A stretch of 64,000 nucleotides of DNA from Mesoterricola sediminis. Its GTDB lineage: Bacteria > Acidobacteriota > Holophagae > Holophagales > Holophagaceae. The stretch lies in assembly GCF_030295425.1 (NCBI RefSeq), contig NZ_AP027081.1:2711001-2775000 (forward strand), given 5' to 3'. The translations under genes and the position numbers were made by a program. Below are positions 1 to 64,000 of this stretch, in pieces. The notes beneath the pieces are model-generated. The model had not been told where the DNA came from. It did no database searches and was given only the letters and a program-made list of their open reading frames with translations. Positions within the stretch are counted from its first letter, which is position 1; each line of letters opens with the position of its first letter.

Positions 1-1127
1 GCCGTCCACTGGTCCATGTCGCCCAGGTTGTTGGTGGCCGTGACGTACTGGATGCTGGGCATGCCGCCCATGCCTGGCTGGGCGGGCACGGGGAAGTTCG
101 ACAGGCTCCCGAAGGGGATGTCGGTCATGTTCCCGAAGCGGTTGTAGCCCACGTACAGGTTGGCCGCGTGGACCGTCCCGAAGCCCTCGAAGAGGAAGGG
201 GACGTCCAGCATGGCGCCCAGGACGGTGCTGTCCTTGAGGGAGCCGATGGGGTTCACCTGCATGGTCGCGGCGGCCGGATTGGCCTGGGTGGCATTGGTG
301 AAGTTGAAGCCCACCACCGCGGCGCTGGACTTGACCAGGCCGCCCCCGCCGAAGCCGCTCTCGTAGCCCACCCCGTAGCAGAAGCCGAGGAGGGAATGCT
401 CGGGGAAGCCCAGGGGCTCCAGGTGGAACTTCCAGCCGATCCCGTCGACCATGGCGTTGACCGCCAGGGCCTGGGGCGTCGCCTGCCGCTCGCCGCCCTC
501 GCGGACCTCGTAGGGCGGCCCGTCGGAGGTGTTCTGGCGCCCGATGGAGAGGACGCCGAGGGCGGGCCAGTCGTAGACGAAGCTGGCGCGCTCCACGTGC
601 AGGGCGTCGGTGGCCGGCACCTTGCCGCTGTTGAAGGAGTTCTGGACCGTGTTCGGCGAGCCGTTGAAGATCGGGGTGTCGGCCCCGCCGTGGACCTTGT
701 ACATGGTCAGGCGGCCCATGATCTTGGCGTGTTCGCTGATGTTCATGGTCATGCGCAGGCGGAGCCGGGTGCTCCACTGGACCGAATTGCTCCAGTCCTG
801 GTCGGGCATCTGCTGGGCCAGGGGCATGAAGGGATAGGGGTTGCTGGGGCTCATGGACGGGTTCTGCACGAACCCCATGAACTGCTTGTACGGCTTGAAG
901 TGCCACTGGGCGGAATCGAAGCGGGTCCGGAGGTCGCCGCCCCAGGCGATGTTGTCCTGGGCCACCTTGGTCTCGACCTTGGTGAGGGTCTTCTCCTGGT
1001 CCTTGGCCTTCTCTTCGAGGACGGCCACCTGCTTCTTGAGGTCCTCCAGCTGCTTCTTCAGATCCTCCTGGGCGGAGAGCGCCGGGGCGAGGACGGCGAG
1101 GGCGAGGGCGATGCGGGTCATGGTCAT
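1..1127 (-). CDS. DUF3373-type putative outer-membrane porin (partial, C-terminus outside window)
   Basis: The minus-strand frame is open from an ATG at 1127 to the window edge (about 375 codons). An AGGAG eight bases upstream selects 1127 over the in-frame ATG at 1121. It starts with a signal peptide (to about residue 18, ALSA), then a Lys/Glu/Gln-rich coiled coil (about 20-50), then a beta-rich region with many W/Y/F and G residues and the motif SIGRQ followed by N-T-S-D. This matches DUF3373 putative porins of Geobacter and Geothrix type bacteria, as I recall the family. It follows the cytochrome c gene by 21 bases on the same strand, so the two are probably co-transcribed. A role in the outer membrane, perhaps next to electron-transfer proteins, is inference. 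Confidence 0.7.
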   Translation of the reverse strand, partial: MTMTRIALALAVLAPALSAQEDLKKQLEDLKKQVAVLEEKAKDQEKTLTKVETKVAQDNIAWGGDLRTRFDSAQWHFKPYKQFMGFVQNPSMSPSNPYPFMPLAQQMPDQDWSNSVQWSTRLRLRMTMNISEHAKIMGRLTMYKVHGGADTPIFNGSPNTVQNSFNSGKVPATDALHVERASFVYDWPALGVLSIGRQNTSDGPPYEVREGGERQATPQALAVNAMVDGIGWKFHLEPLGFPEHSLLGFCYGVGYESGFGGGGLVKSSAAVVGFNFTNATQANPAAATMQVNPIGSLKDSTVLGAMLDVPFLFEGFGTVHAANLYVGYNRFGNMTDIPFGSLSNFPVPAQPGMGGMPSIQYVTATNNLGDMDQWT

Positions 1128-1148
1128 GGTCGTGGCTCCTCGTTGGGC

Positions 1149-1460
1149 TCAGCCGCCGCAGGTCTCGGGCTGGGGGGAATCGGAGGCGTGGTTGATCAGG
1201 AAGGTCTTGATGTCCAGGAGCTGCTCCGGCGTGGCGAGCTTCGGCGCCATGGCCTCGCCCTTGTGCTTGCCGGCGTCGAAGAACTTGCGCCACTGGGCCT
1301 GGGTCCTGGAGAGGGGCGTCAGGGCCGCCGCGCCCTTCTCGTGGCAGGTCTTGCACTGCTTCTTGAAGTAGAACTTGCCCTTGGTGTCGCTGCCCTTGGG
1401 CTCGGCGGACAGGGGCAGGGCGAGCAGGGCCGCCGCTGTGAGGATGGAAAGGACTTTCAT
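1149..1460 (-). CDS. Small periplasmic monohaem cytochrome c
   Basis: 103 residues with a Sec signal peptide (residues 1-19, ending LSA) and one haem c motif, CKTCH, at 36-40. The likely distal Met ligand is in the A-M-A-P-K stretch near residue 70, the usual place in class I cytochromes c. The C-terminal helix carries the common pattern of LATPEQLLDIKTFL. The start is supported by AAGGAAGGAGCC just upstream. It lies directly upstream of the DUF3373 porin gene with a 21-base gap. It should be an exported electron carrier; its partners cannot be read from the sequence. Confidence 0.85.
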   Translation of the reverse strand: MKVLSILTAAALLALPLSAEPKGSDTKGKFYFKKQCKTCHEKGAAALTPLSRTQAQWRKFFDAGKHKGEAMAPKLATPEQLLDIKTFLINHASDSPQPETCGG

Positions 1461-1669
1461 GGCTCCTTCCTTTCGGGGGTGCGCGCTTGCGCGCGGAGGG
1501 GGGTGGAGGGGGACCCGGCCCCGGAAAAGGGCCGGCCAGGCAAGGCGAAGCGCCCGGTCCCTGCGCCCGGAGGCGGGACCGGTATTCGTGAAATCTGGAT
1601 CGAATTAAGCCGGGGTGACCGGATGCTGCGTCGATCTTCCGGAATAGAAGATGGCGCAGTCCACTTATC

Positions 1670-1706
1670 GAAGCAAGCGTATTTTTTTATTAAATTGTAT
1701 AACTAG
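1670..1706 (-). promoter_or_regulatory. AT-rich promoter-like region upstream of the cytochrome/porin pair
   Basis: The 246-base gap 1461-1706 holds no gene. Its distal end is strikingly AT-rich against a very GC-rich background. On the minus strand it contains TATACA / TACAAT (1694-1701), a plausible -10, which would leave a leader of over 200 bases before the cytochrome start. No -35 element is clear. Confidence 0.3.
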
Positions 1707-2255
1707 TTAGTTGATTGCTTGGCCCATGAGCTCCGTGAGGACGCCGTCCACGTCCTCGCCGTGCACGAGCCGCGGCCCGTCGGCGCCGATGAACCCGGCC
1801 TCCGAGGCGCGGTCCAGGAAGGCCAGGAGCCCGCCCCAGAAGCCGCCGCGGTCCAGGAGACCCACGGGCTTGGTGTGGATGCCCAGCTGCCGCCACGTGG
1901 TCACCTCGAAGAGTTCGTCCAGCGTCCCGTACCCCCCCGGCATGGCCAGGAAGGCGTCGGAGAGGTTCACCATGCGGGCCTTCCGGGCGTGCATGTCCTC
2001 GGTGACGATGAGCTCCGTGAGGCCGCGGTGGGCCCGCTCCCGGGCCACGAGGGCCCGGGGGATGACGCCCGTCACCTGGCCCCCGCCCTCCAGGACCGCG
2101 TCGGCCAGGAGACCCATGAGGCCGCAGTTCCCGCCCCCGTAGACGAGGCGGATGCCCCGGCGGGCCATGGCCCGCCCCAGCTCCCGGGCCAGATCCGCGT
2201 GCCGCGGATCCCGGGCGTCGCTGCTGCCGGTGAAGACACAAAGACTGGCGCTCAT
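1707..2255 (-). CDS. LOG family protein (TIGR00730 type, nucleotide 5'-monophosphate phosphoribohydrolase)
   Basis: 182 residues starting at ATG 2255 (MSASLCVFTGSSD). The frame stays open upstream, but only this start gives the family's N-terminus. It has the Rossmann start CVFTGSS, the YGGGNCGLMG loop, and the LOG signature PGGYGTLDELFE that binds the phosphate and carries the catalytic Glu. LOG proteins cleave AMP-type nucleotides (including cytokinin ribotides) to base plus ribose 5-phosphate; the substrate here is unknown. GGAAGG directly abuts the ATG. The gene is divergent from the MBL hydrolase at 2335. Confidence 0.88.
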   Translation of the reverse strand: MSASLCVFTGSSDARDPRHADLARELGRAMARRGIRLVYGGGNCGLMGLLADAVLEGGGQVTGVIPRALVARERAHRGLTELIVTEDMHARKARMVNLSDAFLAMPGGYGTLDELFEVTTWRQLGIHTKPVGLLDRGGFWGGLLAFLDRASEAGFIGADGPRLVHGEDVDGVLTELMGQAIN

Positions 2256-2334
2256 CCTTCCAGGGTGCCGGGTCCGGACCGCGGGCGCAACGGACGGGGC
2301 CGGCCCTGGTAACGTGTACCGGTCAGGAGGACCT

Positions 2335-2970
2335 GTGTACAAGCTCGAGACCTTTGCTGTCGGCCCGCTCGGATGCAACTGCTCGCTCCTGTGGGATCCC
2401 GAGGCCGGGACCGGCGTCGTGGTGGACCCGGGCGGCGACGGCGCCCGGATCGCCGCCCGCGTCCAGGCCCTGGGCTTCCGGGTCCGCGCCCTCCTCCACA
2501 CCCACGCCCACTTCGACCACGTCGGCGCCACCCGGGAGCTGCAGGACCTGTGGCAGTGCCCCGCCCTCCTCCACGAGGGGGACCGCTTCCTCCTGGACGC
2601 CCTGGACATGCAGACCGGACTCTTCGGCATGGACCCCATCCCCCGCCCCGAGACCGCGGGCCTGGCCCACGGGGACGTCCTGGAGGGGCTGAAGACCCTC
2701 CACACCCCGGGCCACACGCCGGGCTCCTGCTGCTTCCACGGGGCCTTCGAGCGCGGCGGGGTCGTCCTGGCCGGCGACACCCTCTTCCAGGGCGGCGTGG
2801 GGCGCACGGACCTGTGGGGCGGCAGCTGGGAGCACCTGGAGGAGAGCATCCACCGGGAGCTCTACGCCCTGCCCGACGCCACCCTCGTCATCCCCGGCCA
2901 CGGCCCCTCCACCACCATCGGCGGCGAGGCGCGGGAGAACCCCTACGTGCGCCGGACCGGAAGGAGCTGA
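2335..2970 (+). CDS. MBL-fold hydrolase, glyoxalase II-like
   Basis: 211 residues from GTG 2335, chosen because AGGAGG (2325-2330) precedes it and the product then begins at the conserved strand YKLETFAVGPLGCN. Upstream in-frame codons encode low-complexity sequence and overlap the divergent LOG gene. The metal motif is THAHFDH (HxHxDH), followed by a conserved HTPGHTPGS His, a GDTLF Asp and an IPGHGP His, the full set for a two-metal site. The size and the N-terminal NC-x-L fit the small glyoxalase II-like subfamily that hydrolyses thioesters. The next gene starts 3 bases after its stop. Confidence 0.85.
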   Translation: MYKLETFAVGPLGCNCSLLWDPEAGTGVVVDPGGDGARIAARVQALGFRVRALLHTHAHFDHVGATRELQDLWQCPALLHEGDRFLLDALDMQTGLFGMDPIPRPETAGLAHGDVLEGLKTLHTPGHTPGSCCFHGAFERGGVVLAGDTLFQGGVGRTDLWGGSWEHLEESIHRELYALPDATLVIPGHGPSTTIGGEARENPYVRRTGRS

Positions 2971-2973
2971 GCC

Positions 2974-3816
2974 ATGCGGCTGGGAGACTGGGACGCCACG
3001 ATCGTCAGCGCCGGCACCTTCCGCCTGGACGGCGGGAGCATGTTCGGCACGGTGCCGCGGGTGGTGTGGGAGCGCCTGTGCCCCGCCGACGCGGAGCACC
3101 GGATCCTCATGGACACCAACGTCCTCCTCCTCCGGGGCCGGGGCCGCACGATCCTGGTGGACACCGGGAACGGCGACAAGGAGCCCGAGGCCTTCCGGGA
3201 GCGGTTCGCCATGGGCCCCCGGGGCGCCCTGGAGGCCGGCCTTCGCGCGGCCGGGGTGACGCCCGGCGACGTGGACACCGTCCTCCTGACCCACCTCCAT
3301 TTCGACCACGCCGGGGGCGTCACCCGCCTGGACGCGGACGGCCAGGCCGTGCCCACCTTCCCCCGCGCCCGCCACCTGCTCCAGGCCCGGGACCTGGCCA
3401 ACGCCACCTCCGGCTTCATCCGGGAACGGGCCTCGTACCTGCCCTGGAACTGGGAGCCCCTGCAGGCCGCCGGCCTCCTGGACCTGGTGGACGGGCCCCA
3501 CGAGGTCCTGCCGGGCCTCCGCCTCCGCCCGGTGCCCGGCCACACGCCCGGCCTTCAGGCGGTGGAGGTGGAGGGCGGCGGCCGCAGGCTCGTCTACCTC
3601 GCCGACCTCATCCCCACCAGCCACCACATCCAGCCGGCCTGGTGCATGGGCTACGACCTGGACGTGCCCACCTGCGTGGCGGAGCGCCAGCAGCTCCTCT
3701 CCGAGGTCGCGGGCACGGACACGATCCTCGTCTTCGAGCACGACCCGGAGGTCCGAGCCGGAACGGTGGCCGCGGACGCCAAGGGCCGCTACCGGGTGAC
3801 CCCGGTCGACCTCTGA
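2974..3816 (+). CDS. MBL-fold metallohydrolase, lactonase-like
   Basis: 280 residues; ATG 2974 with GGAAGGAGC upstream, 3 bases after the preceding MBL gene. The motif THLHFDHAGG gives the HxHxDH metal site; VPGHTPG and LADLIPTSHH supply further ligands, and FEHDPE near the C-terminus is typical of the AHL-lactonase/YtnP-like group. The N-terminal strand LLRGRGRTILVDTGNGDK is also typical of this group. The substrate (lactone, organophosphate or other) cannot be told. It probably forms a two-gene operon with the upstream hydrolase. It ends immediately before the stop of the convergent PilT-like gene. Confidence 0.82.
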   Translation: MRLGDWDATIVSAGTFRLDGGSMFGTVPRVVWERLCPADAEHRILMDTNVLLLRGRGRTILVDTGNGDKEPEAFRERFAMGPRGALEAGLRAAGVTPGDVDTVLLTHLHFDHAGGVTRLDADGQAVPTFPRARHLLQARDLANATSGFIRERASYLPWNWEPLQAAGLLDLVDGPHEVLPGLRLRPVPGHTPGLQAVEVEGGGRRLVYLADLIPTSHHIQPAWCMGYDLDVPTCVAERQQLLSEVAGTDTILVFEHDPEVRAGTVAADAKGRYRVTPVDL

Positions 3817-5256
3817 TCAGACCTCGGTGACGGTCTGGCCCGCGCCCCGCGGGTCGAACTCGATCTCCGAGCGGTGGCAGGCCGAGATGAAGGCGCCCCG
3901 GTCGTGGCAGCGCAGGTAGGCCTCCATGGGCGCCACCTTGTTCTCCTCCACGAGGGCCACCAGGGCCTCCTCGTGGGTGACCTGCCCGTAGCGGCTCTGC
4001 CGCATGGCGTCCTGGAGCTGGCTGAGGCGGTCCGTGCGGATGAGGGCGGCGATGCCGGGGTTGTTGAAGAAGGTCTCGAAGGCCACCACCTGCCCGCCCC
4101 CGACCCGGGGCAGGAGCGTGTGCCCCACGATGGCGTTGAGGGACTCGGAGATCCGGGCCAGGACCCGCCGGCGCTGGTCGGGCGGGAAATAGCCGGCCAG
4201 CGAGGCCAGGGTCTCCTCCCGGGTCGCGGCGGCGTGGGTGGCGATCACCACCCGGCCGGTCTGGACGGCCTGGAGGCAGAGATCGAGGGTCTCGGCGTCC
4301 CGGATGGGCCCCGCGGCCAGGATGTCCGGGGCCTGCTTGATGGCGGACCGGATGGCCTGGTGGTGCCGGGCCAGGTCCCCGCCCACCTCCCGCTGCCGGA
4401 TGATGCAGGTCCCGTCGGGGTACTCGAACTCGACGGCGTCCTGGATGGTCACGATGAAGGCCGGCCGCACCTGGTTGGCCAGGGCCAGGAGGCTGGCCAG
4501 GGTGGTGGACTTGCCGCTGCCCATGGGGCCGTTGAGGAGGATGAGCCCCTTGTTCAGGCCCGCCAGGCGCCGGACGGTGTCCGGGAGGCCGAGGCTGGCC
4601 GGGTCCGGCACCTCCCGCGGGATCACGCGCAGGGCCAGGCCGGGCCCCGCGTGGTCGTGGAAGAGGCTGACCCGCAGGCGGCACGGCAGCGCGGGGTCCA
4701 CCCGGGCGAACTCCACGTCCTGGCCGGCGGAAAAGGCCTCCCAGGCCCGCGCCGGAGCCCAGGCCTGGGCGGCCTCCTGGATCCGGCGGGCGGTGGCCTT
4801 GCCGAAGTCCTCCACGGACTCGACGCCGCCGGCCACGCGCAGCAGGGGCGGCTCGTCCACGGTGAGGTACAGGTCCGAACCCCCCTCGGAGAGGAGGCGC
4901 ATCACGAGGCCCTCGATGCCTTCCGACGGTTCCGCCCCCGCGGCGGGGGCCCCCCCGAAGCGGGCCACGGCGATCCGGGTCCCCAGCGTCGTCCGGCACA
5001 CCAGGACCTGGTACCGGGCGCCGTCCAGGGCGTAGTCGAAGCTGACCTTGGAGCCCCGGGCGAACTCGGCGTGGTGCTCCCCGGGCAGGATCTCCTTGGC
5101 GAGGGCGTCGAGCACGGAACCCAGCAGCTCCTGGCTCGAGAGGGAGATCCGGTGGCCCCCCGCCACTTCCGCCACGGGGCACTCGCCTGGGTCCAGGCGC
5201 AGCACCGTCGCGCCCCGGAGCACCATCTGCTGGAGGAACTTGTCGATTTTTGCCAT
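3817..5256 (-). CDS. PilT/GspE-type ATPase with duplicated N-terminal domain and altered catalytic motifs
   Basis: 479 residues from ATG 5256; MAKIDKFLQQM resembles the start of PilT proteins (in-frame ATGs at 5286 and 5301 exist but give extra residues). Two copies of the PilT-type N-terminal domain appear in tandem (about 1-100 and 113-217), then a RecA-like ATPase domain. Walker A is intact (GPMGSGKS, 243-250). The Asp-box Glu is Gln (TIQDAVEF, Q272; family TIEDPIE). The Walker B Glu region reads A-G-P-I-R-D (P317; family V-G-E-M-R-D). The His box is also degenerate. Classical PilT powers type IV pilus retraction; this one may bind but barely hydrolyse ATP. No pilus genes are nearby. Confidence 0.75.
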   Translation of the reverse strand: MAKIDKFLQQMVLRGATVLRLDPGECPVAEVAGGHRISLSSQELLGSVLDALAKEILPGEHHAEFARGSKVSFDYALDGARYQVLVCRTTLGTRIAVARFGGAPAAGAEPSEGIEGLVMRLLSEGGSDLYLTVDEPPLLRVAGGVESVEDFGKATARRIQEAAQAWAPARAWEAFSAGQDVEFARVDPALPCRLRVSLFHDHAGPGLALRVIPREVPDPASLGLPDTVRRLAGLNKGLILLNGPMGSGKSTTLASLLALANQVRPAFIVTIQDAVEFEYPDGTCIIRQREVGGDLARHHQAIRSAIKQAPDILAAGPIRDAETLDLCLQAVQTGRVVIATHAAATREETLASLAGYFPPDQRRRVLARISESLNAIVGHTLLPRVGGGQVVAFETFFNNPGIAALIRTDRLSQLQDAMRQSRYGQVTHEEALVALVEENKVAPMEAYLRCHDRGAFISACHRSEIEFDPRGAGQTVTEV

Positions 5257-5328
5257 GCAGGCCGCCGATAGGTTTTGTCGATTCATCCTAGTGCGGCGCA
5301 CCCCAAGTTTGAAGGGGAAATCCTCGCC

Positions 5329-7578
5329 TCAGACGGCGGGCTCGGTCCTGCCGCAGGGGGCGCAGCGCCGGAACCACTGGCCCCGGGCCGTGGACGGCAC
5401 GAGCCGCATCGGCTGGCCGCAGGAGGGGCAGGTGCCGGCCTCGGGCATGTGCTCGGGCAGGTCCGCGTCCCAGGCGCCGCAGGCCACGCACACCTTGGCC
5501 CCGGCCCGGGTGGTCCGGAGCGGCCCGCGGCAGCGGCGGCAGGTCTCCAGGGGCGCGCCGTCCTCGCCGCAGGCGAAGCCCACCTTGCATTCGGGGTCGG
5601 CCGTGGCGCCGCAGCGGGCGTAGTGGGCGCCCTCCCAGGTGCGCAGGTGGAGGGAGGAGCCGCAGCGGGGACAGGTCCCCACGACGGGGCCCGTGGCCGG
5701 GCGGGGCCGCGCGGGGGCCGCGTCGCGGATCTGGGCGATCACCTCCGAGACGAAGGCCCGGATGCCTTCCATGAAGGCGTCCCGGGCCGCCTCGCCCCGG
5801 CGGATGCGCTCCATCTTGGCCTCCCACTCGCCGGTGAGCTGCGGGCTGGTGAGGACCTCCGCCTTCAGGCTGCGCACGAGCTCGATGCCCTTGGGGGTGG
5901 GCTGCAGGATGTTCCGCTTGCGCTCCACGTAGCCGCGCTTCAGGAGCGTCTCGATGATGTTGGCCCGGGTGGCCGGGGTGCCGAGGCCGCAGTCCTTCAT
6001 GGCCCCCTTGAGCTCCTCGTCGTCCAGCTCCTTCCCCGCGCTCTGCATGGCCCCCAGCAGGTCGGCCTCGGACATGCGCTTGGGCGGGGTGGTCTTCCCG
6101 GCCTTGGGGAAGAGCTCCCGGGTCTCCACCGCCTCCCCCTTGGTGACGGCCGGCAGGAGGCCGGACTCCTCCTCCTCGGGCTCCTCCCCGTCCTCGGCCT
6201 TGGCCTCGCGGCGCGGCCGGGAATGGGGCGGGTCCACCTCGGACCAGCCCAGCTCCTTCACCACCGTGCCCGTGGTCTTGAAGGCCTCCTTCAGCACGTG
6301 GGTCACGATCGTCGTCTTCCCCTCGATGCGGTCGGGCCAGAAGGCCGCGAGGAAGCGCCGCGCGATCAGCTCGTAGATCTTCAGGCGGTCGCCGGAGAGG
6401 CTCCGCGCGGGGGTCTCGGTGGGCACGAGGGCCGAGTGGTCCTCGACCTCCTTGTCGTTGACGAAGCGCTTGTCCAGCTTCACGGGCCAGCGCTTGCGGA
6501 GCTGGTCCACGTACGGGCGCAGCTCCTCCAGCTGGCCCTGGGCCAGGGACCGGATCCAGCCGGGGGCCTTGGCGGCGTCCGCCTCGGTCAGGCACCGGCT
6601 GTTGGTGCGGGGGTAGCTGATGAGCTTGGCCTCGTACAGGTCCTGGGCCACCTCTAGGGTGTGCTCGGCGGTGAAGCCGAAGCGCTTGTTGGCCTCCTTC
6701 TGGAGGGCGGTGAGGTCGTACAGGAGCTCCGGCTTCTTCTTCTCGGTCCTGGCCGTGACGGAGGCCACCTTGCCGGGGTGCCCCTTGAGGGCCTCCGCCA
6801 GGTCGCGCGCGGCCGCCTCGGTGTCGAAGCGCTCCACGTCCTTGCCGTCCTCCTTGCGGAACCACTTGCCGCGGTAAGTGCCGGCCCCGGCCTGGAACAC
6901 CGCCCAGAGGGTCCAGAAGTCCTTGGGCACGAAGTTCTGGATCTCCAGCTCCCGGTTCACGAGCAGGGCCAGGGTCGGCGTCTGGACCCGCCCCACGGAG
7001 AAGACCCCCTCCCCCCCGGACCGGCGCTGGGCCAGGGTCTGGGCGCGGGTGCAGTTGATGCCCACGAGCCAGTCGGCCTCCTGCCGGCAGCGGGCCGCGT
7101 CCCGGAGGCCCTCGTAGGCCGTGCCCGGCTTCATGCGGCCGTAGGCCTCCCGGATGGCGTCGTCGGTGAGGCTGCTGGTCCAGAAGCGGACCACGGGCTT
7201 GGAGGTCCCGCTGAGGCGGTAGACGAGGTCGAAGATCAGCTCGCCCTCGCGCCCGGCGTCCGTCGCGTTCACGATCTCGGTCACGTCCTCCCGGTTCATG
7301 AGGCGCTCGACGACCTGGTACTGGTCCTTCGTGGCCTCGATGGGGGCGTAGCGGAAGGCCTCGGGAAAGAAGGGCAGCCGGTCCATGCGCCACTGCTTGA
7401 GGGCCGGATCGTAGCCCTCCGGCGCCAGCGCCTCCACGAGGTGGCCCACGCACCAGGTCACGATCACGTCCCCCCCCTGGATGAAGCTCCGCCCCGAACC
7501 CTGGATCCCCAGCGCGGCCGCGATGGCGCGGCCCATGCTCGGTTTCTCGCTGACAATGAGGCGGATGGAGGCTCCCAT
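5329..7578 (-). CDS. topB: DNA topoisomerase III (type IA), with C-terminal zinc ribbons
   Basis: 749 residues. It has a TOPRIM domain (SEKPS with E11; DAGREGE at 107-113), the family's ADWLVGIN-x-TRA segment, SVGRVQTPTL and the active-site tyrosine in LISYPRTNSR (Y322), which forms the 5'-phosphotyrosyl link. The C-terminus (about 620-749) has several Cys-x2-Cys ribbons, two of them complete four-Cys modules. A Glu-rich insert lies near 480-500. Topoisomerase III relaxes negative supercoils and unlinks recombination and replication intermediates. ATG 7578 has TAGAAT six bases before it, consistent with leaderless transcription. The divergent exbD promoter overlaps this region. Confidence 0.93.
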   Translation of the reverse strand: MGASIRLIVSEKPSMGRAIAAALGIQGSGRSFIQGGDVIVTWCVGHLVEALAPEGYDPALKQWRMDRLPFFPEAFRYAPIEATKDQYQVVERLMNREDVTEIVNATDAGREGELIFDLVYRLSGTSKPVVRFWTSSLTDDAIREAYGRMKPGTAYEGLRDAARCRQEADWLVGINCTRAQTLAQRRSGGEGVFSVGRVQTPTLALLVNRELEIQNFVPKDFWTLWAVFQAGAGTYRGKWFRKEDGKDVERFDTEAAARDLAEALKGHPGKVASVTARTEKKKPELLYDLTALQKEANKRFGFTAEHTLEVAQDLYEAKLISYPRTNSRCLTEADAAKAPGWIRSLAQGQLEELRPYVDQLRKRWPVKLDKRFVNDKEVEDHSALVPTETPARSLSGDRLKIYELIARRFLAAFWPDRIEGKTTIVTHVLKEAFKTTGTVVKELGWSEVDPPHSRPRREAKAEDGEEPEEEESGLLPAVTKGEAVETRELFPKAGKTTPPKRMSEADLLGAMQSAGKELDDEELKGAMKDCGLGTPATRANIIETLLKRGYVERKRNILQPTPKGIELVRSLKAEVLTSPQLTGEWEAKMERIRRGEAARDAFMEGIRAFVSEVIAQIRDAAPARPRPATGPVVGTCPRCGSSLHLRTWEGAHYARCGATADPECKVGFACGEDGAPLETCRRCRGPLRTTRAGAKVCVACGAWDADLPEHMPEAGTCPSCGQPMRLVPSTARGQWFRRCAPCGRTEPAV

Positions 7579-7584
7579 GCCTCC

Positions 7585-7590
7585 ATTCTA
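7585..7590 (-). promoter_or_regulatory. -10-like TAGAAT, 6 bases before the topB start (leaderless promoter candidate)
   Basis: On the minus strand TAGAAT is followed by GGAGGC and then the ATG. Transcription would start at or next to the start codon. One of nine such arrangements in the window. Confidence 0.45.
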
Positions 7591-7623
7591 CGGGAAGGTG
7601 TAGACTGTCGTTGAGGTTAGGTG

Positions 7624-8058
7624 ATGGCTTTCAATCCAGGCTCCAGGCACGGCCAGATGGCGGAAATCAACATGACGCCCCTCATCGACGTGATGCTCGT
7701 GCTCCTGATCATCTTCATGGTGGCGGCCCCCATGCTGACCACCGGCGTCGACGTCAACCTGCCCGAGAGCAGGACCGGGAAGAACCTGGAATCCGAGGCC
7801 CTCGTCGTCACCCTCGTGCGGGACGGGCGCATCGAGTTCGAGAAGCGCTTCGTCCAGGAAGGGGCCCTCAAGGCCGAACTCCGGCGCAGGGCCGCCGAGA
7901 GCAGGAAGCGCCCCGTGATGGTGCGCGCCGACCTCAACATCCCCTACGGCCGCGTCATCACCGTCGTCGACGCCATCCGCGAGGCGGGCTTCACCCAGGT
8001 GGGCTTCGTGACCCAGGCCTCCACCGCCCCCGCCGGCGCCGAGCCCCTGGCACCCTGA
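7624..8058 (+). CDS. exbD: ExbD/TolR family biopolymer transport protein
   Basis: 144 residues from ATG 7624 (a GTG at 7621 is in frame; AGGT at 7614-7617 suits the ATG). The N-terminus is cytoplasmic, with [12 protein letters not shown], the family motif holding the proton-conducting Asp ([14 protein letters not shown]), followed by a single membrane helix (about 20-40) and a periplasmic domain. ExbD works with ExbB to turn the proton motive force into movement of TonB. The TonB-like gene follows 7 bases later, but no exbB/tolQ is adjacent: the upstream gene is divergent topB. A -10-like TAGACT lies at 7601-7606. Confidence 0.88.
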
Positions 8059-8065
8059 GGCCGCC

Positions 8066-8881
8066 GTGAGCCAGGAACTCTACGCGTATCTCAGGGAACG
8101 GGCCAGGCTCGGCAGCCTCGGCCTCGGCCGGGGCCTGGCCGCGAGCCTGGCGGTGCACGCCGTCGCCGTGGCGGCCCTGCTCTTCACGCCCCAGTCCAAG
8201 GATGCGGAGGAGGAGACCAAGGTGACCTGGGTCTCCCTGCCCGCGGCCGGCGTCGCCGGCGAGGCCGGCGGCCAGGGTCCCCTGGAGGAGGGCAAGGAGG
8301 GCGAACGCCAGCGCCGGGTCGAGGAAGTGGCCCCCAAACGCAGCGAGCCCACGGGCTACAACGCGACCCCCAACGCCTGGGGCACCCGGCCCAGCCGCCC
8401 CGTCCAGGGCACCAGCACCAATCCCGACAGCATGGGCAAGGCCCCCGTGGCCTCCAAGGGCAGGAACCCCAGCCCCAACCCCACCCCCGGCGCCGCCGGC
8501 AGCGGCGGGGGCGGCGGCGTGGGCACCGCCACCGGCATCCCCGGGCTCCGGGCCACCAACGGCGTCGCCGGCGGCACCGGCCTCGTGGGGGACCTGGACG
8601 GGGACTTCCCCTTCCTGTGGTACCTGCAGCAGATCCAGGCCCGGATCACCGGCAACTGGAACCGCATGACCTCCAGCCAGGGCCGCGTCCAGATCTACTT
8701 CCGCATCCGCCGGGACGGCGGCATCGAAGGGGCCCGCGTGGAGATCCCCAGCAACAACGCCGCCCTGGACCAGAGCGCCCTGATGGCCGTTCGCCGCTCC
8801 GACCCCCTGCCCCGCCTTCCGGATGGGTTCGAGGCCAAGACCCTGGGGGTGCGCTTCTGGTTCACCTACCTGGGCAACTGA
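8066..8881 (+). CDS. TonB-family protein (C-terminal TonB domain)
   Basis: 271 residues from GTG 8066 with TGAGG just before it. A single N-terminal membrane anchor (about 22-42, SLAVHAVAVAALLF) is followed by a charged and then Gly/Pro/Ser-rich linker (about 60-175) that could span the periplasm. A C-terminal TonB/TolA-like domain (about 185-271) contains YLQQIQARITGNWN, VQIYFRIRRDGGI and L-D-Q-S-A-L. It pairs with the ExbD gene upstream; together they would energise outer-membrane transport or envelope integrity. The GNWN pattern resembles TolA/TonB proteins of Deltaproteobacteria and Acidobacteria, so a Tol-like role is equally possible. Confidence 0.82.
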   Translation: MSQELYAYLRERARLGSLGLGRGLAASLAVHAVAVAALLFTPQSKDAEEETKVTWVSLPAAGVAGEAGGQGPLEEGKEGERQRRVEEVAPKRSEPTGYNATPNAWGTRPSRPVQGTSTNPDSMGKAPVASKGRNPSPNPTPGAAGSGGGGGVGTATGIPGLRATNGVAGGTGLVGDLDGDFPFLWYLQQIQARITGNWNRMTSSQGRVQIYFRIRRDGGIEGARVEIPSNNAALDQSALMAVRRSDPLPRLPDGFEAKTLGVRFWFTYLGN

Positions 8882-8896
8882 GGCGCCGCCCTCCGG

Positions 8897-9340
8897 TCAG
8901 GCCTCCGGCTGTTCGGACGACCGGCGGAGCTTGACGAGGACGAGCGTGCTGCCTTGGGCGTGGGATTCCATGGCGACCTGGTCCATGACCTGCTTCATGA
9001 AGAAGACCCCCCGGCCGCAGGGCTTGAGGAGGTTCTCGGGCAGGTTGGGGTTGGGGAGGGCGTCCAGGTCCACCCCGGCGCCGGTGTCCTTGATGCGGAT
9101 CTCCAGGCGGTTGGCCAGGGGGGTGAAGGTGACCTCCACGGGCTTCCGCTTGTCCAGCTTGTTGCCGTGGCGCATCGCGTTGGCGATGCCCTCCTGGATG
9201 GCCAGCCAGACCCGCTCCCCGTCTTCATGGGAGAAGTTCATGTGCTTGAGCAGCTCCGACCCGACCACCTGGATCAGGTCGATGAATCTCAGATCGGTGT
9301 TGCAGGTCAGCGATACCGGAAGCAGCGGAGCGGCAGTCAT
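8897..9340 (-). CDS. RsbW-like anti-sigma factor / serine kinase-type ATP-binding protein
   Basis: 147 residues from ATG 9340, selected by AAGGAT eight bases upstream; a TTG at 9346 is in frame. It is a single HATPase_c domain: N box in QEGIANAMRHGNK, G1 box in IKDTGAGVDLDALP and a GRGVFFMKQVMDQV G2 box. This is the RsbW/SpoIIAB-type fold, which phosphorylates or sequesters partner proteins (anti-anti-sigma factors). No partner STAS protein or sigma factor is adjacent, so the target is unknown. It is convergent with the TonB-like gene and divergent from ispH. Confidence 0.82.
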   Translation of the reverse strand: MTAAPLLPVSLTCNTDLRFIDLIQVVGSELLKHMNFSHEDGERVWLAIQEGIANAMRHGNKLDKRKPVEVTFTPLANRLEIRIKDTGAGVDLDALPNPNLPENLLKPCGRGVFFMKQVMDQVAMESHAQGSTLVLVKLRRSSEQPEA

Positions 9341-9440
9341 GTACAAATATCCTTGGGAATCTCATCCCCCGAATTCCTAGTTAATGGGAAAACCGGCCGG
9401 ATTGCCAGGAAATATCCTCGAAGGCCCGTCCCCAGGGCGC

Positions 9441-9467
9441 TAGACTGGATTACTGACCTGATCGGTC
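9441..9467 (+). promoter_or_regulatory. -10-like TAGACT and a palindrome before the IspH-UbiA gene
   Basis: TAGACT (9441-9446) lies 40 bases before the ATG. Just downstream is TGACC-TGATC-GGTCA (9453-9467), a perfect 5+5 inverted repeat where an operator or an mRNA hairpin could sit. AGGGAGC lies about ten bases before the start codon. Confidence 0.3.
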
Positions 9468-9486
9468 ATCTTTAGGGAGCGGGGGC

Positions 9487-11205
9487 ATGAAGGTCATCGT
9501 GGCGAAGACGGCGGGGTTCTGCTGGGGGGTCCGCCGGGCCATGGACGCCGTGCTGGAGGCCTCCAACCGGTCCGGGGCCGGCCCCGTCCAGACCCTGGGC
9601 CCCCTCATCCACAACCCCCAGGCCCTGGAGCTCATCGGCCGGCGCGGCGTGTCCGTGGCCGACCGCCCCGAGGACGTGAAGGAGGGGGCCGTCGTCATCC
9701 GGGCCCACGGCATCCCCATCCAGTCCCTGCGGGGCCTGAAGGAGCGCCAGGCCAAGGGCGAGCTGGACATCGTCAACGCCACCTGCCCCGAGGTGGCCAA
9801 GGTCCACAGCAAGATCAAGAAGTGGAGCCCCAAGGGGTACTTCACCGTCATCCTGGGCACCCACGGCCACGCCGAGAGCGTCGCCCACCAGAGCTTCGCC
9901 GAAAGCGGCAGCGCCATCGTCTCCTCCATGGAGGAGGCCCGGGCCCTGACCCCCGAGCAGCTCGGCAAGGTGCTCATCGTCGCCCAGACCACGTTCACCG
10001 TGAAGGACTTCCACGCCATCTCCGACGACATCCGGTCCCGGTCCGGGCAGTGCATCGTGGAGAACACCATCTGCGAGGACACCTGGACCCGCCAGGAGGA
10101 GGCGGCCACCCTCGCCCGCACCGTGGACGCGGTGGTCGTCGTGGGCGGCAAGGCCTCGTCCAACACCAAGCACCTGGCCGAATTGGCCCTCCGCAACGGC
10201 AAGCCGGTCCAGTACGTGGAGACGGCGTCCGAACTGGACCTCGGCGCCTTCCAGGGCACCGAGACGGTGGGCGTCATGGCCGGCGCCTCCACCCCCACCT
10301 GGCTGGTGGAGGAGGTGGTGGACGTCCTGGAGCAGCTCGGCAAGGGGCCCGACCGGCTCACCAAGGCCCTCCGCGCGTCCTTCGGCGTGCCCCTGCGTCT
10401 GGCCGTCGGCGCCGCCTTCCTGACCGTGGGCGTCCACGCCTGGACGGGCCTGCCCGTCATCTGGCAGTACCCCGTGGTGACGGCCCTGTACGTGCTGGCC
10501 ATGTTCCTCCTGGCCCCCTTCCTCAACCCCCTGGGCCTGGGCTCCAAGGGGCCCGCCCGGGCCCGCGTGCTGGAGCGGAACCGCCGGGTCATGCTGGGGA
10601 CGGCCCTCGTCTCCCTGGGCATGGCCCTGGGCCTCACGGCGAGCCTGGGCATCGGCTCCGTGGCGGTGGTGGCCGCGGCCTCGGTGTTCGGCGTGGTCTA
10701 CAAGCGCCGCCTGCGCCTCGGCTCCCGGCAGCTGAGCCTGGACGACATCCCCGGCTCCAAGGACATCCTGGTGCCCTCCGCCCTGGCCGTGGTGGCCCTC
10801 GCCCTGCCCCTCTGGCACGACGGCATGCCCTGGGGCGCGCGGGTCTGGGCCGGCATCCTCTTCGTGGCCGTCATGGGCTTCGCCCGCACGACCCTCAACA
10901 ACCTGCGCGAGATGCAGAACGACCAGATCCTGGGCAAGGACACCCTCCCCATCGTCTTCGGGCGGCGCACCACCAAGCTCCTGCTGGCCGGCTCCCTGGC
11001 CTTCACCGCCGTGGCCATGGCCTGGGCCATCCGCGTCGAGCCCACGCCCCGCCCCTGGGCCCAGCTGGGCATCCTCGGCGCCTGCCTGGCCTACCCCCTC
11101 GTGCACCTCTGGTTCTTCCAGGAGCGCTTCTCCGCCGGCAAGCACCGGTTCGAGCCCTGGGTGGAGGCCTGCTTCTACCTGGCCGGCACCCTGGCCCTCC
11201 TCTGA
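9487..11205 (+). CDS. ispH: IspH fused to a UbiA-like membrane prenyltransferase domain
   Basis: 572 residues. The first ~285 are 4-hydroxy-3-methylbut-2-enyl diphosphate reductase, the last step of the MEP pathway giving IPP and DMAPP. Iron-sulfur ligands C12 (GFCWGV), C100 (ATCPEV) and C196 (NTICED) are present, as are H42, H74 and G-H-A-E (128-130) for diphosphate binding and proton transfer. From ~290 there are about eight hydrophobic helices of UbiA type, with the second-loop motif NNLREMQNDQILGKDTLP. The first Asp motif (NDxxDxxxD) is replaced by N-P-L-G-L-G-S, so Mg-dependent transferase activity is doubtful. The fusion could channel IPP/DMAPP to the membrane, but that is inference. 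Confidence 0.85.
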   Translation: MKVIVAKTAGFCWGVRRAMDAVLEASNRSGAGPVQTLGPLIHNPQALELIGRRGVSVADRPEDVKEGAVVIRAHGIPIQSLRGLKERQAKGELDIVNATCPEVAKVHSKIKKWSPKGYFTVILGTHGHAESVAHQSFAESGSAIVSSMEEARALTPEQLGKVLIVAQTTFTVKDFHAISDDIRSRSGQCIVENTICEDTWTRQEEAATLARTVDAVVVVGGKASSNTKHLAELALRNGKPVQYVETASELDLGAFQGTETVGVMAGASTPTWLVEEVVDVLEQLGKGPDRLTKALRASFGVPLRLAVGAAFLTVGVHAWTGLPVIWQYPVVTALYVLAMFLLAPFLNPLGLGSKGPARARVLERNRRVMLGTALVSLGMALGLTASLGIGSVAVVAAASVFGVVYKRRLRLGSRQLSLDDIPGSKDILVPSALAVVALALPLWHDGMPWGARVWAGILFVAVMGFARTTLNNLREMQNDQILGKDTLPIVFGRRTTKLLLAGSLAFTAVAMAWAIRVEPTPRPWAQLGILGACLAYPLVHLWFFQERFSAGKHRFEPWVEACFYLAGTLALL

Positions 11206-11253
11206 CCCCCGAAACCCCCCCAGGCGGGGTAGGGTAGGTCTCGGGAGGTGCGC

Positions 11254-12078
11254 ATGCGGGGCTGGGCGATCGTAACGGGCTGTTCGACGGGCATCGGACG
11301 GGCCCTGGTGCCGGCGCTGCGCGCCCAGGGCTGGGGCGTGGTCGCCACGGCCCGGCGGCCGGAGACCCTGGCCGACTTGCCCGACGGACCCGACCTCCGC
11401 CGCCTGGCCCTGGACGTGACGGATCCCGCCAGCCTCGCCGCCGCCGTGGAGGCCTGCCGGGACCTGGACCTGCGGGTGCTGGTCAACAACGCCGGCTATG
11501 GGGTCCCCGGCCCCATCGAGCACCTGAGGCCCGCCGACCTGCGGGCCCAGCTGGAAACCAACGTGGTGGGCCTCCAGGCCGCCACCGTCGCCTTCCTCCC
11601 CCTCCTCCGCCGCTCCGGGGACGCCCGGGTGGTCCAGGTGGGCTCCATCCTGGATCGCATGGCCATTCCGCTGGCCGGGGCCTACTGCGCCTCCAAGCAC
11701 GCGGTCGCCGCCCTGGCGGAGGCCCTGCGCCTGGAGGCGGGTCCGGCGGTGCGGGTGATGCTCGTGGAGCCGGGCGCCATCCAGAGCGACTTCCGGGAGA
11801 CCCTGGCCAAGGGCCTGGGCGACCTGCCGGAGCGCCTCCAGGGGACCCCCTACCTGGCGCCCATGCTGGCCTACCTCGCCCGCCAGAAGGCCCGGGCGGG
11901 GGCGCACGGCCTGTCCGCCGCCGCCTGCGCCGCCCGGATCGCCGAGGCCCTGGGCCGCCGGACCCCGCCCCGTCGCTTGGTCATTGGCCGGGATGCCCGC
12001 ATCGCCCTCCTGGGCCGGGCCCTCCTGCCCGCCCCCCTCTGGGAATGGGCCGTCCGGAAGACCTTCGGCATGGGATGA
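11254..12078 (+). CDS. Short-chain dehydrogenase/reductase (SDR)
   Basis: 274 residues from ATG 11254, with GGGAGG six bases upstream (a GTG at 11248 is in frame). It has the classical SDR pattern: TGCSTGIG cofactor loop near the N-terminus, LVNNAG, and the YCASK catalytic Tyr/Lys pair, with the Ser in VGSIL. The basic A-R-R after the second strand suggests NADP(H). The VEPGAIQSDF segment fits the subfamily that acts on retinol/steroid-like or fatty substrates; the substrate cannot be assigned. The gene lies between ispH and polA with its own RBS. Confidence 0.85.
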   Translation: MRGWAIVTGCSTGIGRALVPALRAQGWGVVATARRPETLADLPDGPDLRRLALDVTDPASLAAAVEACRDLDLRVLVNNAGYGVPGPIEHLRPADLRAQLETNVVGLQAATVAFLPLLRRSGDARVVQVGSILDRMAIPLAGAYCASKHAVAALAEALRLEAGPAVRVMLVEPGAIQSDFRETLAKGLGDLPERLQGTPYLAPMLAYLARQKARAGAHGLSAAACAARIAEALGRRTPPRRLVIGRDARIALLGRALLPAPLWEWAVRKTFGMG

Positions 12079-12086
12079 CGCTGGGA

Positions 12087-12092
12087 TAAACT
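12087..12092 (+). promoter_or_regulatory. -10-like TAAACT, 8 bases before polA (leaderless promoter candidate)
   Basis: TAAACT, then GGGCCCAC, then the polA ATG at 12101. No Shine-Dalgarno sequence is present in between. Confidence 0.45.
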
Positions 12093-12100
12093 GGGCCCAC

Positions 12101-14908
12101 ATGACCGAGCGACGCCTCTACCTCATCGACGCCTTCGCCCTCATCTTCAGGGCCTACTACGGCAACATGCGCCTCAAGAACGGCGCGGCCTACACCATGG
12201 CCCGCATGCTCCTGGCCCTGGTCGCCCAGCACAAGCCCACCCACATCGCGGCGGTCTTCGACCGGCCCGAGCCCACCTTCCGCCACGAGATCTACCCGGA
12301 ATACAAGGCCAACCGCGCCGAGATGCCCGAGGATCTCCGGCCCCAGGTGCCCCTGATCAAGGACCTCATCCAGGCCCTGAACATCCCGGTGGTCGAGCTG
12401 GCCGGGTACGAGGCCGACGACGTCATGGGCACCCTCGCCCGCATGGCGAGCCGGGAGGGCCTGCCCACCGTGATCGTGAGTCCCGACAAGGACCTGCTCC
12501 AGCTGGTGGACGACCCCGGCGGCGTCCAGGTGCTCAACAACCGCGACGGCGAGGTCTGGATCGACCGGGCCGGGGTCAAGGCGCGCTTCGGCGTCTGGCC
12601 CGAGCAGGTGGTGGACGTCCTCGCCCTCATGGGGGACGCCAGCGACAACGTGAAGGGCGTGGACGGCATCGGCGAGAAGGGCGCCCGGGACCTGGTGGAC
12701 CAGTACGGCAGCCTGGACGCCATCCTGGCCCACCGCGGGGAGCTCAAGCGCAAGGCCCACCGGGAGGGCCTGGAGGCCGCCCTGGATCGCCTCCCCCTGG
12801 TGCGCCGCCTGGTCACCGTCGTCACCGATCTGACCCTGCCCGTCACCCCCGCCGACCTCGCCTACCCCGGCGTGGACATGGCCCAGGCCCGGAACGCCTT
12901 CAAGGCCCTGGGCTTCGAGCAGCTCACCAAGGAGTTCACCGCCGTCGGCAGCGCCACGGCCCCGGCCCCGGAGCGCCGGTACAGGGCCGCCGCCACCCTG
13001 GCGGACCTGGAGGCCGCGGTGGCCGCCTGCCGCCAGGCGGGCCGGTTCGGCCTGGACACCGAGACCACCTCCCTCGACCCGGTGCGCGGCCACCTGGTGG
13101 GGCTGAGCCTCGCCTGGCAGGAGGGGGACGGCCTGTACGTGCCCCTGGCCCACCTCAAGCCCGGCTCCGAGGCCGCCGAAGGGGCCCTGCCGGGCCTCCT
13201 CCCCGAATCCGGCCTGCCCGAGGCCCTCCTGGACCTGCGGGGCGATCCCGAAGCCTTCTTCGACGACCTGGCCCCCCACCTGGACCCCCGGAACCTGCCC
13301 TTCCGGGAGGTGCGGCGGATCCTGGCCCCCCTGCTCGCCGATCCCGCGGTCGCCAAGGCCGGCCAGAACCTCAAGTACGACCTGCAGGTCCTCCGCCGCC
13401 ACGGCCTGCCCGTGGCCGGCGTCGGCGACGACAGCATGGTGCTCAGCTTCCTCCTGGACGCCCGCAGCCGGCACAACCTGGACGACCTCTCCAGCCGGCA
13501 CCTGGACCTCCGGCCCATCCCCTTCGAGGCCGTGGTGGGCAAGGGCAAGGCCCAGAAGCGCTTCGACGAGGCCGACTTCGACCAGGCCGTGCAGTACGCC
13601 GCCGAGGACGCGGACCTGGCCCTGCGCCTCTGCCGCAAGCTGGGGCCGCTGGTGGACGCCGCCGGCCTGGAGCGCCTCTACCGGGAGGTGGACCTGCCCC
13701 TCGTGGCGGTGCTCGCCGATCTGGAGCTGGACGGGGTCCGCCTGGACCCGGCCGTCCTCGAGCGCCTCGCCGTCGACCTCCGCGCCCAGCGCGAGGCGTC
13801 CCTCGCCCGGGCCGTGGAGCTGGCCGGGGAACCCTTCAACCTCAACAGCCCGGCCCAGCTGGGGCGCATCCTCTACGAGAAGCTCGGCCTGCCCGTGCTC
13901 AAGCGCACCGACAAGACCAAGGCCCCGGCCACGGACGAGGACGTGCTGACCGAGCTCGCCCAGCGCGAAGACGGGGAGATCGCCCAGGTCCTCCTGCGCC
14001 ACCGCCAGGTCCAGAAGCTCCTCAGCACGTACGTGGAGGCCCTGCCGACCATGGTCAACCCGGTCACCGGCCGGCTCCACACGCGGCTCCACCAGGCCGC
14101 GGTGGCCACGGGCCGCCTGGCCTCCTCCGACCCCAACCTCCAGAACATCCCCGTGCGGACCGAGGAGGGGCGCGCCATCCGCGCCGCCTTCGTGCCGCGG
14201 CCGGGCTGGGTCTTCCTGGACGCCGACTACAGCCAGATCGAACTGCGCGTGGTGGCGGCCCTCGCCGGCGATCCGGTGCTCCTGGGGGCCTTCGAGCGGG
14301 GCGAGGACATCCACCGCCGCACCGCCTCCGAGGTCATGGGCGTGCCCATGGAGGCCGTCGAGCCCTCCCAGCGCTCCGCCGCCAAGGCCGTGAACTTCGG
14401 CCTCCTCTACGGCCAGGGCGCCTTCGCCCTCTCCGGCAGCCTCGGCATCACCTTCAAGGAGGCCAAGGCCTTCATCGACAGGTACTTCGAGCGCATGCCC
14501 AAGGTGGCCGAATGGATCGAGGCCACCAAGGCCCGGGCCCTGGAGGACGGCCTGGTCAGGACGCGGTGGGGCCGGGTCCGGCCCATCCCGGACCTCCATT
14601 CCTCCAACCCCGGGCTCAAGGCCCAGGCCCTGCGGGAGGCGGTGAACACCGTCGTCCAGGGCACGGCCGCGGACATCATGCGGCGCGCCATGGTCCGGTT
14701 CGCCCAGGCCCTCGCGAAGGAAGGCCTGGCCGCGCGGCTTCTCCTCCAGGTGCACGACGAGCTCCTCGTCGAGGCCCCGCCGGAGGAGGCGGACCGCGTG
14801 GAGGCCCTGCTCAGGGAAGCCATGGAGGGCGCGGACGACCTCGGGACCCTGGGCGTGTCCCTGGCGGCGGAGGTGCGCCGCGGCGCGAACTGGATGGAGT
14901 GCAAGTAG
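12101..14908 (+). CDS. polA: DNA polymerase I with active 5'-nuclease and 3'-5' exonuclease domains
   Basis: 935 residues (E. coli enzyme 928). Start ATG 12101; the frame is open further upstream, but MTERRLYLIDAFALIFRAYYG is the family N-terminus. The 5'-nuclease domain spans ~1-290. The 3'-5' exonuclease domain has the proofreading acids (GLDTETTS, D319 and E321), NLKYDLQVL and YAAEDADL, so proofreading looks intact. The polymerase domain has motif A DYSQIELR (D about 709), motif B with RSAAKAVNFGLLYG and motif C VHDELL. It fills repair gaps and removes primers. The YqhD-like gene starts 19 bases downstream and may be co-transcribed. Confidence 0.96.
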   Translation: MTERRLYLIDAFALIFRAYYGNMRLKNGAAYTMARMLLALVAQHKPTHIAAVFDRPEPTFRHEIYPEYKANRAEMPEDLRPQVPLIKDLIQALNIPVVELAGYEADDVMGTLARMASREGLPTVIVSPDKDLLQLVDDPGGVQVLNNRDGEVWIDRAGVKARFGVWPEQVVDVLALMGDASDNVKGVDGIGEKGARDLVDQYGSLDAILAHRGELKRKAHREGLEAALDRLPLVRRLVTVVTDLTLPVTPADLAYPGVDMAQARNAFKALGFEQLTKEFTAVGSATAPAPERRYRAAATLADLEAAVAACRQAGRFGLDTETTSLDPVRGHLVGLSLAWQEGDGLYVPLAHLKPGSEAAEGALPGLLPESGLPEALLDLRGDPEAFFDDLAPHLDPRNLPFREVRRILAPLLADPAVAKAGQNLKYDLQVLRRHGLPVAGVGDDSMVLSFLLDARSRHNLDDLSSRHLDLRPIPFEAVVGKGKAQKRFDEADFDQAVQYAAEDADLALRLCRKLGPLVDAAGLERLYREVDLPLVAVLADLELDGVRLDPAVLERLAVDLRAQREASLARAVELAGEPFNLNSPAQLGRILYEKLGLPVLKRTDKTKAPATDEDVLTELAQREDGEIAQVLLRHRQVQKLLSTYVEALPTMVNPVTGRLHTRLHQAAVATGRLASSDPNLQNIPVRTEEGRAIRAAFVPRPGWVFLDADYSQIELRVVAALAGDPVLLGAFERGEDIHRRTASEVMGVPMEAVEPSQRSAAKAVNFGLLYGQGAFALSGSLGITFKEAKAFIDRYFERMPKVAEWIEATKARALEDGLVRTRWGRVRPIPDLHSSNPGLKAQALREAVNTVVQGTAADIMRRAMVRFAQALAKEGLAARLLLQVHDELLVEAPPEEADRVEALLREAMEGADDLGTLGVSLAAEVRRGANWMECK

Positions 14909-14927
14909 GACGACAGCGGGAGCGGCC

Positions 14928-16085
14928 ATGCAGAATTTCACCTTCCACAACCCCACCCGGATCCTCTTCGGCGCAGGCCAGATCGGCGGGCTCTCCCGGG
15001 AGATCCCCCAGGGCGCGCGGGTGCTGCTGACCTACGGCGGCGGAAGCATCAAGGCCAACGGCGTCTACGACCAGGTGCGGCGGGCCCTGGAGGGCTTCGA
15101 CATCATCGAGTTCGGAGGCATCGAGCCGAACCCCCTCTTCGAGACCCTCATGAAGGGCGTCGAGCTGGCCCGGCGCGAGGAGGTGGATTTCCTCCTGGCC
15201 GTGGGCGGCGGCTCCGTCCTGGACGGCACGAAGTTCATGGCCGCGGCCATCCCCTGGCAGGGCGGCAACGAGTGGGACATCGTCCACCGGCGCATGCCTC
15301 CGAAGACCGCCCTCCCCCTGGGCGCGGTGCTGACCCTCCCCGCCACCGGCAGCGAATCCAACTCGTACGCCGTCATCACCCGGGCCGCCACCAAGGAGAA
15401 GATGTCCTTCGGCTCCCCCCTGCTCTTCCCCCGGTTCTCCGTCCTGGACCCGGAGACCACGTTCAGCCTTCCATCCCGCCAGGTGGCCAACGGGGTGGTG
15501 GACGCCTTCGCCCACGTCGCCGAGCAGTACCTGACCTACCCCGCCGGGGCCCCCCTCCAGGACCGCTTCGCGGAGGGGATCCTCCGCACCCTCGTGGAGG
15601 AGGGACCGCGGACGCTGGCCGAGCCGCGCGACTACGACGCCCGGGCCAACGTCATGTGGTGCGCCACCGCCGCGCTCAACGGGTTCATCGGCGCCGGCGT
15701 GCCCCAGGACTGGGCGACGCACGCCATCGGGCACGAGCTGACGGCCCTCCACGGCCTCGACCACGCCCAGACGCTGGCGATCATCCTCCCCAACCTCCTG
15801 TGGGTCCAGCGCGTGCCCAAGCGCGAGAAGCTGCTGCAGTTCGCCGAGCGGGTCTGGGACATCCGGGAGGGCACCGAAGGCTCCCGCATCGAGAAGGGCA
15901 TCATCGCCACCCGGGCCTTCTTCGAGGCCATGGGCAGCCCCACCCACCTGAGCGCCTACGCCGTCGGCGAGGACCGGTTCGGCGAGATCGTGGAGCGCCT
16001 CCAGGCCCGCCGGGCCCTGCCCCTCGGGGAGCGCCGGGACATCACGGAGGAGAAGGTCCTCGAGATCCTCGCCCTCGCGCGCTAG
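14928..16085 (+). CDS. yqhD: Iron-containing alcohol dehydrogenase, YqhD-like NADPH-dependent aldehyde reductase
   Basis: 385 residues with GGGAGC ahead of the ATG. N-terminal Rossmann-like NADP domain: FHNPTRILFGAGQI, TYGGGSIKANG and the AVGGGSVLDGTKF loop, all typical of YqhD/BDH. The metal ligands fit the group III set: D-A-F-A-H, H-A-I-G-H-E and L-H-G-L-D-H-A. The family reduces short aldehydes to alcohols and protects from reactive aldehydes. It lies directly downstream of polA. The enzyme type is clear; the natural substrate is not. Confidence 0.9.
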   Translation: MQNFTFHNPTRILFGAGQIGGLSREIPQGARVLLTYGGGSIKANGVYDQVRRALEGFDIIEFGGIEPNPLFETLMKGVELARREEVDFLLAVGGGSVLDGTKFMAAAIPWQGGNEWDIVHRRMPPKTALPLGAVLTLPATGSESNSYAVITRAATKEKMSFGSPLLFPRFSVLDPETTFSLPSRQVANGVVDAFAHVAEQYLTYPAGAPLQDRFAEGILRTLVEEGPRTLAEPRDYDARANVMWCATAALNGFIGAGVPQDWATHAIGHELTALHGLDHAQTLAIILPNLLWVQRVPKREKLLQFAERVWDIREGTEGSRIEKGIIATRAFFEAMGSPTHLSAYAVGEDRFGEIVERLQARRALPLGERRDITEEKVLEILALAR

Positions 16086-16089
16086 GCGC

Positions 16090-19000
16090 TTGAACCCGCA
16101 CCCATCACCCTGTATATTCGTGGCAAATTCCAGCCGGATTTCCCAACGTTCCCCCCGGGGGCCCGCCATCCTCAAGACGGTCACCAGCGTCCTCGCAGGC
16201 CTGATCCTCCTGGCTCCGCTCCAGGGGGCGGCGCCCCCGCCCCGGGGCGTCCAGGCGGGGGTCTTCGGGTTCCGGAGCTACGGCATCGAGGACGGGCTGG
16301 GCAACCTGTCGGTCTTCTCCATGGCCCAGGACGCCGACGGCTTCCTGTGGGCCGGCACGGACGACGGCCTCTTCCGGTACGACGGCCACACCTTCCGGCG
16401 CTGGAGCGTCGGCCTGAAATCCAGCACGATCTGGGAGATCGCCACGGCGGCCGATGCCGGGCTCTGGGTCAGCACGGACAGCGGCCTGTTCGAATTGACC
16501 GGCGCGGTCCACCTGCCGGTCCCCGGCCTTCCCGCCACCCGGGCCGCCTTCGCCGCCCTCGGCACCGCCGGGGCCGCCTTCGCCGGCAGCGGATCCACCC
16601 TCTACACCCGGGCTGCCCCCGGCCCCATGCACCCCGCCCGGACCTTCCCCGGGCCCATCACGACGGGCTGGGCGTCCCGGGACCTCCGGACCCTCCTCGT
16701 CCTCACGGAGGACCGGATCTGGAAGCTCGAGGACGGCCTCTGGGTCAGCCGCGACCTGCCCCGGACCTTCCAGGGCACCACGGCCCGCGTCATCGAGGAC
16801 CGGCTCCACCGCATCTTCCTGCGGAACCGCCAGAGCCTCTGGCGCCTGGACCAGTGGGAAGGCGCCTGGACCGACCTCACCCGCCAGCTCCCGGGCAACG
16901 CGTTCAACGCGTACCGGCCCGTGGAGGACGGGCTCGGGCGCATCTGGGTGGGCACCTCCAAGGGCCTGGTCTGCTTCGACGGGGAGGAGGCCTGGGTCCT
17001 GGGCGAGGACAAGGGCCTGCCAGGCGGCTGGGCGGGCGTGACCCTCGTGGACCGGGAGGGCTCCCTCTGGGTCGGCAGCGAAGGGGTGCACCGCCTCAAG
17101 GGGCGCTTCCTCTGGACGAACTTCGGCACCCACCAGGGCCTGCCCTCGCCGACCGTGTGGGACATCGGGCGCAGCCTGGACGGGCGGATCTTCGCGTGCA
17201 CCGACCACGGCGTCGCCGTGCTCCAGGGGGAGCGCTGGTCCGTGCTCCCCGGGACCGAGGGGCGGACCCTCATGTCCGGCGGCGGCGAAGGGCGGGAGGC
17301 CCTCTGGTTCGCGGGCACCGCCCTCAACGAGCCCTGGAACGCGGTGATCCGCTACGACCTCAAGCAGAACCGCGCCGAGCGGATCCTCGCCACCGGGGTC
17401 AAGAGTTCCGACCTGATCCTCGCCCTGGCCGGGGACGGCTCCGGCGGCATCTACCTGGGCACCCTCACGACCGGCGTCTACCACATCCACCGGGAGGGCG
17501 GCGCCTGGAAGACCGAGGCCAAGCCCTTCCCCGGGGAGGGCGCCAACGAGCGCGTCAACGCCCTGCGCCGCGACCGCGCCGGGCGGATCCTCGCCGCCAC
17601 GGCCCACGGCCTCTACATCCTGGACGGCGGCGCCTGGACCCGCCTGGGCGTCAAGGACGGCCTCCTGGGCGAGAACTGCGGCAGCCTGTCCAGGGACCCC
17701 CAGGGCTTCATGTGGGTGGCCTTCAGCGACGCGCGGGGCCTGAACCGGGTGACCCGGACCGAGCAGGGTTGGCGGGTCGTCCAGGCCATGACCACGCCCG
17801 AGGCCCTCTTCAAGGACTCCATCGTCAGCATGGCCTTCGACGCCTCCGGCGTCCTGTGGCTGGGCACGGGCGGGGGCATGAAGCGCTGGGACGGGCACAA
17901 CCTGGAGACCTTCGGCAAGGGCGACGGGCTCCTGAGCCAGGACCCCAGCGCCAACGGCATCGCCACGGACGCGGACGGCGGCCTCTGGCACGGCTTCAGC
18001 AACGGCATCTCCCACTTCAGCCCCCGGGCCTTCAAGGGCCAGCCCGAGCCGCCCGTCACCCGCATCACCGAGGTCCTCGGCCGCCGGGGCCCCCTGCCCC
18101 TGGGGGGCAAGGCGCCCCGCCTGCCCTACGGCGAGAACACCCTCGAATTCCGGTTCGGGGCCCTCTCCTTCCTGAACGAGGCCCGGGTGGTCCAGGAGGT
18201 GCGCCTCGTGGGCCTGGAGAACGAGTGGCGGCCCCTGGTCAACCGGGGCATGGACCGCTTCCCGGCCCTGGCCGACGGCGACTACCGGTTCGAGGTGCGG
18301 AGCCGCATGGATGACGGCCCCCCCGGGCCGGTCGCCGTCTACCCCTTCCGCATCCTCCCGCCCTGGTGGGGCACCTGGTGGTTCCGCGCCCTGGGCGCGC
18401 TGGCCGCCGCCGGGGCCGTCGTCCTCGGCTTCCGGCGCCGCACCGCCACCCTGTCCCGCCGCAACGCCGCCCTGGAGGCCATGGTGGCCGCCCGCACCGA
18501 GGAGCTGGAGAAGGTGAACCGGGCCCTGGAGGAGGCGACCCTCGTGGATCCCCTCACCGGCCTGCACAACCGCCGCTTCCTGGACATGAGCCTCCCGACC
18601 GACGCCCGCCAAGCCGCGCGCACCTACCGGGAGATCCTGGACGCCGGCGGCCTGCCCGAGGCCGGCAAGGAGGACGTGCTCCTCTTCCTCATGGACCTGG
18701 ACCACTTCAAGCGGGTCAACGACACCCACGGCCACCTGGCGGGGGACCAGATCCTCCAGCAGCTGGCCCAGACCCTCCGCTCCGTCACCCGGGCCACCGA
18801 CAGCCTCGTGCGGTGGGGCGGCGAGGAGTTCCTGCTGGTGGCCCGCCGATCCAAGCGCGCCAGCGCCCCCGCCATCGCCCAGGGCCTCCTGGACACGGTG
18901 CGCAACCGGATCTTCACCCTCCCCGGCGGCGTGGACCTGACCATGACCTGCTCGATCGGCTACGCCGCCCTGCCCATCCACCCCCGCGCCCCCGAGCTGG

Positions 19001-19224
19001 GGGACTGGCAGCAGGCCCTGCGCATGGCCGACCAGTGCCTCTACGCCGCCAAGAACACCGGCCGGGCGCGCTGGGTGGGCGTGGACCTGGACGAGCTGGT
19101 GGACCCCCGGCCCCTCGAGGGCCTCAAGTCCTGGGACGTGGGCTGGGCCCTGGCGCACCACCTCGTGACCGTCGCCTCCTCCGACCCCGGCTTCACGTGG
19201 ACGGACGAGGCGCCAGGCGCCTAG
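16090..19224 (+). CDS. Propeller sensor (Reg_prop/Y_Y_Y) membrane diguanylate cyclase
   Basis: Up to 1044 residues. The start is uncertain: TTG 16090 or GTG 16120, neither with a good RBS. A signal-like helix (about 28-45) precedes a periplasmic beta-propeller of repeated FLWAGTDDGLFRYDG / RIWVGTSKGL / VLWLGTGGGM units (about 55-640), then a Y_Y_Y-type domain (about 645-750), a membrane helix (WFRALGALAAAGAVVLGF), a coiled coil and GGDEF. The cyclase has D-L-D-H-F-K-R-V-N-D and RWGGEEF, with an I-site RATD five residues before GGEEF, so it should make c-di-GMP under product inhibition. It senses an unknown periplasmic ligand. Its stop shares CTAG (19221-19224) with the convergent gene's stop. 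Confidence 0.88.
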   Translation: MNPHPSPCIFVANSSRISQRSPRGPAILKTVTSVLAGLILLAPLQGAAPPPRGVQAGVFGFRSYGIEDGLGNLSVFSMAQDADGFLWAGTDDGLFRYDGHTFRRWSVGLKSSTIWEIATAADAGLWVSTDSGLFELTGAVHLPVPGLPATRAAFAALGTAGAAFAGSGSTLYTRAAPGPMHPARTFPGPITTGWASRDLRTLLVLTEDRIWKLEDGLWVSRDLPRTFQGTTARVIEDRLHRIFLRNRQSLWRLDQWEGAWTDLTRQLPGNAFNAYRPVEDGLGRIWVGTSKGLVCFDGEEAWVLGEDKGLPGGWAGVTLVDREGSLWVGSEGVHRLKGRFLWTNFGTHQGLPSPTVWDIGRSLDGRIFACTDHGVAVLQGERWSVLPGTEGRTLMSGGGEGREALWFAGTALNEPWNAVIRYDLKQNRAERILATGVKSSDLILALAGDGSGGIYLGTLTTGVYHIHREGGAWKTEAKPFPGEGANERVNALRRDRAGRILAATAHGLYILDGGAWTRLGVKDGLLGENCGSLSRDPQGFMWVAFSDARGLNRVTRTEQGWRVVQAMTTPEALFKDSIVSMAFDASGVLWLGTGGGMKRWDGHNLETFGKGDGLLSQDPSANGIATDADGGLWHGFSNGISHFSPRAFKGQPEPPVTRITEVLGRRGPLPLGGKAPRLPYGENTLEFRFGALSFLNEARVVQEVRLVGLENEWRPLVNRGMDRFPALADGDYRFEVRSRMDDGPPGPVAVYPFRILPPWWGTWWFRALGALAAAGAVVLGFRRRTATLSRRNAALEAMVAARTEELEKVNRALEEATLVDPLTGLHNRRFLDMSLPTDARQAARTYREILDAGGLPEAGKEDVLLFLMDLDHFKRVNDTHGHLAGDQILQQLAQTLRSVTRATDSLVRWGGEEFLLVARRSKRASAPAIAQGLLDTVRNRIFTLPGGVDLTMTCSIGYAALPIHPRAPELGDWQQALRMADQCLYAAKNTGRARWVGVDLDELVDPRPLEGLKSWDVGWALAHHLVTVASSDPGFTWTDEAPGA

Positions 19225-20207
19225 AGGTTCTTGAGGGCGGACAGCTCCTGGGCGTCCAGGAAACGCCAGGCGCCGGGCTTGAGGAAAGGATCGTCCAGGG
19301 GCCCGAACTGGATGCGGCGGAGCTTGCTCACCGGATGGCCGACGGCGGCGAACATGCGGCGGATCTGCTGGTTCTTCCCCTCGGTCAGCGTGACCTTCAG
19401 CCAGGGGTTCTCCGCCTTGTCGACCACCTCGACCAGGCAGGGCTTGAGGCGCCGCCCATCCAGCCGGAATCCCTCCCGGAACTCGTCCAGGAGTTCGGGC
19501 TTGGGCATGCGGTGGACCTTCACGAGGTAGACCTTGGGCACGTGGAAGTCGGGGGCGCTGAGGCGCTGGGCCAGCTCGCCGTCGTTGGTGAGGAGGAGCA
19601 GGCCCTCCGAGTTGAAGTCCAGCCGGCCCACGGGATAGACCCGGGCCTCCACCCCGTGGACGAGGGCCATGACCGTGGGGCGGCCCTGGTCGTCCTTGAC
19701 GGTGGTGACGTAGCCCTTGGGCTTGTTCAGGAGGATGTAGACCGGCGCCTCCCGGGCGATGGGGGCGAGGTCGACCGTGATCTCGTCCCGGCGCGGATCG
19801 GCCCGGGTCCCCAGTTCGGTGACGGTCACCCCGTTCACCTGCACCCGGCCTTCGAGGATGATCTCCTCGCAGGCCCGGCGGGAGGCCACGCCGGCCGCAG
19901 CCAGGATCTTCTGCAGACGCTCACCGGCCTGGGCCGGTTTGCCGCCGGCGCGGGGGGCGGCCTTCCGGGGAGCCGCCTTGCCGGGCGCGGCGGCCTTGGG
20001 TCCGGTCGGCCGGCTTGCGGCGGGACGCCCCACCCCGGGCCGGGCCGCGTGGGGCTTGGCCGCGCCGGGCCGGGCCGCGCCAGGCCGGGCGGCGTGAGGC
20101 TTGGCCGCGCCAGGCCGGGCGGAAGGTCTTCCGGCGCCCGTCTTTCCCGCGGGTGCTTTCGTCCGGGCGGTCCCGGTCCTGGGGTCCTTCGGGCGCATGC
20201 CGGCCAT
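19221..20207 (-). CDS. rluB: RluB/RsuA-family rRNA pseudouridine synthase with basic Ala/Pro/Lys/Arg-rich N-terminal tail
   Basis: 328 residues. The first ~90 are a low-complexity basic tail built from repeated G-A-A-K-P-H-A-A-R-P units. Then come an S4 RNA-binding domain (ERLQKILAAAGVASRRACEE) and the pseudouridine synthase domain with the catalytic Asp in GRLDFNSEGLLLLTND and the C-terminal motif EGKNQQIRRM. RluB-type enzymes modify 23S rRNA (E. coli U2605) and RsuA-type 16S rRNA; the S4-plus-TTV-K-D layout favours RluB. The disordered tail may help RNA binding (inference). It is convergent with the GGDEF gene, overlapping by 4 bases. Confidence 0.88.
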   Translation of the reverse strand: MAGMRPKDPRTGTARTKAPAGKTGAGRPSARPGAAKPHAARPGAARPGAAKPHAARPGVGRPAASRPTGPKAAAPGKAAPRKAAPRAGGKPAQAGERLQKILAAAGVASRRACEEIILEGRVQVNGVTVTELGTRADPRRDEITVDLAPIAREAPVYILLNKPKGYVTTVKDDQGRPTVMALVHGVEARVYPVGRLDFNSEGLLLLTNDGELAQRLSAPDFHVPKVYLVKVHRMPKPELLDEFREGFRLDGRRLKPCLVEVVDKAENPWLKVTLTEGKNQQIRRMFAAVGHPVSKLRRIQFGPLDDPFLKPGAWRFLDAQELSALKNL

Positions 20208-20362
20208 GGGTCCTCCTCCAGCGTCTCCCGACGCGAATCGACCATGATCTCACAGCGGGAGCCTCCGCGCCAGCGGAAACAGGGGGCTCCAAACCCTTGC
20301 GCAGATGCGTTTTGACGATCGTCCACTCTGGAAATAACGCGGGCATTTTGCCGGGCTCAGGG

Positions 20363-20368
20363 TAGACT
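20363..20368 (+). promoter_or_regulatory. -10-like TAGACT upstream of ppdK
   Basis: TAGACT (20363-20368) lies 36 bases before the ppdK ATG, with a GGAGGAG RBS in between. A TTGACG at 20312-20317 is too far away to be its -35. The 197-base gap 20208-20404 otherwise holds nothing recognised. Confidence 0.35.
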
Positions 20369-20404
20369 GGTTTCGTTTGGTCTTTTTCAGGAGGAGGAGT
20401 CTCT

Positions 20405-23155
<2,751 letters not shown>

Positions 23156-23186
23156 CCGCCTGACTGCTTGTCAGCCTGAATGAACT

Positions 23187-23208
23187 GGGGCGCCTTCGGG
23201 CGCCCCAT
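23187..23208 (+). terminator. Rho-independent terminator of ppdK
   Basis: Stem GGGGCGCC, loop TTCG, stem GGCGCCCC (23187-23206), followed by ATTT. It lies 32 bases after the ppdK stop. Confidence 0.75.
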
Positions 23209-23358
23209 TTCCATGGTTGGGGCTTCCCTCCTGGCGCCCGGCCTGTCAGGATGGATCCAGAGGACTCCCGATCGGTTCGGGGGTTCCCCTGCTGAGCCGG
23301 CCCTTGTCTCGACTTGCACCCAGCCCTTTTTTTCCATCGAGACAATTTGGAGTAGTTC

Positions 23359-23562
23359 ATGGCTCAGGGAACCGTCAAGTGGTTCAATCCCGAAAAGGGT
23401 TTCGGCTTCATCACCCCCGATGAGGGCGGCGCCGATCTCTTCGTTCATCACACCGCCATCCAGGCGACCGGCTTCAAGACCCTCGACGAGGGCCAGCGTG
23501 TCAGCTTCGACACCGGCCGCGGCCAGAAGGGTCCCCAGGCGACCAACGTCGTCAAGCTCTAG
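23359..23562 (+). CDS. Cold-shock domain protein (CspA family)
   Basis: 67 residues, the standard length of one cold-shock domain. RNP1 is K-G-F-G-F-I and RNP2 is D-L-F-V-H-H; the N-terminus [15 protein letters not shown] is canonical. It binds single-stranded RNA/DNA and acts as an RNA chaperone. GGAG sits eight bases before the ATG. The 150-base leader after the ppdK terminator, ending in CCC-TTTTTTTCC (about 23325), could hold a promoter and a regulatory 5' leader such as csp genes often have, but no specific structure was identified. A strong terminator follows. Confidence 0.95.
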
Positions 23563-23581
23563 GTCGACCAGCAGCATGTCC

Positions 23582-23610
23582 AGGCCCGCCCCTTCGTGGG
23601 CGGGCCTTTT
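23582..23610 (+). terminator. Rho-independent terminator of the cold-shock gene
   Basis: Perfect 10-bp stem AGGCCCGCCC / GGGCGGGCCT with a 6-base loop (CTTCGT), ending in TTTT. It lies 19 bases after the stop codon. Confidence 0.9.
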
Positions 23611-23625
23611 GATAGGGGGTTGGCG

Positions 23626-23790
23626 ATGGCCCGGCCGAACTACCAACGCGAGAAGCGCCTCAAGGATCTCGCCCGCCAGCAAAAGCAGGAAGACAAGCGT
23701 GCCCGCCGGCACCAGAAGGACGGCCAGACGGAACCCGAGCCCACCGCCCCCGCCCCCGTGGAGGAGACGGATCCGGCGCCGGAGGCCTGA
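23626..23790 (+). CDS. Small basic/acidic conserved-type protein, unknown function
   Basis: 54 residues from ATG 23626 (AGGGGGTT upstream; MARPNYQREKRLKDLARQ). The N-terminal half is Lys/Arg/Gln-rich and likely helical (about 6-36); the C-terminal half is Pro/Glu/Thr-rich and disordered. Small proteins starting MARPNYQ-x-K+-KE-AR+ are widespread in Proteobacteria and sit next to cold-shock genes; their function is not known to me. It begins 16 bases after the csp terminator, so it may be reached by read-through or have its own promoter. Confidence 0.6.
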   Translation: MARPNYQREKRLKDLARQQKQEDKRARRHQKDGQTEPEPTAPAPVEETDPAPEA

Positions 23791-23910
23791 GGCCCGCGCC
23801 GGACGGACCCAACGGCCCGCAAGCGCCGGCCGGCCGGAAAGCCCGGACCCGACCGTCCCGTTCAGGACCGGGTGGATGCCCAGGGAACCCGGCGAGTGCG
23901 TGGCGGTGGC

Positions 23911-23985
23911 TCAGGTGCAGGCGAACGTGCCCACCAGGATCAGCAGTACGGCGCAGGCCAGGGCGATCCAGTAGCGAAAAGGCAT
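23911..23985 (-). CDS. Possible 24-residue single-helix membrane peptide
   Basis: The 317-base stretch 23791-24107 holds no long gene. On the minus strand ATG 23985 opens a 24-codon frame reading MPFRYWIALACA, then VLLILVGTFACT, almost entirely one hydrophobic helix with two Cys. GGGGAGCC lies eight to ten bases upstream, and the AT-rich stretch 24026-24050 upstream looks like a promoter. There are no homologues that I recognise; such micro-proteins are easily missed. It could also be a chance frame. Confidence 0.4.
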   Translation of the reverse strand: MPFRYWIALACAVLLILVGTFACT

Positions 23986-24023
23986 GGTGGGGGCTCCCCT
24001 CAGGCCGGACCCGTCCAGGTCGG

Positions 24024-24050
24024 ATAAATATTTAATACCTATGCCCCCCA
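24024..24050 (-). promoter_or_regulatory. AT-rich promoter-like block upstream of the small membrane peptide
   Basis: On the minus strand it reads ATAGGTATTAAATATTTATC, the most AT-rich block for several kb, with TATTAA and TATTTAT as possible -10 elements about 40-60 bases before ATG 23985. Confidence 0.35.
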
Positions 24051-24094
24051 GGGCGGCCAGGTTCCCGGACCGCCGGATCCCGGGGCTTCCGGCG

Positions 24095-24100
24095 TACCAT
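24095..24100 (+). promoter_or_regulatory. -10-like TACCAT, 7 bases before the nucleosidase start (leaderless promoter candidate)
   Basis: TACCAT, then GGGTTCC, then ATG 24108. The in-frame ATG at 24099 would lie inside the -10, which favours 24108 as the start. Confidence 0.35.
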
Positions 24101-24107
24101 GGGTTCC

Positions 24108-24707
24108 ATGGCCCCGATCCCGTCCCTGCTCCTCGCCGCCTTCCCCCCCGAACTGGCCGGGTTTACCGGGCGACCAGCCACGGGCTGGATAGCCGCCTGT
24201 ACGGGGATCGGCGCCCTGCCCGCCGCACTCGAGACGGCCCGCCTCCTCCAGGCTCTGGCGCCCGAGCGGGTGCTCTTCGTGGGCACCTGCGGCGCCTACG
24301 GGGAGGACCTGGCCCTGGGCCAGGCCGTGTGGGCGCAGGAGGCCGTGGCCACCTCGGTGGAGGAAGCCGAAGGGAGGGCCTACCGGCCTGATCTGGAGCG
24401 CAGCCGCTGGGCCGCCACCTGGCACCCGCCCCTGCCCTTCCCCGCCCAGACGGTCGCCGTCCCCCCGGCCATCACCCGCACCGAGGCCGGCGCCGGGGCC
24501 CTGGCCCGGCTCGCGGGCGTGGAGCACCTGGAACTGACGGGCGTGTATGCGGCCTGCGAGGCGGCCGGCATTCCCTGCGGCGCCGTCCTCGCGGTGGCCA
24601 ACCGGGTGGGCCCCGCCGCCCACGCCGAGTGGCGGGCCCACCACGCCGAGGCGAGCCGGTCCCTCCTGGCGGCCCTGGCGCGCCTGGGGCTCTTCGGACC
24701 GGCCTAG
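24108..24707 (+). CDS. Nucleoside phosphorylase-superfamily enzyme, possibly futalosine hydrolase
   Basis: 199 residues from ATG 24108 (an ATG at 24099 is in frame). The PNP/MTAN fold is seen in ACTGIGALPAALETARLL, VLFVGTCGAYGEDLALG and the substrate-site region HLELTGVYAACEAAGIPCGAV followed by VANRVG. The C-terminal AEWRAHHAEASRSLL pattern resembles MqnB futalosine hydrolase of the alternative menaquinone pathway, but the usual E-x-E/N-M-E motif is E-L-T-G, and no other mqn gene is present. It could instead be an MTA/SAH nucleosidase relative or a purine phosphorylase. Confidence 0.62.
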   Translation: MAPIPSLLLAAFPPELAGFTGRPATGWIAACTGIGALPAALETARLLQALAPERVLFVGTCGAYGEDLALGQAVWAQEAVATSVEEAEGRAYRPDLERSRWAATWHPPLPFPAQTVAVPPAITRTEAGAGALARLAGVEHLELTGVYAACEAAGIPCGAVLAVANRVGPAAHAEWRAHHAEASRSLLAALARLGLFGPA

Positions 24708-24764
24708 ACAGGCTCCGCAACGTTGCCTGAATCATCCGAGGGGAGCGGCCGCTGCACGTCCATC

Positions 24765-24827
24765 GGGGGCATCGCCCCCTAGGGCGTCGGGAAGGCAGTG
24801 CCTTCCCGACGGTCGCCCCCTGGGGGC
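24765..24827. repeat. Cluster of three hairpins at the 3' end of comEC
   Basis: GGGGGC-ATC-GCCCCC (24765-24779) runs into the comEC stop. CGTCGGGAAGGC-AGT-GCCTTCCCGACG (24785-24811, a perfect 12-bp stem) lies inside the last comEC codons. GCCCCC-T-GGGGGC (24815-24827) follows further in. No T-run follows, so they are more like palindromic repeats or a two-way terminator between convergent genes than a classic terminator. Confidence 0.6.
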
Positions 24828-27154
24828 CCCAGGCCGCTCGCAGCCGCGTCGGGGCGCGCGGCCCACCCCGTCAACCGGCCTTCCCAGCCGCGGCCGGTGG
24901 AGACCAGCCACCCCCCCGGCACCGCCTCGGCCCGGACGCCCAGGCTGTCGCCGGTGACGAACACCTGGGCGCCGGCCAGGGTGTCCAGCGTGGCGGCATG
25001 GGGATGGCCGAAGCGGTTGCCCCGCCCGGCGGTGACCAGGACGACGGGGGCCCCCAGGGCCTCGGCCCAGGCGCGGCCGGTGGCGCTGCGGCTGCCGTGG
25101 TGGCCGGCCTTGAGGAGCCGGTGGGGCGGGCCGGGCCCGGGGTCCCCCAGGTCCAGGAGGTCCGCTTCCTGGAGGGCCAGGGCGTCCCCCATGAGCCAGG
25201 TCTCGTGCGCCCCCCAGCGGATCCGCAGGACCAGGGAGTTCATGTTCACGTCCGGCAGGCGGAGGGGGCCCGGCGGCCAACGCACCGAAAAGGCCGCGGC
25301 CCCCCGGGTCCAGGCCGCCCCCCGGGCCAGGCTCCGGGGGTCCGTTCCGGGGGGCTGGAAGGGGGCCCAGGGCGGCGCCGCCATGGCGGGCCGGGCGACG
25401 CTGGCCAGGGGCCACAGGCGGGCGAGGGTCATCCACCCGCCCGCGTGGTCCAGGTGGGGGTGGGTCAGGACCAGATGGACGGGTTCCCGGACCCCCCGCC
25501 GGCTCAGCACCCGGACAATCCGGCGCGCGGCCCAGGGATCCGGTCCCGCATCCACCAGGGTGGCCTCGCCGCCGGGGGCCCGCACGAGGATCGCATCCCC
25601 CTGCCCCACATCGATGGCCTCGAGGCTGAAGGTGGCCGGCGGCGCGCCGGTCCCGCCCCGGGCGAGGAGCAGGAGGGACCCCAGGACCAGGGCCGCCGCC
25701 AGGGCGCGGGTGCGGCGGAAGGCGCTGGCCGCCTGACCCAACAGCAACCAGCCGGCTCCCAGGGCCAGCCAGGGCGGCAACCACCCGGTGGCCAGGGGGG
25801 TGATGCGGGCGAAGGCTGGCACCAGGGTCCCGCCCAGCCAGCCCAGGACGGCCCCCAGGGCCTCCACGAGGCCCGGCGCGGGCGCCAGGGTGAGGAGGAG
25901 GCAGGCCGGGACCAGGCACGAGACCAGGGGCAGCACCAGGAGGTTGGCGAGGGGCCCCCCCAGGGGGGCGCCCCCGTGCAGGACGGCGAGCAGCGGCAGG
26001 GTGGAAAGCCAGGGGGCGAGAAGGGCTGCCGCCGGGTCCGCCCAGCGGCCCGCGAGGGGCCCCAGGAGTCCCGCGACGGGCTCCCGGGCCCACAGCAGGC
26101 CCGCCAGCGCCCCCCAGGACAGGAGGAAGCCCGGATCGCAGCCCGAGGCGGGGCGGATCAGGATCCAGGCCGCCAGGGCCCCGTGGAGGGCCAGGACGGG
26201 GGGCGCCTTCCAGCCCGTCGCCCGGCCCGCGGCCCAGGCGAAGCCCATGAGCAGCCCCCGCCACACCGGGGCGCTGAAGCCCGTGGCGAGGGCGTAGGCC
26301 AGCCCGGCGCCGGCGGCGGCCCAGGCGCCCCCGGGACCCCGGAGGCGCCGCCAGAGCGCCTCCGCGGCGCCCATCACGAGGGTCAGGTGGAGGCCGGACA
26401 CCACGAGCACGTGCACCGTGCCGCTCTCGGCGAAGGGGGTGAAGGCCTCCGGCGAGGCCGGCGGGATGGCCAGGGCCATGGCCCCCCACAGGTCGCGGCC
26501 GGGCCCCCGCAGGGGCAGGGCCTCGAACCGGGACCGGACCCAGGCCCGGAGCCGCAGGAGGGGCCCGGGCCGGGGCGGGCCCAGGGGCGCCAGGCAGGCC
26601 CCCGAGGCCAGCCGGACGAACCGGGCCGGGCCGGCGTCCCGGGCCCGCCAGAGGGGCCGCTCAGCGAGGAAGGCCGGCGCGGGCGCCACCCGCTCCAGGG
26701 CGCCCCGGAAGACGACGGGGGTGCCCGGCCCCGGGGGCGGCGCGCTCCGGGCCGGCACCGAGACCCCCACCCGGAGGCCTTCGAGGGGCCCGGTCCCGGC
26801 CACTTCCGCCCGCAGGGACCGGCCCCGGAGGGTCCAGGGGGTGGCGACGCGCCCCCGGACCTCCTGGAAGCCTTCGGGCAGGGCGGCCTCCCGCCGCGCC
26901 TCCCCGGCGAGGGCGCCCAGGACGCCCCAGGCCAGGGCCGCCGCCAGCGCCACCCCGTTCCCGCGCCGCCGCAGGGCGAAGGGGGCCGTGGCCAGGACCG
27001 CCGCCCAGCCGAGGACCTGGAGGCCGGGGACGACCTCCCCGCTCCAGGCCTCCGGAAGGAGCCACGGCACCGAACAGGCCGCCGCAAGCGCCCAGGCCGG
27101 CCCCCAGAGGCCCGCGCCGCTCCACCGGCGCCAGAGGGATTCCCGGTCCAGCAT
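24779..27154 (-). CDS. comEC: ComEC/Rec2 DNA-uptake channel protein
   Basis: 791 residues from ATG 27154 (MLDRESLWRRW; 12 upstream in-frame codons rejected). N-terminal helices with a DUF4131 region (about 1-170), the Competence domain with VLVVSGLHLTLV and many membrane helices (about 220-500), then a C-terminal MBL domain with DVGQGDAILV, LTHPHLDHAGG and LKAGHHGSRSAT (about 520-740), which may degrade the non-transported strand. It forms the inner-membrane channel for transforming DNA. No other competence gene is nearby. The last ~15 codons fall in a cluster of palindromes. TAGACT lies 8 bases before the start (leaderless candidate). Confidence 0.92.
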   Translation of the reverse strand: MLDRESLWRRWSGAGLWGPAWALAAACSVPWLLPEAWSGEVVPGLQVLGWAAVLATAPFALRRRGNGVALAAALAWGVLGALAGEARREAALPEGFQEVRGRVATPWTLRGRSLRAEVAGTGPLEGLRVGVSVPARSAPPPGPGTPVVFRGALERVAPAPAFLAERPLWRARDAGPARFVRLASGACLAPLGPPRPGPLLRLRAWVRSRFEALPLRGPGRDLWGAMALAIPPASPEAFTPFAESGTVHVLVVSGLHLTLVMGAAEALWRRLRGPGGAWAAAGAGLAYALATGFSAPVWRGLLMGFAWAAGRATGWKAPPVLALHGALAAWILIRPASGCDPGFLLSWGALAGLLWAREPVAGLLGPLAGRWADPAAALLAPWLSTLPLLAVLHGGAPLGGPLANLLVLPLVSCLVPACLLLTLAPAPGLVEALGAVLGWLGGTLVPAFARITPLATGWLPPWLALGAGWLLLGQAASAFRRTRALAAALVLGSLLLLARGGTGAPPATFSLEAIDVGQGDAILVRAPGGEATLVDAGPDPWAARRIVRVLSRRGVREPVHLVLTHPHLDHAGGWMTLARLWPLASVARPAMAAPPWAPFQPPGTDPRSLARGAAWTRGAAAFSVRWPPGPLRLPDVNMNSLVLRIRWGAHETWLMGDALALQEADLLDLGDPGPGPPHRLLKAGHHGSRSATGRAWAEALGAPVVLVTAGRGNRFGHPHAATLDTLAGAQVFVTGDSLGVRAEAVPGGWLVSTGRGWEGRLTGWAARPDAAASGLGPPGGDRREGTAFPTP

Positions 27155-27162
27155 GGTGTCCG

Positions 27163-27168
27163 AGTCTA
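27163..27168 (-). promoter_or_regulatory. -10-like TAGACT, 8 bases before comEC (leaderless promoter candidate)
   Basis: On the minus strand TAGACT, then CGGACACC, then ATG 27154, with no Shine-Dalgarno sequence. Confidence 0.45.
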
Positions 27169-27191
27169 GGCCCGGGAGGATCCATGGCAAG

Positions 27192-27902
27192 ATGGAGGTT
27201 CATGCCGGAAAACAACCGATGATGCCACGTCCCTTGCGCCCCGCGATCCTGTTCGCCGCCGGCTGTTCGCTGGCCGCCTGGAGCCCCACCTTCCATGAGG
27301 CCCAGACGACCAAGGCCGCCCGCCTCCTGCCCGCGGGCATGGCCCGCTTCCTGGAGGACCACCGGCGCGACCTCCTCGCCGGGGCCCGGGGCCAGCACAA
27401 CGACCAGGTCCCCACCGTGGAGGACGTGGAGGAGCAGTTCCGCCGCGTCGTGGCCCTCTCGGAGGAGCGGAAGCGGCCCGAGCGCATCGCGCGGGAGCTG
27501 GGGGTCCTGGCCCACCAGGTCCAGCTCCTCACGGATCCTTCGGCCGTCAAGGGCGTCACGCCCCTCCGGGAATCCTTCCAGGCCTACGGCGAGGAGAAGC
27601 TGGCCCGGCTCGTGCTGAGCCGGGAGCCCTTCTGGGCCGTGGCGGCGCCCCTGGACCCCCGGCCCAAGCTGCTGGAATGGGCCCGCACCAAGTTCGAGCG
27701 GCACGAGGCCCTCCAGGCCTGGTTCGACGAGGGCACCGGCCGGAGGAAGGGCGGCTGGGACGAACTGTCCGTCCCCTTCGCCCAGCTCCAGCTGGCGTAT
27801 TCCAACGGCATCCACGCCACCGCCAACCTGTGGATCCAGCTCTGGCGGGCGGTCGGCGACCTCTGGGTGCCCCAGGCCGACGAAATCCACCCCGGCCGAT
27901 AG
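27192..27902 (+). CDS. Exported helical protein, distant zinc-phospholipase C / S1-P1 nuclease-like
   Basis: 236 residues from ATG 27192; ATGs at 27219 and 27222 are alternatives and there is no decisive RBS. A signal peptide (L-R-P-A-I-L-F-A-A-G-C-S-L-A-A-W) leaves a mature start near W-S-P-T-F-H. The body is all-helical. The sequence from the Trp, with L-L-P-A-G-M-A-R-F-L-E-D-H-R and later L-G-V-L-A-H-Q-V-Q-L-L-T-D-P, resembles bacterial zinc-dependent phospholipase C-like proteins. Several usual His/Asp metal ligands are not evident. Function is unproven. A 6-codon frame (ATG 27202) overlaps the ATG at 27219 and may be chance. Confidence 0.5.
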   Translation: MEVHAGKQPMMPRPLRPAILFAAGCSLAAWSPTFHEAQTTKAARLLPAGMARFLEDHRRDLLAGARGQHNDQVPTVEDVEEQFRRVVALSEERKRPERIARELGVLAHQVQLLTDPSAVKGVTPLRESFQAYGEEKLARLVLSREPFWAVAAPLDPRPKLLEWARTKFERHEALQAWFDEGTGRRKGGWDELSVPFAQLQLAYSNGIHATANLWIQLWRAVGDLWVPQADEIHPGR

Positions 27903-27941
27903 CCGTTTCTTGCTATCGTTCATTATCAACCTGGAGTGGAA

Positions 27942-29693
27942 ATGGCCTCGTATACCCGTCTCGGATCGTACTTGCTTTCCAGCGAACTCTCGGCGGATCC
28001 CCTCGGCAAGGTCCACCGGGGCCTGACCCTGAACGGCAGCGCCTTCGGCAAGCACGTGCTCATCCGGACCTTCCCGGACGAGGTGGCCGAAGCGGGCTTC
28101 TCCGCCAAGGTCCCCGAGGCCCAGCGCGTCGCGGGCCTCCTCGCCGGGACCCGCGGCCTCGGCACCGGCCACCACGTCGAGGCCGGGCGCGCCCCCCACG
28201 CCGTCTGCGACTACATCCCCGGGCGCAGCCTGGCCCAGGTGATCCGGAAGACCCGCGAGGAGCAGATCCCGCTCGGGGTCGACCACGCCCTGTCCGTCAT
28301 CCAGGGCATGGCCCAGGCCCTCCTGGCCCTGGACGCCAAGGGTCTCCACCACGGCCTCCTCACCCCGCACAGCGTCTGGGTGAGCTACGAGGGCGCCACA
28401 CAGATCATCGACACGCCGGGCGCCGCCGCCCTGGCCGCGGTCCTGCCCAAGGCGCGCCAGCTGGAGCAGACCCTCTCGCCCTACCGGCTCCCGGGGGCCT
28501 CCCCGCTCCACCAGGACCTCTACGCCCTCGGCGCCGTGCTCTTCGAGCTCCTGACCCTCGAGGCCCCTCCGGCCCGGGACGCCGCGGCCGCCGCCATCTC
28601 CCGCGCGACCCTCAAGGCCGCCCAGGAGGACGGCCCCATCCCCGGCGAGATCGCGGGCCTCCTGCGCAGGCTCCTGGCCGAGACCCAGGGCTTCTCCAGC
28701 CTCGGCGAGTTCAACAAGGAGCTGGAGCGCGTCCTCTACGACGGCGACCACAGCCCCACGACGTTCAACATGGCCTTCTACATGCATACGCTCTTCCGCG
28801 AGGAGAGCGAGCAGGACGTCCAGGCCATCAAGGCCGACCAGGCCGCGGACTTCACCCCCTTCCTGCCCTCCGACGCCTCGGCCCACAACGTCCTCGTGGC
28901 CCCCGACGGCACCAGCCGCGCGAAGTTCTTCATCTGGGGCGGCGTCGCCCTCGCCCTCCTCTTCGGGGTGATGGGCTACAACTACCTCCGGAGCACCCGG
29001 ATGAACGAGGACCTGCAGCGGCAGCTGGCCGAACTGCAGCAGAAGAACGCCGCCAACGACAACCGCCTCCAGGACCTGGCCAAGCAGGAGGAGGCCCAGA
29101 AGGCCCTGCAGGACCAGCTCGCGAAGAAGGCCTCCGAGGCCAAGACCGCCGAGGAGCGCGCCCGCGCCAAGAAGGACCTGGAGGAGGCCAAGGCCAAGGC
29201 CGAGGAACTGAACCGCCAGAAGGAGGAGGCCCTGCGCAAGCGGCAGGAGATCGCCAAGGAGACCACGGCCATCGCCCAGGCCGCCGCGCCCGCGGCCCAG
29301 CCGCCCCAGCCCGCCCCCGTGCAGGCCCCCGCCCCCGCCCCCAAGGTCGAGCCGGCCCCCGCCCCCGTGGCCCAGGCGCCCGCGGCCCAGGATGTGGTGG
29401 AGACGGCGGCCCAGATCGTGAACCGCACCGTGCCCGCCGCGCCGCGCATCAACAAGAGCTTCCTGCCCACGGCCCTGCGCGAGCAGGAGATCCGCGTGCA
29501 GCTCAAGGTGATGGTGGACGCCGGCGGCCGCCCCGCGCGCGTCGTGATCGTGAAGGGCGTCGACGGCCCCTTCGGCTACAACGACGCCGCCCAGCACGCC
29601 GCCCTCAACTCCACCTACAGCCCCGCCACCCGCAACGGCAAGCCCACCACCGGCTGGCTGACCCTGGAATACAACTTCGGGCGGCCCCGCTGA
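27942..29693 (+). CDS. Membrane pseudokinase with coiled coil and TonB-like C-terminal domain
   Basis: 583 residues from ATG 27942 (CTGGAG upstream; a GTG at 27936 is in frame). Residues ~5-270 have a Ser/Thr kinase-like fold, but the catalytic loop reads H-H-G-L-L-T-P-H-S instead of HRDLKPxN, the DFG position reads I-D-T-P-G, and the VAIK Lys is Arg (V-L-I-R). So it is probably a pseudokinase. One membrane helix follows (about 328-345, FIWGGVALALLFGVMGY), then a charged coiled coil (about 350-445), an Ala/Pro linker and a C-terminal TonB/TolA-like domain (about 480-583; IRVQLKVMVDAGGRPARVVIVKGVDG). This layout would couple a cytoplasmic sensor fold to the periplasm. No exb genes are adjacent. 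Confidence 0.8.
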   Translation: MASYTRLGSYLLSSELSADPLGKVHRGLTLNGSAFGKHVLIRTFPDEVAEAGFSAKVPEAQRVAGLLAGTRGLGTGHHVEAGRAPHAVCDYIPGRSLAQVIRKTREEQIPLGVDHALSVIQGMAQALLALDAKGLHHGLLTPHSVWVSYEGATQIIDTPGAAALAAVLPKARQLEQTLSPYRLPGASPLHQDLYALGAVLFELLTLEAPPARDAAAAAISRATLKAAQEDGPIPGEIAGLLRRLLAETQGFSSLGEFNKELERVLYDGDHSPTTFNMAFYMHTLFREESEQDVQAIKADQAADFTPFLPSDASAHNVLVAPDGTSRAKFFIWGGVALALLFGVMGYNYLRSTRMNEDLQRQLAELQQKNAANDNRLQDLAKQEEAQKALQDQLAKKASEAKTAEERARAKKDLEEAKAKAEELNRQKEEALRKRQEIAKETTAIAQAAAPAAQPPQPAPVQAPAPAPKVEPAPAPVAQAPAAQDVVETAAQIVNRTVPAAPRINKSFLPTALREQEIRVQLKVMVDAGGRPARVVIVKGVDGPFGYNDAAQHAALNSTYSPATRNGKPTTGWLTLEYNFGRPR

Positions 29694-29808
29694 TCCGACG
29701 GTGACGTCTTGGCGGCGGCAGGTTCCTGTCCCTCCCTTCCGCCCTGGTCCGTCGATGCCGGCGCAGCCGGCAAGGTGGAACCCCGCTTCCCAGGCCCCTG
29801 AACCGGCA

Positions 29809-29841
29809 CCGGCCCTGAATGCGCCAGCATTCAGGGTCCGG
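29809..29841. terminator. Strong hairpin after the pseudokinase gene
   Basis: CCCTGAATGC-GCCA-GCATTCAGGG (29813-29836) is a perfect 10-bp stem, extended by CCGG/CCGG across a bulged T. It lies between convergent genes in the 204-base gap 29694-29897. There is no T-run, so it is a likely but not certain terminator acting both ways. Confidence 0.5.
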
Positions 29842-29897
29842 TCATGCGTTTGCCGAGGCGGACTGGAGGGACACGGACCTGCAGGCGCCCGGAAGCC

Positions 29898-30941
29898 TCA
29901 GTCGTGGAGGCGGATCGGCTCGTCGTCGTCCTCGTCGACGATGCGGATGTTGGGGCCCGATTCCAGCAGGACGGCGTCCTCGAACATGTTGTGGAGCTTG
30001 GGCGCGTAGCGCTCGGCCTCCAGGAGGCGCGGATCCTCGTCCAGCGCCAGTTCCAGGCGCTCCAGCCCCAGGACCTCGGCGGGTTCCCGGCCCAGGATGG
30101 CGGCCAGCAGCTTCCGCGGGTTCAGGGCCTGGCCCTGGCGGATGGCGGTGCGGAAGACGAGGCCCCCGTCGGCCCAGGCCATGTCCTCCACGAGGGAGCG
30201 GATCTCGACGCGCTTGAGGCCCTTCTGGCCCCCGGTCTTGCCCGCCTTCTCCATGGCGAAGGACTCGGCGGCGAGGAAGGCCCCGGTGCGCCCCTCAGCG
30301 GCCTCCCGCTCGGGTCCGGGGCAGGCCCACCGCCACAGGGCGGACCGGCAGAGATCCGCGACGGGCGAGGCGTAGGTGGGCACCAGGGCCGCGTCCAGGA
30401 AGGCCACCCCCGCCGGGGCGTGGGCGTCCAGCAGCGCGGGCAGTTCGCCGAGGGGCAGGCCGGGCTCGCGATCGAGGCCGACGTCCACCCACTCGCCCCG
30501 GCCCGCCACGCCCTGCGGCAGGGGATGGCCCAGGACGAGGGCGGGCCTCGGCACCTTCTCCAGGCCCATGGCCAGGGGCAGGCCGGCATCCAGGAAGGCC
30601 CGCGCCAGACTGGCCAGGAGGGCCGGCGGGTGCAGGTCGGAGGCCGGGGCGTCGACGGAGAAGCGCACCCGCACCTTCCGGCGCCGCGGATCGTTCTGCC
30701 ACCCCGCCATGCGCCGGCCGCGATTGGCCGCCACCTGGGCCTTCAGGCGCCGGCGGAAGTCATCCCAGGCGGGATCGCCGGCCCGCGGCCGGGACAGGGC
30801 GAGGGCATGTTCGGCCGTGCCTTCCTGGACCAGGCCGGCCAGCCATCCTTCCAGGACGTCGGCGGGGGGCACCTCGCCGGTGACGGCGGCCTGGAGGGCG
30901 GAAAGCACGGGTGTTGCGGAAGCGCGCGGGGCCTGGGTCAT
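29898..30941 (-). CDS. Stand-alone DUF2344 (TIGR03936-type, radical SAM-associated) protein
   Basis: 347 residues. A helical N-terminal region (~1-85) leads into the DUF2344 fold: K-V-R-V-R-F-S-V-D-A, L-A-R-A-F-L-D-A-G-L-P-L-A-M-G, L-G-H-P-L-P-Q-G-V and a V-D-V-G-L-D strand, matching the domain normally fused to or encoded beside a radical SAM protein. No radical SAM partner is present here. The C-terminus ends in an Asp/Glu run (IVDEDDDEPIRLHD). The function of DUF2344 is unknown to me. TAGACT lies 8 bases before the ATG. The 283-base gap 30942-31224 upstream holds only this promoter-like box. Confidence 0.68.
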   Translation of the reverse strand: MTQAPRASATPVLSALQAAVTGEVPPADVLEGWLAGLVQEGTAEHALALSRPRAGDPAWDDFRRRLKAQVAANRGRRMAGWQNDPRRRKVRVRFSVDAPASDLHPPALLASLARAFLDAGLPLAMGLEKVPRPALVLGHPLPQGVAGRGEWVDVGLDREPGLPLGELPALLDAHAPAGVAFLDAALVPTYASPVADLCRSALWRWACPGPEREAAEGRTGAFLAAESFAMEKAGKTGGQKGLKRVEIRSLVEDMAWADGGLVFRTAIRQGQALNPRKLLAAILGREPAEVLGLERLELALDEDPRLLEAERYAPKLHNMFEDAVLLESGPNIRIVDEDDDEPIRLHD

Positions 30942-30949
30942 GGCCCTCC

Positions 30950-30955
30950 AGTCTA
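30950..30955 (-). promoter_or_regulatory. -10-like TAGACT, 8 bases before the DUF2344 gene (leaderless promoter candidate)
   Basis: On the minus strand TAGACT, then GGAGGGCC, then ATG 30941. The GGAGG may instead serve as an RBS if transcription starts further upstream. Confidence 0.4.
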
Positions 30956-31224
30956 CTCCTGAACGGTTTTCCGGCCACCTCCGGGGTTTTCCGCGACCGC
31001 TGCTGATTTCTCCGCGGGGAATCCCCGAGTCGCTATGAGAATCAGGTAAGGATCGGATTGCTGCGTTCTCAGTGCAGGGAAATTCCCCGAAGCGTTCGGC
31101 AGTCCAAACCCCCTGTGTTTACGCCATTTCCCGCAGCCCTGCGCCGGATGTTACAAGGCCGGACGCCGACCAAGAAGGCTGCAAAAGTCATGAATCGATT
31201 TTTACCTTCCGCGCCCCCGCCGGC

Positions 31225-32310
31225 TCAGCGGTGCATTTTCGATTCGAGGTAGCGCTTCGCCTCGCGGCGCAGGACCTCGGTCACGCCCTTGTCCCGCATG
31301 AGGAGCTTGAGGTCCAGGTCCACGAGGCGCTTGAACAGGTTCAGGGAGATGGCGATGGGCGTCTTGGGATTGAGGACGAGGGCCTTGACGATGGGGTACT
31401 TCTTGAGCCACTCGCGGTTGGCGGCGATGACCCGGATGACCTCCTCGTTCACCGTGCGCATCTGGGCGATGAAGGCCACTTCCCCTTCGGTGATGCGCGG
31501 GTTGCGGACCACGTTCACCTGGATGAGCCGGTTGGCCTCCCGGATGAGGAAGGTCCGCTCCTCCTTGCCGCCCTTGATGGCGAGCATGATCTTCTGGTTC
31601 GTGCGCAGGCGCATGATCCGCTTGGTGAGGGAGAGGGGGATCGGGTTGCCCTCGTCGTCCACGTAGCCTTCGGCCTCGGGCCGCGCCGCGTCGACCTCGG
31701 CCTCCTCCGCCGCCTGGGGCTCCTCCGGCGCCGCGGAGGGCATGGGCAGCTCGGACCACGCCCGGTCCAGGCGTCCCGCCTCGACCTCGTCGATGATCTC
31801 CAGGCGCTCGGCGGCGATCTCGGGGGTGGCCAGCCTCAGCACGTCCCTGCGGAATTCGTTCACCCGCCGCTTGATGACGTACTCCGCTTCCGGGTGCTCC
31901 TCCAGGAGGTCGAGGATGGCGGGGCGCTCCAGCCAGAGCACCTGGTTGTTCAGGGGGATCTCGAGGACGGAGCCGGGCAGGAACGGCACCACGCGCTCCA
32001 TCCAGGCGGAGGTCATGTCCGGATGGAGGAGGGCGGTCTCGAGGAGGGCCGGTTCCTTGCGGTAGGTGAGGATGAGTCCCAGCGGGTCGGGCGGGTCCTG
32101 GGGCAGGAGGAGCGCGCTGGACAGGAGGCTCTCCGGCATCGCCGTCAGGGTCCCGACCGCGGCCTCCTTGAAGGGCGTCTCCTGGAACACCGCGTGCGCC
32201 AGGCCCACGAGGAGGTCCCCGGGGGGCACCGGGAGGTTGCCGGAGACCAGGGCCTTGGCCATGGCTTCGGGCAGCTGTCCGTCGATGAATTTCTGGATGA
32301 TCAGATGCAC
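31225..32310 (-). CDS. Conserved hypothetical protein (end of moxR operon)
   Basis: 361 residues from a GTG at 32310, one base after the stop of the RodZ-like gene, with AAGAGGA just upstream. It looks soluble: no signal peptide or membrane helix. An N-terminal helical repeat-like region (about 1-180, with many L-L/E-L pairs such as LLSSALLLPQDPPD) is joined by an acidic Ala/Glu linker (about 190-215) to a conserved-looking C-terminal region (about 225-361; KIMLAIKGGKEER, AFIAQMRTVNEEVIRVIAANREW). I do not recognise a family. Its place behind moxR and rodZ-like genes suggests a cell-envelope or chaperone-like role, but that is inference. Confidence 0.7.
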   Translation of the reverse strand: MHLIIQKFIDGQLPEAMAKALVSGNLPVPPGDLLVGLAHAVFQETPFKEAAVGTLTAMPESLLSSALLLPQDPPDPLGLILTYRKEPALLETALLHPDMTSAWMERVVPFLPGSVLEIPLNNQVLWLERPAILDLLEEHPEAEYVIKRRVNEFRRDVLRLATPEIAAERLEIIDEVEAGRLDRAWSELPMPSAAPEEPQAAEEAEVDAARPEAEGYVDDEGNPIPLSLTKRIMRLRTNQKIMLAIKGGKEERTFLIREANRLIQVNVVRNPRITEGEVAFIAQMRTVNEEVIRVIAANREWLKKYPIVKALVLNPKTPIAISLNLFKRLVDLDLKLLMRDKGVTEVLRREAKRYLESKMHR

Positions 32311-32311
32311 G

Positions 32312-33139
32312 TCATTCCTCTTCCTGGTCGGTCTCCGGCGGGGTGGACGGCCTGTTGGGCGGAACGGCCTCGGGCACGATCAGCTCCCCCGTGCCGGTGA
32401 ACTTCCCCGTCCAGGCCTCGCCCACGGCGCCCCCGTGGCGGATGCGCCGGCCCGCCACGTCCAGCACGGCGACGCCCGCGTTGTCGATGGCCACGGAGAA
32501 GGGGCCCTTCACCCGCAGCTGCCAGGGGTCCGAGATGCGGAGGACCCGGGCCTGGGGCGGCTGGCCCTGTTCCTGGGCGATGGTCACGACGCAGGTGTCC
32601 AGGGCCCGCAGGGCCACCAGCACGCCCTCCTCGTTGACGGGGGCCTCCGGCAGGACCTCCCCCACCACGGGATAGGGCCCCGCGGGGGACGCGGGGGTCC
32701 ACCGCGGCGGCGGCGTCCGGTCCGCGGCCGTCAGCTCCTCGCGGCGCTCGCGCCGGAGGCTGCGTCCCGGCACCACGAGCCAGAGGACCAGGAGGATGGT
32801 GGCGGCGGTGAGACCGCCCATGAGCACCCGTTCGAGGCGCTCCCGGCGCGGGTCGGGCGGCTCCTGCTCCATGGCCCCCGGGAGTCGGCTCCAGGGTTCG
32901 GACAGGGCCTCCAGGTCCACGCCCAGGCGCTCCGCGATCTGGCGCGCGTAGGGCCGCTCCCGGCCCGGGGGCACCTTCTCCCAGGCGTCGGCCTCGACCG
33001 CCTCGAGGATGCGGACGCTGATGTTCAGGTCGAAGCCCAGGGCGTAGAGGGAGATCCCCTGCTCCAGCCGGGCCTTCCGAAGCGCCTCCCCGATCCCGGG
33101 CGGGGGCGCGCCCTGGGCCTCGCCGCTCAAGGCTTCCAC
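32312..33139 (-). CDS. RodZ-like protein (N-terminal HTH, membrane anchor, DUF4115)
   Basis: 275 residues. An HTH_25-type domain (about 14-80; IGEALRKARLEQGISL, then the Y-A-R-Q-I-A-E-R-L-G-V-D helix) is followed by a membrane helix (about 107-127, VLMGGLTAATILLVLWLVV), a Pro-rich linker, and a C-terminal beta domain like DUF4115 (about 170-255; VALRALDTCVVTIAQ, WQLRVKGPFSVAIDNAG). RodZ links MreB to the membrane and sets rod shape; shorter RodZ-like proteins are common and their role is less clear. It overlaps moxR upstream by 13 bases and is followed one base later by the hypothetical gene. Confidence 0.8.
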   Translation of the reverse strand: MEALSGEAQGAPPPGIGEALRKARLEQGISLYALGFDLNISVRILEAVEADAWEKVPPGRERPYARQIAERLGVDLEALSEPWSRLPGAMEQEPPDPRRERLERVLMGGLTAATILLVLWLVVPGRSLRRERREELTAADRTPPPRWTPASPAGPYPVVGEVLPEAPVNEEGVLVALRALDTCVVTIAQEQGQPPQARVLRISDPWQLRVKGPFSVAIDNAGVAVLDVAGRRIRHGGAVGEAWTGKFTGTGELIVPEAVPPNRPSTPPETDQEEE

Positions 33140-34074
33140 CCCACGGGCACCGTCTCGAGCACGCGGGCCAGCTGCTCCCGGCGCTCGTCCCGGTTGAGCC
33201 GGCGGTCATCCATGACGCCCCGGTGGGCCATGGCGTCCCCCAGGGTGCCCTGGAGATCGTCGGGGGTGGTGAAGCTCCGCCCCGCCAGCCAGGCCTCCGC
33301 CTTGGCCAGGGCCAGCCAGTGGCCCGCGGCCCGGGTGCTGCAGAAGCCGCGCCCCTCCCGGATGGAGGCGACGACCCGCTCCGCGTAGTCCAGGGCCGCG
33401 TCGGCCACGCGGACGGTCTTCACCGCGGCCCGGGCGCGCCGCCATCCGTCCAGGTCCAGGGCCGGCTGCAAACGATCGAGCGTATCCGCCCCCGCCTCGC
33501 CCCGGAGCACGAGGCGCTCGGCCCGGGGGTCCGGGTAGCCCAGGTGGAGGACGCAGGCGAAACGGTCCATCTGGCTCTCCGGCAGCGGAAAGGTGCCGGC
33601 GTGGTCCATGGGGTTCTGGGTGGCGATCACGAAGAACGGATCCGGCAGGCGGTACGTGGCCCGGTCCAGGGTCACCTGGCCCTCCACCATCACCTCCAGC
33701 AGGGAGCTCTGGGTCTTGGGCCCGATGCGGTTCAGCTCGTCGAGGAGGAGCACGTTGGCGAAGACGGGGCCCTCCTGGAACCGGAAGCGCTGATGCTCGG
33801 CCTCCCACAGGTGGACGCCCAGCAGGTCCGAGGGCAGCAGGTCATTGGTGCCCTGGACGCGCTGGTAGGAACCGCCCAGGAGCCGGCTGAGGCCCTTGGC
33901 GAGGGTGGTCTTGCCCACCCCGGGCAGATCCTCCAGGAGCAGGTGCCCGCCCGAGAGGAGCACCGCCAGGGCGCGGCGCACCTGGCGCTCCTTGCCCACG
34001 ACGACGGACCCGAGGGCGGCGAGCCCGTCCAGGACCGCCTTCCTGATCTCCATCTCCCCCGGCTGCTGCGTCAT
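33127..34074 (-). CDS. MoxR-family AAA+ ATPase
   Basis: 315 residues. Walker A GVGKTT (52-57), Walker B LLLDELNRI (about 109), the MoxR signature E-V-M-V-E-G-Q-V-T and sensor 1 FVIATQNP, followed by LPESQMDRF. MoxR ATPases act as chaperones that insert metal cofactors or assemble complexes, normally with a VWA-domain partner and a DUF58 protein; neither is present here. The gene overlaps the RodZ-like gene and follows the response-regulator gene by 9 bases, so all belong to one operon. TAGGAT six bases before the ATG contains the upstream gene's stop codon. Confidence 0.9.
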   Translation of the reverse strand: MTQQPGEMEIRKAVLDGLAALGSVVVGKERQVRRALAVLLSGGHLLLEDLPGVGKTTLAKGLSRLLGGSYQRVQGTNDLLPSDLLGVHLWEAEHQRFRFQEGPVFANVLLLDELNRIGPKTQSSLLEVMVEGQVTLDRATYRLPDPFFVIATQNPMDHAGTFPLPESQMDRFACVLHLGYPDPRAERLVLRGEAGADTLDRLQPALDLDGWRRARAAVKTVRVADAALDYAERVVASIREGRGFCSTRAAGHWLALAKAEAWLAGRSFTTPDDLQGTLGDAMAHRGVMDDRRLNRDERREQLARVLETVPVGWKP

Positions 34075-34083
34075 GGTTCCATC

Positions 34084-35292
34084 CTAGTCGCCATCCAGGG
34101 GAATGCCATGGTCCCGGAGGGCCTTGGCCAGCGTCCGGAGGGTGAGTCCCAGGGCCTGGGCGGCGGCGGCGGGCTCCCGGCCCTCCAGGGCCCGGCGCAG
34201 GAGGGCCCCCTCCGCCTGGGCCGTCACATCGTCCAGCATGGCGCCCAGGGCGCCTTCGGGGGGATAGGAGAGCACGAGGGGCAGGCCCCGGCCCGGCCCC
34301 GGCGGCGGCAGGGGCGCCAGGGCCGGGCCGGCGGTGGCCGCGAGGGCCTGGTCGAGGCACCAGGCCAGCTCCCGCACGTTGCCGGGCCAGCCCCGCTGCA
34401 GCAGATCTCGCTCGGCCCCTCGCTCCAGGAAGGGGACGGGGCGCCCTTCCTGGCGGGACCGGGCCTCCAGATAGGCGCGGAAGAGGGGCAGGACGTCCTC
34501 CCGGCGCTCCCGCAGGGGCGCGATCCCGAAGGCCAGCACCCCCAGCCGCATCCGCAGGGACTCGCCGAGGGCTTCCGGCTGGCGGCAGGCGCCCATCCAG
34601 TGGACTTCGCCGGCCCCGGGCAGATCCATGGCCGCCGCGAGGGCCTGCTGGGACGGCGCCTGGTCCAGGTCCGTGAGGTAGAGGGACCCTCCCCGGGCCA
34701 CCGCCAGGTCGTCCGGACCGGGCACCCGGCCCGCGGCGGAAAGGCGCAGGAACGGAGCCTGGGGGTGGCGCAGGGCGTGCAGCCGCCGCGCGGCCCGGGC
34801 CTTGCCGGCCCCCGCCTCCCCGTGGAAGAGCACCGGTTCCCCGGATTCCGCCGCCCGGGACAGGGCCCGGTCCAGGGCCGTCATCGGCCCGCTCACCGCG
34901 ATCCACGGCTCCCGCGGATCCGGCGGCGGCGCCAGCCCCAGGGCGCGCATCCGCGCGAGGACGTCCAGGAAGGCGTCCAAGTCGAAGGGCTTGGCCAGGA
35001 AATCGTCGGCCCCCCAGCGGATGGCCTCCACGATGTCCCGGGTCTCCCCGAAGGCCGACATCACCACGGCGCGGATGGCGGGCTGGAGGCGCTTGGCGGC
35101 CTTGAGCAGCTCGAGGCCCGTCATGCCCGGCAGCCGGAGGTCGGTGACCAGGGCCTCGAAGGGCCTCTCCTTCAGGGCCGCCAGCGCCTCGCGGGGGTCC
35201 CCCACGGCCGTGACGTCCCACGCGCCGTCCGCGAGGGCCTTGACCAGCAGCTTCCGGAAGCTGTCCTTGTCCTCGACCAGCAGGATGCGCAC
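34084..35292 (-). CDS. NtrC-like response regulator with degenerate AAA+ domain
   Basis: 402 residues from GTG 35292. A receiver domain (1-~118) has the acidic pocket (VEDK), phospho-Asp in TDLRLPG, and Lys in AKPF. A shortened AAA+ domain follows (about 130-300): Walker A is GEAGAGKA, but the GAFTGA loop that contacts sigma-54 is missing (sequence jumps from the post-Walker strand to A-R-G-G-S-L-Y-L-T-D-L-D), and Walker B DE is altered. A Fis-type HTH lies at the C-terminus (A-A-A-Q-A-L-G-L-T-L-R-T-L-A-K-A-L). It should bind DNA after phosphorylation, but not act as a classic sigma-54 activator. It starts one base after aroDE stops. Confidence 0.82.
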   Translation of the reverse strand: MRILLVEDKDSFRKLLVKALADGAWDVTAVGDPREALAALKERPFEALVTDLRLPGMTGLELLKAAKRLQPAIRAVVMSAFGETRDIVEAIRWGADDFLAKPFDLDAFLDVLARMRALGLAPPPDPREPWIAVSGPMTALDRALSRAAESGEPVLFHGEAGAGKARAARRLHALRHPQAPFLRLSAAGRVPGPDDLAVARGGSLYLTDLDQAPSQQALAAAMDLPGAGEVHWMGACRQPEALGESLRMRLGVLAFGIAPLRERREDVLPLFRAYLEARSRQEGRPVPFLERGAERDLLQRGWPGNVRELAWCLDQALAATAGPALAPLPPPGPGRGLPLVLSYPPEGALGAMLDDVTAQAEGALLRRALEGREPAAAAQALGLTLRTLAKALRDHGIPLDGD

Positions 35293-35293
35293 C

Positions 35294-36655
35294 TCAGGCC
35301 CCCCCGCATTCGCGCACGAAGTGCTCGGACTGGAGCCGGGCCTGGGCCTCGAACAGGGCGGCGCCCTCCACCAGCCGGAGTCCGGCCTCCCGGGCCCAAC
35401 GGGCGAAGGCCGTGTCCTCCTTGTAGATCCATTCCACGGCCCAGGACGCGGTGGCCCCGGCCGCCGCCAGGAGTTCCGGGAAGGGCGCGGGATCGGCGGG
35501 ATCCATGCCCAGGGACGTGGCCTGGACCACGCCCGCCGGCGCGAAGGCCGAGACCTCCCGCGGGTCCGCCGGGGTGCGCCGGGAGACGCGCAGGGCGGGC
35601 CGGCCCGCCCGGGCCAGGACGCCGAGGGTGGTCGCGGCCACGCCGCCGTCCCCCAGGACCAGCACCGGCCCCGGCGGGAGCGGGGCGAGGGCCGCCTCCA
35701 GGGCGCCCGCGTCCGTGTTCGCGCCCGTCCAGGGATCGCCCGGCGACCTGCGGTAGAGGGTGTTCAGGGGCCCCTCCAGGCCGAGGGCCCGGGGCAGGCG
35801 CTCCTTGAGGGGGGCGGTGAGGCTCGCGCCCAGCAGGGGCAGCGCCTCCAGGGCCTCCAGGGCCTCGAGCGCGTCCCCGCACTCCAGGGGCAGGTAGAGC
35901 AGGTCCTTGAAGGCGGCCTTGAAGCGCGCGTTGTGGTAGGCCGGGCCCCGGGAGTGCATCACGGGGCTGCCCATCACGCCGCAGAGGGCGTGATGCCCGT
36001 GGAGGCGGTGGCAGCGCCAGGCCAGCATTTGGGCCAGGGGCACCTGGCCCGGGGCGGCGGGTGGGCCATCGTCGGGCGCGGCGTAGGTGAACGCGCCCCC
36101 CCAGGCGAACTGCATGCACCGGCTGGCCACGCCCCGGTCGCCCATGAGGAAGGCCGACAGGAAGATCCCCCGGGCCGAGGCCCAGGCCAGGGCGTCCTTC
36201 AGGCGCGCGTTGTCCGCCAGCTTCGTGGCCCGGCCCACCCACTTGTAGGCCTCGCCCTCTGGCAGGTCGCCCAGGCGTGCGTCCAGGTCGAAGACCCCCT
36301 CCCCCACGTGGACGGAGCGCAGGAGCCGCAGGTGGGAGCGGTGGGCCTGGATGCCCTCCGGCACCGGCAGGTCCCACTCCAGGTCCAGCCAGGCCGGCCT
36401 CGCGGCGGCCGCCTCGCAGAGGCGCGCGAGACGGTCGGCCTCGTTGCCGTCCCAGGCCCCGCCCTCCGCCCTGCGCCGGCAGGTCACGAGGCAGCGCCCC
36501 CGCAGGGCCTGGACCATGGCCTCCGGATCCCCGTCGGGATGGAGGTCCAGCCGCACCTCGGGCAGGGCCTCGGGGGGCAGGCGCCGGGCGCAGGCCAGGG
36601 CGTCCTCCCAGGCGGGATGGGCGAGGGTGACGAAGTAGCGCGGCGGCGCCGTCAC
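35294..36655 (-). CDS. aroDE: Bifunctional 3-dehydroquinate dehydratase / shikimate dehydrogenase
   Basis: 453 residues from GTG 36655, whose G-T-G-A overlaps the mazG stop. The N-terminal half (~1-215) is a type I dehydroquinase: V-R-L-D-L, D-L-E-W-D, and the Schiff-base Lys probably in A-Y-K-W-V-G-R-A-T-K. The C-terminal half is shikimate dehydrogenase: GVMGSPVMHSRGPAYHNARF, the catalytic Lys in SLTAPLKE, ANTDAGALEAAL, and a glycine-rich NADP loop (VLGDGGVAATTL). It carries out steps 3 and 4 of the shikimate pathway. Such AroDE fusions are known in plants, chlamydiae and planctomycetes. The preceding frame is open for 200 codons but belongs to mazG's shadow. Confidence 0.88.
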   Translation of the reverse strand: MTAPPRYFVTLAHPAWEDALACARRLPPEALPEVRLDLHPDGDPEAMVQALRGRCLVTCRRRAEGGAWDGNEADRLARLCEAAAARPAWLDLEWDLPVPEGIQAHRSHLRLLRSVHVGEGVFDLDARLGDLPEGEAYKWVGRATKLADNARLKDALAWASARGIFLSAFLMGDRGVASRCMQFAWGGAFTYAAPDDGPPAAPGQVPLAQMLAWRCHRLHGHHALCGVMGSPVMHSRGPAYHNARFKAAFKDLLYLPLECGDALEALEALEALPLLGASLTAPLKERLPRALGLEGPLNTLYRRSPGDPWTGANTDAGALEAALAPLPPGPVLVLGDGGVAATTLGVLARAGRPALRVSRRTPADPREVSAFAPAGVVQATSLGMDPADPAPFPELLAAAGATASWAVEWIYKEDTAFARWAREAGLRLVEGAALFEAQARLQSEHFVRECGGA

Positions 36656-37452
36656 GGCGCCTCCGTCCCCGCGGCCTTGGCGCGCTGCCAAGCCGCCTCC
36701 ATGGCTTCCATGTCCTGGGCCTCCCAGCCGCCGTTGGCCTCGGCGTGGTCCTCCACGTGGCGGAACCGGCCCCGGAACCTGGCCATCTGCCGGCGCAGGG
36801 CCCGGTCCGGGTCCACGCCCTTCTTGCGGGCCCACTGCACGAGCGTGAACAGCACGTCGCCGAACTCCGCCTCCACGCGGTCCAGGTCGCTCTCGGCCTG
36901 GAGCTCGCGGATCTCCTCGCCCACCTTGTCCAGGACGCCGTCCAGGTCCTCCCAGTCGAATCCCACCTTGCCGCACTTGCGGCCGATCTCCATGGCCTCG
37001 TCCAGGGGCGAAAGGCTCGCCGGCATGCTCTCCAGGAGGCGCTTGCGCGCGGTCTCGCCGCGTCCGGCCTTCTCGTCCTGCTTGATGGCGGCCCAGTTCA
37101 CGAGCACGTCGTCGGAGCCCGACACCTCCACCTCGCCGAAGACGTGCGGGTGCCGGCGCACCAGCTTCTCCACCACCATGGCCTCCACGTCGGCCAGGTC
37201 CCAGGCGCCCCGCTCGTGGGCGATCTGGGCGTGGAAGGCCACCTGCAGCCACAGGTCGCCCAGCTCCTCGCAGAGGTGGCGCTCCCGCTCCGGGTTTCCC
37301 GGCTCCAGGGCGGCGAGGGCGTCCAGGACCTCGGCGGCCTCCTCGCGGAGGTACCGGGCCAGGGTCCCGTGGTCCTGTTCGAGGTCCCAGGGGCAGCCCG
37401 TCCCGGGTTTCCGGAGGGCTGACATGACGGCGCGGAGGGAGGTGGGGGTCAT
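36652..37452 (-). CDS. mazG: MazG nucleoside triphosphate pyrophosphohydrolase
   Basis: 266 residues, the usual length of two-domain MazG. The first domain begins M-S-A-L-R-K-P-G-T-G-C-P-W-D-L-E-Q-D-H, followed by EEAAEVLDAL and the E-E-L-G-D-L helix (E-x2-E-x12-E-x2-D type metal site). The second domain has EEIRELQ and E-A-E-F-G-D-V-L-F. It hydrolyses non-canonical or excess NTPs (and helps set ppGpp responses in E. coli). TACAAT six bases before the ATG makes it the likely first gene of the mazG-aroDE-regulator-moxR-rodZ-like operon. Confidence 0.93.
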   Translation of the reverse strand: MTPTSLRAVMSALRKPGTGCPWDLEQDHGTLARYLREEAAEVLDALAALEPGNPERERHLCEELGDLWLQVAFHAQIAHERGAWDLADVEAMVVEKLVRRHPHVFGEVEVSGSDDVLVNWAAIKQDEKAGRGETARKRLLESMPASLSPLDEAMEIGRKCGKVGFDWEDLDGVLDKVGEEIRELQAESDLDRVEAEFGDVLFTLVQWARKKGVDPDRALRRQMARFRGRFRHVEDHAEANGGWEAQDMEAMEAAWQRAKAAGTEAP

Positions 37453-37458
37453 CCCCCC

Positions 37459-37464
37459 ATTGTA
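37459..37464 (-). promoter_or_regulatory. -10-like TACAAT, 6 bases before mazG (leaderless promoter candidate)
   Basis: On the minus strand TACAAT, then GGGGGG, then ATG 37452. Together with the 13-base gap to the upstream gene this marks the start of the mazG operon. Confidence 0.45.
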
Positions 37465-37465
37465 C

Positions 37466-38857
37466 CTACCAGAGCCGGGCGGTGCCCAGGATGCCCGCCG
37501 GATCGAAGTGCGCCCGGAGGGCGGCCCCGGCGGCCTTCACCGGCGCCGGGGTGAAGCGGTCGAAGCTCCGCTGGTTGTGGGGCCCGACCCCGTGCTCGGC
37601 GCTGTAGCTGCCCCGGAAGCCCTCCACCGCCAGGGCGTAGAGGCCCGCCTGCACCTCGGGAATCCAGCCCGCGGGGTCCCCGGGGGCCGCCTCCTCCCGC
37701 CAGACCAGGTTCAGGTGGGTGCCCCCGTCCCCCCAGTGGCCGAAATCGCACACCCGCAGCCAGGGCCAGGCCGCGGCCACCCGGGCCCGGGCCTCGGCCG
37801 TGAACGCGGGCAGGCTCGAGCGGGGCACCGACAGGTCGAAGGCCAGGACCCGGCCCTCCTCCCGCAGGGATTCGGAGATGCGGTGGCGGAGGGCCCAGAA
37901 GGCCTCGGCCCGGCCGAACCTGGCGTCGAGGATCCCCGGGCCGCCGGCCTCCAGGTGGGCCTCCAGGACGCCCTGGAGGGCGGCCTCCAGGTCGAAGGCC
38001 GTGGCCGGCAGCGCGGTGGAGGCCTCCACCAGCACCGCATAGGGGGGCACCAGGTCGAAGGGGTTGGGCAGGTGCCGGAACACCGGGGCCAGGGCCTCCG
38101 CCGACATGGCCTCGAAGGCGCTGAGGGTCTCCCCGAGGCCCGCCTCGGCCGCCAGGAGCAGGGCCAGGGCGGCCGCCCCGTCCTCCACGGCCACGAGGGC
38201 CGCCGACACCTGGCGCGGCAGGGGCGCCGTCTGGAGGGAGGCCGCCGTCACGACCCCGAAGAGGCCCGAGGTGCCGGTGAACAGCTGCTTCCAGTCGAGG
38301 CCGGCGTTGTTCTTCCGCAAGGGCGAGAGGGCGTCCACCACGGTGCCGTCGGCCAGGACCACCTCCACGCCCAGGAGGTTGCGGCGCACGTCCCCGTAGC
38401 GGAGGAGGCGGGTGCCGCCGGTGTTGGTGGCCACCATCCCCCCGACGCAGGGATCGGCCCCCAGGTCGACGGGGAAGAAGAGGCCATGGGGGGCCAGGGC
38501 CGCGTTGAGGGCGCTGAGGCGCACGCCCCCGCCCGCGAGGGCGGTGCGGTCCGCGGGATCCACCTCGAGGCGGTCCAGCCGCTCCAGGCTCAGCACGGCC
38601 ATCTCCCCGCCCATGTCGGGCACGGAGGCGCCCACGAGGCCCGTGTTGGCGCCCTGGGGCACCACCCGGACGCCCTCGGCCCGGCACCGGGCCAGCAGGG
38701 CAGCCACGGCCTCCGTGGTCGCGGGACGGGCCACGAACCGGGCCCGGCCCTGGCCGTAGCGCCAGCCGGTGACGTAGGGGGCCATTTCCTGGGGATCGGT
38801 GATCAGGCCGCCCGGCCCGAGGAGCGCCTCCAGGCCGGACGGGACCGGGGCGCTCAA
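37466..38857 (-). CDS. FAD-linked (VAO/PCMH) oxidase, D-2-hydroxyglutarate dehydrogenase-like
   Basis: 463 residues. The N-terminal PCMH FAD domain has V-V-P-Q-G-A-N-T-G-L-V-G and VDLGADPCVGGMVATNTGGT, and the C-terminal domain GHWGDGGTHLNLVW (substrate metal-site His) and S-A-E-H-G-V-G-P-H-N. These match the D-lactate / D-2-hydroxyglutarate dehydrogenase group. Its ATG overlaps the HglS stop by 4 bases (ATGA), so the two are translationally coupled, and HglS makes D-2-hydroxyglutarate. I therefore infer that this enzyme oxidises D-2-hydroxyglutarate to 2-oxoglutarate. A glycolate/D-lactate role cannot be excluded. Confidence 0.85.
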   Translation of the reverse strand: MSAPVPSGLEALLGPGGLITDPQEMAPYVTGWRYGQGRARFVARPATTEAVAALLARCRAEGVRVVPQGANTGLVGASVPDMGGEMAVLSLERLDRLEVDPADRTALAGGGVRLSALNAALAPHGLFFPVDLGADPCVGGMVATNTGGTRLLRYGDVRRNLLGVEVVLADGTVVDALSPLRKNNAGLDWKQLFTGTSGLFGVVTAASLQTAPLPRQVSAALVAVEDGAAALALLLAAEAGLGETLSAFEAMSAEALAPVFRHLPNPFDLVPPYAVLVEASTALPATAFDLEAALQGVLEAHLEAGGPGILDARFGRAEAFWALRHRISESLREEGRVLAFDLSVPRSSLPAFTAEARARVAAAWPWLRVCDFGHWGDGGTHLNLVWREEAAPGDPAGWIPEVQAGLYALAVEGFRGSYSAEHGVGPHNQRSFDRFTPAPVKAAGAALRAHFDPAGILGTARLW

Positions 38858-39876
38858 CGCCCCTCCCCGGCCGCGGTCATGCGGAAGATGGCCTGGGCGT
38901 TGCTCGTGTCGAAGCCCAGGTCCAGCCCGCCCGCGGGCAGCGGCCGCCGGGTGATGAATTCGAAGAAGCTCCCCGGCACGCGCTGGACGACGGCCCCCTC
39001 CGGGGTCGCGAAGGTGCGCTCGACGGCGTCGGCCCGGTACGCGGTCTGCAGGACGCGGCCCGTGGCCGAGACCTCCACGGCGTCCTTCATGGGCCGGCCC
39101 AGGGCCTTCTGGCGGGCCGCGAGGGCCTCCACGTCGGGCACCCGGTCCGTGGCGTGGTTGAAGGCGTTGCCCTCGGTGGCGATCCAGGCCATCTCCGGGC
39201 TCGCCTCGGCGAGGACGCGGTAGTCGTCCAGGGCGGGCGCGTCGTGGTGGCGGTCGAAGCAGGCCGCGAGGTCCGGCAGGAGGGAGACGGCCTCGGCGGG
39301 AGCCAGGCGCCCCTCGCCCCCGAGCCGTTCCAGCAGGGCCGCGGCCCGCGGCGGGAGGGGATCGGCGGAGCTCGCCAGCACCCGCTCCGCGGCGCCGCGG
39401 AAGGCGGCCCCGAAGCCCTCGGGATGGAACTCGCTCACGAAGTACTGGGGCACGTCCTCCGGCAGGTCCAGGTGGCGCCAGGCCCGGCCCGTCATGGCCA
39501 GGCGGTCCAGGGGGTAGGTCTCCGCGCAGGCGAAGCCCAGGGGCCGCAGGATGCGCGTCAGGGCCTCCTCCCCGGGCGGCAGGGCCCCGCAGGGGGCCAG
39601 CACGGTCCGGACGGCGCCGTGGTCCAGCACGAGGGGCCGCCCCTCCCGCGCGAGGTCGTCGGCGTAGGCGCGCGCGGAGGGCACCCGGCCCAGGAGGTCC
39701 CTCAGGAGGATGAGCGCGAGGGCGAAGGCGATGCGGGCGCGGTCGGCGGACGGCGCGGGCCCGGCCAGGGCCTCGGGCACGCGCACCGCGCCCAGGAGCA
39801 CCCGCGCGCGCCGCGCGCCCAGCGCGCCCGCGACGAGGCCCTCGAGCAGGTCGTCTTCACCGCCAGCCTTCCGCAT
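38854..39876 (-). CDS. hglS: 2-oxoadipate dioxygenase/decarboxylase (HglS, DUF1338)
   Basis: 340 residues, with GGAGGCGGG before the ATG. DUF1338 features: H86 in VLDHGAVRT, H241 in N-A-F-N-H-A-T-D-R-V and E306 in FFEFITR form the Fe(II) site described for Pseudomonas HglS; Q-Y-F-V-S-E-F-H is also conserved. HglS converts 2-oxoadipate and O2 to D-2-hydroxyglutarate and CO2 in lysine catabolism. The next gene is the matching D-2-hydroxyglutarate dehydrogenase-like protein, and a lysine aminotransferase (lat) lies 5 kb away. The reaction needs O2, which is notable beside oxygen-sensitive hydrogenase maturases. Confidence 0.85.
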   Translation of the reverse strand: MRKAGGEDDLLEGLVAGALGARRARVLLGAVRVPEALAGPAPSADRARIAFALALILLRDLLGRVPSARAYADDLAREGRPLVLDHGAVRTVLAPCGALPPGEEALTRILRPLGFACAETYPLDRLAMTGRAWRHLDLPEDVPQYFVSEFHPEGFGAAFRGAAERVLASSADPLPPRAAALLERLGGEGRLAPAEAVSLLPDLAACFDRHHDAPALDDYRVLAEASPEMAWIATEGNAFNHATDRVPDVEALAARQKALGRPMKDAVEVSATGRVLQTAYRADAVERTFATPEGAVVQRVPGSFFEFITRRPLPAGGLDLGFDTSNAQAIFRMTAAGEGR

Positions 39877-39922
39877 CCCGCCTCCACGGGGACAGTCCCC
39901 GATGGTTGGATGCCGCCCGGAA

Positions 39923-41884
39923 TCAGGGCGTTCCCATCAAGGTGTCGGCGCCGCAGATGTAGCCCTTGAGGGCGCTGGCGGCCACGGTGGCCGGGCTCGC
40001 GAGCCAGACCTGGCCGGGTCCGCTCCGGCCGGGGTTGTTGCGGTTGATGGCGCTGATGGTGACCTGGTCGGGCCGGGTGGAGACGCCGGGCCCGGCGTTG
40101 ATGCAGGCGCCGCAGCCGGGATCCAGGATCCGCGCCCCGGCCTCGTCGAAGGCCCTGAGCCAGCCCTGGGCCTCGGCGTGGGCCCGCACGTCCTCGCTGC
40201 CGAGCTGGATGAAGAACTGCACGCGCAGGGGCACGGTCATGCCGCGCGCGAGGCCCCAGCTCACGACCTCGTAGACGCGCTCGAGGTCCTCCCGCTTCGC
40301 GCCCGTGCAGCTGCCCACGTAGGCGATGTCCACGTCCACCTGGCGGTCCAGGGCCGCGAGGGGCAGGCCGTTGCCCGCGAAGCCCGGCGAGGCCAGCATG
40401 GGCGTCACGGCGGAGCAGTCCACCTCGAGCTCGCCCTCGTACACGGCCCCGGGATCGCTCCGCATCCAGGGCACGAGGCCGATCCTGCGGCCGCGGCGCT
40501 CCTCGACGTAGCGCACCGTCTCGGCGTCCGGGGCGATGATGCCCGCGAAGGCGCCGGAATCGGCGGCCATGTTCGTGAGGGTGGCGCGCTCGTCGGTGCC
40601 GAGGCCCGCGAGGGCCTCGCCCTCGTACTCGATGATCCGGCCCTTCACGTGGCCGTCCCGGAAGAACGGCAGGGTGAGGAGGTGGAGCACCAGGTCCTTG
40701 GCGAAGACGCCGGGGCCGAGCCGGCCCTTCAGCTTCACGAGGACGCTGGGCGGCACCGTGACCCGCACGTCGCCGGTGACCCAGGCGCAGGCGATGTCGG
40801 CGGCCCCGACCCCGAAGGCCAGCGCGCCGAGGGCCCCGGAATGGGAGGTGTGCGAATCCGTGCCGACGATGACCTGCCCGGGCAGGGCGTACCGCTCGGC
40901 CATCAGGACGTGGCAGATGCCCTCGCAGCCCGTCTCCGCGTCCTCGCCGTGGAGGCGGATCCCGTTGGCGGCGCAGAACTCCTCCTGCATGCGCTTGATC
41001 CGCCTGGCGGCGTCGGCGATGCCGGGCTGGCCCTGGTCCTGGGTGTAGAACCGGCCGAGGAAGGTGAGATGGTCGCGGAAGGCCAGGATGCTGTGGGTGT
41101 CCTCGAAGGGGACGCCCTCCCCCAGGCGGTCCTTCACCATGGCCACGGCGAGGGGGGTCACGGTCTCGTGGGAGAAGCGCCAGTCGGCCTTCACCAGGAT
41201 GCCGTCCCCGGGGGCCACCGCCTCGAGGCCGCAGGCGTCATAGCCGAACCCGTGCCGGGCGGCGCGGGCCAGGAGCTTCTCCCCGTAGGTCATCGGGCGG
41301 GGCGCGCGCGAGACTTCGGGCAGCCGCGCCTCCTCCCGGAGCCGGGCCTGCGTGTACTCGAAGATGCCCCCCGCCCTGACGATCTCGGCGGTGAGGGCGT
41401 CGAGGCCGCGGGTGAAGAGGTCCATGGGCAGGTCCTCGCCCTGCCGGATGCGCTCGACGAGCCCCATGTCCGTGGACGTGAGGAGGCCGAGGGCGTGGCA
41501 CTGCTGGCGGTAGGCGGGATCGAAGCTCTCCGCGATGACCAGGCGGATGCCCGCGGCGCGCTCGGCGTAGGGCGCCGCCTCGCGCGGGCCGCCGCCGCCG
41601 TGGCGCTTGCCCGAAACCACCACCTGGAAGCCGCCCCGCTTGATGAAACCTTCGTGCATCGGGAAGGTCCCACCGCAGAGGCAGCCGAGGTAGGCGAAGT
41701 CCCCGAGGCGCTGGCCGAAGTAGAAGCACACCCAGCCGGGGGCGATCTCGTCCACGGTCACGTAGTCCCGCAGGGCGGTCACGCCGACGCGCAGATCCTC
41801 GCCCTGGAACTGGCTCCGGAGGCGGGCCGGGTCTTCGCTGAGCAGAAGAACCCGGCCATCGACCTTCACGGAATCCCCCTTCAT
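39923..41884 (-). CDS. Aconitase-family hydratase with N-terminal swivel domain
   Basis: 653 residues. The swivel (LeuD-like) domain comes first (about 1-165; FPMHEGFIKRGGFQVVVSGKRHG), then the Fe-S catalytic domains (about 210-653): I-V-G-T-D-S-H-T-S-H-S-G, Cys ligands in VGSCTGAKREDL and DPGCGACINAGPG, and S-I-N-R-N-N-P-G-R. This is the AcnB order but without AcnB's HEAT-like domain. It could act on citrate, homocitrate, 2-methylcitrate or isopropylmalate. It lies 46 bases upstream of hglS on the same strand, likely one operon, so homoaconitate or ordinary aconitase function tied to lysine/2-oxoadipate metabolism is plausible (inference). Confidence 0.8.
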   Translation of the reverse strand: MKGDSVKVDGRVLLLSEDPARLRSQFQGEDLRVGVTALRDYVTVDEIAPGWVCFYFGQRLGDFAYLGCLCGGTFPMHEGFIKRGGFQVVVSGKRHGGGGPREAAPYAERAAGIRLVIAESFDPAYRQQCHALGLLTSTDMGLVERIRQGEDLPMDLFTRGLDALTAEIVRAGGIFEYTQARLREEARLPEVSRAPRPMTYGEKLLARAARHGFGYDACGLEAVAPGDGILVKADWRFSHETVTPLAVAMVKDRLGEGVPFEDTHSILAFRDHLTFLGRFYTQDQGQPGIADAARRIKRMQEEFCAANGIRLHGEDAETGCEGICHVLMAERYALPGQVIVGTDSHTSHSGALGALAFGVGAADIACAWVTGDVRVTVPPSVLVKLKGRLGPGVFAKDLVLHLLTLPFFRDGHVKGRIIEYEGEALAGLGTDERATLTNMAADSGAFAGIIAPDAETVRYVEERRGRRIGLVPWMRSDPGAVYEGELEVDCSAVTPMLASPGFAGNGLPLAALDRQVDVDIAYVGSCTGAKREDLERVYEVVSWGLARGMTVPLRVQFFIQLGSEDVRAHAEAQGWLRAFDEAGARILDPGCGACINAGPGVSTRPDQVTISAINRNNPGRSGPGQVWLASPATVAASALKGYICGADTLMGTP

Positions 41885-41922
41885 GTCACAAGAATGCCAC
41901 AGAACCCGGGGATGGGGGAGGG

Positions 41923-42282
41923 CTACTTGCCCTCTTCCTCGAGCTTGGCGGAAAGATCGTCGAGGTGGGTGAGGAGGCGCTGCGCGAAGGCCTCGTCCTC
42001 CAGGATGGTGAAGTCGTCGCCCTTGACCTCGAAGATCTCGATGGTCAGGTTGGCCTCGCCCTCGGCCTCGTCGCCGGCCTCGGAGTAGGCCTGGACCTCG
42101 GCCAGGGGGGCCATGATCGCGAAGTGGCGGCCTTCGAAGTCCACCTCCTCCAGGATCGCGAACTCCTCCTTCTCGCCGTTCTCGTCCTCGAGCTCCACCA
42201 CCTCGATCTCGTCCTGGTGGTCCTCGTCGTGGCCGCAGCCGCAGGTATGGTTGGGGTCGTTGTGATCGTGCTCGTGGGCCAT
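41923..42282 (-). CDS. DUF1292-family acidic protein with His/Cys-rich N-terminus
   Basis: 119 residues, very acidic. It begins MAHEHDHNDPNHTCGCGHDE, a run of His, Cys and Asp suited to metal binding. The following IEVVELEDENGEKEEFAILE and then the Y-S-E-A-G-D and I-E-I-F-E-V-K-G-D-D-F strands match the small DUF1292 (YrzB-like) fold. Function of DUF1292 is unknown. A-A-G-G-A-G lies seven bases before the ATG, and TAGTCT (minus strand, 42305-42310) is a possible -10. Confidence 0.72.
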   Translation of the reverse strand: MAHEHDHNDPNHTCGCGHDEDHQDEIEVVELEDENGEKEEFAILEEVDFEGRHFAIMAPLAEVQAYSEAGDEAEGEANLTIEIFEVKGDDFTILEDEAFAQRLLTHLDDLSAKLEEEGK

Positions 42283-42337
42283 GACGGGCTCCTTACAAGC
42301 CTCCAGACTAGGGCTTTTGGCCTTTCGCGACCAGCCC

Positions 42338-43036
42338 TTATTTGCTGCCGCCCACCCGCACGCGGGCGGCCCCCGGCCCGGTGACCACGGCCTGCACCAG
42401 CTTCCGGTTGGTGGGCATTTCCAGCCTAATGCGGTCCCCGGCCGCCCCGGAGGACTTGGCCACGGCGTCCACCGAGATGGTGAGGTCCCCGTCCACCAGT
42501 TCGAGGCGGACCGGGTCCCCGGCGTTCACCAGGGGTATGGCCTCCACGTCGGTCCGCACGAGGAGGTGTCCCTCCGTGACGGGCCCGCGCAGCCGGTGCC
42601 CGGGGGGCACCTCCCGCAGGGCGCCCGCGGGGGGCACGCCCTCGAAGTCCACCGGCTCGAGCAGCGCGGCCTCCAGGGGGGTCTTGCGGGGCTGGGCGGC
42701 CCGGAACTTCAGGAGCTTCCCGGCCCAGCGCCCCTCCAGGTCCACCCGGACCATGCCCAGGTTCCGCCCGTCCGCCAGGGCGTTGAAGGATACGTAGAAA
42801 CGCCCGGTGAGGTCGTTGCGGCTGAGGTGGGCGGGCTCGAAGGCCAGGTCCCCCTTCGCCGGCCGGGGCAGCACGGGCATGTGGACGACCTTGAAGGTGT
42901 AGCTCCCGTCGCGTCCCGCCGCCTGTTCCTGCACGTAGGCCAGGGCCTGGGCCTGGAGCCGGTCCCCCGGGGGCAGGACCACCGCCTCGCCCCCGCGGAG
43001 GAGCGCGCAGCAGAGGAGGAGGACCGCGGCCTTCAT
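42338..43036 (-). CDS. flgA: Flagellar basal-body P-ring chaperone FlgA
   Basis: 232 residues from ATG 43036, overlapping the flgG stop as ATGA. A signal peptide (MKAAVLLLCCALLRGGEA) leads to a SAF-type domain: L-E-P-V-D-F-E-G-V, P-P-G-H-R-L-R-G-P-V-T, then the C-terminal ChapFlgA region V-N-A-G-D-P-V-R-L-E-L-V-D-G-D-L-T and V-V-T-G-P-G-A-A-R-V. FlgA escorts FlgI for P-ring assembly in the periplasm. flgH and flgI, often next, are absent here. Confidence 0.88.
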   Translation of the reverse strand: MKAAVLLLCCALLRGGEAVVLPPGDRLQAQALAYVQEQAAGRDGSYTFKVVHMPVLPRPAKGDLAFEPAHLSRNDLTGRFYVSFNALADGRNLGMVRVDLEGRWAGKLLKFRAAQPRKTPLEAALLEPVDFEGVPPAGALREVPPGHRLRGPVTEGHLLVRTDVEAIPLVNAGDPVRLELVDGDLTISVDAVAKSSGAAGDRIRLEMPTNRKLVQAVVTGPGAARVRVGGSK

Positions 43037-43821
43037 CGCTTGAGGGCGGCCACCAGCTGGAGCATGTTGTCCGCCGTCTGGATGGTCTTGGAATTGGCCT
43101 CGTAGGCGCGCTGGCCGATGATCATGTTCACCATCTCGTCGGCCATGTCGACGTTGGAGACCTCGAGGAAGTACTGCTGGATGGTGCCGAGCCCGGTGAG
43201 GCCCGGCGTCCCGTCGATGGCGTCGCCGCTGGCCAGGGTGGGCTGGAACAGGTTGCGGCCCAGGGCGTTGAGGCCGTTGGGGTTGATGAAGTTGGAAATG
43301 GTGATCTGGCCCACCTGCTGGGGGGCGGTCTGCCCGGGCTGGGTGACGGACACGGTCCCGTCGGTGGCCACGGTGACGCTGGTGGCGTCCTGGGGGATGG
43401 TGATCTGGGGATCCAGGGGGTTGCCGTTGGCCGTCACGAGGTTGCCGTTCTGGTCGAGGCTGAAGGAGCCGTCCCGGGTGTAGGCGAAAGTCCCGTCGGG
43501 CATGGTCACCCGGAAGAAGCCCGCGCCTTCGATGGCCATGGAGTACTGGTTCGTGGTGCTCTTGAGGCTGCCGGTGGTGAACTCCTTCACCATGGCCGTG
43601 AGCCGCGCGCCGTGGCCGATCTGGATGTTGCCGGGGAACGTGGTCGTGGACGTGGTGTTGGTGCCGGCCGTGTTGATGGTCTGGTAGAGCAGGTCCTGGA
43701 ACTCGGCCCTGGACTTCTTGAAGCCCGTGGTGTTGATGTTGGCCAGGTTGTTGGAGATCGTGTCCATGTTCACCGTCTGCACGTTCATGCCGGCGGCGGC
43801 GGACCACATGGCTCTCATCAT
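43033..43821 (-). CDS. flgG: Flagellar distal rod protein FlgG
   Basis: 262 residues, as usual for FlgG. Start MMRAMWSAAAGMNVQ with AGGAG upstream. It has the rod-protein N-terminal helix with T-I-S-N-N-L-A-N-I-N-T-T-G-F-K-K, the FlgG middle strand G-A-G-F-F-R-V-T-M-P-D-G-T, and the C-terminal VNMIIGQRAYEANSKTIQTAD. It forms the distal rod from inner membrane to hook. It lies between flgF and flgA in the conserved order. Confidence 0.95.
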   Translation of the reverse strand: MMRAMWSAAAGMNVQTVNMDTISNNLANINTTGFKKSRAEFQDLLYQTINTAGTNTTSTTTFPGNIQIGHGARLTAMVKEFTTGSLKSTTNQYSMAIEGAGFFRVTMPDGTFAYTRDGSFSLDQNGNLVTANGNPLDPQITIPQDATSVTVATDGTVSVTQPGQTAPQQVGQITISNFINPNGLNALGRNLFQPTLASGDAIDGTPGLTGLGTIQQYFLEVSNVDMADEMVNMIIGQRAYEANSKTIQTADNMLQLVAALKR

Positions 43822-43847
43822 GGCTCACTCCTGGGGATGGGGCGGTT

Positions 43848-44591
43848 TCACCTGCCCGTCGAGACGTCGCTGATGCTCTTGGCGTCCATGTCGTTGGTGA
43901 TGGTCGAGGCGGCCTTGAGGCTCATCTCGAACAGGCGGTTGAGACGGATCATGTCGATCATGCAAGTGGCCATGTCCACGGAGCTCTGCTCCTGCGAACC
44001 CTGGACCACCTGGCCCGCGGCGGCCTTGGCGGTGGCGCCGCCGGGGTCGAAGCGGTTGGCGCCGACCCGCTGGAGGGCGTCGGTCTGCTGGTAGTCGCGG
44101 ATGTCCAGCTGGCCCCTGGGCTCGGGCCCCTGCTGGACGGTGCCGTCGGGAAGGACGGTGAAGGCCGGATTGGCGGTGTCCAGGACGATGGGCTGGCCAT
44201 TTTTGCCCAGCACCGTGGCCCCATCCAGGGTCTGGAGCTCCCCGGTCCGGGACAGGGTGAAGCGCCCGTCCCGGGTCGCGAGGGTCCGCCCCTGGGCCTT
44301 CACCATGAAGAACCCGGTCCCGTCCAGGGCCAGGTCCAGGGTGCGCCCGGTGGTCTTGAGGACGCCCTGGGAGAAATCGGTCCCCCGGGAGGCCAGCACG
44401 GTGCCGTCATTGAGGTAGCCCGACAGGGGCAGCCCCTGCCCTTCGTCCCGGGCCTTGTTGAACAGGGCGAAGAAGCTCTTCTCGGGCTTGTACCCGGGGG
44501 TGGACGTGTTCGCCAGGTTGTTGGAGACGACGTCCAGCTGGAAGGAACGGGCCTTCAAGCTTCCGGCTGCGACGTAGTAGGCGGGATCCAT
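43848..44591 (-). CDS. flgF: Flagellar proximal rod protein FlgF
   Basis: 247 residues. N-terminal V-V-S-N-N-L-A-N-T-S-T-P-G-Y-K and the middle L-D-L-A-L-D-G-T-G-F-F-M-V-K mark a rod/hook basal-body protein, shorter than FlgG and with the FlgF-type C-terminus M-I-D-M-I-R-L-N-R-L-F-E-M-S-L-K. It begins MDPAYYVAAGSLKAR, typical of FlgF. It is first in flgF-flgG-flgA; a GAGAGG lies about nine bases before the ATG. Confidence 0.92.
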   Translation of the reverse strand: MDPAYYVAAGSLKARSFQLDVVSNNLANTSTPGYKPEKSFFALFNKARDEGQGLPLSGYLNDGTVLASRGTDFSQGVLKTTGRTLDLALDGTGFFMVKAQGRTLATRDGRFTLSRTGELQTLDGATVLGKNGQPIVLDTANPAFTVLPDGTVQQGPEPRGQLDIRDYQQTDALQRVGANRFDPGGATAKAAAGQVVQGSQEQSSVDMATCMIDMIRLNRLFEMSLKAASTITNDMDAKSISDVSTGR

Positions 44592-44636
44592 GGGTAGGCA
44601 CCTCTCGCCGGGGGAGGTGCCAAGGCCGTGCCAAAA

Positions 44637-45059
44637 TCAGGGGCGCCGGGCCTCCCCTTCGACCCAGGCGGCGTCCCCGTCGCGGTAAGCCTCCTTCTTC
44701 CAGACAGGAACGCTTTCCTTGACCCGGTCCATGATCCACGCGACGGCCTCGAAGGTGGGCCCGCGGTGGGCGGCGGCGCAGGCCACGACCACGGCGGCCT
44801 CCGTCAGGGGCACCTCGCCGGTGCGGTGGTGGATGGCGCACCCCAGGAGGTCGAACCGGGCCATGGCCGCCTCCCGGATCCGGGTGAGCTCGGCCCGGGC
44901 CATGGGTCCGAAGGCCTCGTACGCGAGGCTGGACACGGCCCGGCCCCCGTGGTGATCCCGGGCGCAGCCCTCGAAAACGGTCACCGCTCCGGCGCGCGGA
45001 TCCCTCATACTGTTGCGAATTTCATCGACATCAAGCCTTGTTTCTGTGACTTCGATCAT
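44637..45059 (-). CDS. moaE: Molybdopterin synthase catalytic subunit MoaE
   Basis: 140 residues from ATG 45059 (MIEVTETRLD; the longer open frame is rejected). Conserved MoaE motifs: A-G-A-V-T-V-F-E-G, I-H-H-R-T-G-E-V-P-L-T-E, A-A-A-H-R-G-P-T-F-E-A and V-P-V-W-K-K-E, which hold the active-site Lys and Arg residues. MoaE transfers sulfur to precursor Z with MoaD; no moaD or other Mo-cofactor gene is beside it. It has no clear RBS. It is divergent from lat across a 61-base gap. Confidence 0.9.
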   Translation of the reverse strand: MIEVTETRLDVDEIRNSMRDPRAGAVTVFEGCARDHHGGRAVSSLAYEAFGPMARAELTRIREAAMARFDLLGCAIHHRTGEVPLTEAAVVVACAAAHRGPTFEAVAWIMDRVKESVPVWKKEAYRDGDAAWVEGEARRP

Positions 45060-45093
45060 TGAAACCAAGAAAAGCCCCCTAGGCACCCCATGG

Positions 45094-45099
45094 TAGTCT
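45094..45099 (+). promoter_or_regulatory. -10-like TAGTCT upstream of lat
   Basis: TAGTCT at 45094-45099, 21 bases before ATG 45121, with a CGAGG RBS in between. It lies in the short divergent moaE-lat region. Confidence 0.35.
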
Positions 45100-45120
45100 G
45101 GCTCAAACCCGAGGCTGAAT

Positions 45121-46485
45121 ATGAAAAAATCGCAGGAAATCCGCGTGCAGCCCACCGATGTCTTCGACGTCCTAGGTCGGCATCTCCTGGTGGACGGGTT
45201 CCACATGGTGATGGACCTGGACAAGTCCAAGGGCTCGTGGATCGTCGACGCGCGGGACGGCAAGCGCTACCTCGACTTCTACACCTTCTTCGCCACCGCG
45301 CCCCTGGGCCACAACCATCCCCGCCTGCAGGAAGCGGCCTTCCAGGCCGAACTCGGCGCCATCGCCGTGAACAAGCCCGCCAACTCCGACATCTACACGA
45401 CGGCCTACGCGGAATGGGTTGAGACCTTCGCCACGAAGGCCGCCCCCGCCTACCTGCCCCACCTCTTCTGGATCGACGGCGGCGCGCTCGCGGTCGAGAA
45501 CGCCCTCAAGGCGGCCTTCGACTGGAAGGTCCGCAAGAACCTCGAGAAGGGCAGGCCCGAGAAGGGCAGCAAGGTCATCCACTTCAAGGAGGCCTTCCAC
45601 GGCCGCAGCGGCTACACGCTCAGCCTCACCAACACGGCCGACCCCCGCAAGTACCAGTACTTCCCCAAGTTCGACTGGCCCCGCATCCCCAATCCCAAGG
45701 TGACCTTCCCCCTCGACGCCGAGAACACGGCGCGGGTCGAGCAGATGGAGAAGGTGGCCCTGGCCCAGATCGAGGCCGTCGTGAGGCAGGACCCCGATGA
45801 GATCGCCTGCCTCATCATCGAGCCCATCCAGGGCGAGGGCGGCGACAACCACTTCCGCACCGAGTTCCTCCGGGAGCTCCGCAGGCTCGCCGACGAGCAC
45901 GAGTTCCTCCTCATCTTCGACGAGGTCCAGACCGGCTTCGGCGCCACCGGCAAGTGGTGGGCCCACCAGCACCACGACGTCCGCCCCGACATCATCGCCT
46001 TCGGCAAGAAGACCCAGTGCTGCGGCATCGCCGCCGGCGCCCGCCTCGACGAGGTCGACAGCGTCTTCAAGATCCCCAGCCGCATCAACAGCACGTGGGG
46101 CGGCAACCTCGTCGACATGGTCCGCGGCAAGCGCATCATCGACGTGATGGTCGAGGAGGACCTCGTGGGCCACTGCGCGAGGCAGGGCGAGCGGCTCCTC
46201 AAGGGCCTCGAGCAGATCCACCGCGACTTCCCCGAGTTCACCAGCAATCCGCGCGGCCGCGGCCTGTTCTGCGCCCTGGACATGTGCACCCCCGCCCTGC
46301 GGACGGCCACCGTCAGCAAGGCCCAGGACCTGGGCATGATCATCCTGAGCACCGGCCAGCAGGGCCTCCGCTTCCGGCCCGCCCTCAACCTGGCCACGGA
46401 GGACCTCGACCTGGGCGTCGAACTGCTGCACCGCAGCATCCAGCTCGCGGCCGAGTCCGTCCGCCCCCACATGGCCAAGGCGTAG
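45121..46485 (+). CDS. lat: L-lysine 6-transaminase (lysine epsilon-aminotransferase)
   Basis: 454 residues. Class III PLP aminotransferase with LAT-type features: the N-terminal LGRHLLVDGFHMVMDL, FFATAPLGHNHP, I-E-P-I-Q-G-E-G-G-D-N-H-F-R, F-D-E-V-Q-T-G (PLP Asp) and the PLP lysine in FGKKTQCCG (296/297). LAT moves the epsilon-amino group of L-lysine to 2-oxoglutarate, giving 2-aminoadipate 6-semialdehyde (piperideine-6-carboxylate). With hglS and a D-2-hydroxyglutarate dehydrogenase nearby this suggests lysine breakdown; the semialdehyde dehydrogenase and 2-aminoadipate aminotransferase are not in the window. Confidence 0.9.
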   Translation: MKKSQEIRVQPTDVFDVLGRHLLVDGFHMVMDLDKSKGSWIVDARDGKRYLDFYTFFATAPLGHNHPRLQEAAFQAELGAIAVNKPANSDIYTTAYAEWVETFATKAAPAYLPHLFWIDGGALAVENALKAAFDWKVRKNLEKGRPEKGSKVIHFKEAFHGRSGYTLSLTNTADPRKYQYFPKFDWPRIPNPKVTFPLDAENTARVEQMEKVALAQIEAVVRQDPDEIACLIIEPIQGEGGDNHFRTEFLRELRRLADEHEFLLIFDEVQTGFGATGKWWAHQHHDVRPDIIAFGKKTQCCGIAAGARLDEVDSVFKIPSRINSTWGGNLVDMVRGKRIIDVMVEEDLVGHCARQGERLLKGLEQIHRDFPEFTSNPRGRGLFCALDMCTPALRTATVSKAQDLGMIILSTGQQGLRFRPALNLATEDLDLGVELLHRSIQLAAESVRPHMAKA

Positions 46486-46488
46486 CCG

Positions 46489-46932
46489 GTGGAGGTCGAA
46501 CTCTACTGCGACGGCGCCTGTCTCGGCAATCCCGGCCCCGGCGGCTGGGCCTACCTCCTCCGGGTCCGCACCGACGCGGGCCCGAAGGAGAAGGAGGCCG
46601 CCGGCGCCGAGAAGGCCACCACGAACAACCGCATGGAGCTGATGGGGGCCATCATGGGCCTCCGCGCCCTGACCCGCCCCTGCACCGTGGACCTCTACTG
46701 CGACAGCCAGTACGTGGTGAAGGGCATCCAGTCCTGGATCAAGGGCTGGAAGGCCAAGGGCTGGCGCAAGGCCGACGGCAAGCCCGTGCTCAACGAGGAG
46801 CTCTGGCGGGAGCTGGACGCCCAGGTGGCCCGCCACAAGGTCACCGCCCACTGGGTGCGCGGCCACGCAGGCCACCCCGAGAACGAGCGCGTCGACCGCC
46901 TCGCCAGCGACGCCGCCAAGGGCGTCGCCTAG
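46489..46932 (+). CDS. rnhA: Ribonuclease HI
   Basis: 147 residues from a GTG at 46489, 3 bases after lat. Catalytic acids D8 (YCDGAC), E50 (NRMEL), D72 (YCDSQYV) and D136 (ERVDRLA) are all present, as is the basic protrusion [15 protein letters not shown]. It removes RNA from RNA-DNA hybrids. It is probably co-transcribed with lat. Its TAG stop lies directly before the CTAG target duplication of the mobile element that follows. Confidence 0.95.
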
Positions 46933-47104
46933 CTAGTGTGTGTTCGTAATCTAGGATAGTAATGGCTAATACCCATCCGTGCCGGAGCATGGAGGAGCTG
47001 GAATAGTGAGTCTGTGCTGCAGTGCCTGATGGCGCCGCGCATTCGCAGCATCCTATTGGAACGCGGAGGCGCGGAGGATCTCGCTGAGGCTCGCGGAGAA
47101 AGGA

Positions 47105-47194
47105 TCAAGCCCTTGTATGTATCACCCGCTTGATTCCACCGTCTTTGAAAGGCCACTGATGGAAATTGAGGAGCAGGCCGACCTCCATTCCGCC
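47105..47194 (-). pseudogene. C-terminal remnant of a GxxExxY protein gene
   Basis: On the minus strand this reads G-G-M-E-V-G-L-L-L-N-F-H then W-P-F-K-D-G-G-I-K-R-V-I-H, the usual C-terminal pattern of GxxExxY proteins, ending at TGA 47107-47105. It is separated from the upstream part (48271-48370) by IS-A. Rejoining the two parts at the target site gives a frame change and lacks ~20 expected residues, so the gene was already damaged or was damaged on insertion. Confidence 0.6.
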
Positions 47195-47254
47195 TTAGAA
47201 GTGGTAACAAAACCAGTGCTTTCCGCCGGCGATTACCATGCTTCATCTCCTCCA

Positions 47255-47381
47255 TCCCGACCATCGGCGTTCATCCCTGTTACGCAGGGCCGAGGCATAG
47301 ATGGGTCGGCGCATGTAATGGGCGCACCGACCCATGCCATCGCTGGCCCTGCGTAACAGGGATGAACGCCGATGGTTGGGA
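47255..47381. repeat. Long inverted repeat (about 57-nt arms) inside IS-A
   Basis: Arm 1 (47255-47312) and arm 2 (47322-47381) are complementary, almost perfectly over the outer 36 bases (core CATCGGCGTTCATCCCTGTT then ACGCAGGGCC) and again in ATGGGTCGG-C/T-GC near the apex. The apex loop is about 10 bases. It lies downstream of the transposase stop. It may be a terminator, a protective hairpin or a small palindromic element that moved into IS-A. Confidence 0.8.
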
Positions 47382-47416
47382 TCAACGGGGATAGGGCTGG
47401 GGCTACTTCCAGCGCA

Positions 47417-48213
47417 TTACCATCCCAGGGCAGAGAAGCAGATGAGGCTGGCTGCAACCTTGAGGAAGGCTAGGTGGATATCGGCCCGCCTTTCGTAACG
47501 AACCATGAGGCGCCTGAAGTGCTTGAACCACGCGAAGGTCCGCTCGACTACCCAGCGATGCTTGCCAAGTTTCTCTGCGGTCTCGACCCCTCGCCGTGCA
47601 ATGCGGGAGAGCATGCCCCGGACTTTGCAGGCCACCCGGCAGCGGCGGAAGTCGTACGCCTTGTCGGCGTGCAGTTTCCTGAAACGCCGGCGGGGGCGCC
47701 CACGACCATGGCGAATCCCTGGCACCGCATCGATCAGCTTCTCGAATGGGACCGAGTCATGCTGGTTCGCAGGCCCCACCAGCACGGCCATCGGGATGCC
47801 ATTGGCATCGGTGATCAGGTGGTGCTTGGTCCCGTTCTTCCCTCGATCCGTGGGGTTCGGGCCGATCGCTTGGCCCCCCTTTTTGCCCTGATGCTCGAAG
47901 CATCCAGGGCGCCGCGCTCCCAATCGATTCGGCCTGCGTCGTTCAACTCCTCAAGCAGGATTCGATGGAGGTCGTCCCACACGCCGAGGTCATGCCACTC
48001 CTGGAGTCGGCGCCAGCATGTCATGCCACTGCCGCAGCCCATCTCCTTCGGCAGATCCGCCCAGCGGATGCCTGTCTTCAGGACGAACAGGATTCCCCGC
48101 AAGGCGTTGGGGTTGGGCACAGGAGGCCGCCCTCCCTTCGGCTTCGGCACGGGCGGAGGCAAAAGCGGAGCGATGCGTTCCCAGAGCTCAGAGGGCAAGA
48201 TTTCTCGGGCCAT
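47417..48213 (-). CDS. IS-A transposase (IS5 family), two frames joined by -1 frameshift
   Basis: Frame 1 (48213 to 47815, 132 codons; MAREILPSELWERIAPLLPP, DUF4096 domain) and frame 2 (stop at 47417) overlap. The run A5G6 (plus-strand 47874-47884) lies in the overlap, with frame 2 at -1, so programmed slippage would give one protein of about 265 residues. The DDE residues are split: first D in A-L-D-A-S-S (frame 1), then HADKAYD and VVERTFAWFKHFRRL (frame 2). It should catalyse cut-and-paste or copy-type transposition of IS-A. Frame 2 alone has no convincing start. Confidence 0.88.
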
Positions 48214-48270
48214 CCAAGTACACTATGCACTCTTTCCTTGATGTACAAGGGGTTTTGTTACCACTTCTTA

Positions 48271-48370
48271 GCCTCCACGACCACGAGGTCGTCAACCAGC
48301 AAATCCAGCCGGTAGGCCCGCTCAACCACAAGCCCCCTCCACTCGATATCCAGGGGCAGGTTCCAGGAGC
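48271..48370 (-). pseudogene. Central remnant of a GxxExxY (PD-(D/E)XK-like) protein gene
   Basis: The minus strand encodes W-N-L-P-L-D-I-E-W-R-G-L-V-V then E-R-A-Y-R-L-D-L-L-V-D-D-L-V-V-V-E-A-K, the core of GxxExxY proteins including the D...ExK nuclease-like triad. The N-terminal third, with the name-giving GxxExxY motif, is missing: the flanking CGCGGAG repeat begins where it should be. IS-A is inserted directly after the E-A-K codons. It cannot be functional. Confidence 0.65.
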
Positions 48371-48457
48371 GCTTTCCTCCGCGACCCTCTGCGAGATCCT
48401 CCGCGCCTCCGCGTTTCATAGGATCAATGAGGATCCGGAACGCTTGTCACCCTCCGC

Positions 48458-49212
48458 TCATAGCCTCAGCCAGATCACGATGCAGGCCAAAGCCACCTGG
48501 GCTGAGAAACTTCGCGCCGTTTTGTCGAACCTGGTGGCCAGCGCCCTGAACTGTTTGAGCTTGGCGAACCCATGCTCGATGGCATGGCGGGCCTTGTATA
48601 GGTGTGAGTCCCAGGCCGCCGGATTCTTGCGCCGGGGATGAGGTGGGATGACGGCTGTCGCACCCATGGCCTCGATCGCCTTCCTTACCGGGTTCCCATC
48701 GTAGGCCCGATCTCCGAACACGTACTCTGCCTGCCAACCGCACAGCAATCCTTCAGCAGACCGGCTTTCATGGGCTTGCCCCGGAGTGACCAGGAAATCC
48801 AAAGGATTACCGTGGGCATCGCAGATCAAATGGATCTTGGTCGAGCATCCACCCCGAGATCGTCCGAGCGCCTGGTTCCAGAGCCCCCCCTTTTGCCTGC
48901 TGAAGGTTGATGAGCGCGAATGATGGTGCCATCCAGCATGACCCACTCCAGGTCGGCTTCCTTGCGCAGGAACTCCAGGATCCTTTGCCACACGCCGCGC
49001 TTGGTCCAGGCCTCAAATCGCGTGTACACGCTTGTCCAAGGTCCAAATTCCTCCGGCAGGTCCCTCCACGGCGCCCCAGTCCTGTGCCTCCACAGGATCG
49101 CCTCCACCATGGGACGGTTGGGGTGACGGGATCGCCCCATCCCTCCACGCTCTGGCGGAAGGAGCGGTTCAAGCTTTGCCCACATGGCATCGGTCAGGAA
49201 ACTTCTCGGCAT
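48458..49212 (-). CDS. IS-B transposase (IS5 family), two frames joined by -1 frameshift
   Basis: Frame 1 starts at ATG 49212 (MPRSFLTDAMWAKLEPLLPP, DUF4096-type) and runs to 48826; frame 2 ends at 48458. The slippery run A4G7 (plus-strand 48884-48894) lies in the overlap with frame 2 at -1, as in IS-A, giving about 250 residues. DDE residues: W-V-M-L-D-G-T-I-I (frame 1), VFGDRAYDG and A-I-E-H-G-F-A-K-L-K (frame 2). It is only distantly similar to the IS-A transposase. All motifs are intact, but the left end of its element is now 1.4 kb away. Confidence 0.85.
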
Positions 49213-49300
49213 CGTTACCCCAGGAAAATTCGTGGTGTACGAGCCTTTACGTATGAGTACAAGTTAACTATTTACCTAATCTATAGATTCCGAACACAGC

Positions 49301-49810
49301 CTAGCCGCTGATGGACTGGATGGCCCGGTTCCAGAGTTCCTGGGGATCCTCAGCCATCAGCCAGTCCGGGTTCAGGGGAACGCGGGCCCAGGCCCCCTCC
49401 TGGAGCTCCTGGTCCAGCTGGCCGGGGCCCCAGCCCGCGTAGCCCAGGAAGAGCCGGAAGCTCGCCTTGGGCTCGATGAGCAGCGACTCCAGCAGGTCCT
49501 TGCGGTAGCTGATGAAATCCGTGAAGTCCAGGACCGTGTCCTCGGCCTCCGGGAGGCCGCCCCGCACGAGGATGACGCCCCGCTGGGGATCCACGGGGCC
49601 GCCGCGCCAGGCGGTGGCCTCCGGGTCGCCGTCGAAGGCGAGACGGCTTTCCTGGCAGATCTGCTGGAGGGTCACCGGGAGCGGGCGATTGAGGATCACG
49701 CCCATGGCCCCGTTCTCGTCGTGCTCCACGAGGAGCACCACGGAATGCAGGAAGTTCGGGTCCAGCAGGAGCGGACTCGCCACGAGCAGGCATGGGGCCA
49801 GTTGACTCAT
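49301..49810 (-). CDS. yqgE: YqgE/AlgH family protein (UPF0301)
   Basis: 169 residues from ATG 49810 (MSQLAPCLLVASPLLLDPNF; longer open frame rejected). UPF0301 pattern: L-L-V-A-S-P-L-L-L-D-P-N-F, V-V-L-L-V-E-H-D-E-N-G-A-M-G-V-I-L-N-R-P, W-R-G-G-P-V, and LFLGYAGWGPGQLDQEL. Function unclear; AlgH was linked to alginate regulation. TATCAT lies 6 bases before the ATG. The stop codon TAG lies within the CTAG target duplication of IS-B, so the coding sequence was left whole. Confidence 0.92.
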   Translation of the reverse strand: MSQLAPCLLVASPLLLDPNFLHSVVLLVEHDENGAMGVILNRPLPVTLQQICQESRLAFDGDPEATAWRGGPVDPQRGVILVRGGLPEAEDTVLDFTDFISYRKDLLESLLIEPKASFRLFLGYAGWGPGQLDQELQEGAWARVPLNPDWLMAEDPQELWNRAIQSISG

Positions 49811-49816
49811 GCCCCG

Positions 49817-49822
49817 ATGATA
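49817..49822 (-). promoter_or_regulatory. -10-like TATCAT, 6 bases before yqgE (leaderless promoter candidate)
   Basis: On the minus strand TATCAT, then CGGGGC, then ATG 49810. It lies back to back with the box for the divergent membrane-protein gene; the start codons are only 30 bases apart. Confidence 0.45.
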
Positions 49823-49828
49823 ACGCGC

Positions 49829-49834
49829 TACCCT
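49829..49834 (+). promoter_or_regulatory. -10-like TACCCT, 6 bases before the membrane-protein gene (leaderless promoter candidate)
   Basis: TACCCT, then CATGGA, then ATG 49841. There is no room for a Shine-Dalgarno sequence between this box and the start. Confidence 0.35.
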
Positions 49835-49840
49835 CATGGA

Positions 49841-50563
49841 ATGACCAAGTCCCCCGCTCCCGACATGGCCTGTTTCCCCGAAGGCCTCCGCCTCCTGGCC
49901 CGCAGGCCGCAGGTCACCCTGGCCCTGGCCGCCCTGGGGGCCGTCCTGGGCGCCCTGCCGCCGGTGCTCCAGATCCTGGCCGGCCTGCCCGACCGGGATA
50001 TCGTCCACGGCGCCCTGGCCTTCGTCGGGCTCTTCCCCCTGGAGATGTACTTCGTGCCCCGCTTCCTCGTCGAGGCGGACGCCTGGATGGGCGGCCAGGA
50101 ACCGGAGGGGGGCTGGCAGGCCCGCTTCGACGCGCGGTGGGTGCCCGCCATGGTCTGCCGCCTGGTTCTCTACGCGGCCATCGCCCTGGGCATGGCGGCC
50201 TTCCTCCTCCCCGGCATCTTCGTGCTCACCGCCTTCGGCTGGGCCCCCCTGCGGGTGCTGCTCCGGGGCGAGCGCCTGGGCGACGCGGCCCGGGGCAGCC
50301 TCGCCCTGATGGTGCGGGCGTGGCGGCGGGTGATCCCGGTGATCCTCGCCGTCGCCGCCATCTTCATGGCCTATTTGCTGGTCGGCTCCTTGGCCCTCGG
50401 CTCCAAGGGGGGCGAGCCCACCGCCTGGATCCGGCTCACCCACCCGGGGATATGGGCCATCAATTTCCTTGGCACCCTCGTGAACCTCTATACGAGCGCC
50501 GTGCTCCTGGCCCTCTTCCGGAAACTCGAGGTCCCCGACCCCGTCCCCGGCGCCACGGAATGA
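49841..50563 (+). CDS. Multi-pass inner-membrane protein of unknown function
   Basis: 240 residues from ATG 49841 (an upstream open frame overlaps yqgE and is rejected). About five hydrophobic helices: ~25-47, 57-75, 105-140 (with L-L-P-G-I-F-V-L-T-A-F-G-W-A-P), 165-185 and 205-225. The layout, with P-G-I-F-V and an A-W-R-R-V-I-P-V-I-L segment, resembles small YciC/DUF975-like membrane proteins, but I cannot name a family with confidence. Divergent from yqgE. A short AT-rich tail (50565-50595) separates it from the kinase gene. Confidence 0.75.
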   Translation: MTKSPAPDMACFPEGLRLLARRPQVTLALAALGAVLGALPPVLQILAGLPDRDIVHGALAFVGLFPLEMYFVPRFLVEADAWMGGQEPEGGWQARFDARWVPAMVCRLVLYAAIALGMAAFLLPGIFVLTAFGWAPLRVLLRGERLGDAARGSLALMVRAWRRVIPVILAVAAIFMAYLLVGSLALGSKGGEPTAWIRLTHPGIWAINFLGTLVNLYTSAVLLALFRKLEVPDPVPGATE

Positions 50564-50655
50564 ACAACCTCTTATTTATCATGAATTTATAGCTGAGAAA
50601 GGGTCGCAGACGGCCCCCGCCGGGGTCATACTCCGCGGTGGGAAGCGGATGCCCC

Positions 50656-52677
50656 ATGCGGAAGCCCCTCTCCAGACCCCTCGCCCCGGCCGGCCCCGAA
50701 TCGGCGGTCCCACCCCTGGCGGCCCGGGTCCTCGCGGACTTCCAGGGCCTGCTCGCCCAGGTCTCGGACTACGCCGTCTTCATGCTGGACCCCCAGGGGC
50801 GTATCCTCACCTGGAACGAGGGCGCCCGCCGGATCAAGGGCTGGGAGGCGCAGGAGGTGCTGGGCCGCCATTTCTCCCTGCTCTACGCCGAGGAGGACGC
50901 CGCCCTGGGCAAGCCGGCCATGGAGCTGAGCCTCGCCGAGGCCTGCGGCACCTACCAGGAGGAGGGATGGCGGGTCCGGAAGGACGGCGCCCGCTTCATG
51001 GCCCACGTGGTCATCACCTCCATCCGGGGCCGGGACGGGGCCCTGGAGGGCTTCCTCAAGATCAGCCGGGACCTCACGCCCCAGCGCGAGGTGGAGGCCC
51101 GGCTCCGGGACCTGGCCCGGAGCCTGGAGGAGACCGTCGCCCGGCGCACCCGGGAGCTGCAGGAGAGCGAGGCGCGCCTCCAGGGCTTCGTCCGCCACGC
51201 CACGGCGGCCATCGCCTTCAAGGGGACCGACCGCCGCTACCTCCTCGTCAATGCCGCCCGGGAGGCCCTCATGGCCCGGCCCGCTGCCGAGATCCTGGGC
51301 CACACGGACCTGGAGGCCATGCCCCCGGGCGTGGGGGAGCGGCTGGACCGGGAGGACAGCCAGGTCATCGCCACCGGGCGCTCCCTCCAGGCCGAGGAAC
51401 GCTGGGTCCACGGGGACGGCAGCACCCACGACTACATCACCCTGAAGTTCCCCCTGGCGGGGGCGGACGGGGCGAACTGGGGCATCGGCATCCTCAGCAC
51501 CGACATCACCGAGCGCAAGGCCGCCGAACAGGCCCACCTGCAGAGCCAGAAGCTGGAGAGCCTGGGCGTCCTGGCCGGGGGCATCGCCCACGATTTCAAC
51601 AACCTCCTGGGGGCCATCCTGGGGAACCTGGGCATGGTCCAGATGGACCTGCCCCCGGAGGCGCCCGAGCAGCAGCGCCTGGAGACGATCGAACGCCTCC
51701 TGGCCAAGGCCACCGGCCTCGCGCGCCAGATGCTGGCCTACTCCGGGCGCGGCTCCTTCGAGATCCGCCCCCTGGACCTGAACGGCCTGGTCAAGGAGAT
51801 GACCCACCTCCTGTCCATCTCCATCTCCAAGAAGGTGGCCATCCGCTTCGCCCTGGACGCGGGGATCCCGTCCGTGTCGGCCGACGCGGCGCAGCTCCAG
51901 CAGGTGATCATGAACCTGGTGATCAACGCCTCGGACGCCATCGGGGAGCGCGCCGGCACCATCACCCTCCGGACGGGGAGCACGAACGCGGACGCCGACT
52001 ACCTGCGCCGCGCCTTCCCCGGCCAGGAGCTCCTCCCGGGGACCTACGTGCTGCTGGAGGTCACCGACGACGGGTCCGGCATGAGCGCCGAGACGCAGAA
52101 GCGGATCTTCGAGCCCTTCTTCACCACGAAGTTCACCGGCCGCGGCCTGGGGCTCTCGGCCATCCTGGGCATCGTGAAGGGGCACGGGGGCGCCATCCGC
52201 GTCTATTCGGAGCCGGGCCGCGGCACCACGTTCAAGCTCCTGTTCCCCGCCGGCCAGGGCGGGCACGCCGCGCCCCAGCCTGTCGCGGCGGGGCCGGGCG
52301 CCTTCCACGGGATGGGAACCGTCCTCGTCGTGGACGACGAGGAGAGCATCCGGGCCATGGCCTCGGGGCTCCTGGTCCACATGGGCTTCGACGCCCTCCC
52401 GGCCGCGGACGGCCTGGAGGCCCTGCTGCTCTTCGAGACCCACCGCGCCGACATCCGCCTCGTCCTGCTGGACCTGACCATGCCCCACCTGGACGGGGCC
52501 GAGACCTTCGCCGCCCTCCGCGCCCGGGGCTGCGAGGTGCCCGTGCTGCTGAGCAGCGGGTACAACGAGCGGGAGGCGGTGGACCGCTTCAAGGACCACG
52601 GCCTGGCGGGCTTCCTTCAGAAGCCCTACCGGGCCGCGGATTTCATGGAGGCCATCAAGCGGGCCCTGACTACTTGA
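50656..52677 (+). CDS. Hybrid sensor histidine kinase (PAS-PAS-HisKA-HATPase-receiver)
   Basis: 673 residues from ATG 50656; GTG 50638 is an in-frame alternative with CATACT five bases upstream. No membrane helix, so it is cytoplasmic. PAS 1 (about 35-145; DYAVFMLDPQGRILTWNEGA), coiled coil, PAS 2 (about 170-290), HisKA with the phospho-His in GGIAHDFNNLLGA, HATPase with VINASDAIGE, DDGSGMSAE and G-L-G-L-S-A-I-L-G, and a C-terminal receiver (about 555-670; V-V-D-D-E-E, phospho-Asp in L-L-D-L-T-M-P, Lys in Q-K-P). Signal and output partner are unknown. Its end overlaps the convergent oxidoreductase gene by 8 bases. Confidence 0.92.
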   Translation: MRKPLSRPLAPAGPESAVPPLAARVLADFQGLLAQVSDYAVFMLDPQGRILTWNEGARRIKGWEAQEVLGRHFSLLYAEEDAALGKPAMELSLAEACGTYQEEGWRVRKDGARFMAHVVITSIRGRDGALEGFLKISRDLTPQREVEARLRDLARSLEETVARRTRELQESEARLQGFVRHATAAIAFKGTDRRYLLVNAAREALMARPAAEILGHTDLEAMPPGVGERLDREDSQVIATGRSLQAEERWVHGDGSTHDYITLKFPLAGADGANWGIGILSTDITERKAAEQAHLQSQKLESLGVLAGGIAHDFNNLLGAILGNLGMVQMDLPPEAPEQQRLETIERLLAKATGLARQMLAYSGRGSFEIRPLDLNGLVKEMTHLLSISISKKVAIRFALDAGIPSVSADAAQLQQVIMNLVINASDAIGERAGTITLRTGSTNADADYLRRAFPGQELLPGTYVLLEVTDDGSGMSAETQKRIFEPFFTTKFTGRGLGLSAILGIVKGHGGAIRVYSEPGRGTTFKLLFPAGQGGHAAPQPVAAGPGAFHGMGTVLVVDDEESIRAMASGLLVHMGFDALPAADGLEALLLFETHRADIRLVLLDLTMPHLDGAETFAALRARGCEVPVLLSSGYNEREAVDRFKDHGLAGFLQKPYRAADFMEAIKRALTT

Positions 52678-53830
52678 GCGCTTCGGCCCCGCCGAAGACC
52701 CGGGACGGGCTCAGCTCTTCCAGGACGGCGGCGTCGCCGGGCTGGAGGGAATCCGTGGCCAGGCGCGCCACGAGGGCGCCCACGCCGGGCCCGAGCATGT
52801 AGCCCTGGCCGCACATGCCCACCGCGTCGATGTAGCCCTCCAGGTGGGGGGACTTGCCGATGAGGGGGGCGCCGTCCGGGGTCATGGGGTAGAGGCCCCG
52901 CCAGGTGCGGCGCACCTTCAGGTTCGCCAGCTTGGGCATGAGGTCCACCATCCGGCGGGCGATCATCGGGAGGTAGGCGCTGGTCTCGCGGCGGTCGGAA
53001 CCGACGATGGGCGGGTTGGGGGTGATGCAGAACACCACCTGCCCGGGCTTGTGCTGGTAGAAGTAGAAATTGGCCGAACCGGGCGCGGGGCGGATGTCCA
53101 CCAGCATGGGATCCAGGAAGGGCGCCACGGCCTCGGTGATGCCGGCCTCGTGGCAGTCGGGGACGACGGGCACGTCCATGCCGCCGGCCTGCGCCACCGC
53201 GCGGGCCCAGGCGCCGGCCGCGTTGACCACGCAGCCCGTGGCGTAGCCGCCCTTGTCGGTGCGCACTCCCACCACGCGGCCCTTGCGGCGCATGATGCTG
53301 GTGACGCGCTCGTTGAAGCGGCACTCGACGCCCAGTTCCAGGGCCCGGCGGTAGAAGCCCAGGCAGCTGCGCATGGGGGAGGCCGAGCCGTCCTCGGGGG
53401 AGAAGGTCCCGCCCAGGAGCCCTTCCCGGCGGATGCCGGGGGACACCGCGGCGATGGCGTCGGGGTCGAGCCAGTCGATGGCCAGCCCCGCGCGCTTCTG
53501 GAGCACGAGCAGGTCCTTGAGGAGGCGCTCCTCCTCGGGCCGGTAGGCCACGAAGACGTAGCCGCCGCGGGTCCACTCGATGTCCCAGCCGCGCTCCTCC
53601 TTCCAGGTGGAGAAGGTGCCCAGGCTGTCCAGGCAGAGCTTGATCTTGGCGGGGGAGGAATGGGTGGCGCGGATGCCGCCGATGGCGGCCTTGTTGCTGC
53701 CCTGGCCCGGGGAGGCGAACTGGTCGAGGACCAGGACCTTCATGCCCTTCTCCGCGAGCCGCATGGCCGCGGGCATGCCGACGCTGCCGGCGCCGATGAC
53801 GATGACGTCGAAGACCGCGGTGGTCATCAC
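52670..53830 (-). CDS. DAO-family FAD-dependent amine/amino-acid dehydrogenase subunit
   Basis: 386 residues. N-terminal FAD loop (I-V-I-G-A-G-S-V-G-M-P-A-A), S-N-K-A-A-I-G-G-I-R-A-T-H-S, and the C-terminal DAO signature with TPDGAPLIGKSP and M-C-G-Q-G-Y-M-L-G-P. This group includes glycine/sarcosine oxidase beta, the HcnC subunit, and the catalytic subunit of dye-linked L-proline dehydrogenase. Its ATG overlaps the stop of the large flavin/iron-sulfur gene (ATGA), so the two form one complex. The substrate (proline, hydroxyproline, an opine, pipecolate or another imino acid) cannot be told. Confidence 0.85.
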   Translation of the reverse strand: MMTTAVFDVIVIGAGSVGMPAAMRLAEKGMKVLVLDQFASPGQGSNKAAIGGIRATHSSPAKIKLCLDSLGTFSTWKEERGWDIEWTRGGYVFVAYRPEEERLLKDLLVLQKRAGLAIDWLDPDAIAAVSPGIRREGLLGGTFSPEDGSASPMRSCLGFYRRALELGVECRFNERVTSIMRRKGRVVGVRTDKGGYATGCVVNAAGAWARAVAQAGGMDVPVVPDCHEAGITEAVAPFLDPMLVDIRPAPGSANFYFYQHKPGQVVFCITPNPPIVGSDRRETSAYLPMIARRMVDLMPKLANLKVRRTWRGLYPMTPDGAPLIGKSPHLEGYIDAVGMCGQGYMLGPGVGALVARLATDSLQPGDAAVLEELSPSRVFGGAEALK

Positions 53831-55965
53831 AGACCTCCCTGGAAGGCGCTGACGGCGTGGGCCGGGGTCACGTCCTGTTTCGGCCCCTCCCCGGTGTCCA
53901 GCCCCGCGAAGGCGCCCAGGGGCACCTCCATGAAGACCGGCCGCTGGGTGAATTCGGTGATCTCGGACTCCCGGACCCCCTCCTCGCGGAAGATCCGCTT
54001 GATGAGGCCGGGGCAGGTCTTGCCGCCGCAGGAGCCCATGCCCGCGCGGGTCGCGGCCTTGAGCTCGTTGAGGTCGCGCACCCCGGCCCGGATGCGGGCC
54101 CGGATCTCGCCGGCGGTGACCCGCTCGCAGCGGCAGACGATCTCGTCGTCATCGATGCGCTGGACGGTCTCCTCCATGGGATCCGAGACCCAGGGCTGCT
54201 GGACGCGGATGCCGGCGATCTGCCGGGCGATCTCCTCGGGGGCCCGCACCTTCACGAGGGTGGCGTGGTCGGCGAACTTCGGGGAACGAGTCTTCACGAC
54301 GGGCACGTTGCCCAGGATCCGGCCCAGGGTGTCCAGCACCGTGACGGTGTCGCCGGCCTTGATGGAGGTGCCCGGGAACTCGTAGGGGATCGTCACCAGG
54401 GCGCCGGCCTCGTCCTCCTTGCGGAAGTCCACCAGGGTGATGGCCAGGCCCGGGCAGACGGCGACGCACTGCTCGCAGGCGATGCAGTCGGCCTCGTTGA
54501 AGGTGGGCACGCCCAGGATGTCGCCGCCCTCGATCTGGATGGAGCCCTGGGGGCAGATCGAGGTGCAGGGGTTGCAGGGGATCTCCTGGCTGCAGTGGAA
54601 GACGGGGTAGACGCCGCGCTCCTCCTCGGGAATCTCCTCGGTGATGGTGGCGCCGGGCCTGGACTTGAGGACCTCCGCCGTCCGGTGCCACTCCTGGGGG
54701 ACTTCGCCGGCGTCGCGGCCCAGGGCCTTGGCGATTTCGAGGCCGCGGATCCGGCCGGTGAACATGGCCGCGGAGGCCTCGGCGATCTCCTCGGCGTCGC
54801 CCGCGGCGAAGACCGGCAGGCCGAACTCCTTGGCCTTGACGAAGAACTCGTTGACGGGCTCAAGGCCCACGGCGACGAGCACCGTGTCGCACTTGTAGGT
54901 CCGCTCCGTCCCGGGGATGACCTTCCAGGCGGCGTCCAGCTTGGCGATGGTCACCGACTCCACCTCGTCCTTGCCGTTGGCGGAGACGACGGTGTGGCTG
55001 GTGTGGACCGGCACGCCCATGCGCACCAGCTTGTCCTTGTGGACCTTGTAGCCGCCGCACTCGGGCAGAGCCTCGCAGAGGCCCACGACCTCGATGCCGG
55101 CCTGGAGGGCGTGGTAGGCCGCGATGAGCCCGACGTTGCCGCCGCCGATCACGAAGAGGCGGTCCGTGGGACGCACCATGTCGCGGTTGACCAGGGTCTG
55201 GAAGGCGCCGGCGCCGTAGACGCCGGGGAGGCTGTTGCCCTTGAAGACCAGGGACTTCTCCCGGGCGCCCGTGGCCACCAGGAGCACCTGGGGCTGGACG
55301 AGCACATAGTGGCCCTCGCGGAGGATGCCCACCTTCCGGTCGCTGAACACGGCCAGGGCGTTGGAGCCCGTCCAGACGCGGACGTTCTCGAAGGTCCGGA
55401 CCTCGGCCTCGAGCTTGCGGCCGATGTCCATGCCCCGGGTGCCGGCATGGCAGGCGTCGATGGAGCCGAAGAACTTGTGGGTCTGGAGGACGAGCTTGCC
55501 GCCCAGGTCGGTCTTGTCGTCCACCAGGATCACGCCCACGCCGAGGCGGCCCAGCTCGATGGCGGCGGAAAGGCCGGCGGGGCCGCCGCCGAGGATCAGG
55601 CATTCCACCTGGAGGGTCTCGATGTCCCGGAACCGGGCGTCCGCTTCCGCCACGTCGGGGAGGACGGGCTTGCCGTCCAGCGGCTGGACGGCCATCCCCT
55701 CCTTCACGGGGACCATGCAGGATTTGACGGGCAGGCCATCGGCGATGACGGTGCACTGGGCGCACTGGCCGTTGGCGCAGAAGATGCCCATGGGGGCGCC
55801 GTCCTTGGGGTGGTGGCCGAAGGTGCGGACGCCGTTCCCGAAGAGGGCCGAGGCGATCGTCTCGCCCTCCCGCGCCGTGAGGCGTTCCCCCTTCCATGTA
55901 AAGGAAAGGCTGGGCCCAGGCGGGATGGGCAGGATCGGGTGTTCCTTGATCCGGTAGTCGGTCAT
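53827..55965 (-). CDS. Multi-domain FAD/NAD(P) iron-sulfur oxidoreductase subunit (HcnAB / proline dehydrogenase alpha-like fusion)
   Basis: 712 residues from ATG 55965 (AGAGGA upstream). In order: an N-terminal plant-type 2Fe-2S domain (about 20-100; CANGQCAQC), FAD Rossmann (GGGPAGLSAAIELG), NAD Rossmann (GGGNVGLIAAYHA), a double 4Fe-4S ferredoxin insert (C-S-Q-E-I-P-C-N-P-C then C-I-A-C-E-Q-C-V-A-V-C-P), and a C-terminal BFD-like 2Fe-2S domain (C-R-C-E-R-V-T, GSCGGKTCPG). It would pass electrons from the DAO partner through FAD and Fe-S centres to an acceptor. In some archaea and bacteria these modules are separate subunits; here they are one chain. Confidence 0.87.
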   Translation of the reverse strand: MTDYRIKEHPILPIPPGPSLSFTWKGERLTAREGETIASALFGNGVRTFGHHPKDGAPMGIFCANGQCAQCTVIADGLPVKSCMVPVKEGMAVQPLDGKPVLPDVAEADARFRDIETLQVECLILGGGPAGLSAAIELGRLGVGVILVDDKTDLGGKLVLQTHKFFGSIDACHAGTRGMDIGRKLEAEVRTFENVRVWTGSNALAVFSDRKVGILREGHYVLVQPQVLLVATGAREKSLVFKGNSLPGVYGAGAFQTLVNRDMVRPTDRLFVIGGGNVGLIAAYHALQAGIEVVGLCEALPECGGYKVHKDKLVRMGVPVHTSHTVVSANGKDEVESVTIAKLDAAWKVIPGTERTYKCDTVLVAVGLEPVNEFFVKAKEFGLPVFAAGDAEEIAEASAAMFTGRIRGLEIAKALGRDAGEVPQEWHRTAEVLKSRPGATITEEIPEEERGVYPVFHCSQEIPCNPCTSICPQGSIQIEGGDILGVPTFNEADCIACEQCVAVCPGLAITLVDFRKEDEAGALVTIPYEFPGTSIKAGDTVTVLDTLGRILGNVPVVKTRSPKFADHATLVKVRAPEEIARQIAGIRVQQPWVSDPMEETVQRIDDDEIVCRCERVTAGEIRARIRAGVRDLNELKAATRAGMGSCGGKTCPGLIKRIFREEGVRESEITEFTQRPVFMEVPLGAFAGLDTGEGPKQDVTPAHAVSAFQGGL

Positions 55966-56096
55966 CGGAATTCCTCTCGAGGGGATCCCTCCATTCAAGC
56001 ACTCCGGGTCCCCCGGGACCGGGGCGCCCCCGGCGAGTTGTGACCCGCGTCTCTCGGCTGGAACGATTCTCAAATCCAGGCTGGGCCCTTCCACCC

Positions 56097-56102
56097 TATC
56101 CT
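56097..56102 (+). promoter_or_regulatory. -10-like TATCCT, 6 bases before aspA (leaderless promoter candidate)
   Basis: TATCCT, then GGAGGG, then ATG 56109. The GGAGG could also serve as a very close RBS if transcription starts upstream. Confidence 0.4.
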
Positions 56103-56108
56103 GGAGGG

Positions 56109-57512
56109 ATGAGCGAGACCCGCCTCGAAAAGGACGCCCTCGGGGCGCTGGAGATCCCGGCCGGGGCCCGGCACGGGATCCACACGGCCCGCGCCCTCGC
56201 CAACTTCCCCCTCCTGGGGCGCCCGGTCCACCCCGCCCTGGCCCGGGCCTTCGGGGCGGTCAAGCTGGCCGCCCTCCGCACCAACCTCCGCCTGGGCTAC
56301 CTGCCCGAGGACGAGCGGGCGGACGCCATGGCCCGGGCCTGCCAGGAGCTGATGGAGGGCACCCTCGCCGCCGACATCCGGGTCGACGCCCTCCAGGGGG
56401 GCGCCGGCACTTCCACCAACATGAACGTCAACGAGGTCCTGGCCAACCGGGCCCTGGAGCTCCTGGGCCTGCCCCGGGGCGACTACGGGACCGTCTCGCC
56501 CACCGGCCACCTCAACCTCCACCAGAGCACCAACGACACCTTCCCCACCGCCCTCCGCGTCGCCGCCATCCACGGCCTGCGGGAGCTGGAGCTCCGGGTG
56601 CTGGGCCTGCAGGAGGCCTTCCAGGACCGGGAGCGGGCCTTCGCCCACGTGGTGAAGGTGGGGCGGACGGAACTCCAGGACGCGGTGCTCACCACCCTGG
56701 GCCGCACCATGGGCGCCTTCGCCGAGGCCCTGAACCGGGACCGGTGGCGGCTGGCCAAGGCCGAGGAGCGCCTGCGCGTGGTCAACCTGGGCGGCACGGC
56801 CATCGGGACGGGCCTCGCGGCCCCCACCGACTACATCTTCCAGGCCACGGACGCCCTGCGGGACATCACCGGACTCGGCCTCGCCCGGGCCGAGAACCTG
56901 GTGGAGGCCACCCAGAACGCGGACGCCCTCGTGGAGGTCTCGGGCCTCCTCAAGGCCCTCGCCTCCACCCTCATCAAGATCTGCTCCGACCTGCGCCTCC
57001 TGGCCAGCGGCCCCCAGGCGGGCCTGGGGGAGGTGATCCTGCCCCCGGTCCAGGCGGGGAGCTCCATCATGCCGGGCAAGGTGAACCCGGTCATCCCGGA
57101 GGCCGCGACCCAGGCGGCCATCATGACCATCGCCCACGACCAGGCCCTGACCCTGGCGGTCTCCCTGGGCAACCTGGAGCTGAACGCCTTCCTGCCCCTG
57201 GCGGCCCACAGCCTCCTGGAGAGCCTGGACCTCCTGGCCCGGGCCTGCGGCCTCCTGCGGGAGCGCTGCGTCCTGGGGCTCGCGGCCGACGAGGCCCGGT
57301 GCCGGGCCCAGGTGGAGAACGGCACCGCCGCGGCCACGGCCCTCCTGCCCCTCCTGGGCTACGAACGCACCTGCGAGCTTGTCGCCCGCCTCGACGGGCG
57401 CGGCCTGCGGGAGGCGGGCATCCAGGAGGGCTACTTCACCGCCGATCAGTTCGAGGCCCTGACCAGCCCCGAGGCTGTGGGGCGCCTCGGTTTCCGCAAG
57501 GCCCGACCATGA
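56109..57512 (+). CDS. aspA: Aspartate ammonia-lyase (fumarase/aspartase superfamily)
   Basis: 467 residues from ATG 56109. Superfamily motifs: G-T-S-T-N-M-N-V-N-E-V, H-Q-S-T-N-D-T-F-P-T, V-G-R-T-E-L-Q-D-A-V and the signature loop GSSIMPGKVNP with the catalytic Ser. The T-E-L-Q-D-A segment and N-terminus (LGALEIPAGARHGIHTARA) favour aspartase over fumarase. It makes fumarate and ammonia from aspartate. hydF overlaps its stop by 4 bases, and aspA genes are known in hydEFG neighbourhoods, so it may supply ammonium for the hydrogenase cofactor's bridging amine (inference). Confidence 0.9.
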   Translation: MSETRLEKDALGALEIPAGARHGIHTARALANFPLLGRPVHPALARAFGAVKLAALRTNLRLGYLPEDERADAMARACQELMEGTLAADIRVDALQGGAGTSTNMNVNEVLANRALELLGLPRGDYGTVSPTGHLNLHQSTNDTFPTALRVAAIHGLRELELRVLGLQEAFQDRERAFAHVVKVGRTELQDAVLTTLGRTMGAFAEALNRDRWRLAKAEERLRVVNLGGTAIGTGLAAPTDYIFQATDALRDITGLGLARAENLVEATQNADALVEVSGLLKALASTLIKICSDLRLLASGPQAGLGEVILPPVQAGSSIMPGKVNPVIPEAATQAAIMTIAHDQALTLAVSLGNLELNAFLPLAAHSLLESLDLLARACGLLRERCVLGLAADEARCRAQVENGTAAATALLPLLGYERTCELVARLDGRGLREAGIQEGYFTADQFEALTSPEAVGRLGFRKARP

Positions 57513-58729
57513 CCCAGCCCGCCCCCCGCTCCCTCCGCCTCCACATCGGCCTCTTCGGTCGCCGGAACGTCGGAAAATCCTCCCTCCTGAACGCCTTCAC
57601 CCGCCAGCGGGTCTCCATCGTCTCGGACACCCTGGGCACCACCACCGATCCGGTGGAGAAGCCCATGGAGCTGCTTCCCCTGGGGCCCGTGCTCTTCGTG
57701 GACACGGCCGGGATCGACGACGAGGGCGCCCTGGGCGAGCTCCGCATGGCCCGCACCCGGGCCGTCCTGGACCGGGTGGACCTTGGCGTGGTCGTCACCG
57801 AGGGCGGGGCCTGGGGCCCCTTCGAGGCGGGCCTCCTGGAGGAGCTGCGGGCCCGCAAGGTGCCCGTGCTCGTCGTGCGGAACAAGGCCGACCTGGGCGA
57901 GGCCCCGGGCCACCCCGACGACCTGCCCTGGGTTTCGGTGAGCGCCCTGGAGGGTTCCGGCATGGCCGCCCTCCGGGAGGCCCTGCTGCGCCTGGCCCCC
58001 GCGGACTTCTTCGACAACCGGCGCCTGGTCAGCGACCTCGTCCCCCCGGGCGAGACCGCCGTCCTCGTGGTCCCCATCGACAAGGAGGCCCCCAAGGGCC
58101 GCCTCATCCTCCCCCAGGTCATGGCCATCCGGGACCTGCTGGACGGCGAGAGCATGGCCCTCGTGGTCCAGGAGCGGGAGCTGCGCAACGCCCTCCAGCG
58201 CCTCACCCGGCCCCCGGCGCTCGTGGTGACGGACTCCCAGGCCTTCCTGAAGGTGGCCGCGGACGTGCCCCGGGACGTGCCCATGACCAGCTTCTCCATC
58301 CTCATGAGCCGCTTCCAGGGCGACCTCGCCGAGCAGGTGCGGGGGACCCTGGGCATCGAGCGCCTCAAGGGCGGGGACCGGGTCCTCGTGGCCGAGACCT
58401 GCGGGCACCATCCCGTGGGCGAGGACATCGGCCGGGTGAAGATCCCCCGCTGGCTGACCCAGTACGTGGGGGCGAAGCTGGAGTTCGAGCACGTGCAGGG
58501 CCGGGATTTCCCCGAGGACCTGAGCCCCTACGGCCTCGTGGTCCACTGCGGCAACTGCACCGGCAACCGCCGCGAGATGCTGAGCCGCATCCACCGCGCC
58601 CGGGAGGCGGGCGTGCCCCTCACCAACTACGGCCTGACGATCGCCTATTCCCTGGGGATCTTCGACCGGGCCCTGGAGCCCTTCCCCGCCGCCAAGGCCC
58701 TGCTGGAGCAGACGAATGCAGCGAAGTGA
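57509..58729 (+). CDS. hydF: [FeFe]-hydrogenase maturation GTPase HydF
   Basis: 406 residues from ATG 57509, overlapping aspA as ATGA. N-terminal GTPase domain: P-loop GRRNVGKS (17-24), T-L-G-T-T-T-D-P-V switch, VDTAGIDD, R-N-K-A-D-L. The C-terminal domain has the HydF cluster ligands C298 (E-T-C-G-H-H) and HCGNC (C347, C350). HydF is the scaffold on which the diiron subcluster is assembled before transfer to HydA. hydE overlaps its end by 14 bases. Confidence 0.95.
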   Translation: MTQPAPRSLRLHIGLFGRRNVGKSSLLNAFTRQRVSIVSDTLGTTTDPVEKPMELLPLGPVLFVDTAGIDDEGALGELRMARTRAVLDRVDLGVVVTEGGAWGPFEAGLLEELRARKVPVLVVRNKADLGEAPGHPDDLPWVSVSALEGSGMAALREALLRLAPADFFDNRRLVSDLVPPGETAVLVVPIDKEAPKGRLILPQVMAIRDLLDGESMALVVQERELRNALQRLTRPPALVVTDSQAFLKVAADVPRDVPMTSFSILMSRFQGDLAEQVRGTLGIERLKGGDRVLVAETCGHHPVGEDIGRVKIPRWLTQYVGAKLEFEHVQGRDFPEDLSPYGLVVHCGNCTGNRREMLSRIHRAREAGVPLTNYGLTIAYSLGIFDRALEPFPAAKALLEQTNAAK

Positions 58730-59762
58730 CATCCTCTCCTGGCTGAAGGAGACCGACGAGACCCGCCTGGAGACGCTCTGGGCCCAGGCCGACGCCACCC
58801 GGAAGGCCCATGTGGGGGACGAAGTCCACCTGCGGGGCCTCATCGAGATCGGCAACTACTGCGTGCGCCAGTGCGCCTACTGCGGCATCAACGCCTGCAG
58901 CCAGGGCATCACCCGCTACCGCATGCGCCCCGAGGAGATCCTGGAATGCGCCCGCACGGCCCACCGGCTCGGGTATGGCTCGGTGGTCATGCAGTCGGGC
59001 GAGGATCCGGGCTTCAAGCCGGAGACCATCGCCGACCTGGTGCGGGAGATCAAAACCACGACCCCGCTGGCCGTCACCCTGAGCCTGGGGGAGCGGGAGG
59101 ACGAGGAACTCCGCCTCTGGAAGGCCGCCGGCGCGGACCGCTACCTGCTCCGCTTCGAGACCTCGGATCCGGTCCTCTACGACCGCATCCACCCCGCCCT
59201 CCCCGGCACCCTCTCCGACCGCATGGCCCAGCTGGAGCGCATGCGGGACATGGGCTACGAGATCGGCACCGGCGTCATGGTCGGCATCCCCGGCCAGACC
59301 TGGGACATCCTGGCCCAGGACATCGACACCTTCCGGCACTACGACATGGACATGCTCGGCATCGGCCCCTTCCTGCCCAGCCCCCGGACCCCCCTGGGCG
59401 GCGAGGCGGCGGACACCTTCCGGGCCGCGCCCGGCGACCAGGTGCCCAACGACGAGCTCACCACTCTGAAGGCGGTCGCCCTCGCCCGCCTCGTGTGCCC
59501 CCAGGCCAACATCCCGAGCACGACGGCCCTCGCCACCCTCGACCCCCAGACGGGCCGGGAGCTGGGCCTCAACCGGGGGGCCAACGTGGTGATGCCCAAC
59601 GTGACCCCGCCCGAGTACCGGGTCCTCTACGAGATCTACCCGGGCAAGGCCTGCGTCCACGAGACCGCCCAGGTCTGCCACGGGTGCATGGAGGCCCGCA
59701 TCCGCAGCATCGGCCGGGTGATGGGGAAGGGCCCCGGCGGCCGCCGCGCCGCCCAGGCCTGA
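58716..59762 (+). CDS. hydE: [FeFe]-hydrogenase maturase, radical SAM protein HydE
   Basis: 348 residues. Radical SAM motif CVRQCAYCG (C49, C53, C56), then G-S-V-V-M-Q-S-G-E-D and the BATS-type C-terminal region with P-S-T-T-A-L-A-T-L-D and NVMPNVTP. HydE is the radical SAM enzyme acting on the cysteine-iron synthon in H-cluster assembly. The related PylB and BioB differ in N-terminal and C-terminal motifs, and the overlap with hydF settles the call. HydG, the CO/CN-forming tyrosine lyase, is not in the window. Confidence 0.93.
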   Translation: MQRSDILSWLKETDETRLETLWAQADATRKAHVGDEVHLRGLIEIGNYCVRQCAYCGINACSQGITRYRMRPEEILECARTAHRLGYGSVVMQSGEDPGFKPETIADLVREIKTTTPLAVTLSLGEREDEELRLWKAAGADRYLLRFETSDPVLYDRIHPALPGTLSDRMAQLERMRDMGYEIGTGVMVGIPGQTWDILAQDIDTFRHYDMDMLGIGPFLPSPRTPLGGEAADTFRAAPGDQVPNDELTTLKAVALARLVCPQANIPSTTALATLDPQTGRELGLNRGANVVMPNVTPPEYRVLYEIYPGKACVHETAQVCHGCMEARIRSIGRVMGKGPGGRRAAQA

Positions 59763-59842
59763 ACGGGGTCCCCCCGGGTCCGGACGCGCGCGGGTGTGAT
59801 CCAGATCAAACCGCTTTCCCGTCCGTTTCCTCGGGAATCCGC

Positions 59843-59848
59843 TAGAAT
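59843..59848 (+). promoter_or_regulatory. -10-like TAGAAT upstream of the small exported protein
   Basis: TAGAAT (59843-59848) would give a leader of about 135 bases, unusually long for this window, before ATG 59991. The leader is GC-rich with potential hairpins (for example GGGGAGGTCCCC near 59877-59888). No known riboswitch class was recognised. Confidence 0.3.
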
Positions 59849-59990
59849 GACTGCGACCAACCCTAGCTCGTGTGGAGGGGAGGTCCCCGCAGGCCCGGGA
59901 ACAGCGCCACGGAGGACCGCACGGTGGGGCCCGGCCCCGCTGGATGCGCCGAGCCCGGTTCCACGCCCCATGCCTTTCCGGAGGACACCC

Positions 59991-60401
59991 ATGAAACTCG
60001 CCCGCCTTTTCGTCCTTGCCGCCCTCGCGTGCGCCCCCGCCCTCCGCGCGGGCGAGGCCGCCCCTGAGGTGCAGGCCAAGTTCCTCAAGGTGATCGTGTC
60101 GTCCTCGGGCTCCAACCGCATCGCCTGCAGCGACCCCGCCCTGCGCCCCGCCCTGGAGGCCCTGGGCCTGCAGGTGGACGGCAACGCCCAGGTGATCTGG
60201 GCCACCTCGGTGCCCGAAGCCAAGGTCAGCAAGGCCATGGGCAAGCTCGTCGTCGCCGGGCGCCGGGAACTGGCCTCCGCCAGCTGCGTGCTCATCGAGG
60301 AAGAGGGCGGCCGCCCCAAGCTCCTCCTGAACACCAACAACCTCCGGTCCTCCAAGGTCCAGCTGGGCGACGCCCTCCTCAAGCTGGCCGAGAAGATCTG
60401 A
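59991..60401 (+). CDS. Small exported protein, possibly YfiR/DUF4154-like
   Basis: 136 residues from ATG 59991 (CCGGAGGACACC upstream); the open frame extends further upstream, but MKLARLFVLAALACAPALRA is a clear signal peptide. The mature part has alternating strands and helices, two Cys (in R-I-A-C-S-D and A-S-C-V-L-I) and the C-terminal L-L-L-N-T-N-N-L then L-G-D-A-L-L-K-L-A pattern, which recalls the end of DUF4154 (YfiR) proteins that regulate diguanylate cyclases from the periplasm. The match is weak; function is open. Confidence 0.55.
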   Translation: MKLARLFVLAALACAPALRAGEAAPEVQAKFLKVIVSSSGSNRIACSDPALRPALEALGLQVDGNAQVIWATSVPEAKVSKAMGKLVVAGRRELASASCVLIEEEGGRPKLLLNTNNLRSSKVQLGDALLKLAEKI

Positions 60402-60488
60402 TACCGGATCTCAACCACCCCGGATTTGGCTTCAGCCGTTCATGGTCCCATGATGGAGCATGTGCCCTGGAGGGGCACTGAGGTCGCC

Positions 60489-61475
60489 ATGTCCGAAGAA
60501 GCCAGCCAGCGCCAGCGTATCCGGGTCTCGGCCCTGTCCATCGGGGCCGGGACCTTCATCCTCGGGATGAAGTACTACGCGTTCCACATCTCCCATTCGG
60601 CGGCCCTGAATTCGGACGCGATCGAGAGCGTGGTGAACGTCGTGGCGGCCGTGTTCGCCCTGGGCGCGGTGATCTTCGCCGGGAAGCCCGCCGACCGGGA
60701 TCATCCCTACGGCCACGGCAAGATCGAGCATTTCTCCGCCGCCTTCGAGGGGGGCATGATCAGCCTGGCCGCCGTGCTCATCTGGTACGAGGCCATCAAG
60801 GCCCTCATCGAGAAGCCGGCCCTGGAGCACCTGGGCAAGGGTCTGGCCATCAACTTCGGCGCCGGCCTCCTCAACGGGGCCCTGGGCCTCTACCTCATCC
60901 ACCAGGGCAAGAAGCAGCGCTCCACCGCCCTGGAGGCGGACGGCCACCACGTCATGTCCGATTTCTGGACCACCTGCGGCCTGGGCGCCGCCCTGGTCCT
61001 CGTGACCTTCACGGGCCTCACCTGGCTGGACCCCGCCATCGCCATGGCCGTGGGCAGCCTGCTGGCCTGGACGGGTTACAAGCTGGTCCGGTCCAGCAGC
61101 GCCGCCCTCCTCGACACCGAGGATCCCCAGCTGCTCTCCCAGCTGGTGGAGGTCATCAACCGCGTCCGGCCCCAGGAAGTCCTCGCCATCCACGAAATGC
61201 GCACCCTCCGCTCGGGCCGCTACGTGCACGTGGACATCCACGTGGTCCTGCCCGAATTCTTCCACATCGCCCGGAGCCACGACCTGGCCGAGGCCTTCGG
61301 TCAGCGGGTGATCCAGGAGGCGGGCCTGGAGGGCGAGCTCCACACCCACGTGGACCCCTGCCAGCGGGCCCTCTGCGCCCAGTGCCCCATCGCCGACTGC
61401 CCCATCCGGCGGGAGGCCCAGCGGAAGTCAGCCCCCATCAGCCTCGACACGGCCGTGGCCGCGGGCCCCATCTGA
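60489..61475 (+). CDS. Cation diffusion facilitator (CDF) transporter with Cys-rich C-terminal tail
   Basis: 328 residues from ATG 60489 (GAGGTC upstream). Six membrane helices; metal-site residues in helix 2 (A-L-N-S-D-A-I-E-S) and helix 5 (A-D-G-H-H-V-M-S-D, the HxxxD site). The R-D-H-P-Y-G-H-G-K-I-E motif is typical. A cytoplasmic domain follows (about 205-300). After it, HTHVDPCQRALCAQCPIADC carries four Cys and two His, an extra putative metal-binding tail. It should export Zn2+, Fe2+, Co2+ or similar by H+ antiport; the ion is unknown. Confidence 0.88.
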   Translation: MSEEASQRQRIRVSALSIGAGTFILGMKYYAFHISHSAALNSDAIESVVNVVAAVFALGAVIFAGKPADRDHPYGHGKIEHFSAAFEGGMISLAAVLIWYEAIKALIEKPALEHLGKGLAINFGAGLLNGALGLYLIHQGKKQRSTALEADGHHVMSDFWTTCGLGAALVLVTFTGLTWLDPAIAMAVGSLLAWTGYKLVRSSSAALLDTEDPQLLSQLVEVINRVRPQEVLAIHEMRTLRSGRYVHVDIHVVLPEFFHIARSHDLAEAFGQRVIQEAGLEGELHTHVDPCQRALCAQCPIADCPIRREAQRKSAPISLDTAVAAGPI

Positions 61476-61481
61476 CCCCCC

Positions 61482-62558
61482 TCAATCCGCCAGCGGCAGG
61501 TCCAGGGTGCTCCGGAAGGCCTCGCCGGCCTCGTTGGTGATCTCGCAGATGAGCCGGACCCGGGGCCCGGCGCCCGCGTCGAAGGTGATCCGGGGGCTGC
61601 CGGCGCCGGTCCGGAGGGTGCCCCCCTCCACGGTCCAGGCGTAGGTGCAGCCGGGCTGGTCGGGCACCGAGGCCCCCAGGCCCGTGGCCCCCTTGGTCGC
61701 GTGGCCCGGACCCCGCACGGGCCCCACCGGGGCGGCCACCACCTGGATCGCCAGGGTGGCCCGGACGGTGGGATCCTCCCGGAGCGCCGCCTGCACGGTA
61801 TAGCGGCCGGGCGTCTGGGGGGCCCGGTACTCGCCCAGGGCGTCCACGGTGCCGCCGCCCGGCTCCAGCACGGTCCAGCGGATCGCCGTGTCGGCCGGGC
61901 CGTCCAGGGTGAAGCCGGCCTTGTAGCGGTTCCCGGCCGTCACGACGGCCCGGGCGGGCTGGATGGACAGGGCCACCCGCGGCGCCAGGGGAAGTTCCAG
62001 GGAGGCGGTCAGGGGGGTCCCGGCGGCGTTGACGATCCGGCAGACGAGCCGGATGGGGCCGGTGGTCCCGGCCTGGAAGGTCACCTCGGGGCCGTCGGTC
62101 CGGCCCGCCAGGACGGCATGGACGGCGCTCCAGGCGTAGGTGGCGCCCGGCTGGGCGGGCACCGAGGCCTTCAGGTCCCGGGCCCCGGGGGGAACCCGGT
62201 CGGGTCCGGTCACGGGTCCCCGGGGGGGCGGGATGACCCGCACCTGGGTGTGGCCGGTGCGGCCGTGGACCCGGGCGGTGACCTGGAACGTGCCGGGCCC
62301 ACCGGTGGCCTGGTATCGCCCGCCGGGCGAGATCGTGCCGCCGGTGACCGACCACGCCGTCCCGGCCGGGGCCTCCGCCCAGCCCCGGATCCGCAGGTCC
62401 AGGGTCCGCCCCTCCGTCACCACGCCGTCCGCCGGTTCCAGGACCAGGGCCTCCGGACCCATGGGCGACACCGGCGCCACCGCCTTCGGCGCCTGGCAAC
62501 CGGGTAGGGCCACCAGGGCCGCCAGGATTCCGATCCGCCACCCCGCCCGCATGCCCAT
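61482..62558 (-). CDS. Lipoprotein with two Ig-like/PKD-like repeat pairs
   Basis: 358 residues. The signal ends in a lipobox (ALVALPGC), so it is lipid-anchored. The mature part has two copies of a two-domain unit: an Ig-like domain (with G-G-T-I-S-P-G-G-R-Y-Q-A or G-G-G-T-V-D-A-L-G-E-Y-R-A, then G-T-F-Q-V-T-A or G-R-Y-T-V-Q-A) followed by a PKD-like domain (T-Y-A-W-S/T, I/V-T-F-x-A-G, I/L-V/I-C-x-I-x-N). The two copies are about 165 residues apart. It probably mediates surface contacts. It is divergent from flhA, with 89 bases between the starts. Confidence 0.8.
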   Translation of the reverse strand: MGMRAGWRIGILAALVALPGCQAPKAVAPVSPMGPEALVLEPADGVVTEGRTLDLRIRGWAEAPAGTAWSVTGGTISPGGRYQATGGPGTFQVTARVHGRTGHTQVRVIPPPRGPVTGPDRVPPGARDLKASVPAQPGATYAWSAVHAVLAGRTDGPEVTFQAGTTGPIRLVCRIVNAAGTPLTASLELPLAPRVALSIQPARAVVTAGNRYKAGFTLDGPADTAIRWTVLEPGGGTVDALGEYRAPQTPGRYTVQAALREDPTVRATLAIQVVAAPVGPVRGPGHATKGATGLGASVPDQPGCTYAWTVEGGTLRTGAGSPRITFDAGAGPRVRLICEITNEAGEAFRSTLDLPLAD

Positions 62559-62647
62559 GCCTGCCTCCAGAACCTTGCCAAATCCAAGCTGTCCATTGGA
62601 TAAGGCCTGTTGGCATCACTTTCGCTGTCTGAGGCCCTGGTGTCAAC

Positions 62648-64000
62648 ATGCTGACCTACCTGGACAGGCTCCTCCCCTACGTCAGCCGCCTTTCCCGGCG
62701 GGTTGACCTGGCTGCGCCCGTCTTCGTCCTGATCGTCATGGTGGTCATGATCCTGCCGCTGCCGGCGTTCGTGATCGACATCCTGATCGTCTTCAACATC
62801 ACCCTGTCCCTCCTGATCCTCCTGGTGGGCATGTATGTCAGCAAACCCCAGGAATTCAACGCCTACCCCTCGATCCTCCTGATCGTCACCCTCTTCCGCC
62901 TGGGCCTGAACGTGGCCACCACCCGCCGGATCCTCCTGTATGGCGGCGAGCAGGGCCCGGAGGCGGCCGGCCACATGGTGCAGGCCTTCGGCCAGTTCGT
63001 GGTGGGCGGCAGCTACGTCATCGGCCTGGTGGTCTTCCTCATCCTCCTGGCCATCCAGTTCCTCGTCATCAACCACGGCGCCGGCCGCATCGCGGAAGTG
63101 ACCGCCCGCTTCACCCTCGACGCCATGCCCGGCAAGCAGATGGCCATCGACGCGGACCTGAACGCCGGCTACATCGACGAGCACGAGGCGCGGCGCCGGC
63201 GGCGGGAACTGGGCGAGGAGGCCAATTTCTACGGGGCCATGGACGGCGCCGTGAAGTTCACCCAGCGGGACGCCGTGGCCGCCCTGCTCATCCTGGCCGT
63301 GAACATCATCGCCGGCATCATCATCGGCATCCTCAAGTACAACATGCCCGTCATGGCGGCCATGGAGACCTTCACCCTCCTGACCGTGGGCGACGGCCTC
63401 GTCACCGCGGTGCCCAGCCTCCTCATCTCCGTGGGTGGCGCCATCCTCACCACCCGCAGCGGCAGCCAGTCCCCCAACCTCGGCGCCGACCTGGTGGGCC
63501 AGCTCGGCCTCGACTACCGGCCCCTGGCCATCGCGGCCGCCGTCCTCTTCCTCTTCGGAGCCGTCCCGGGCCTGCCCCTGGTCCCCTTCTGGATCATGGG
63601 GGTGGTCTTCGGGATCATGGCCTACGCCACCTACGTGTTCGCGCTGCAGAAGGCGTCCCGCAAGGCGGAGCCGGAGAAGCCCAAGGCCGAGGCCCCCGAG
63701 CGGGTCGAGGCCCTCCTCAAGGTGGATCCCCTGGGCCTGGAGGTGGGCTACGGCCTCATCTCCCTCCTGGACGTCAACCAGGGCGGGACAGTCCTTGAGC
63801 GGATCAAGGCCCTCCGGCGCCAGATGGCCCAGGAACTGGGCATCGTCGTGCCCCCCATCCGGATCCGGGACAACCTCCAGCTGCCGGCCAACGTCTACCG
63901 GGTCCAGCTGCGCGGCGAGGAGATCGCGCGCAGCGAGGTCATCCCGGGCATGTTCCTGGCCATGAACCCCGGGACGGCCACCGGCGACGTCCAGGGCACC
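62648..64000 (+). CDS. flhA: Flagellar export gate protein FlhA (partial, C-terminus outside window)
   Basis: The frame is open from ATG 62648 to the window end (451 codons of about 690). N-terminal membrane domain with about eight helices and the FHIPEP hallmarks: Y-P-S-I-L-L-I-V-T-L-F-R-L-G-L-N-V-A-T-T-R and the loop I-A-E-V-T-A-R-F-T-L-D-A-M-P-G-K-Q-M-A-I-D-A-D-L. The start of the cytoplasmic domain is present (V-D-P-L-G-L-E-V-G-Y-G-L). It is the main gate of the flagellar type III export system. TGAGG lies about a dozen bases upstream. Other flagellar genes likely follow. Confidence 0.95.
   Translation, partial: MLTYLDRLLPYVSRLSRRVDLAAPVFVLIVMVVMILPLPAFVIDILIVFNITLSLLILLVGMYVSKPQEFNAYPSILLIVTLFRLGLNVATTRRILLYGGEQGPEAAGHMVQAFGQFVVGGSYVIGLVVFLILLAIQFLVINHGAGRIAEVTARFTLDAMPGKQMAIDADLNAGYIDEHEARRRRRELGEEANFYGAMDGAVKFTQRDAVAALLILAVNIIAGIIIGILKYNMPVMAAMETFTLLTVGDGLVTAVPSLLISVGGAILTTRSGSQSPNLGADLVGQLGLDYRPLAIAAAVLFLFGAVPGLPLVPFWIMGVVFGIMAYATYVFALQKASRKAEPEKPKAEAPERVEALLKVDPLGLEVGYGLISLLDVNQGGTVLERIKALRRQMAQELGIVVPPIRIRDNLQLPANVYRVQLRGEEIARSEVIPGMFLAMNPGTATGDVQGT

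Follow-up and report, generated by a model that had tools for sequence, protein, structure and literature searches.

One gene in the window, the 64,000-nucleotide stretch of Mesoterricola sediminis DNA analysed here, raises the question of what a kinase fold that has lost its catalytic motifs does on the same polypeptide as a TonB-like domain. The original prediction read the gene product as a pseudokinase followed by a transmembrane (TM) helix, a coiled coil and a periplasmic TonB/TolA-like domain, and proposed that the dead kinase fold steers an envelope-energy domain. The observed pseudokinase–TM–stalk–TonB_C layout is confirmed (Table 1). In an AlphaFold2 model of the full protein, built on 28 homologues with a mean pLDDT of 84.6, an N-terminal kinase fold is joined to a compact C-terminal domain by a long helical stalk and a disordered stretch of Pro and Ala residues. 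All 28 full-length proteins aligned from the class, and more remote relatives too, keep the whole architecture, which is therefore not a product of chance. The gene starts at the ATG at 27942, with an in-frame GTG at 27936, and is overlapped by an antisense open reading frame of 978 aa (26661–29597, − strand). The sense frame is backed by homology and by a kinase-domain dN/dS of 0.08–0.19 in close pairs.

Table 1. Features of the pseudokinase gene and its upstream neighbour in the window (residue numbers refer to the pseudokinase protein)
Feature	Position	Strand	Basis
Upstream gene, hydrophobic N-terminus	27219–27902 (ATG 27219 or 27192)	+	directly upstream in 49/49 Holophagaceae loci with room
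Pseudokinase–TM–coiled coil–TonB_C gene	27942–29693	+	583 aa plus stop; full-length homologues
Pseudokinase domain, residues 5–289	27954–28808	+	pLDDT mostly >90; VIA Z 21–23 to kinases; PknB E 1e-7
β3 strand VLIRTF, Arg for VAIK Lys (residue 42)	28056–28073	+	alignment
HHGLLTP replacing HRD catalytic loop, residues 136–142	28347–28367	+	alignment with PknB
IIDTPG replacing DFG region, residues 155–160	28404–28421	+	alignment with PknB
Conserved C-lobe tail DGDHSPTTFNMAFYMHTLFREE, residues 267–288	28740–28805	+	most conserved stretch of pseudokinase clade
Single TM helix, residues 327–345	28920–28976	+	hydrophobicity; helix in AlphaFold2 model
Coiled-coil stalk, residues ~350–448	28989–29285	+	model helices 329–399 and 403–448
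Pro/Ala-rich flexible linker, residues ~449–485	29286–29396	+	sequence; pLDDT <50 at 450–483
TonB C-terminal domain, residues ~489–580	29406–29681	+	Pfam TonB_C; TonB fold, VIA Z 10.4

The N-terminal domain adopts a kinase fold with degenerate motifs, as predicted. It aligns with solved kinases over 230–256 residues, and the closest of these by sequence is PknB. In the PknB alignment, HRDVKPAN is replaced by HGLLTPHS, with H137-G-L in place of HRD, and DFG is replaced by D157-T-P; the Gly-rich loop is also degraded. The original claim that the three catalytic motifs are all lost thus holds for HRD and for the VAIK lysine (R42 in the window protein) and partly for DFG, where the Phe and Gly residues are gone and the Asp residue is retained. 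The same substitutions mark the relatives. None of 95 distinct pseudokinase sequences has the HRD Asp or the catalytic Asn, all have Gly at the HRD Arg position (motif HG[VFLIM]) and only four have Lys at the β3 position, whereas all 95 retain the subdomain IX Asp. By its sequence, the window protein is a member of a real, old and conserved pseudokinase family of the Acidobacteriota.

Full-length relatives occur throughout Holophagae and also in Thermoanaerobaculia and other Acidobacteriota, and Pfam detects TonB_C in 47 of 51 diverse pseudokinases. In a scan of a genome collection that had the tail motif among its patterns, nearly all matching records were named Acidobacteria, Holophagaceae, Geothrix or Thermoanaerobaculia, and the few records with other names look like misnamed bins. 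Some Holophagaceae genomes carry extra, more diverged pseudokinase–TonB_C paralogues (L143, G004:C1:504k; L144, G014:C13; L145, G023:C31).

Homologues with intact kinase motifs, which the original prediction regarded as contrary evidence, are absent from the pseudokinase clade but form a paralogous one. This sister clade surfaced among the weaker matches, is found in the same genomes as the pseudokinase and combines intact VAIK, HRD and DFG motifs with the matching TM–TonB_C architecture, TonB_C lying at the other end of the protein. Pkinase is detected in 23 of 23 sampled active twins and TonB_C in 18 of them. The pseudokinase clade has a single origin: a phylogeny of 59 kinase domains recovers the pseudokinases as a single group (100/100), adjacent to the active clade. 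A first pseudokinase profile (A2) failed to separate pseudokinases from active relatives, so wider profiles (A3 and A4) were built and their cross-scores checked, and the two clades were then cleanly separated. Across 297 genomes of the phylum, the profiles identify a pseudokinase in 59 genomes and an active twin in 87, with one match each, and both in 57. An active twin is therefore present in 57 of the 59 genomes with a pseudokinase versus 30 of the 238 without one. Counted per taxonomic family, 17 families hold both proteins, two only the pseudokinase, nine only the active kinase and 52 neither (Fisher p 4e-9, the families not being fully independent). One of the two pseudokinase genomes without a twin at the cut-off is a 500-contig draft. 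Several of the 30 genomes with a twin and no pseudokinase above the cut-off hold weaker pseudokinase matches, and the overlap is thus a lower bound.

Within the window's own family, two 1.2-Mb genomes lack both the pseudokinase and the twin, and genus g2 keeps a divergent twin with no pseudokinase. The two genes are not neighbours: that of the active twin lies at ∼1,517.6 kb of this genome, 1.2 Mb from the pseudokinase gene. TonB_C is missing from the active twin of each of the four Holophagaceae studied (L140, L176, L177 and L179) and likewise from that of an f3 genome (L178), and the Holophagaceae twin stops within a few residues of the TM helix. In an f3 genome, the active-kinase counterpart (L201, G036:C331:65500–69000, + strand) is itself degenerate (VAIK to VTIR, HRD to HGD and DFG to GFG), apparently through a second, independent loss of kinase activity; this genome also holds the usual pseudokinase. 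A 776-aa protein (L207, G009:C16:30000–33800, − strand) contains an intact PknB-like kinase, a TM segment and a PEGA-like stretch, ends in TonB_C and by appearance lies outside the twin clade.

Purifying selection acts on the pseudokinase family: two close pairs have dN/dS values of 0.19 and 0.08 in the kinase domain and of 0.17 and 0.18 in TonB_C. The values are higher between the window protein and its nearest relative (0.42 and 0.73), which indicates either looser constraint in the window's lineage or a noisier estimate. Constraint in the pseudokinases has shifted away from the active site towards the C-lobe tail. Mean column identity among them is 0.30 in the kinase body and 0.63 in the tail, where the conserved sequence reads PTTFNxAFFMH, and the order is reversed in the active twins (0.64 in the catalytic body and 0.34 in the tail). 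When the rows found by the tail pattern were left out, the pseudokinase values were 0.28 for the body and 0.62 for the tail, and the contrast was unchanged. The constraint on the tail may reflect a binding surface that was acquired or reinforced as the active site was lost.

The analysis points to an envelope sensor of two parts, not to an energy pump. Our preferred reading, plausible though held with reserve, is that the pseudokinase is a sensory or allosteric partner of an active kinase and reports the state of the envelope. TonB_C, carried on the stalk and the flexible linker, would bind a periplasmic partner (an outer-membrane or cell-wall protein), and the pseudokinase domain would bind the active kinase or its substrates through the conserved tail and the C-lobe. 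The state of the envelope would thereby alter cytoplasmic phosphorylation. Because the active twin of Holophagaceae lacks TonB_C, sensing by the pair would in this family depend on the arm of the pseudokinase alone. A more specific proposal is conceivable and correspondingly more tentative: active and dead Ser/Thr kinases with matching TonB_C arms may compose a transmembrane receptor of two subunits that serves the double-membrane envelope of Acidobacteriota. The pseudokinase would be the allosteric half that reads the ligand, and in Holophagaceae it alone would have a periplasmic arm. The pairing is supported by the single pseudokinase group (100/100), the co-occurrence in 57 of 59 genomes, the joint absence from the two 1.2-Mb genomes, the presence of TonB_C in both clades, the opposite patterns of constraint and the low dN/dS in close pairs. 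Against it, the co-occurrence is confounded by shared ancestry, each protein also occurs without the other (in two and 30 genomes at the cut-off), the genes are not adjacent and g2 has a twin without a pseudokinase.

The gene neighbourhood bears on a different role, that of an envelope scaffold independent of the twin, in which TonB_C would bridge to the wall or outer membrane while the pseudokinase holds a cytoplasmic wall-synthesis factor. An analogy is provided by the mycobacterial MviN pseudokinase domain, which binds FhaA. Outside Holophagae, mltG, which encodes an endolytic transglycosylase, lies directly upstream of the pseudokinase gene in 18 of 23 loci, and an SLT transglycosylase is encoded two genes downstream at one locus (L126); the conserved tail, moreover, could bind any partner. 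The mltG adjacency points to peptidoglycan, but the neighbours vary across the pseudokinase family. In Holophagaceae, mltG is found nearby in none of 53 loci and the upstream neighbour is another gene in 49 of 49, so the link to peptidoglycan is not general. A scaffold would also leave unexplained why an active twin with the same arm is almost always present, and we consider this role somewhat unlikely.

In the window, the upstream gene ends 39 bp before the pseudokinase ATG; it is a probable operon partner of the pseudokinase in Holophagaceae only. Its small product belongs to no known family, with no match in Pfam or NCBIfam or, by sequence, in the PDB. The protein contains the motifs WSPxxHEAQT, AHQVQ and HATAN and might be a metal-dependent hydrolase. 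Among the loci outside Holophagae (L115–L139), many of those from Thermoanaerobaculia have a CsgG/LpoB-like lipoprotein-type gene next downstream on the opposite strand, beside mltG and the pseudokinase gene.

A second alternative is the idea of the original prediction itself, a true TonB in which ExbB/D drive the periplasmic arm to work on a receptor in the outer membrane, with the dead kinase gating this motor. The domain assignment behind this idea is sound. Pfam TonB_C matches the window protein above the family cut-off (E 1.2e-6), the C-terminal domain folded alone has a pLDDT of 93.8, and TonB C-terminal domains are the top matches of the isolated domain in the PDB (Z 10.4, 10.2 and 9.0), ahead of the best TolA match (Z 6.4). 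The periplasmic domain is thus related to TonB, as had been claimed, and is more TonB-like than TolA-like; a TolA identity was rejected on these scores. PASTA repeats have no match in the window protein, and TonB_C stands in their place. The order of TM helix, stalk and Pro-rich linker is also that of TonB.

The evidence on energy coupling points the other way. In Escherichia coli TonB, the equivalent TM His residue (SHLS) is needed for coupling to ExbB/D. A strict SxxxH pattern was dropped as a TonB marker and a looser test for an inner His or Tyr residue was adopted, since SxxxH is present in one of 18 scanned sequences (two of the 18 were mis-framed and later removed). An inner His or Tyr residue is found in the TM helix of 13 of 16 kinase-free TonB-like proteins from the same group of genomes. 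The corresponding counts are 5 of 98 for the pseudokinases and 0 of 23 for the active twins. The TM helix of the window pseudokinase lacks this residue, typical of TonB-like proteins, which argues against ExbB/D drive. ExbD and plug-bearing TonB-dependent receptors are present in all 41 relatives tested, as a TonB function would allow; the proposed check for co-occurrence with ExbB/D and a receptor is for that reason uninformative and does not discriminate. No exb gene, whether exbB or exbD, and no receptor gene adjoins the pseudokinase gene, and the genome encodes further TonB_C proteins as well as its own tolR–TonB/TolA-like pair. This pair lies in the window ∼20 kb from the pseudokinase gene and comprises a tolR/exbD-like gene (7621–8058, + strand) followed by a TonB/TolA-like gene (8066–8881, + strand), whose product keeps SxxxH in its TM helix, forming an energised-type pair with tolR. 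Furthermore, the same TM–TonB_C half is present in intact kinases, as would be expected of a receptor more than of a motor. The pseudokinase–TonB_C protein is unlikely to act as a motor, a true TonB gated by a dead kinase is highly improbable, and the term envelope-energy domain is not upheld. A TonB_C domain need not imply an energy transducer, which is relevant to automatic annotation.

A decaying kinase without a function of its own is hardly credible, because, despite the loss of every catalytic motif, the pseudokinases form one clade over several classes, with a strongly conserved tail, open frames throughout and dN/dS well below 1 in close pairs.

Several known systems come close to the window protein. 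PASTA receptor kinases of the PknB/StkP type, which link wall state to phosphorylation in Gram-positive bacteria, likewise consist of a cytoplasmic Ser/Thr-kinase fold, one TM helix and an extracytoplasmic ligand-type domain. The window protein differs from them in that it lacks catalytic residues, contains TonB_C instead of PASTA and is paired with an active twin, which is closer to PknB/StkP-type kinases than the pseudokinase is. The TonB energy transducer shares the C-terminal fold (Z 10.4) and the order of TM helix, stalk, Pro-rich linker and C-terminal domain, but in the window protein the TM helix is preceded by a cytoplasmic pseudokinase of 300 residues, and both an inner polar TM residue and exb neighbours are absent. 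The MviN-type and EssB/YukC pseudokinases of Gram-positive bacteria are also membrane-bound with a non-catalytic role, although their host phyla and partners are different and TonB_C is not mentioned for them (PMC12599244). The GLW pseudokinase family has likewise lost all three catalytic motifs, but it has GLW in place of HRD and is mostly proteobacterial, whereas the present family has H-G-x, in which the Arg position is invariably Gly (PMC12599244). Membership of the GLW family, as defined there, was rejected on the basis of the HG[VFLIM] motif (PMC12599244). TonB and Acidobacteria are both absent from a 2025 review that covers the families of bacterial pseudokinases (PMC12599244).

Each of the three elements, a bacterial pseudokinase, a membrane receptor kinase and a TonB_C domain, is known already. 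In the literature searched, which covered few subscription papers, no description of a kinase–TonB_C or pseudokinase–TonB_C architecture was found, nor were the combination, the live twin of the same architecture and their near-constant pairing. A periplasm-reading Ser/Thr-kinase receptor built on TonB_C was likewise not found in the searchable literature. If the proposed pairing is true, the kinase and pseudokinase, one each in many Acidobacteriota genomes, would constitute such a TonB_C-based receptor that reads the periplasm, and would provide a bacterial parallel to eukaryotic receptor pairs in which one kinase is dead.
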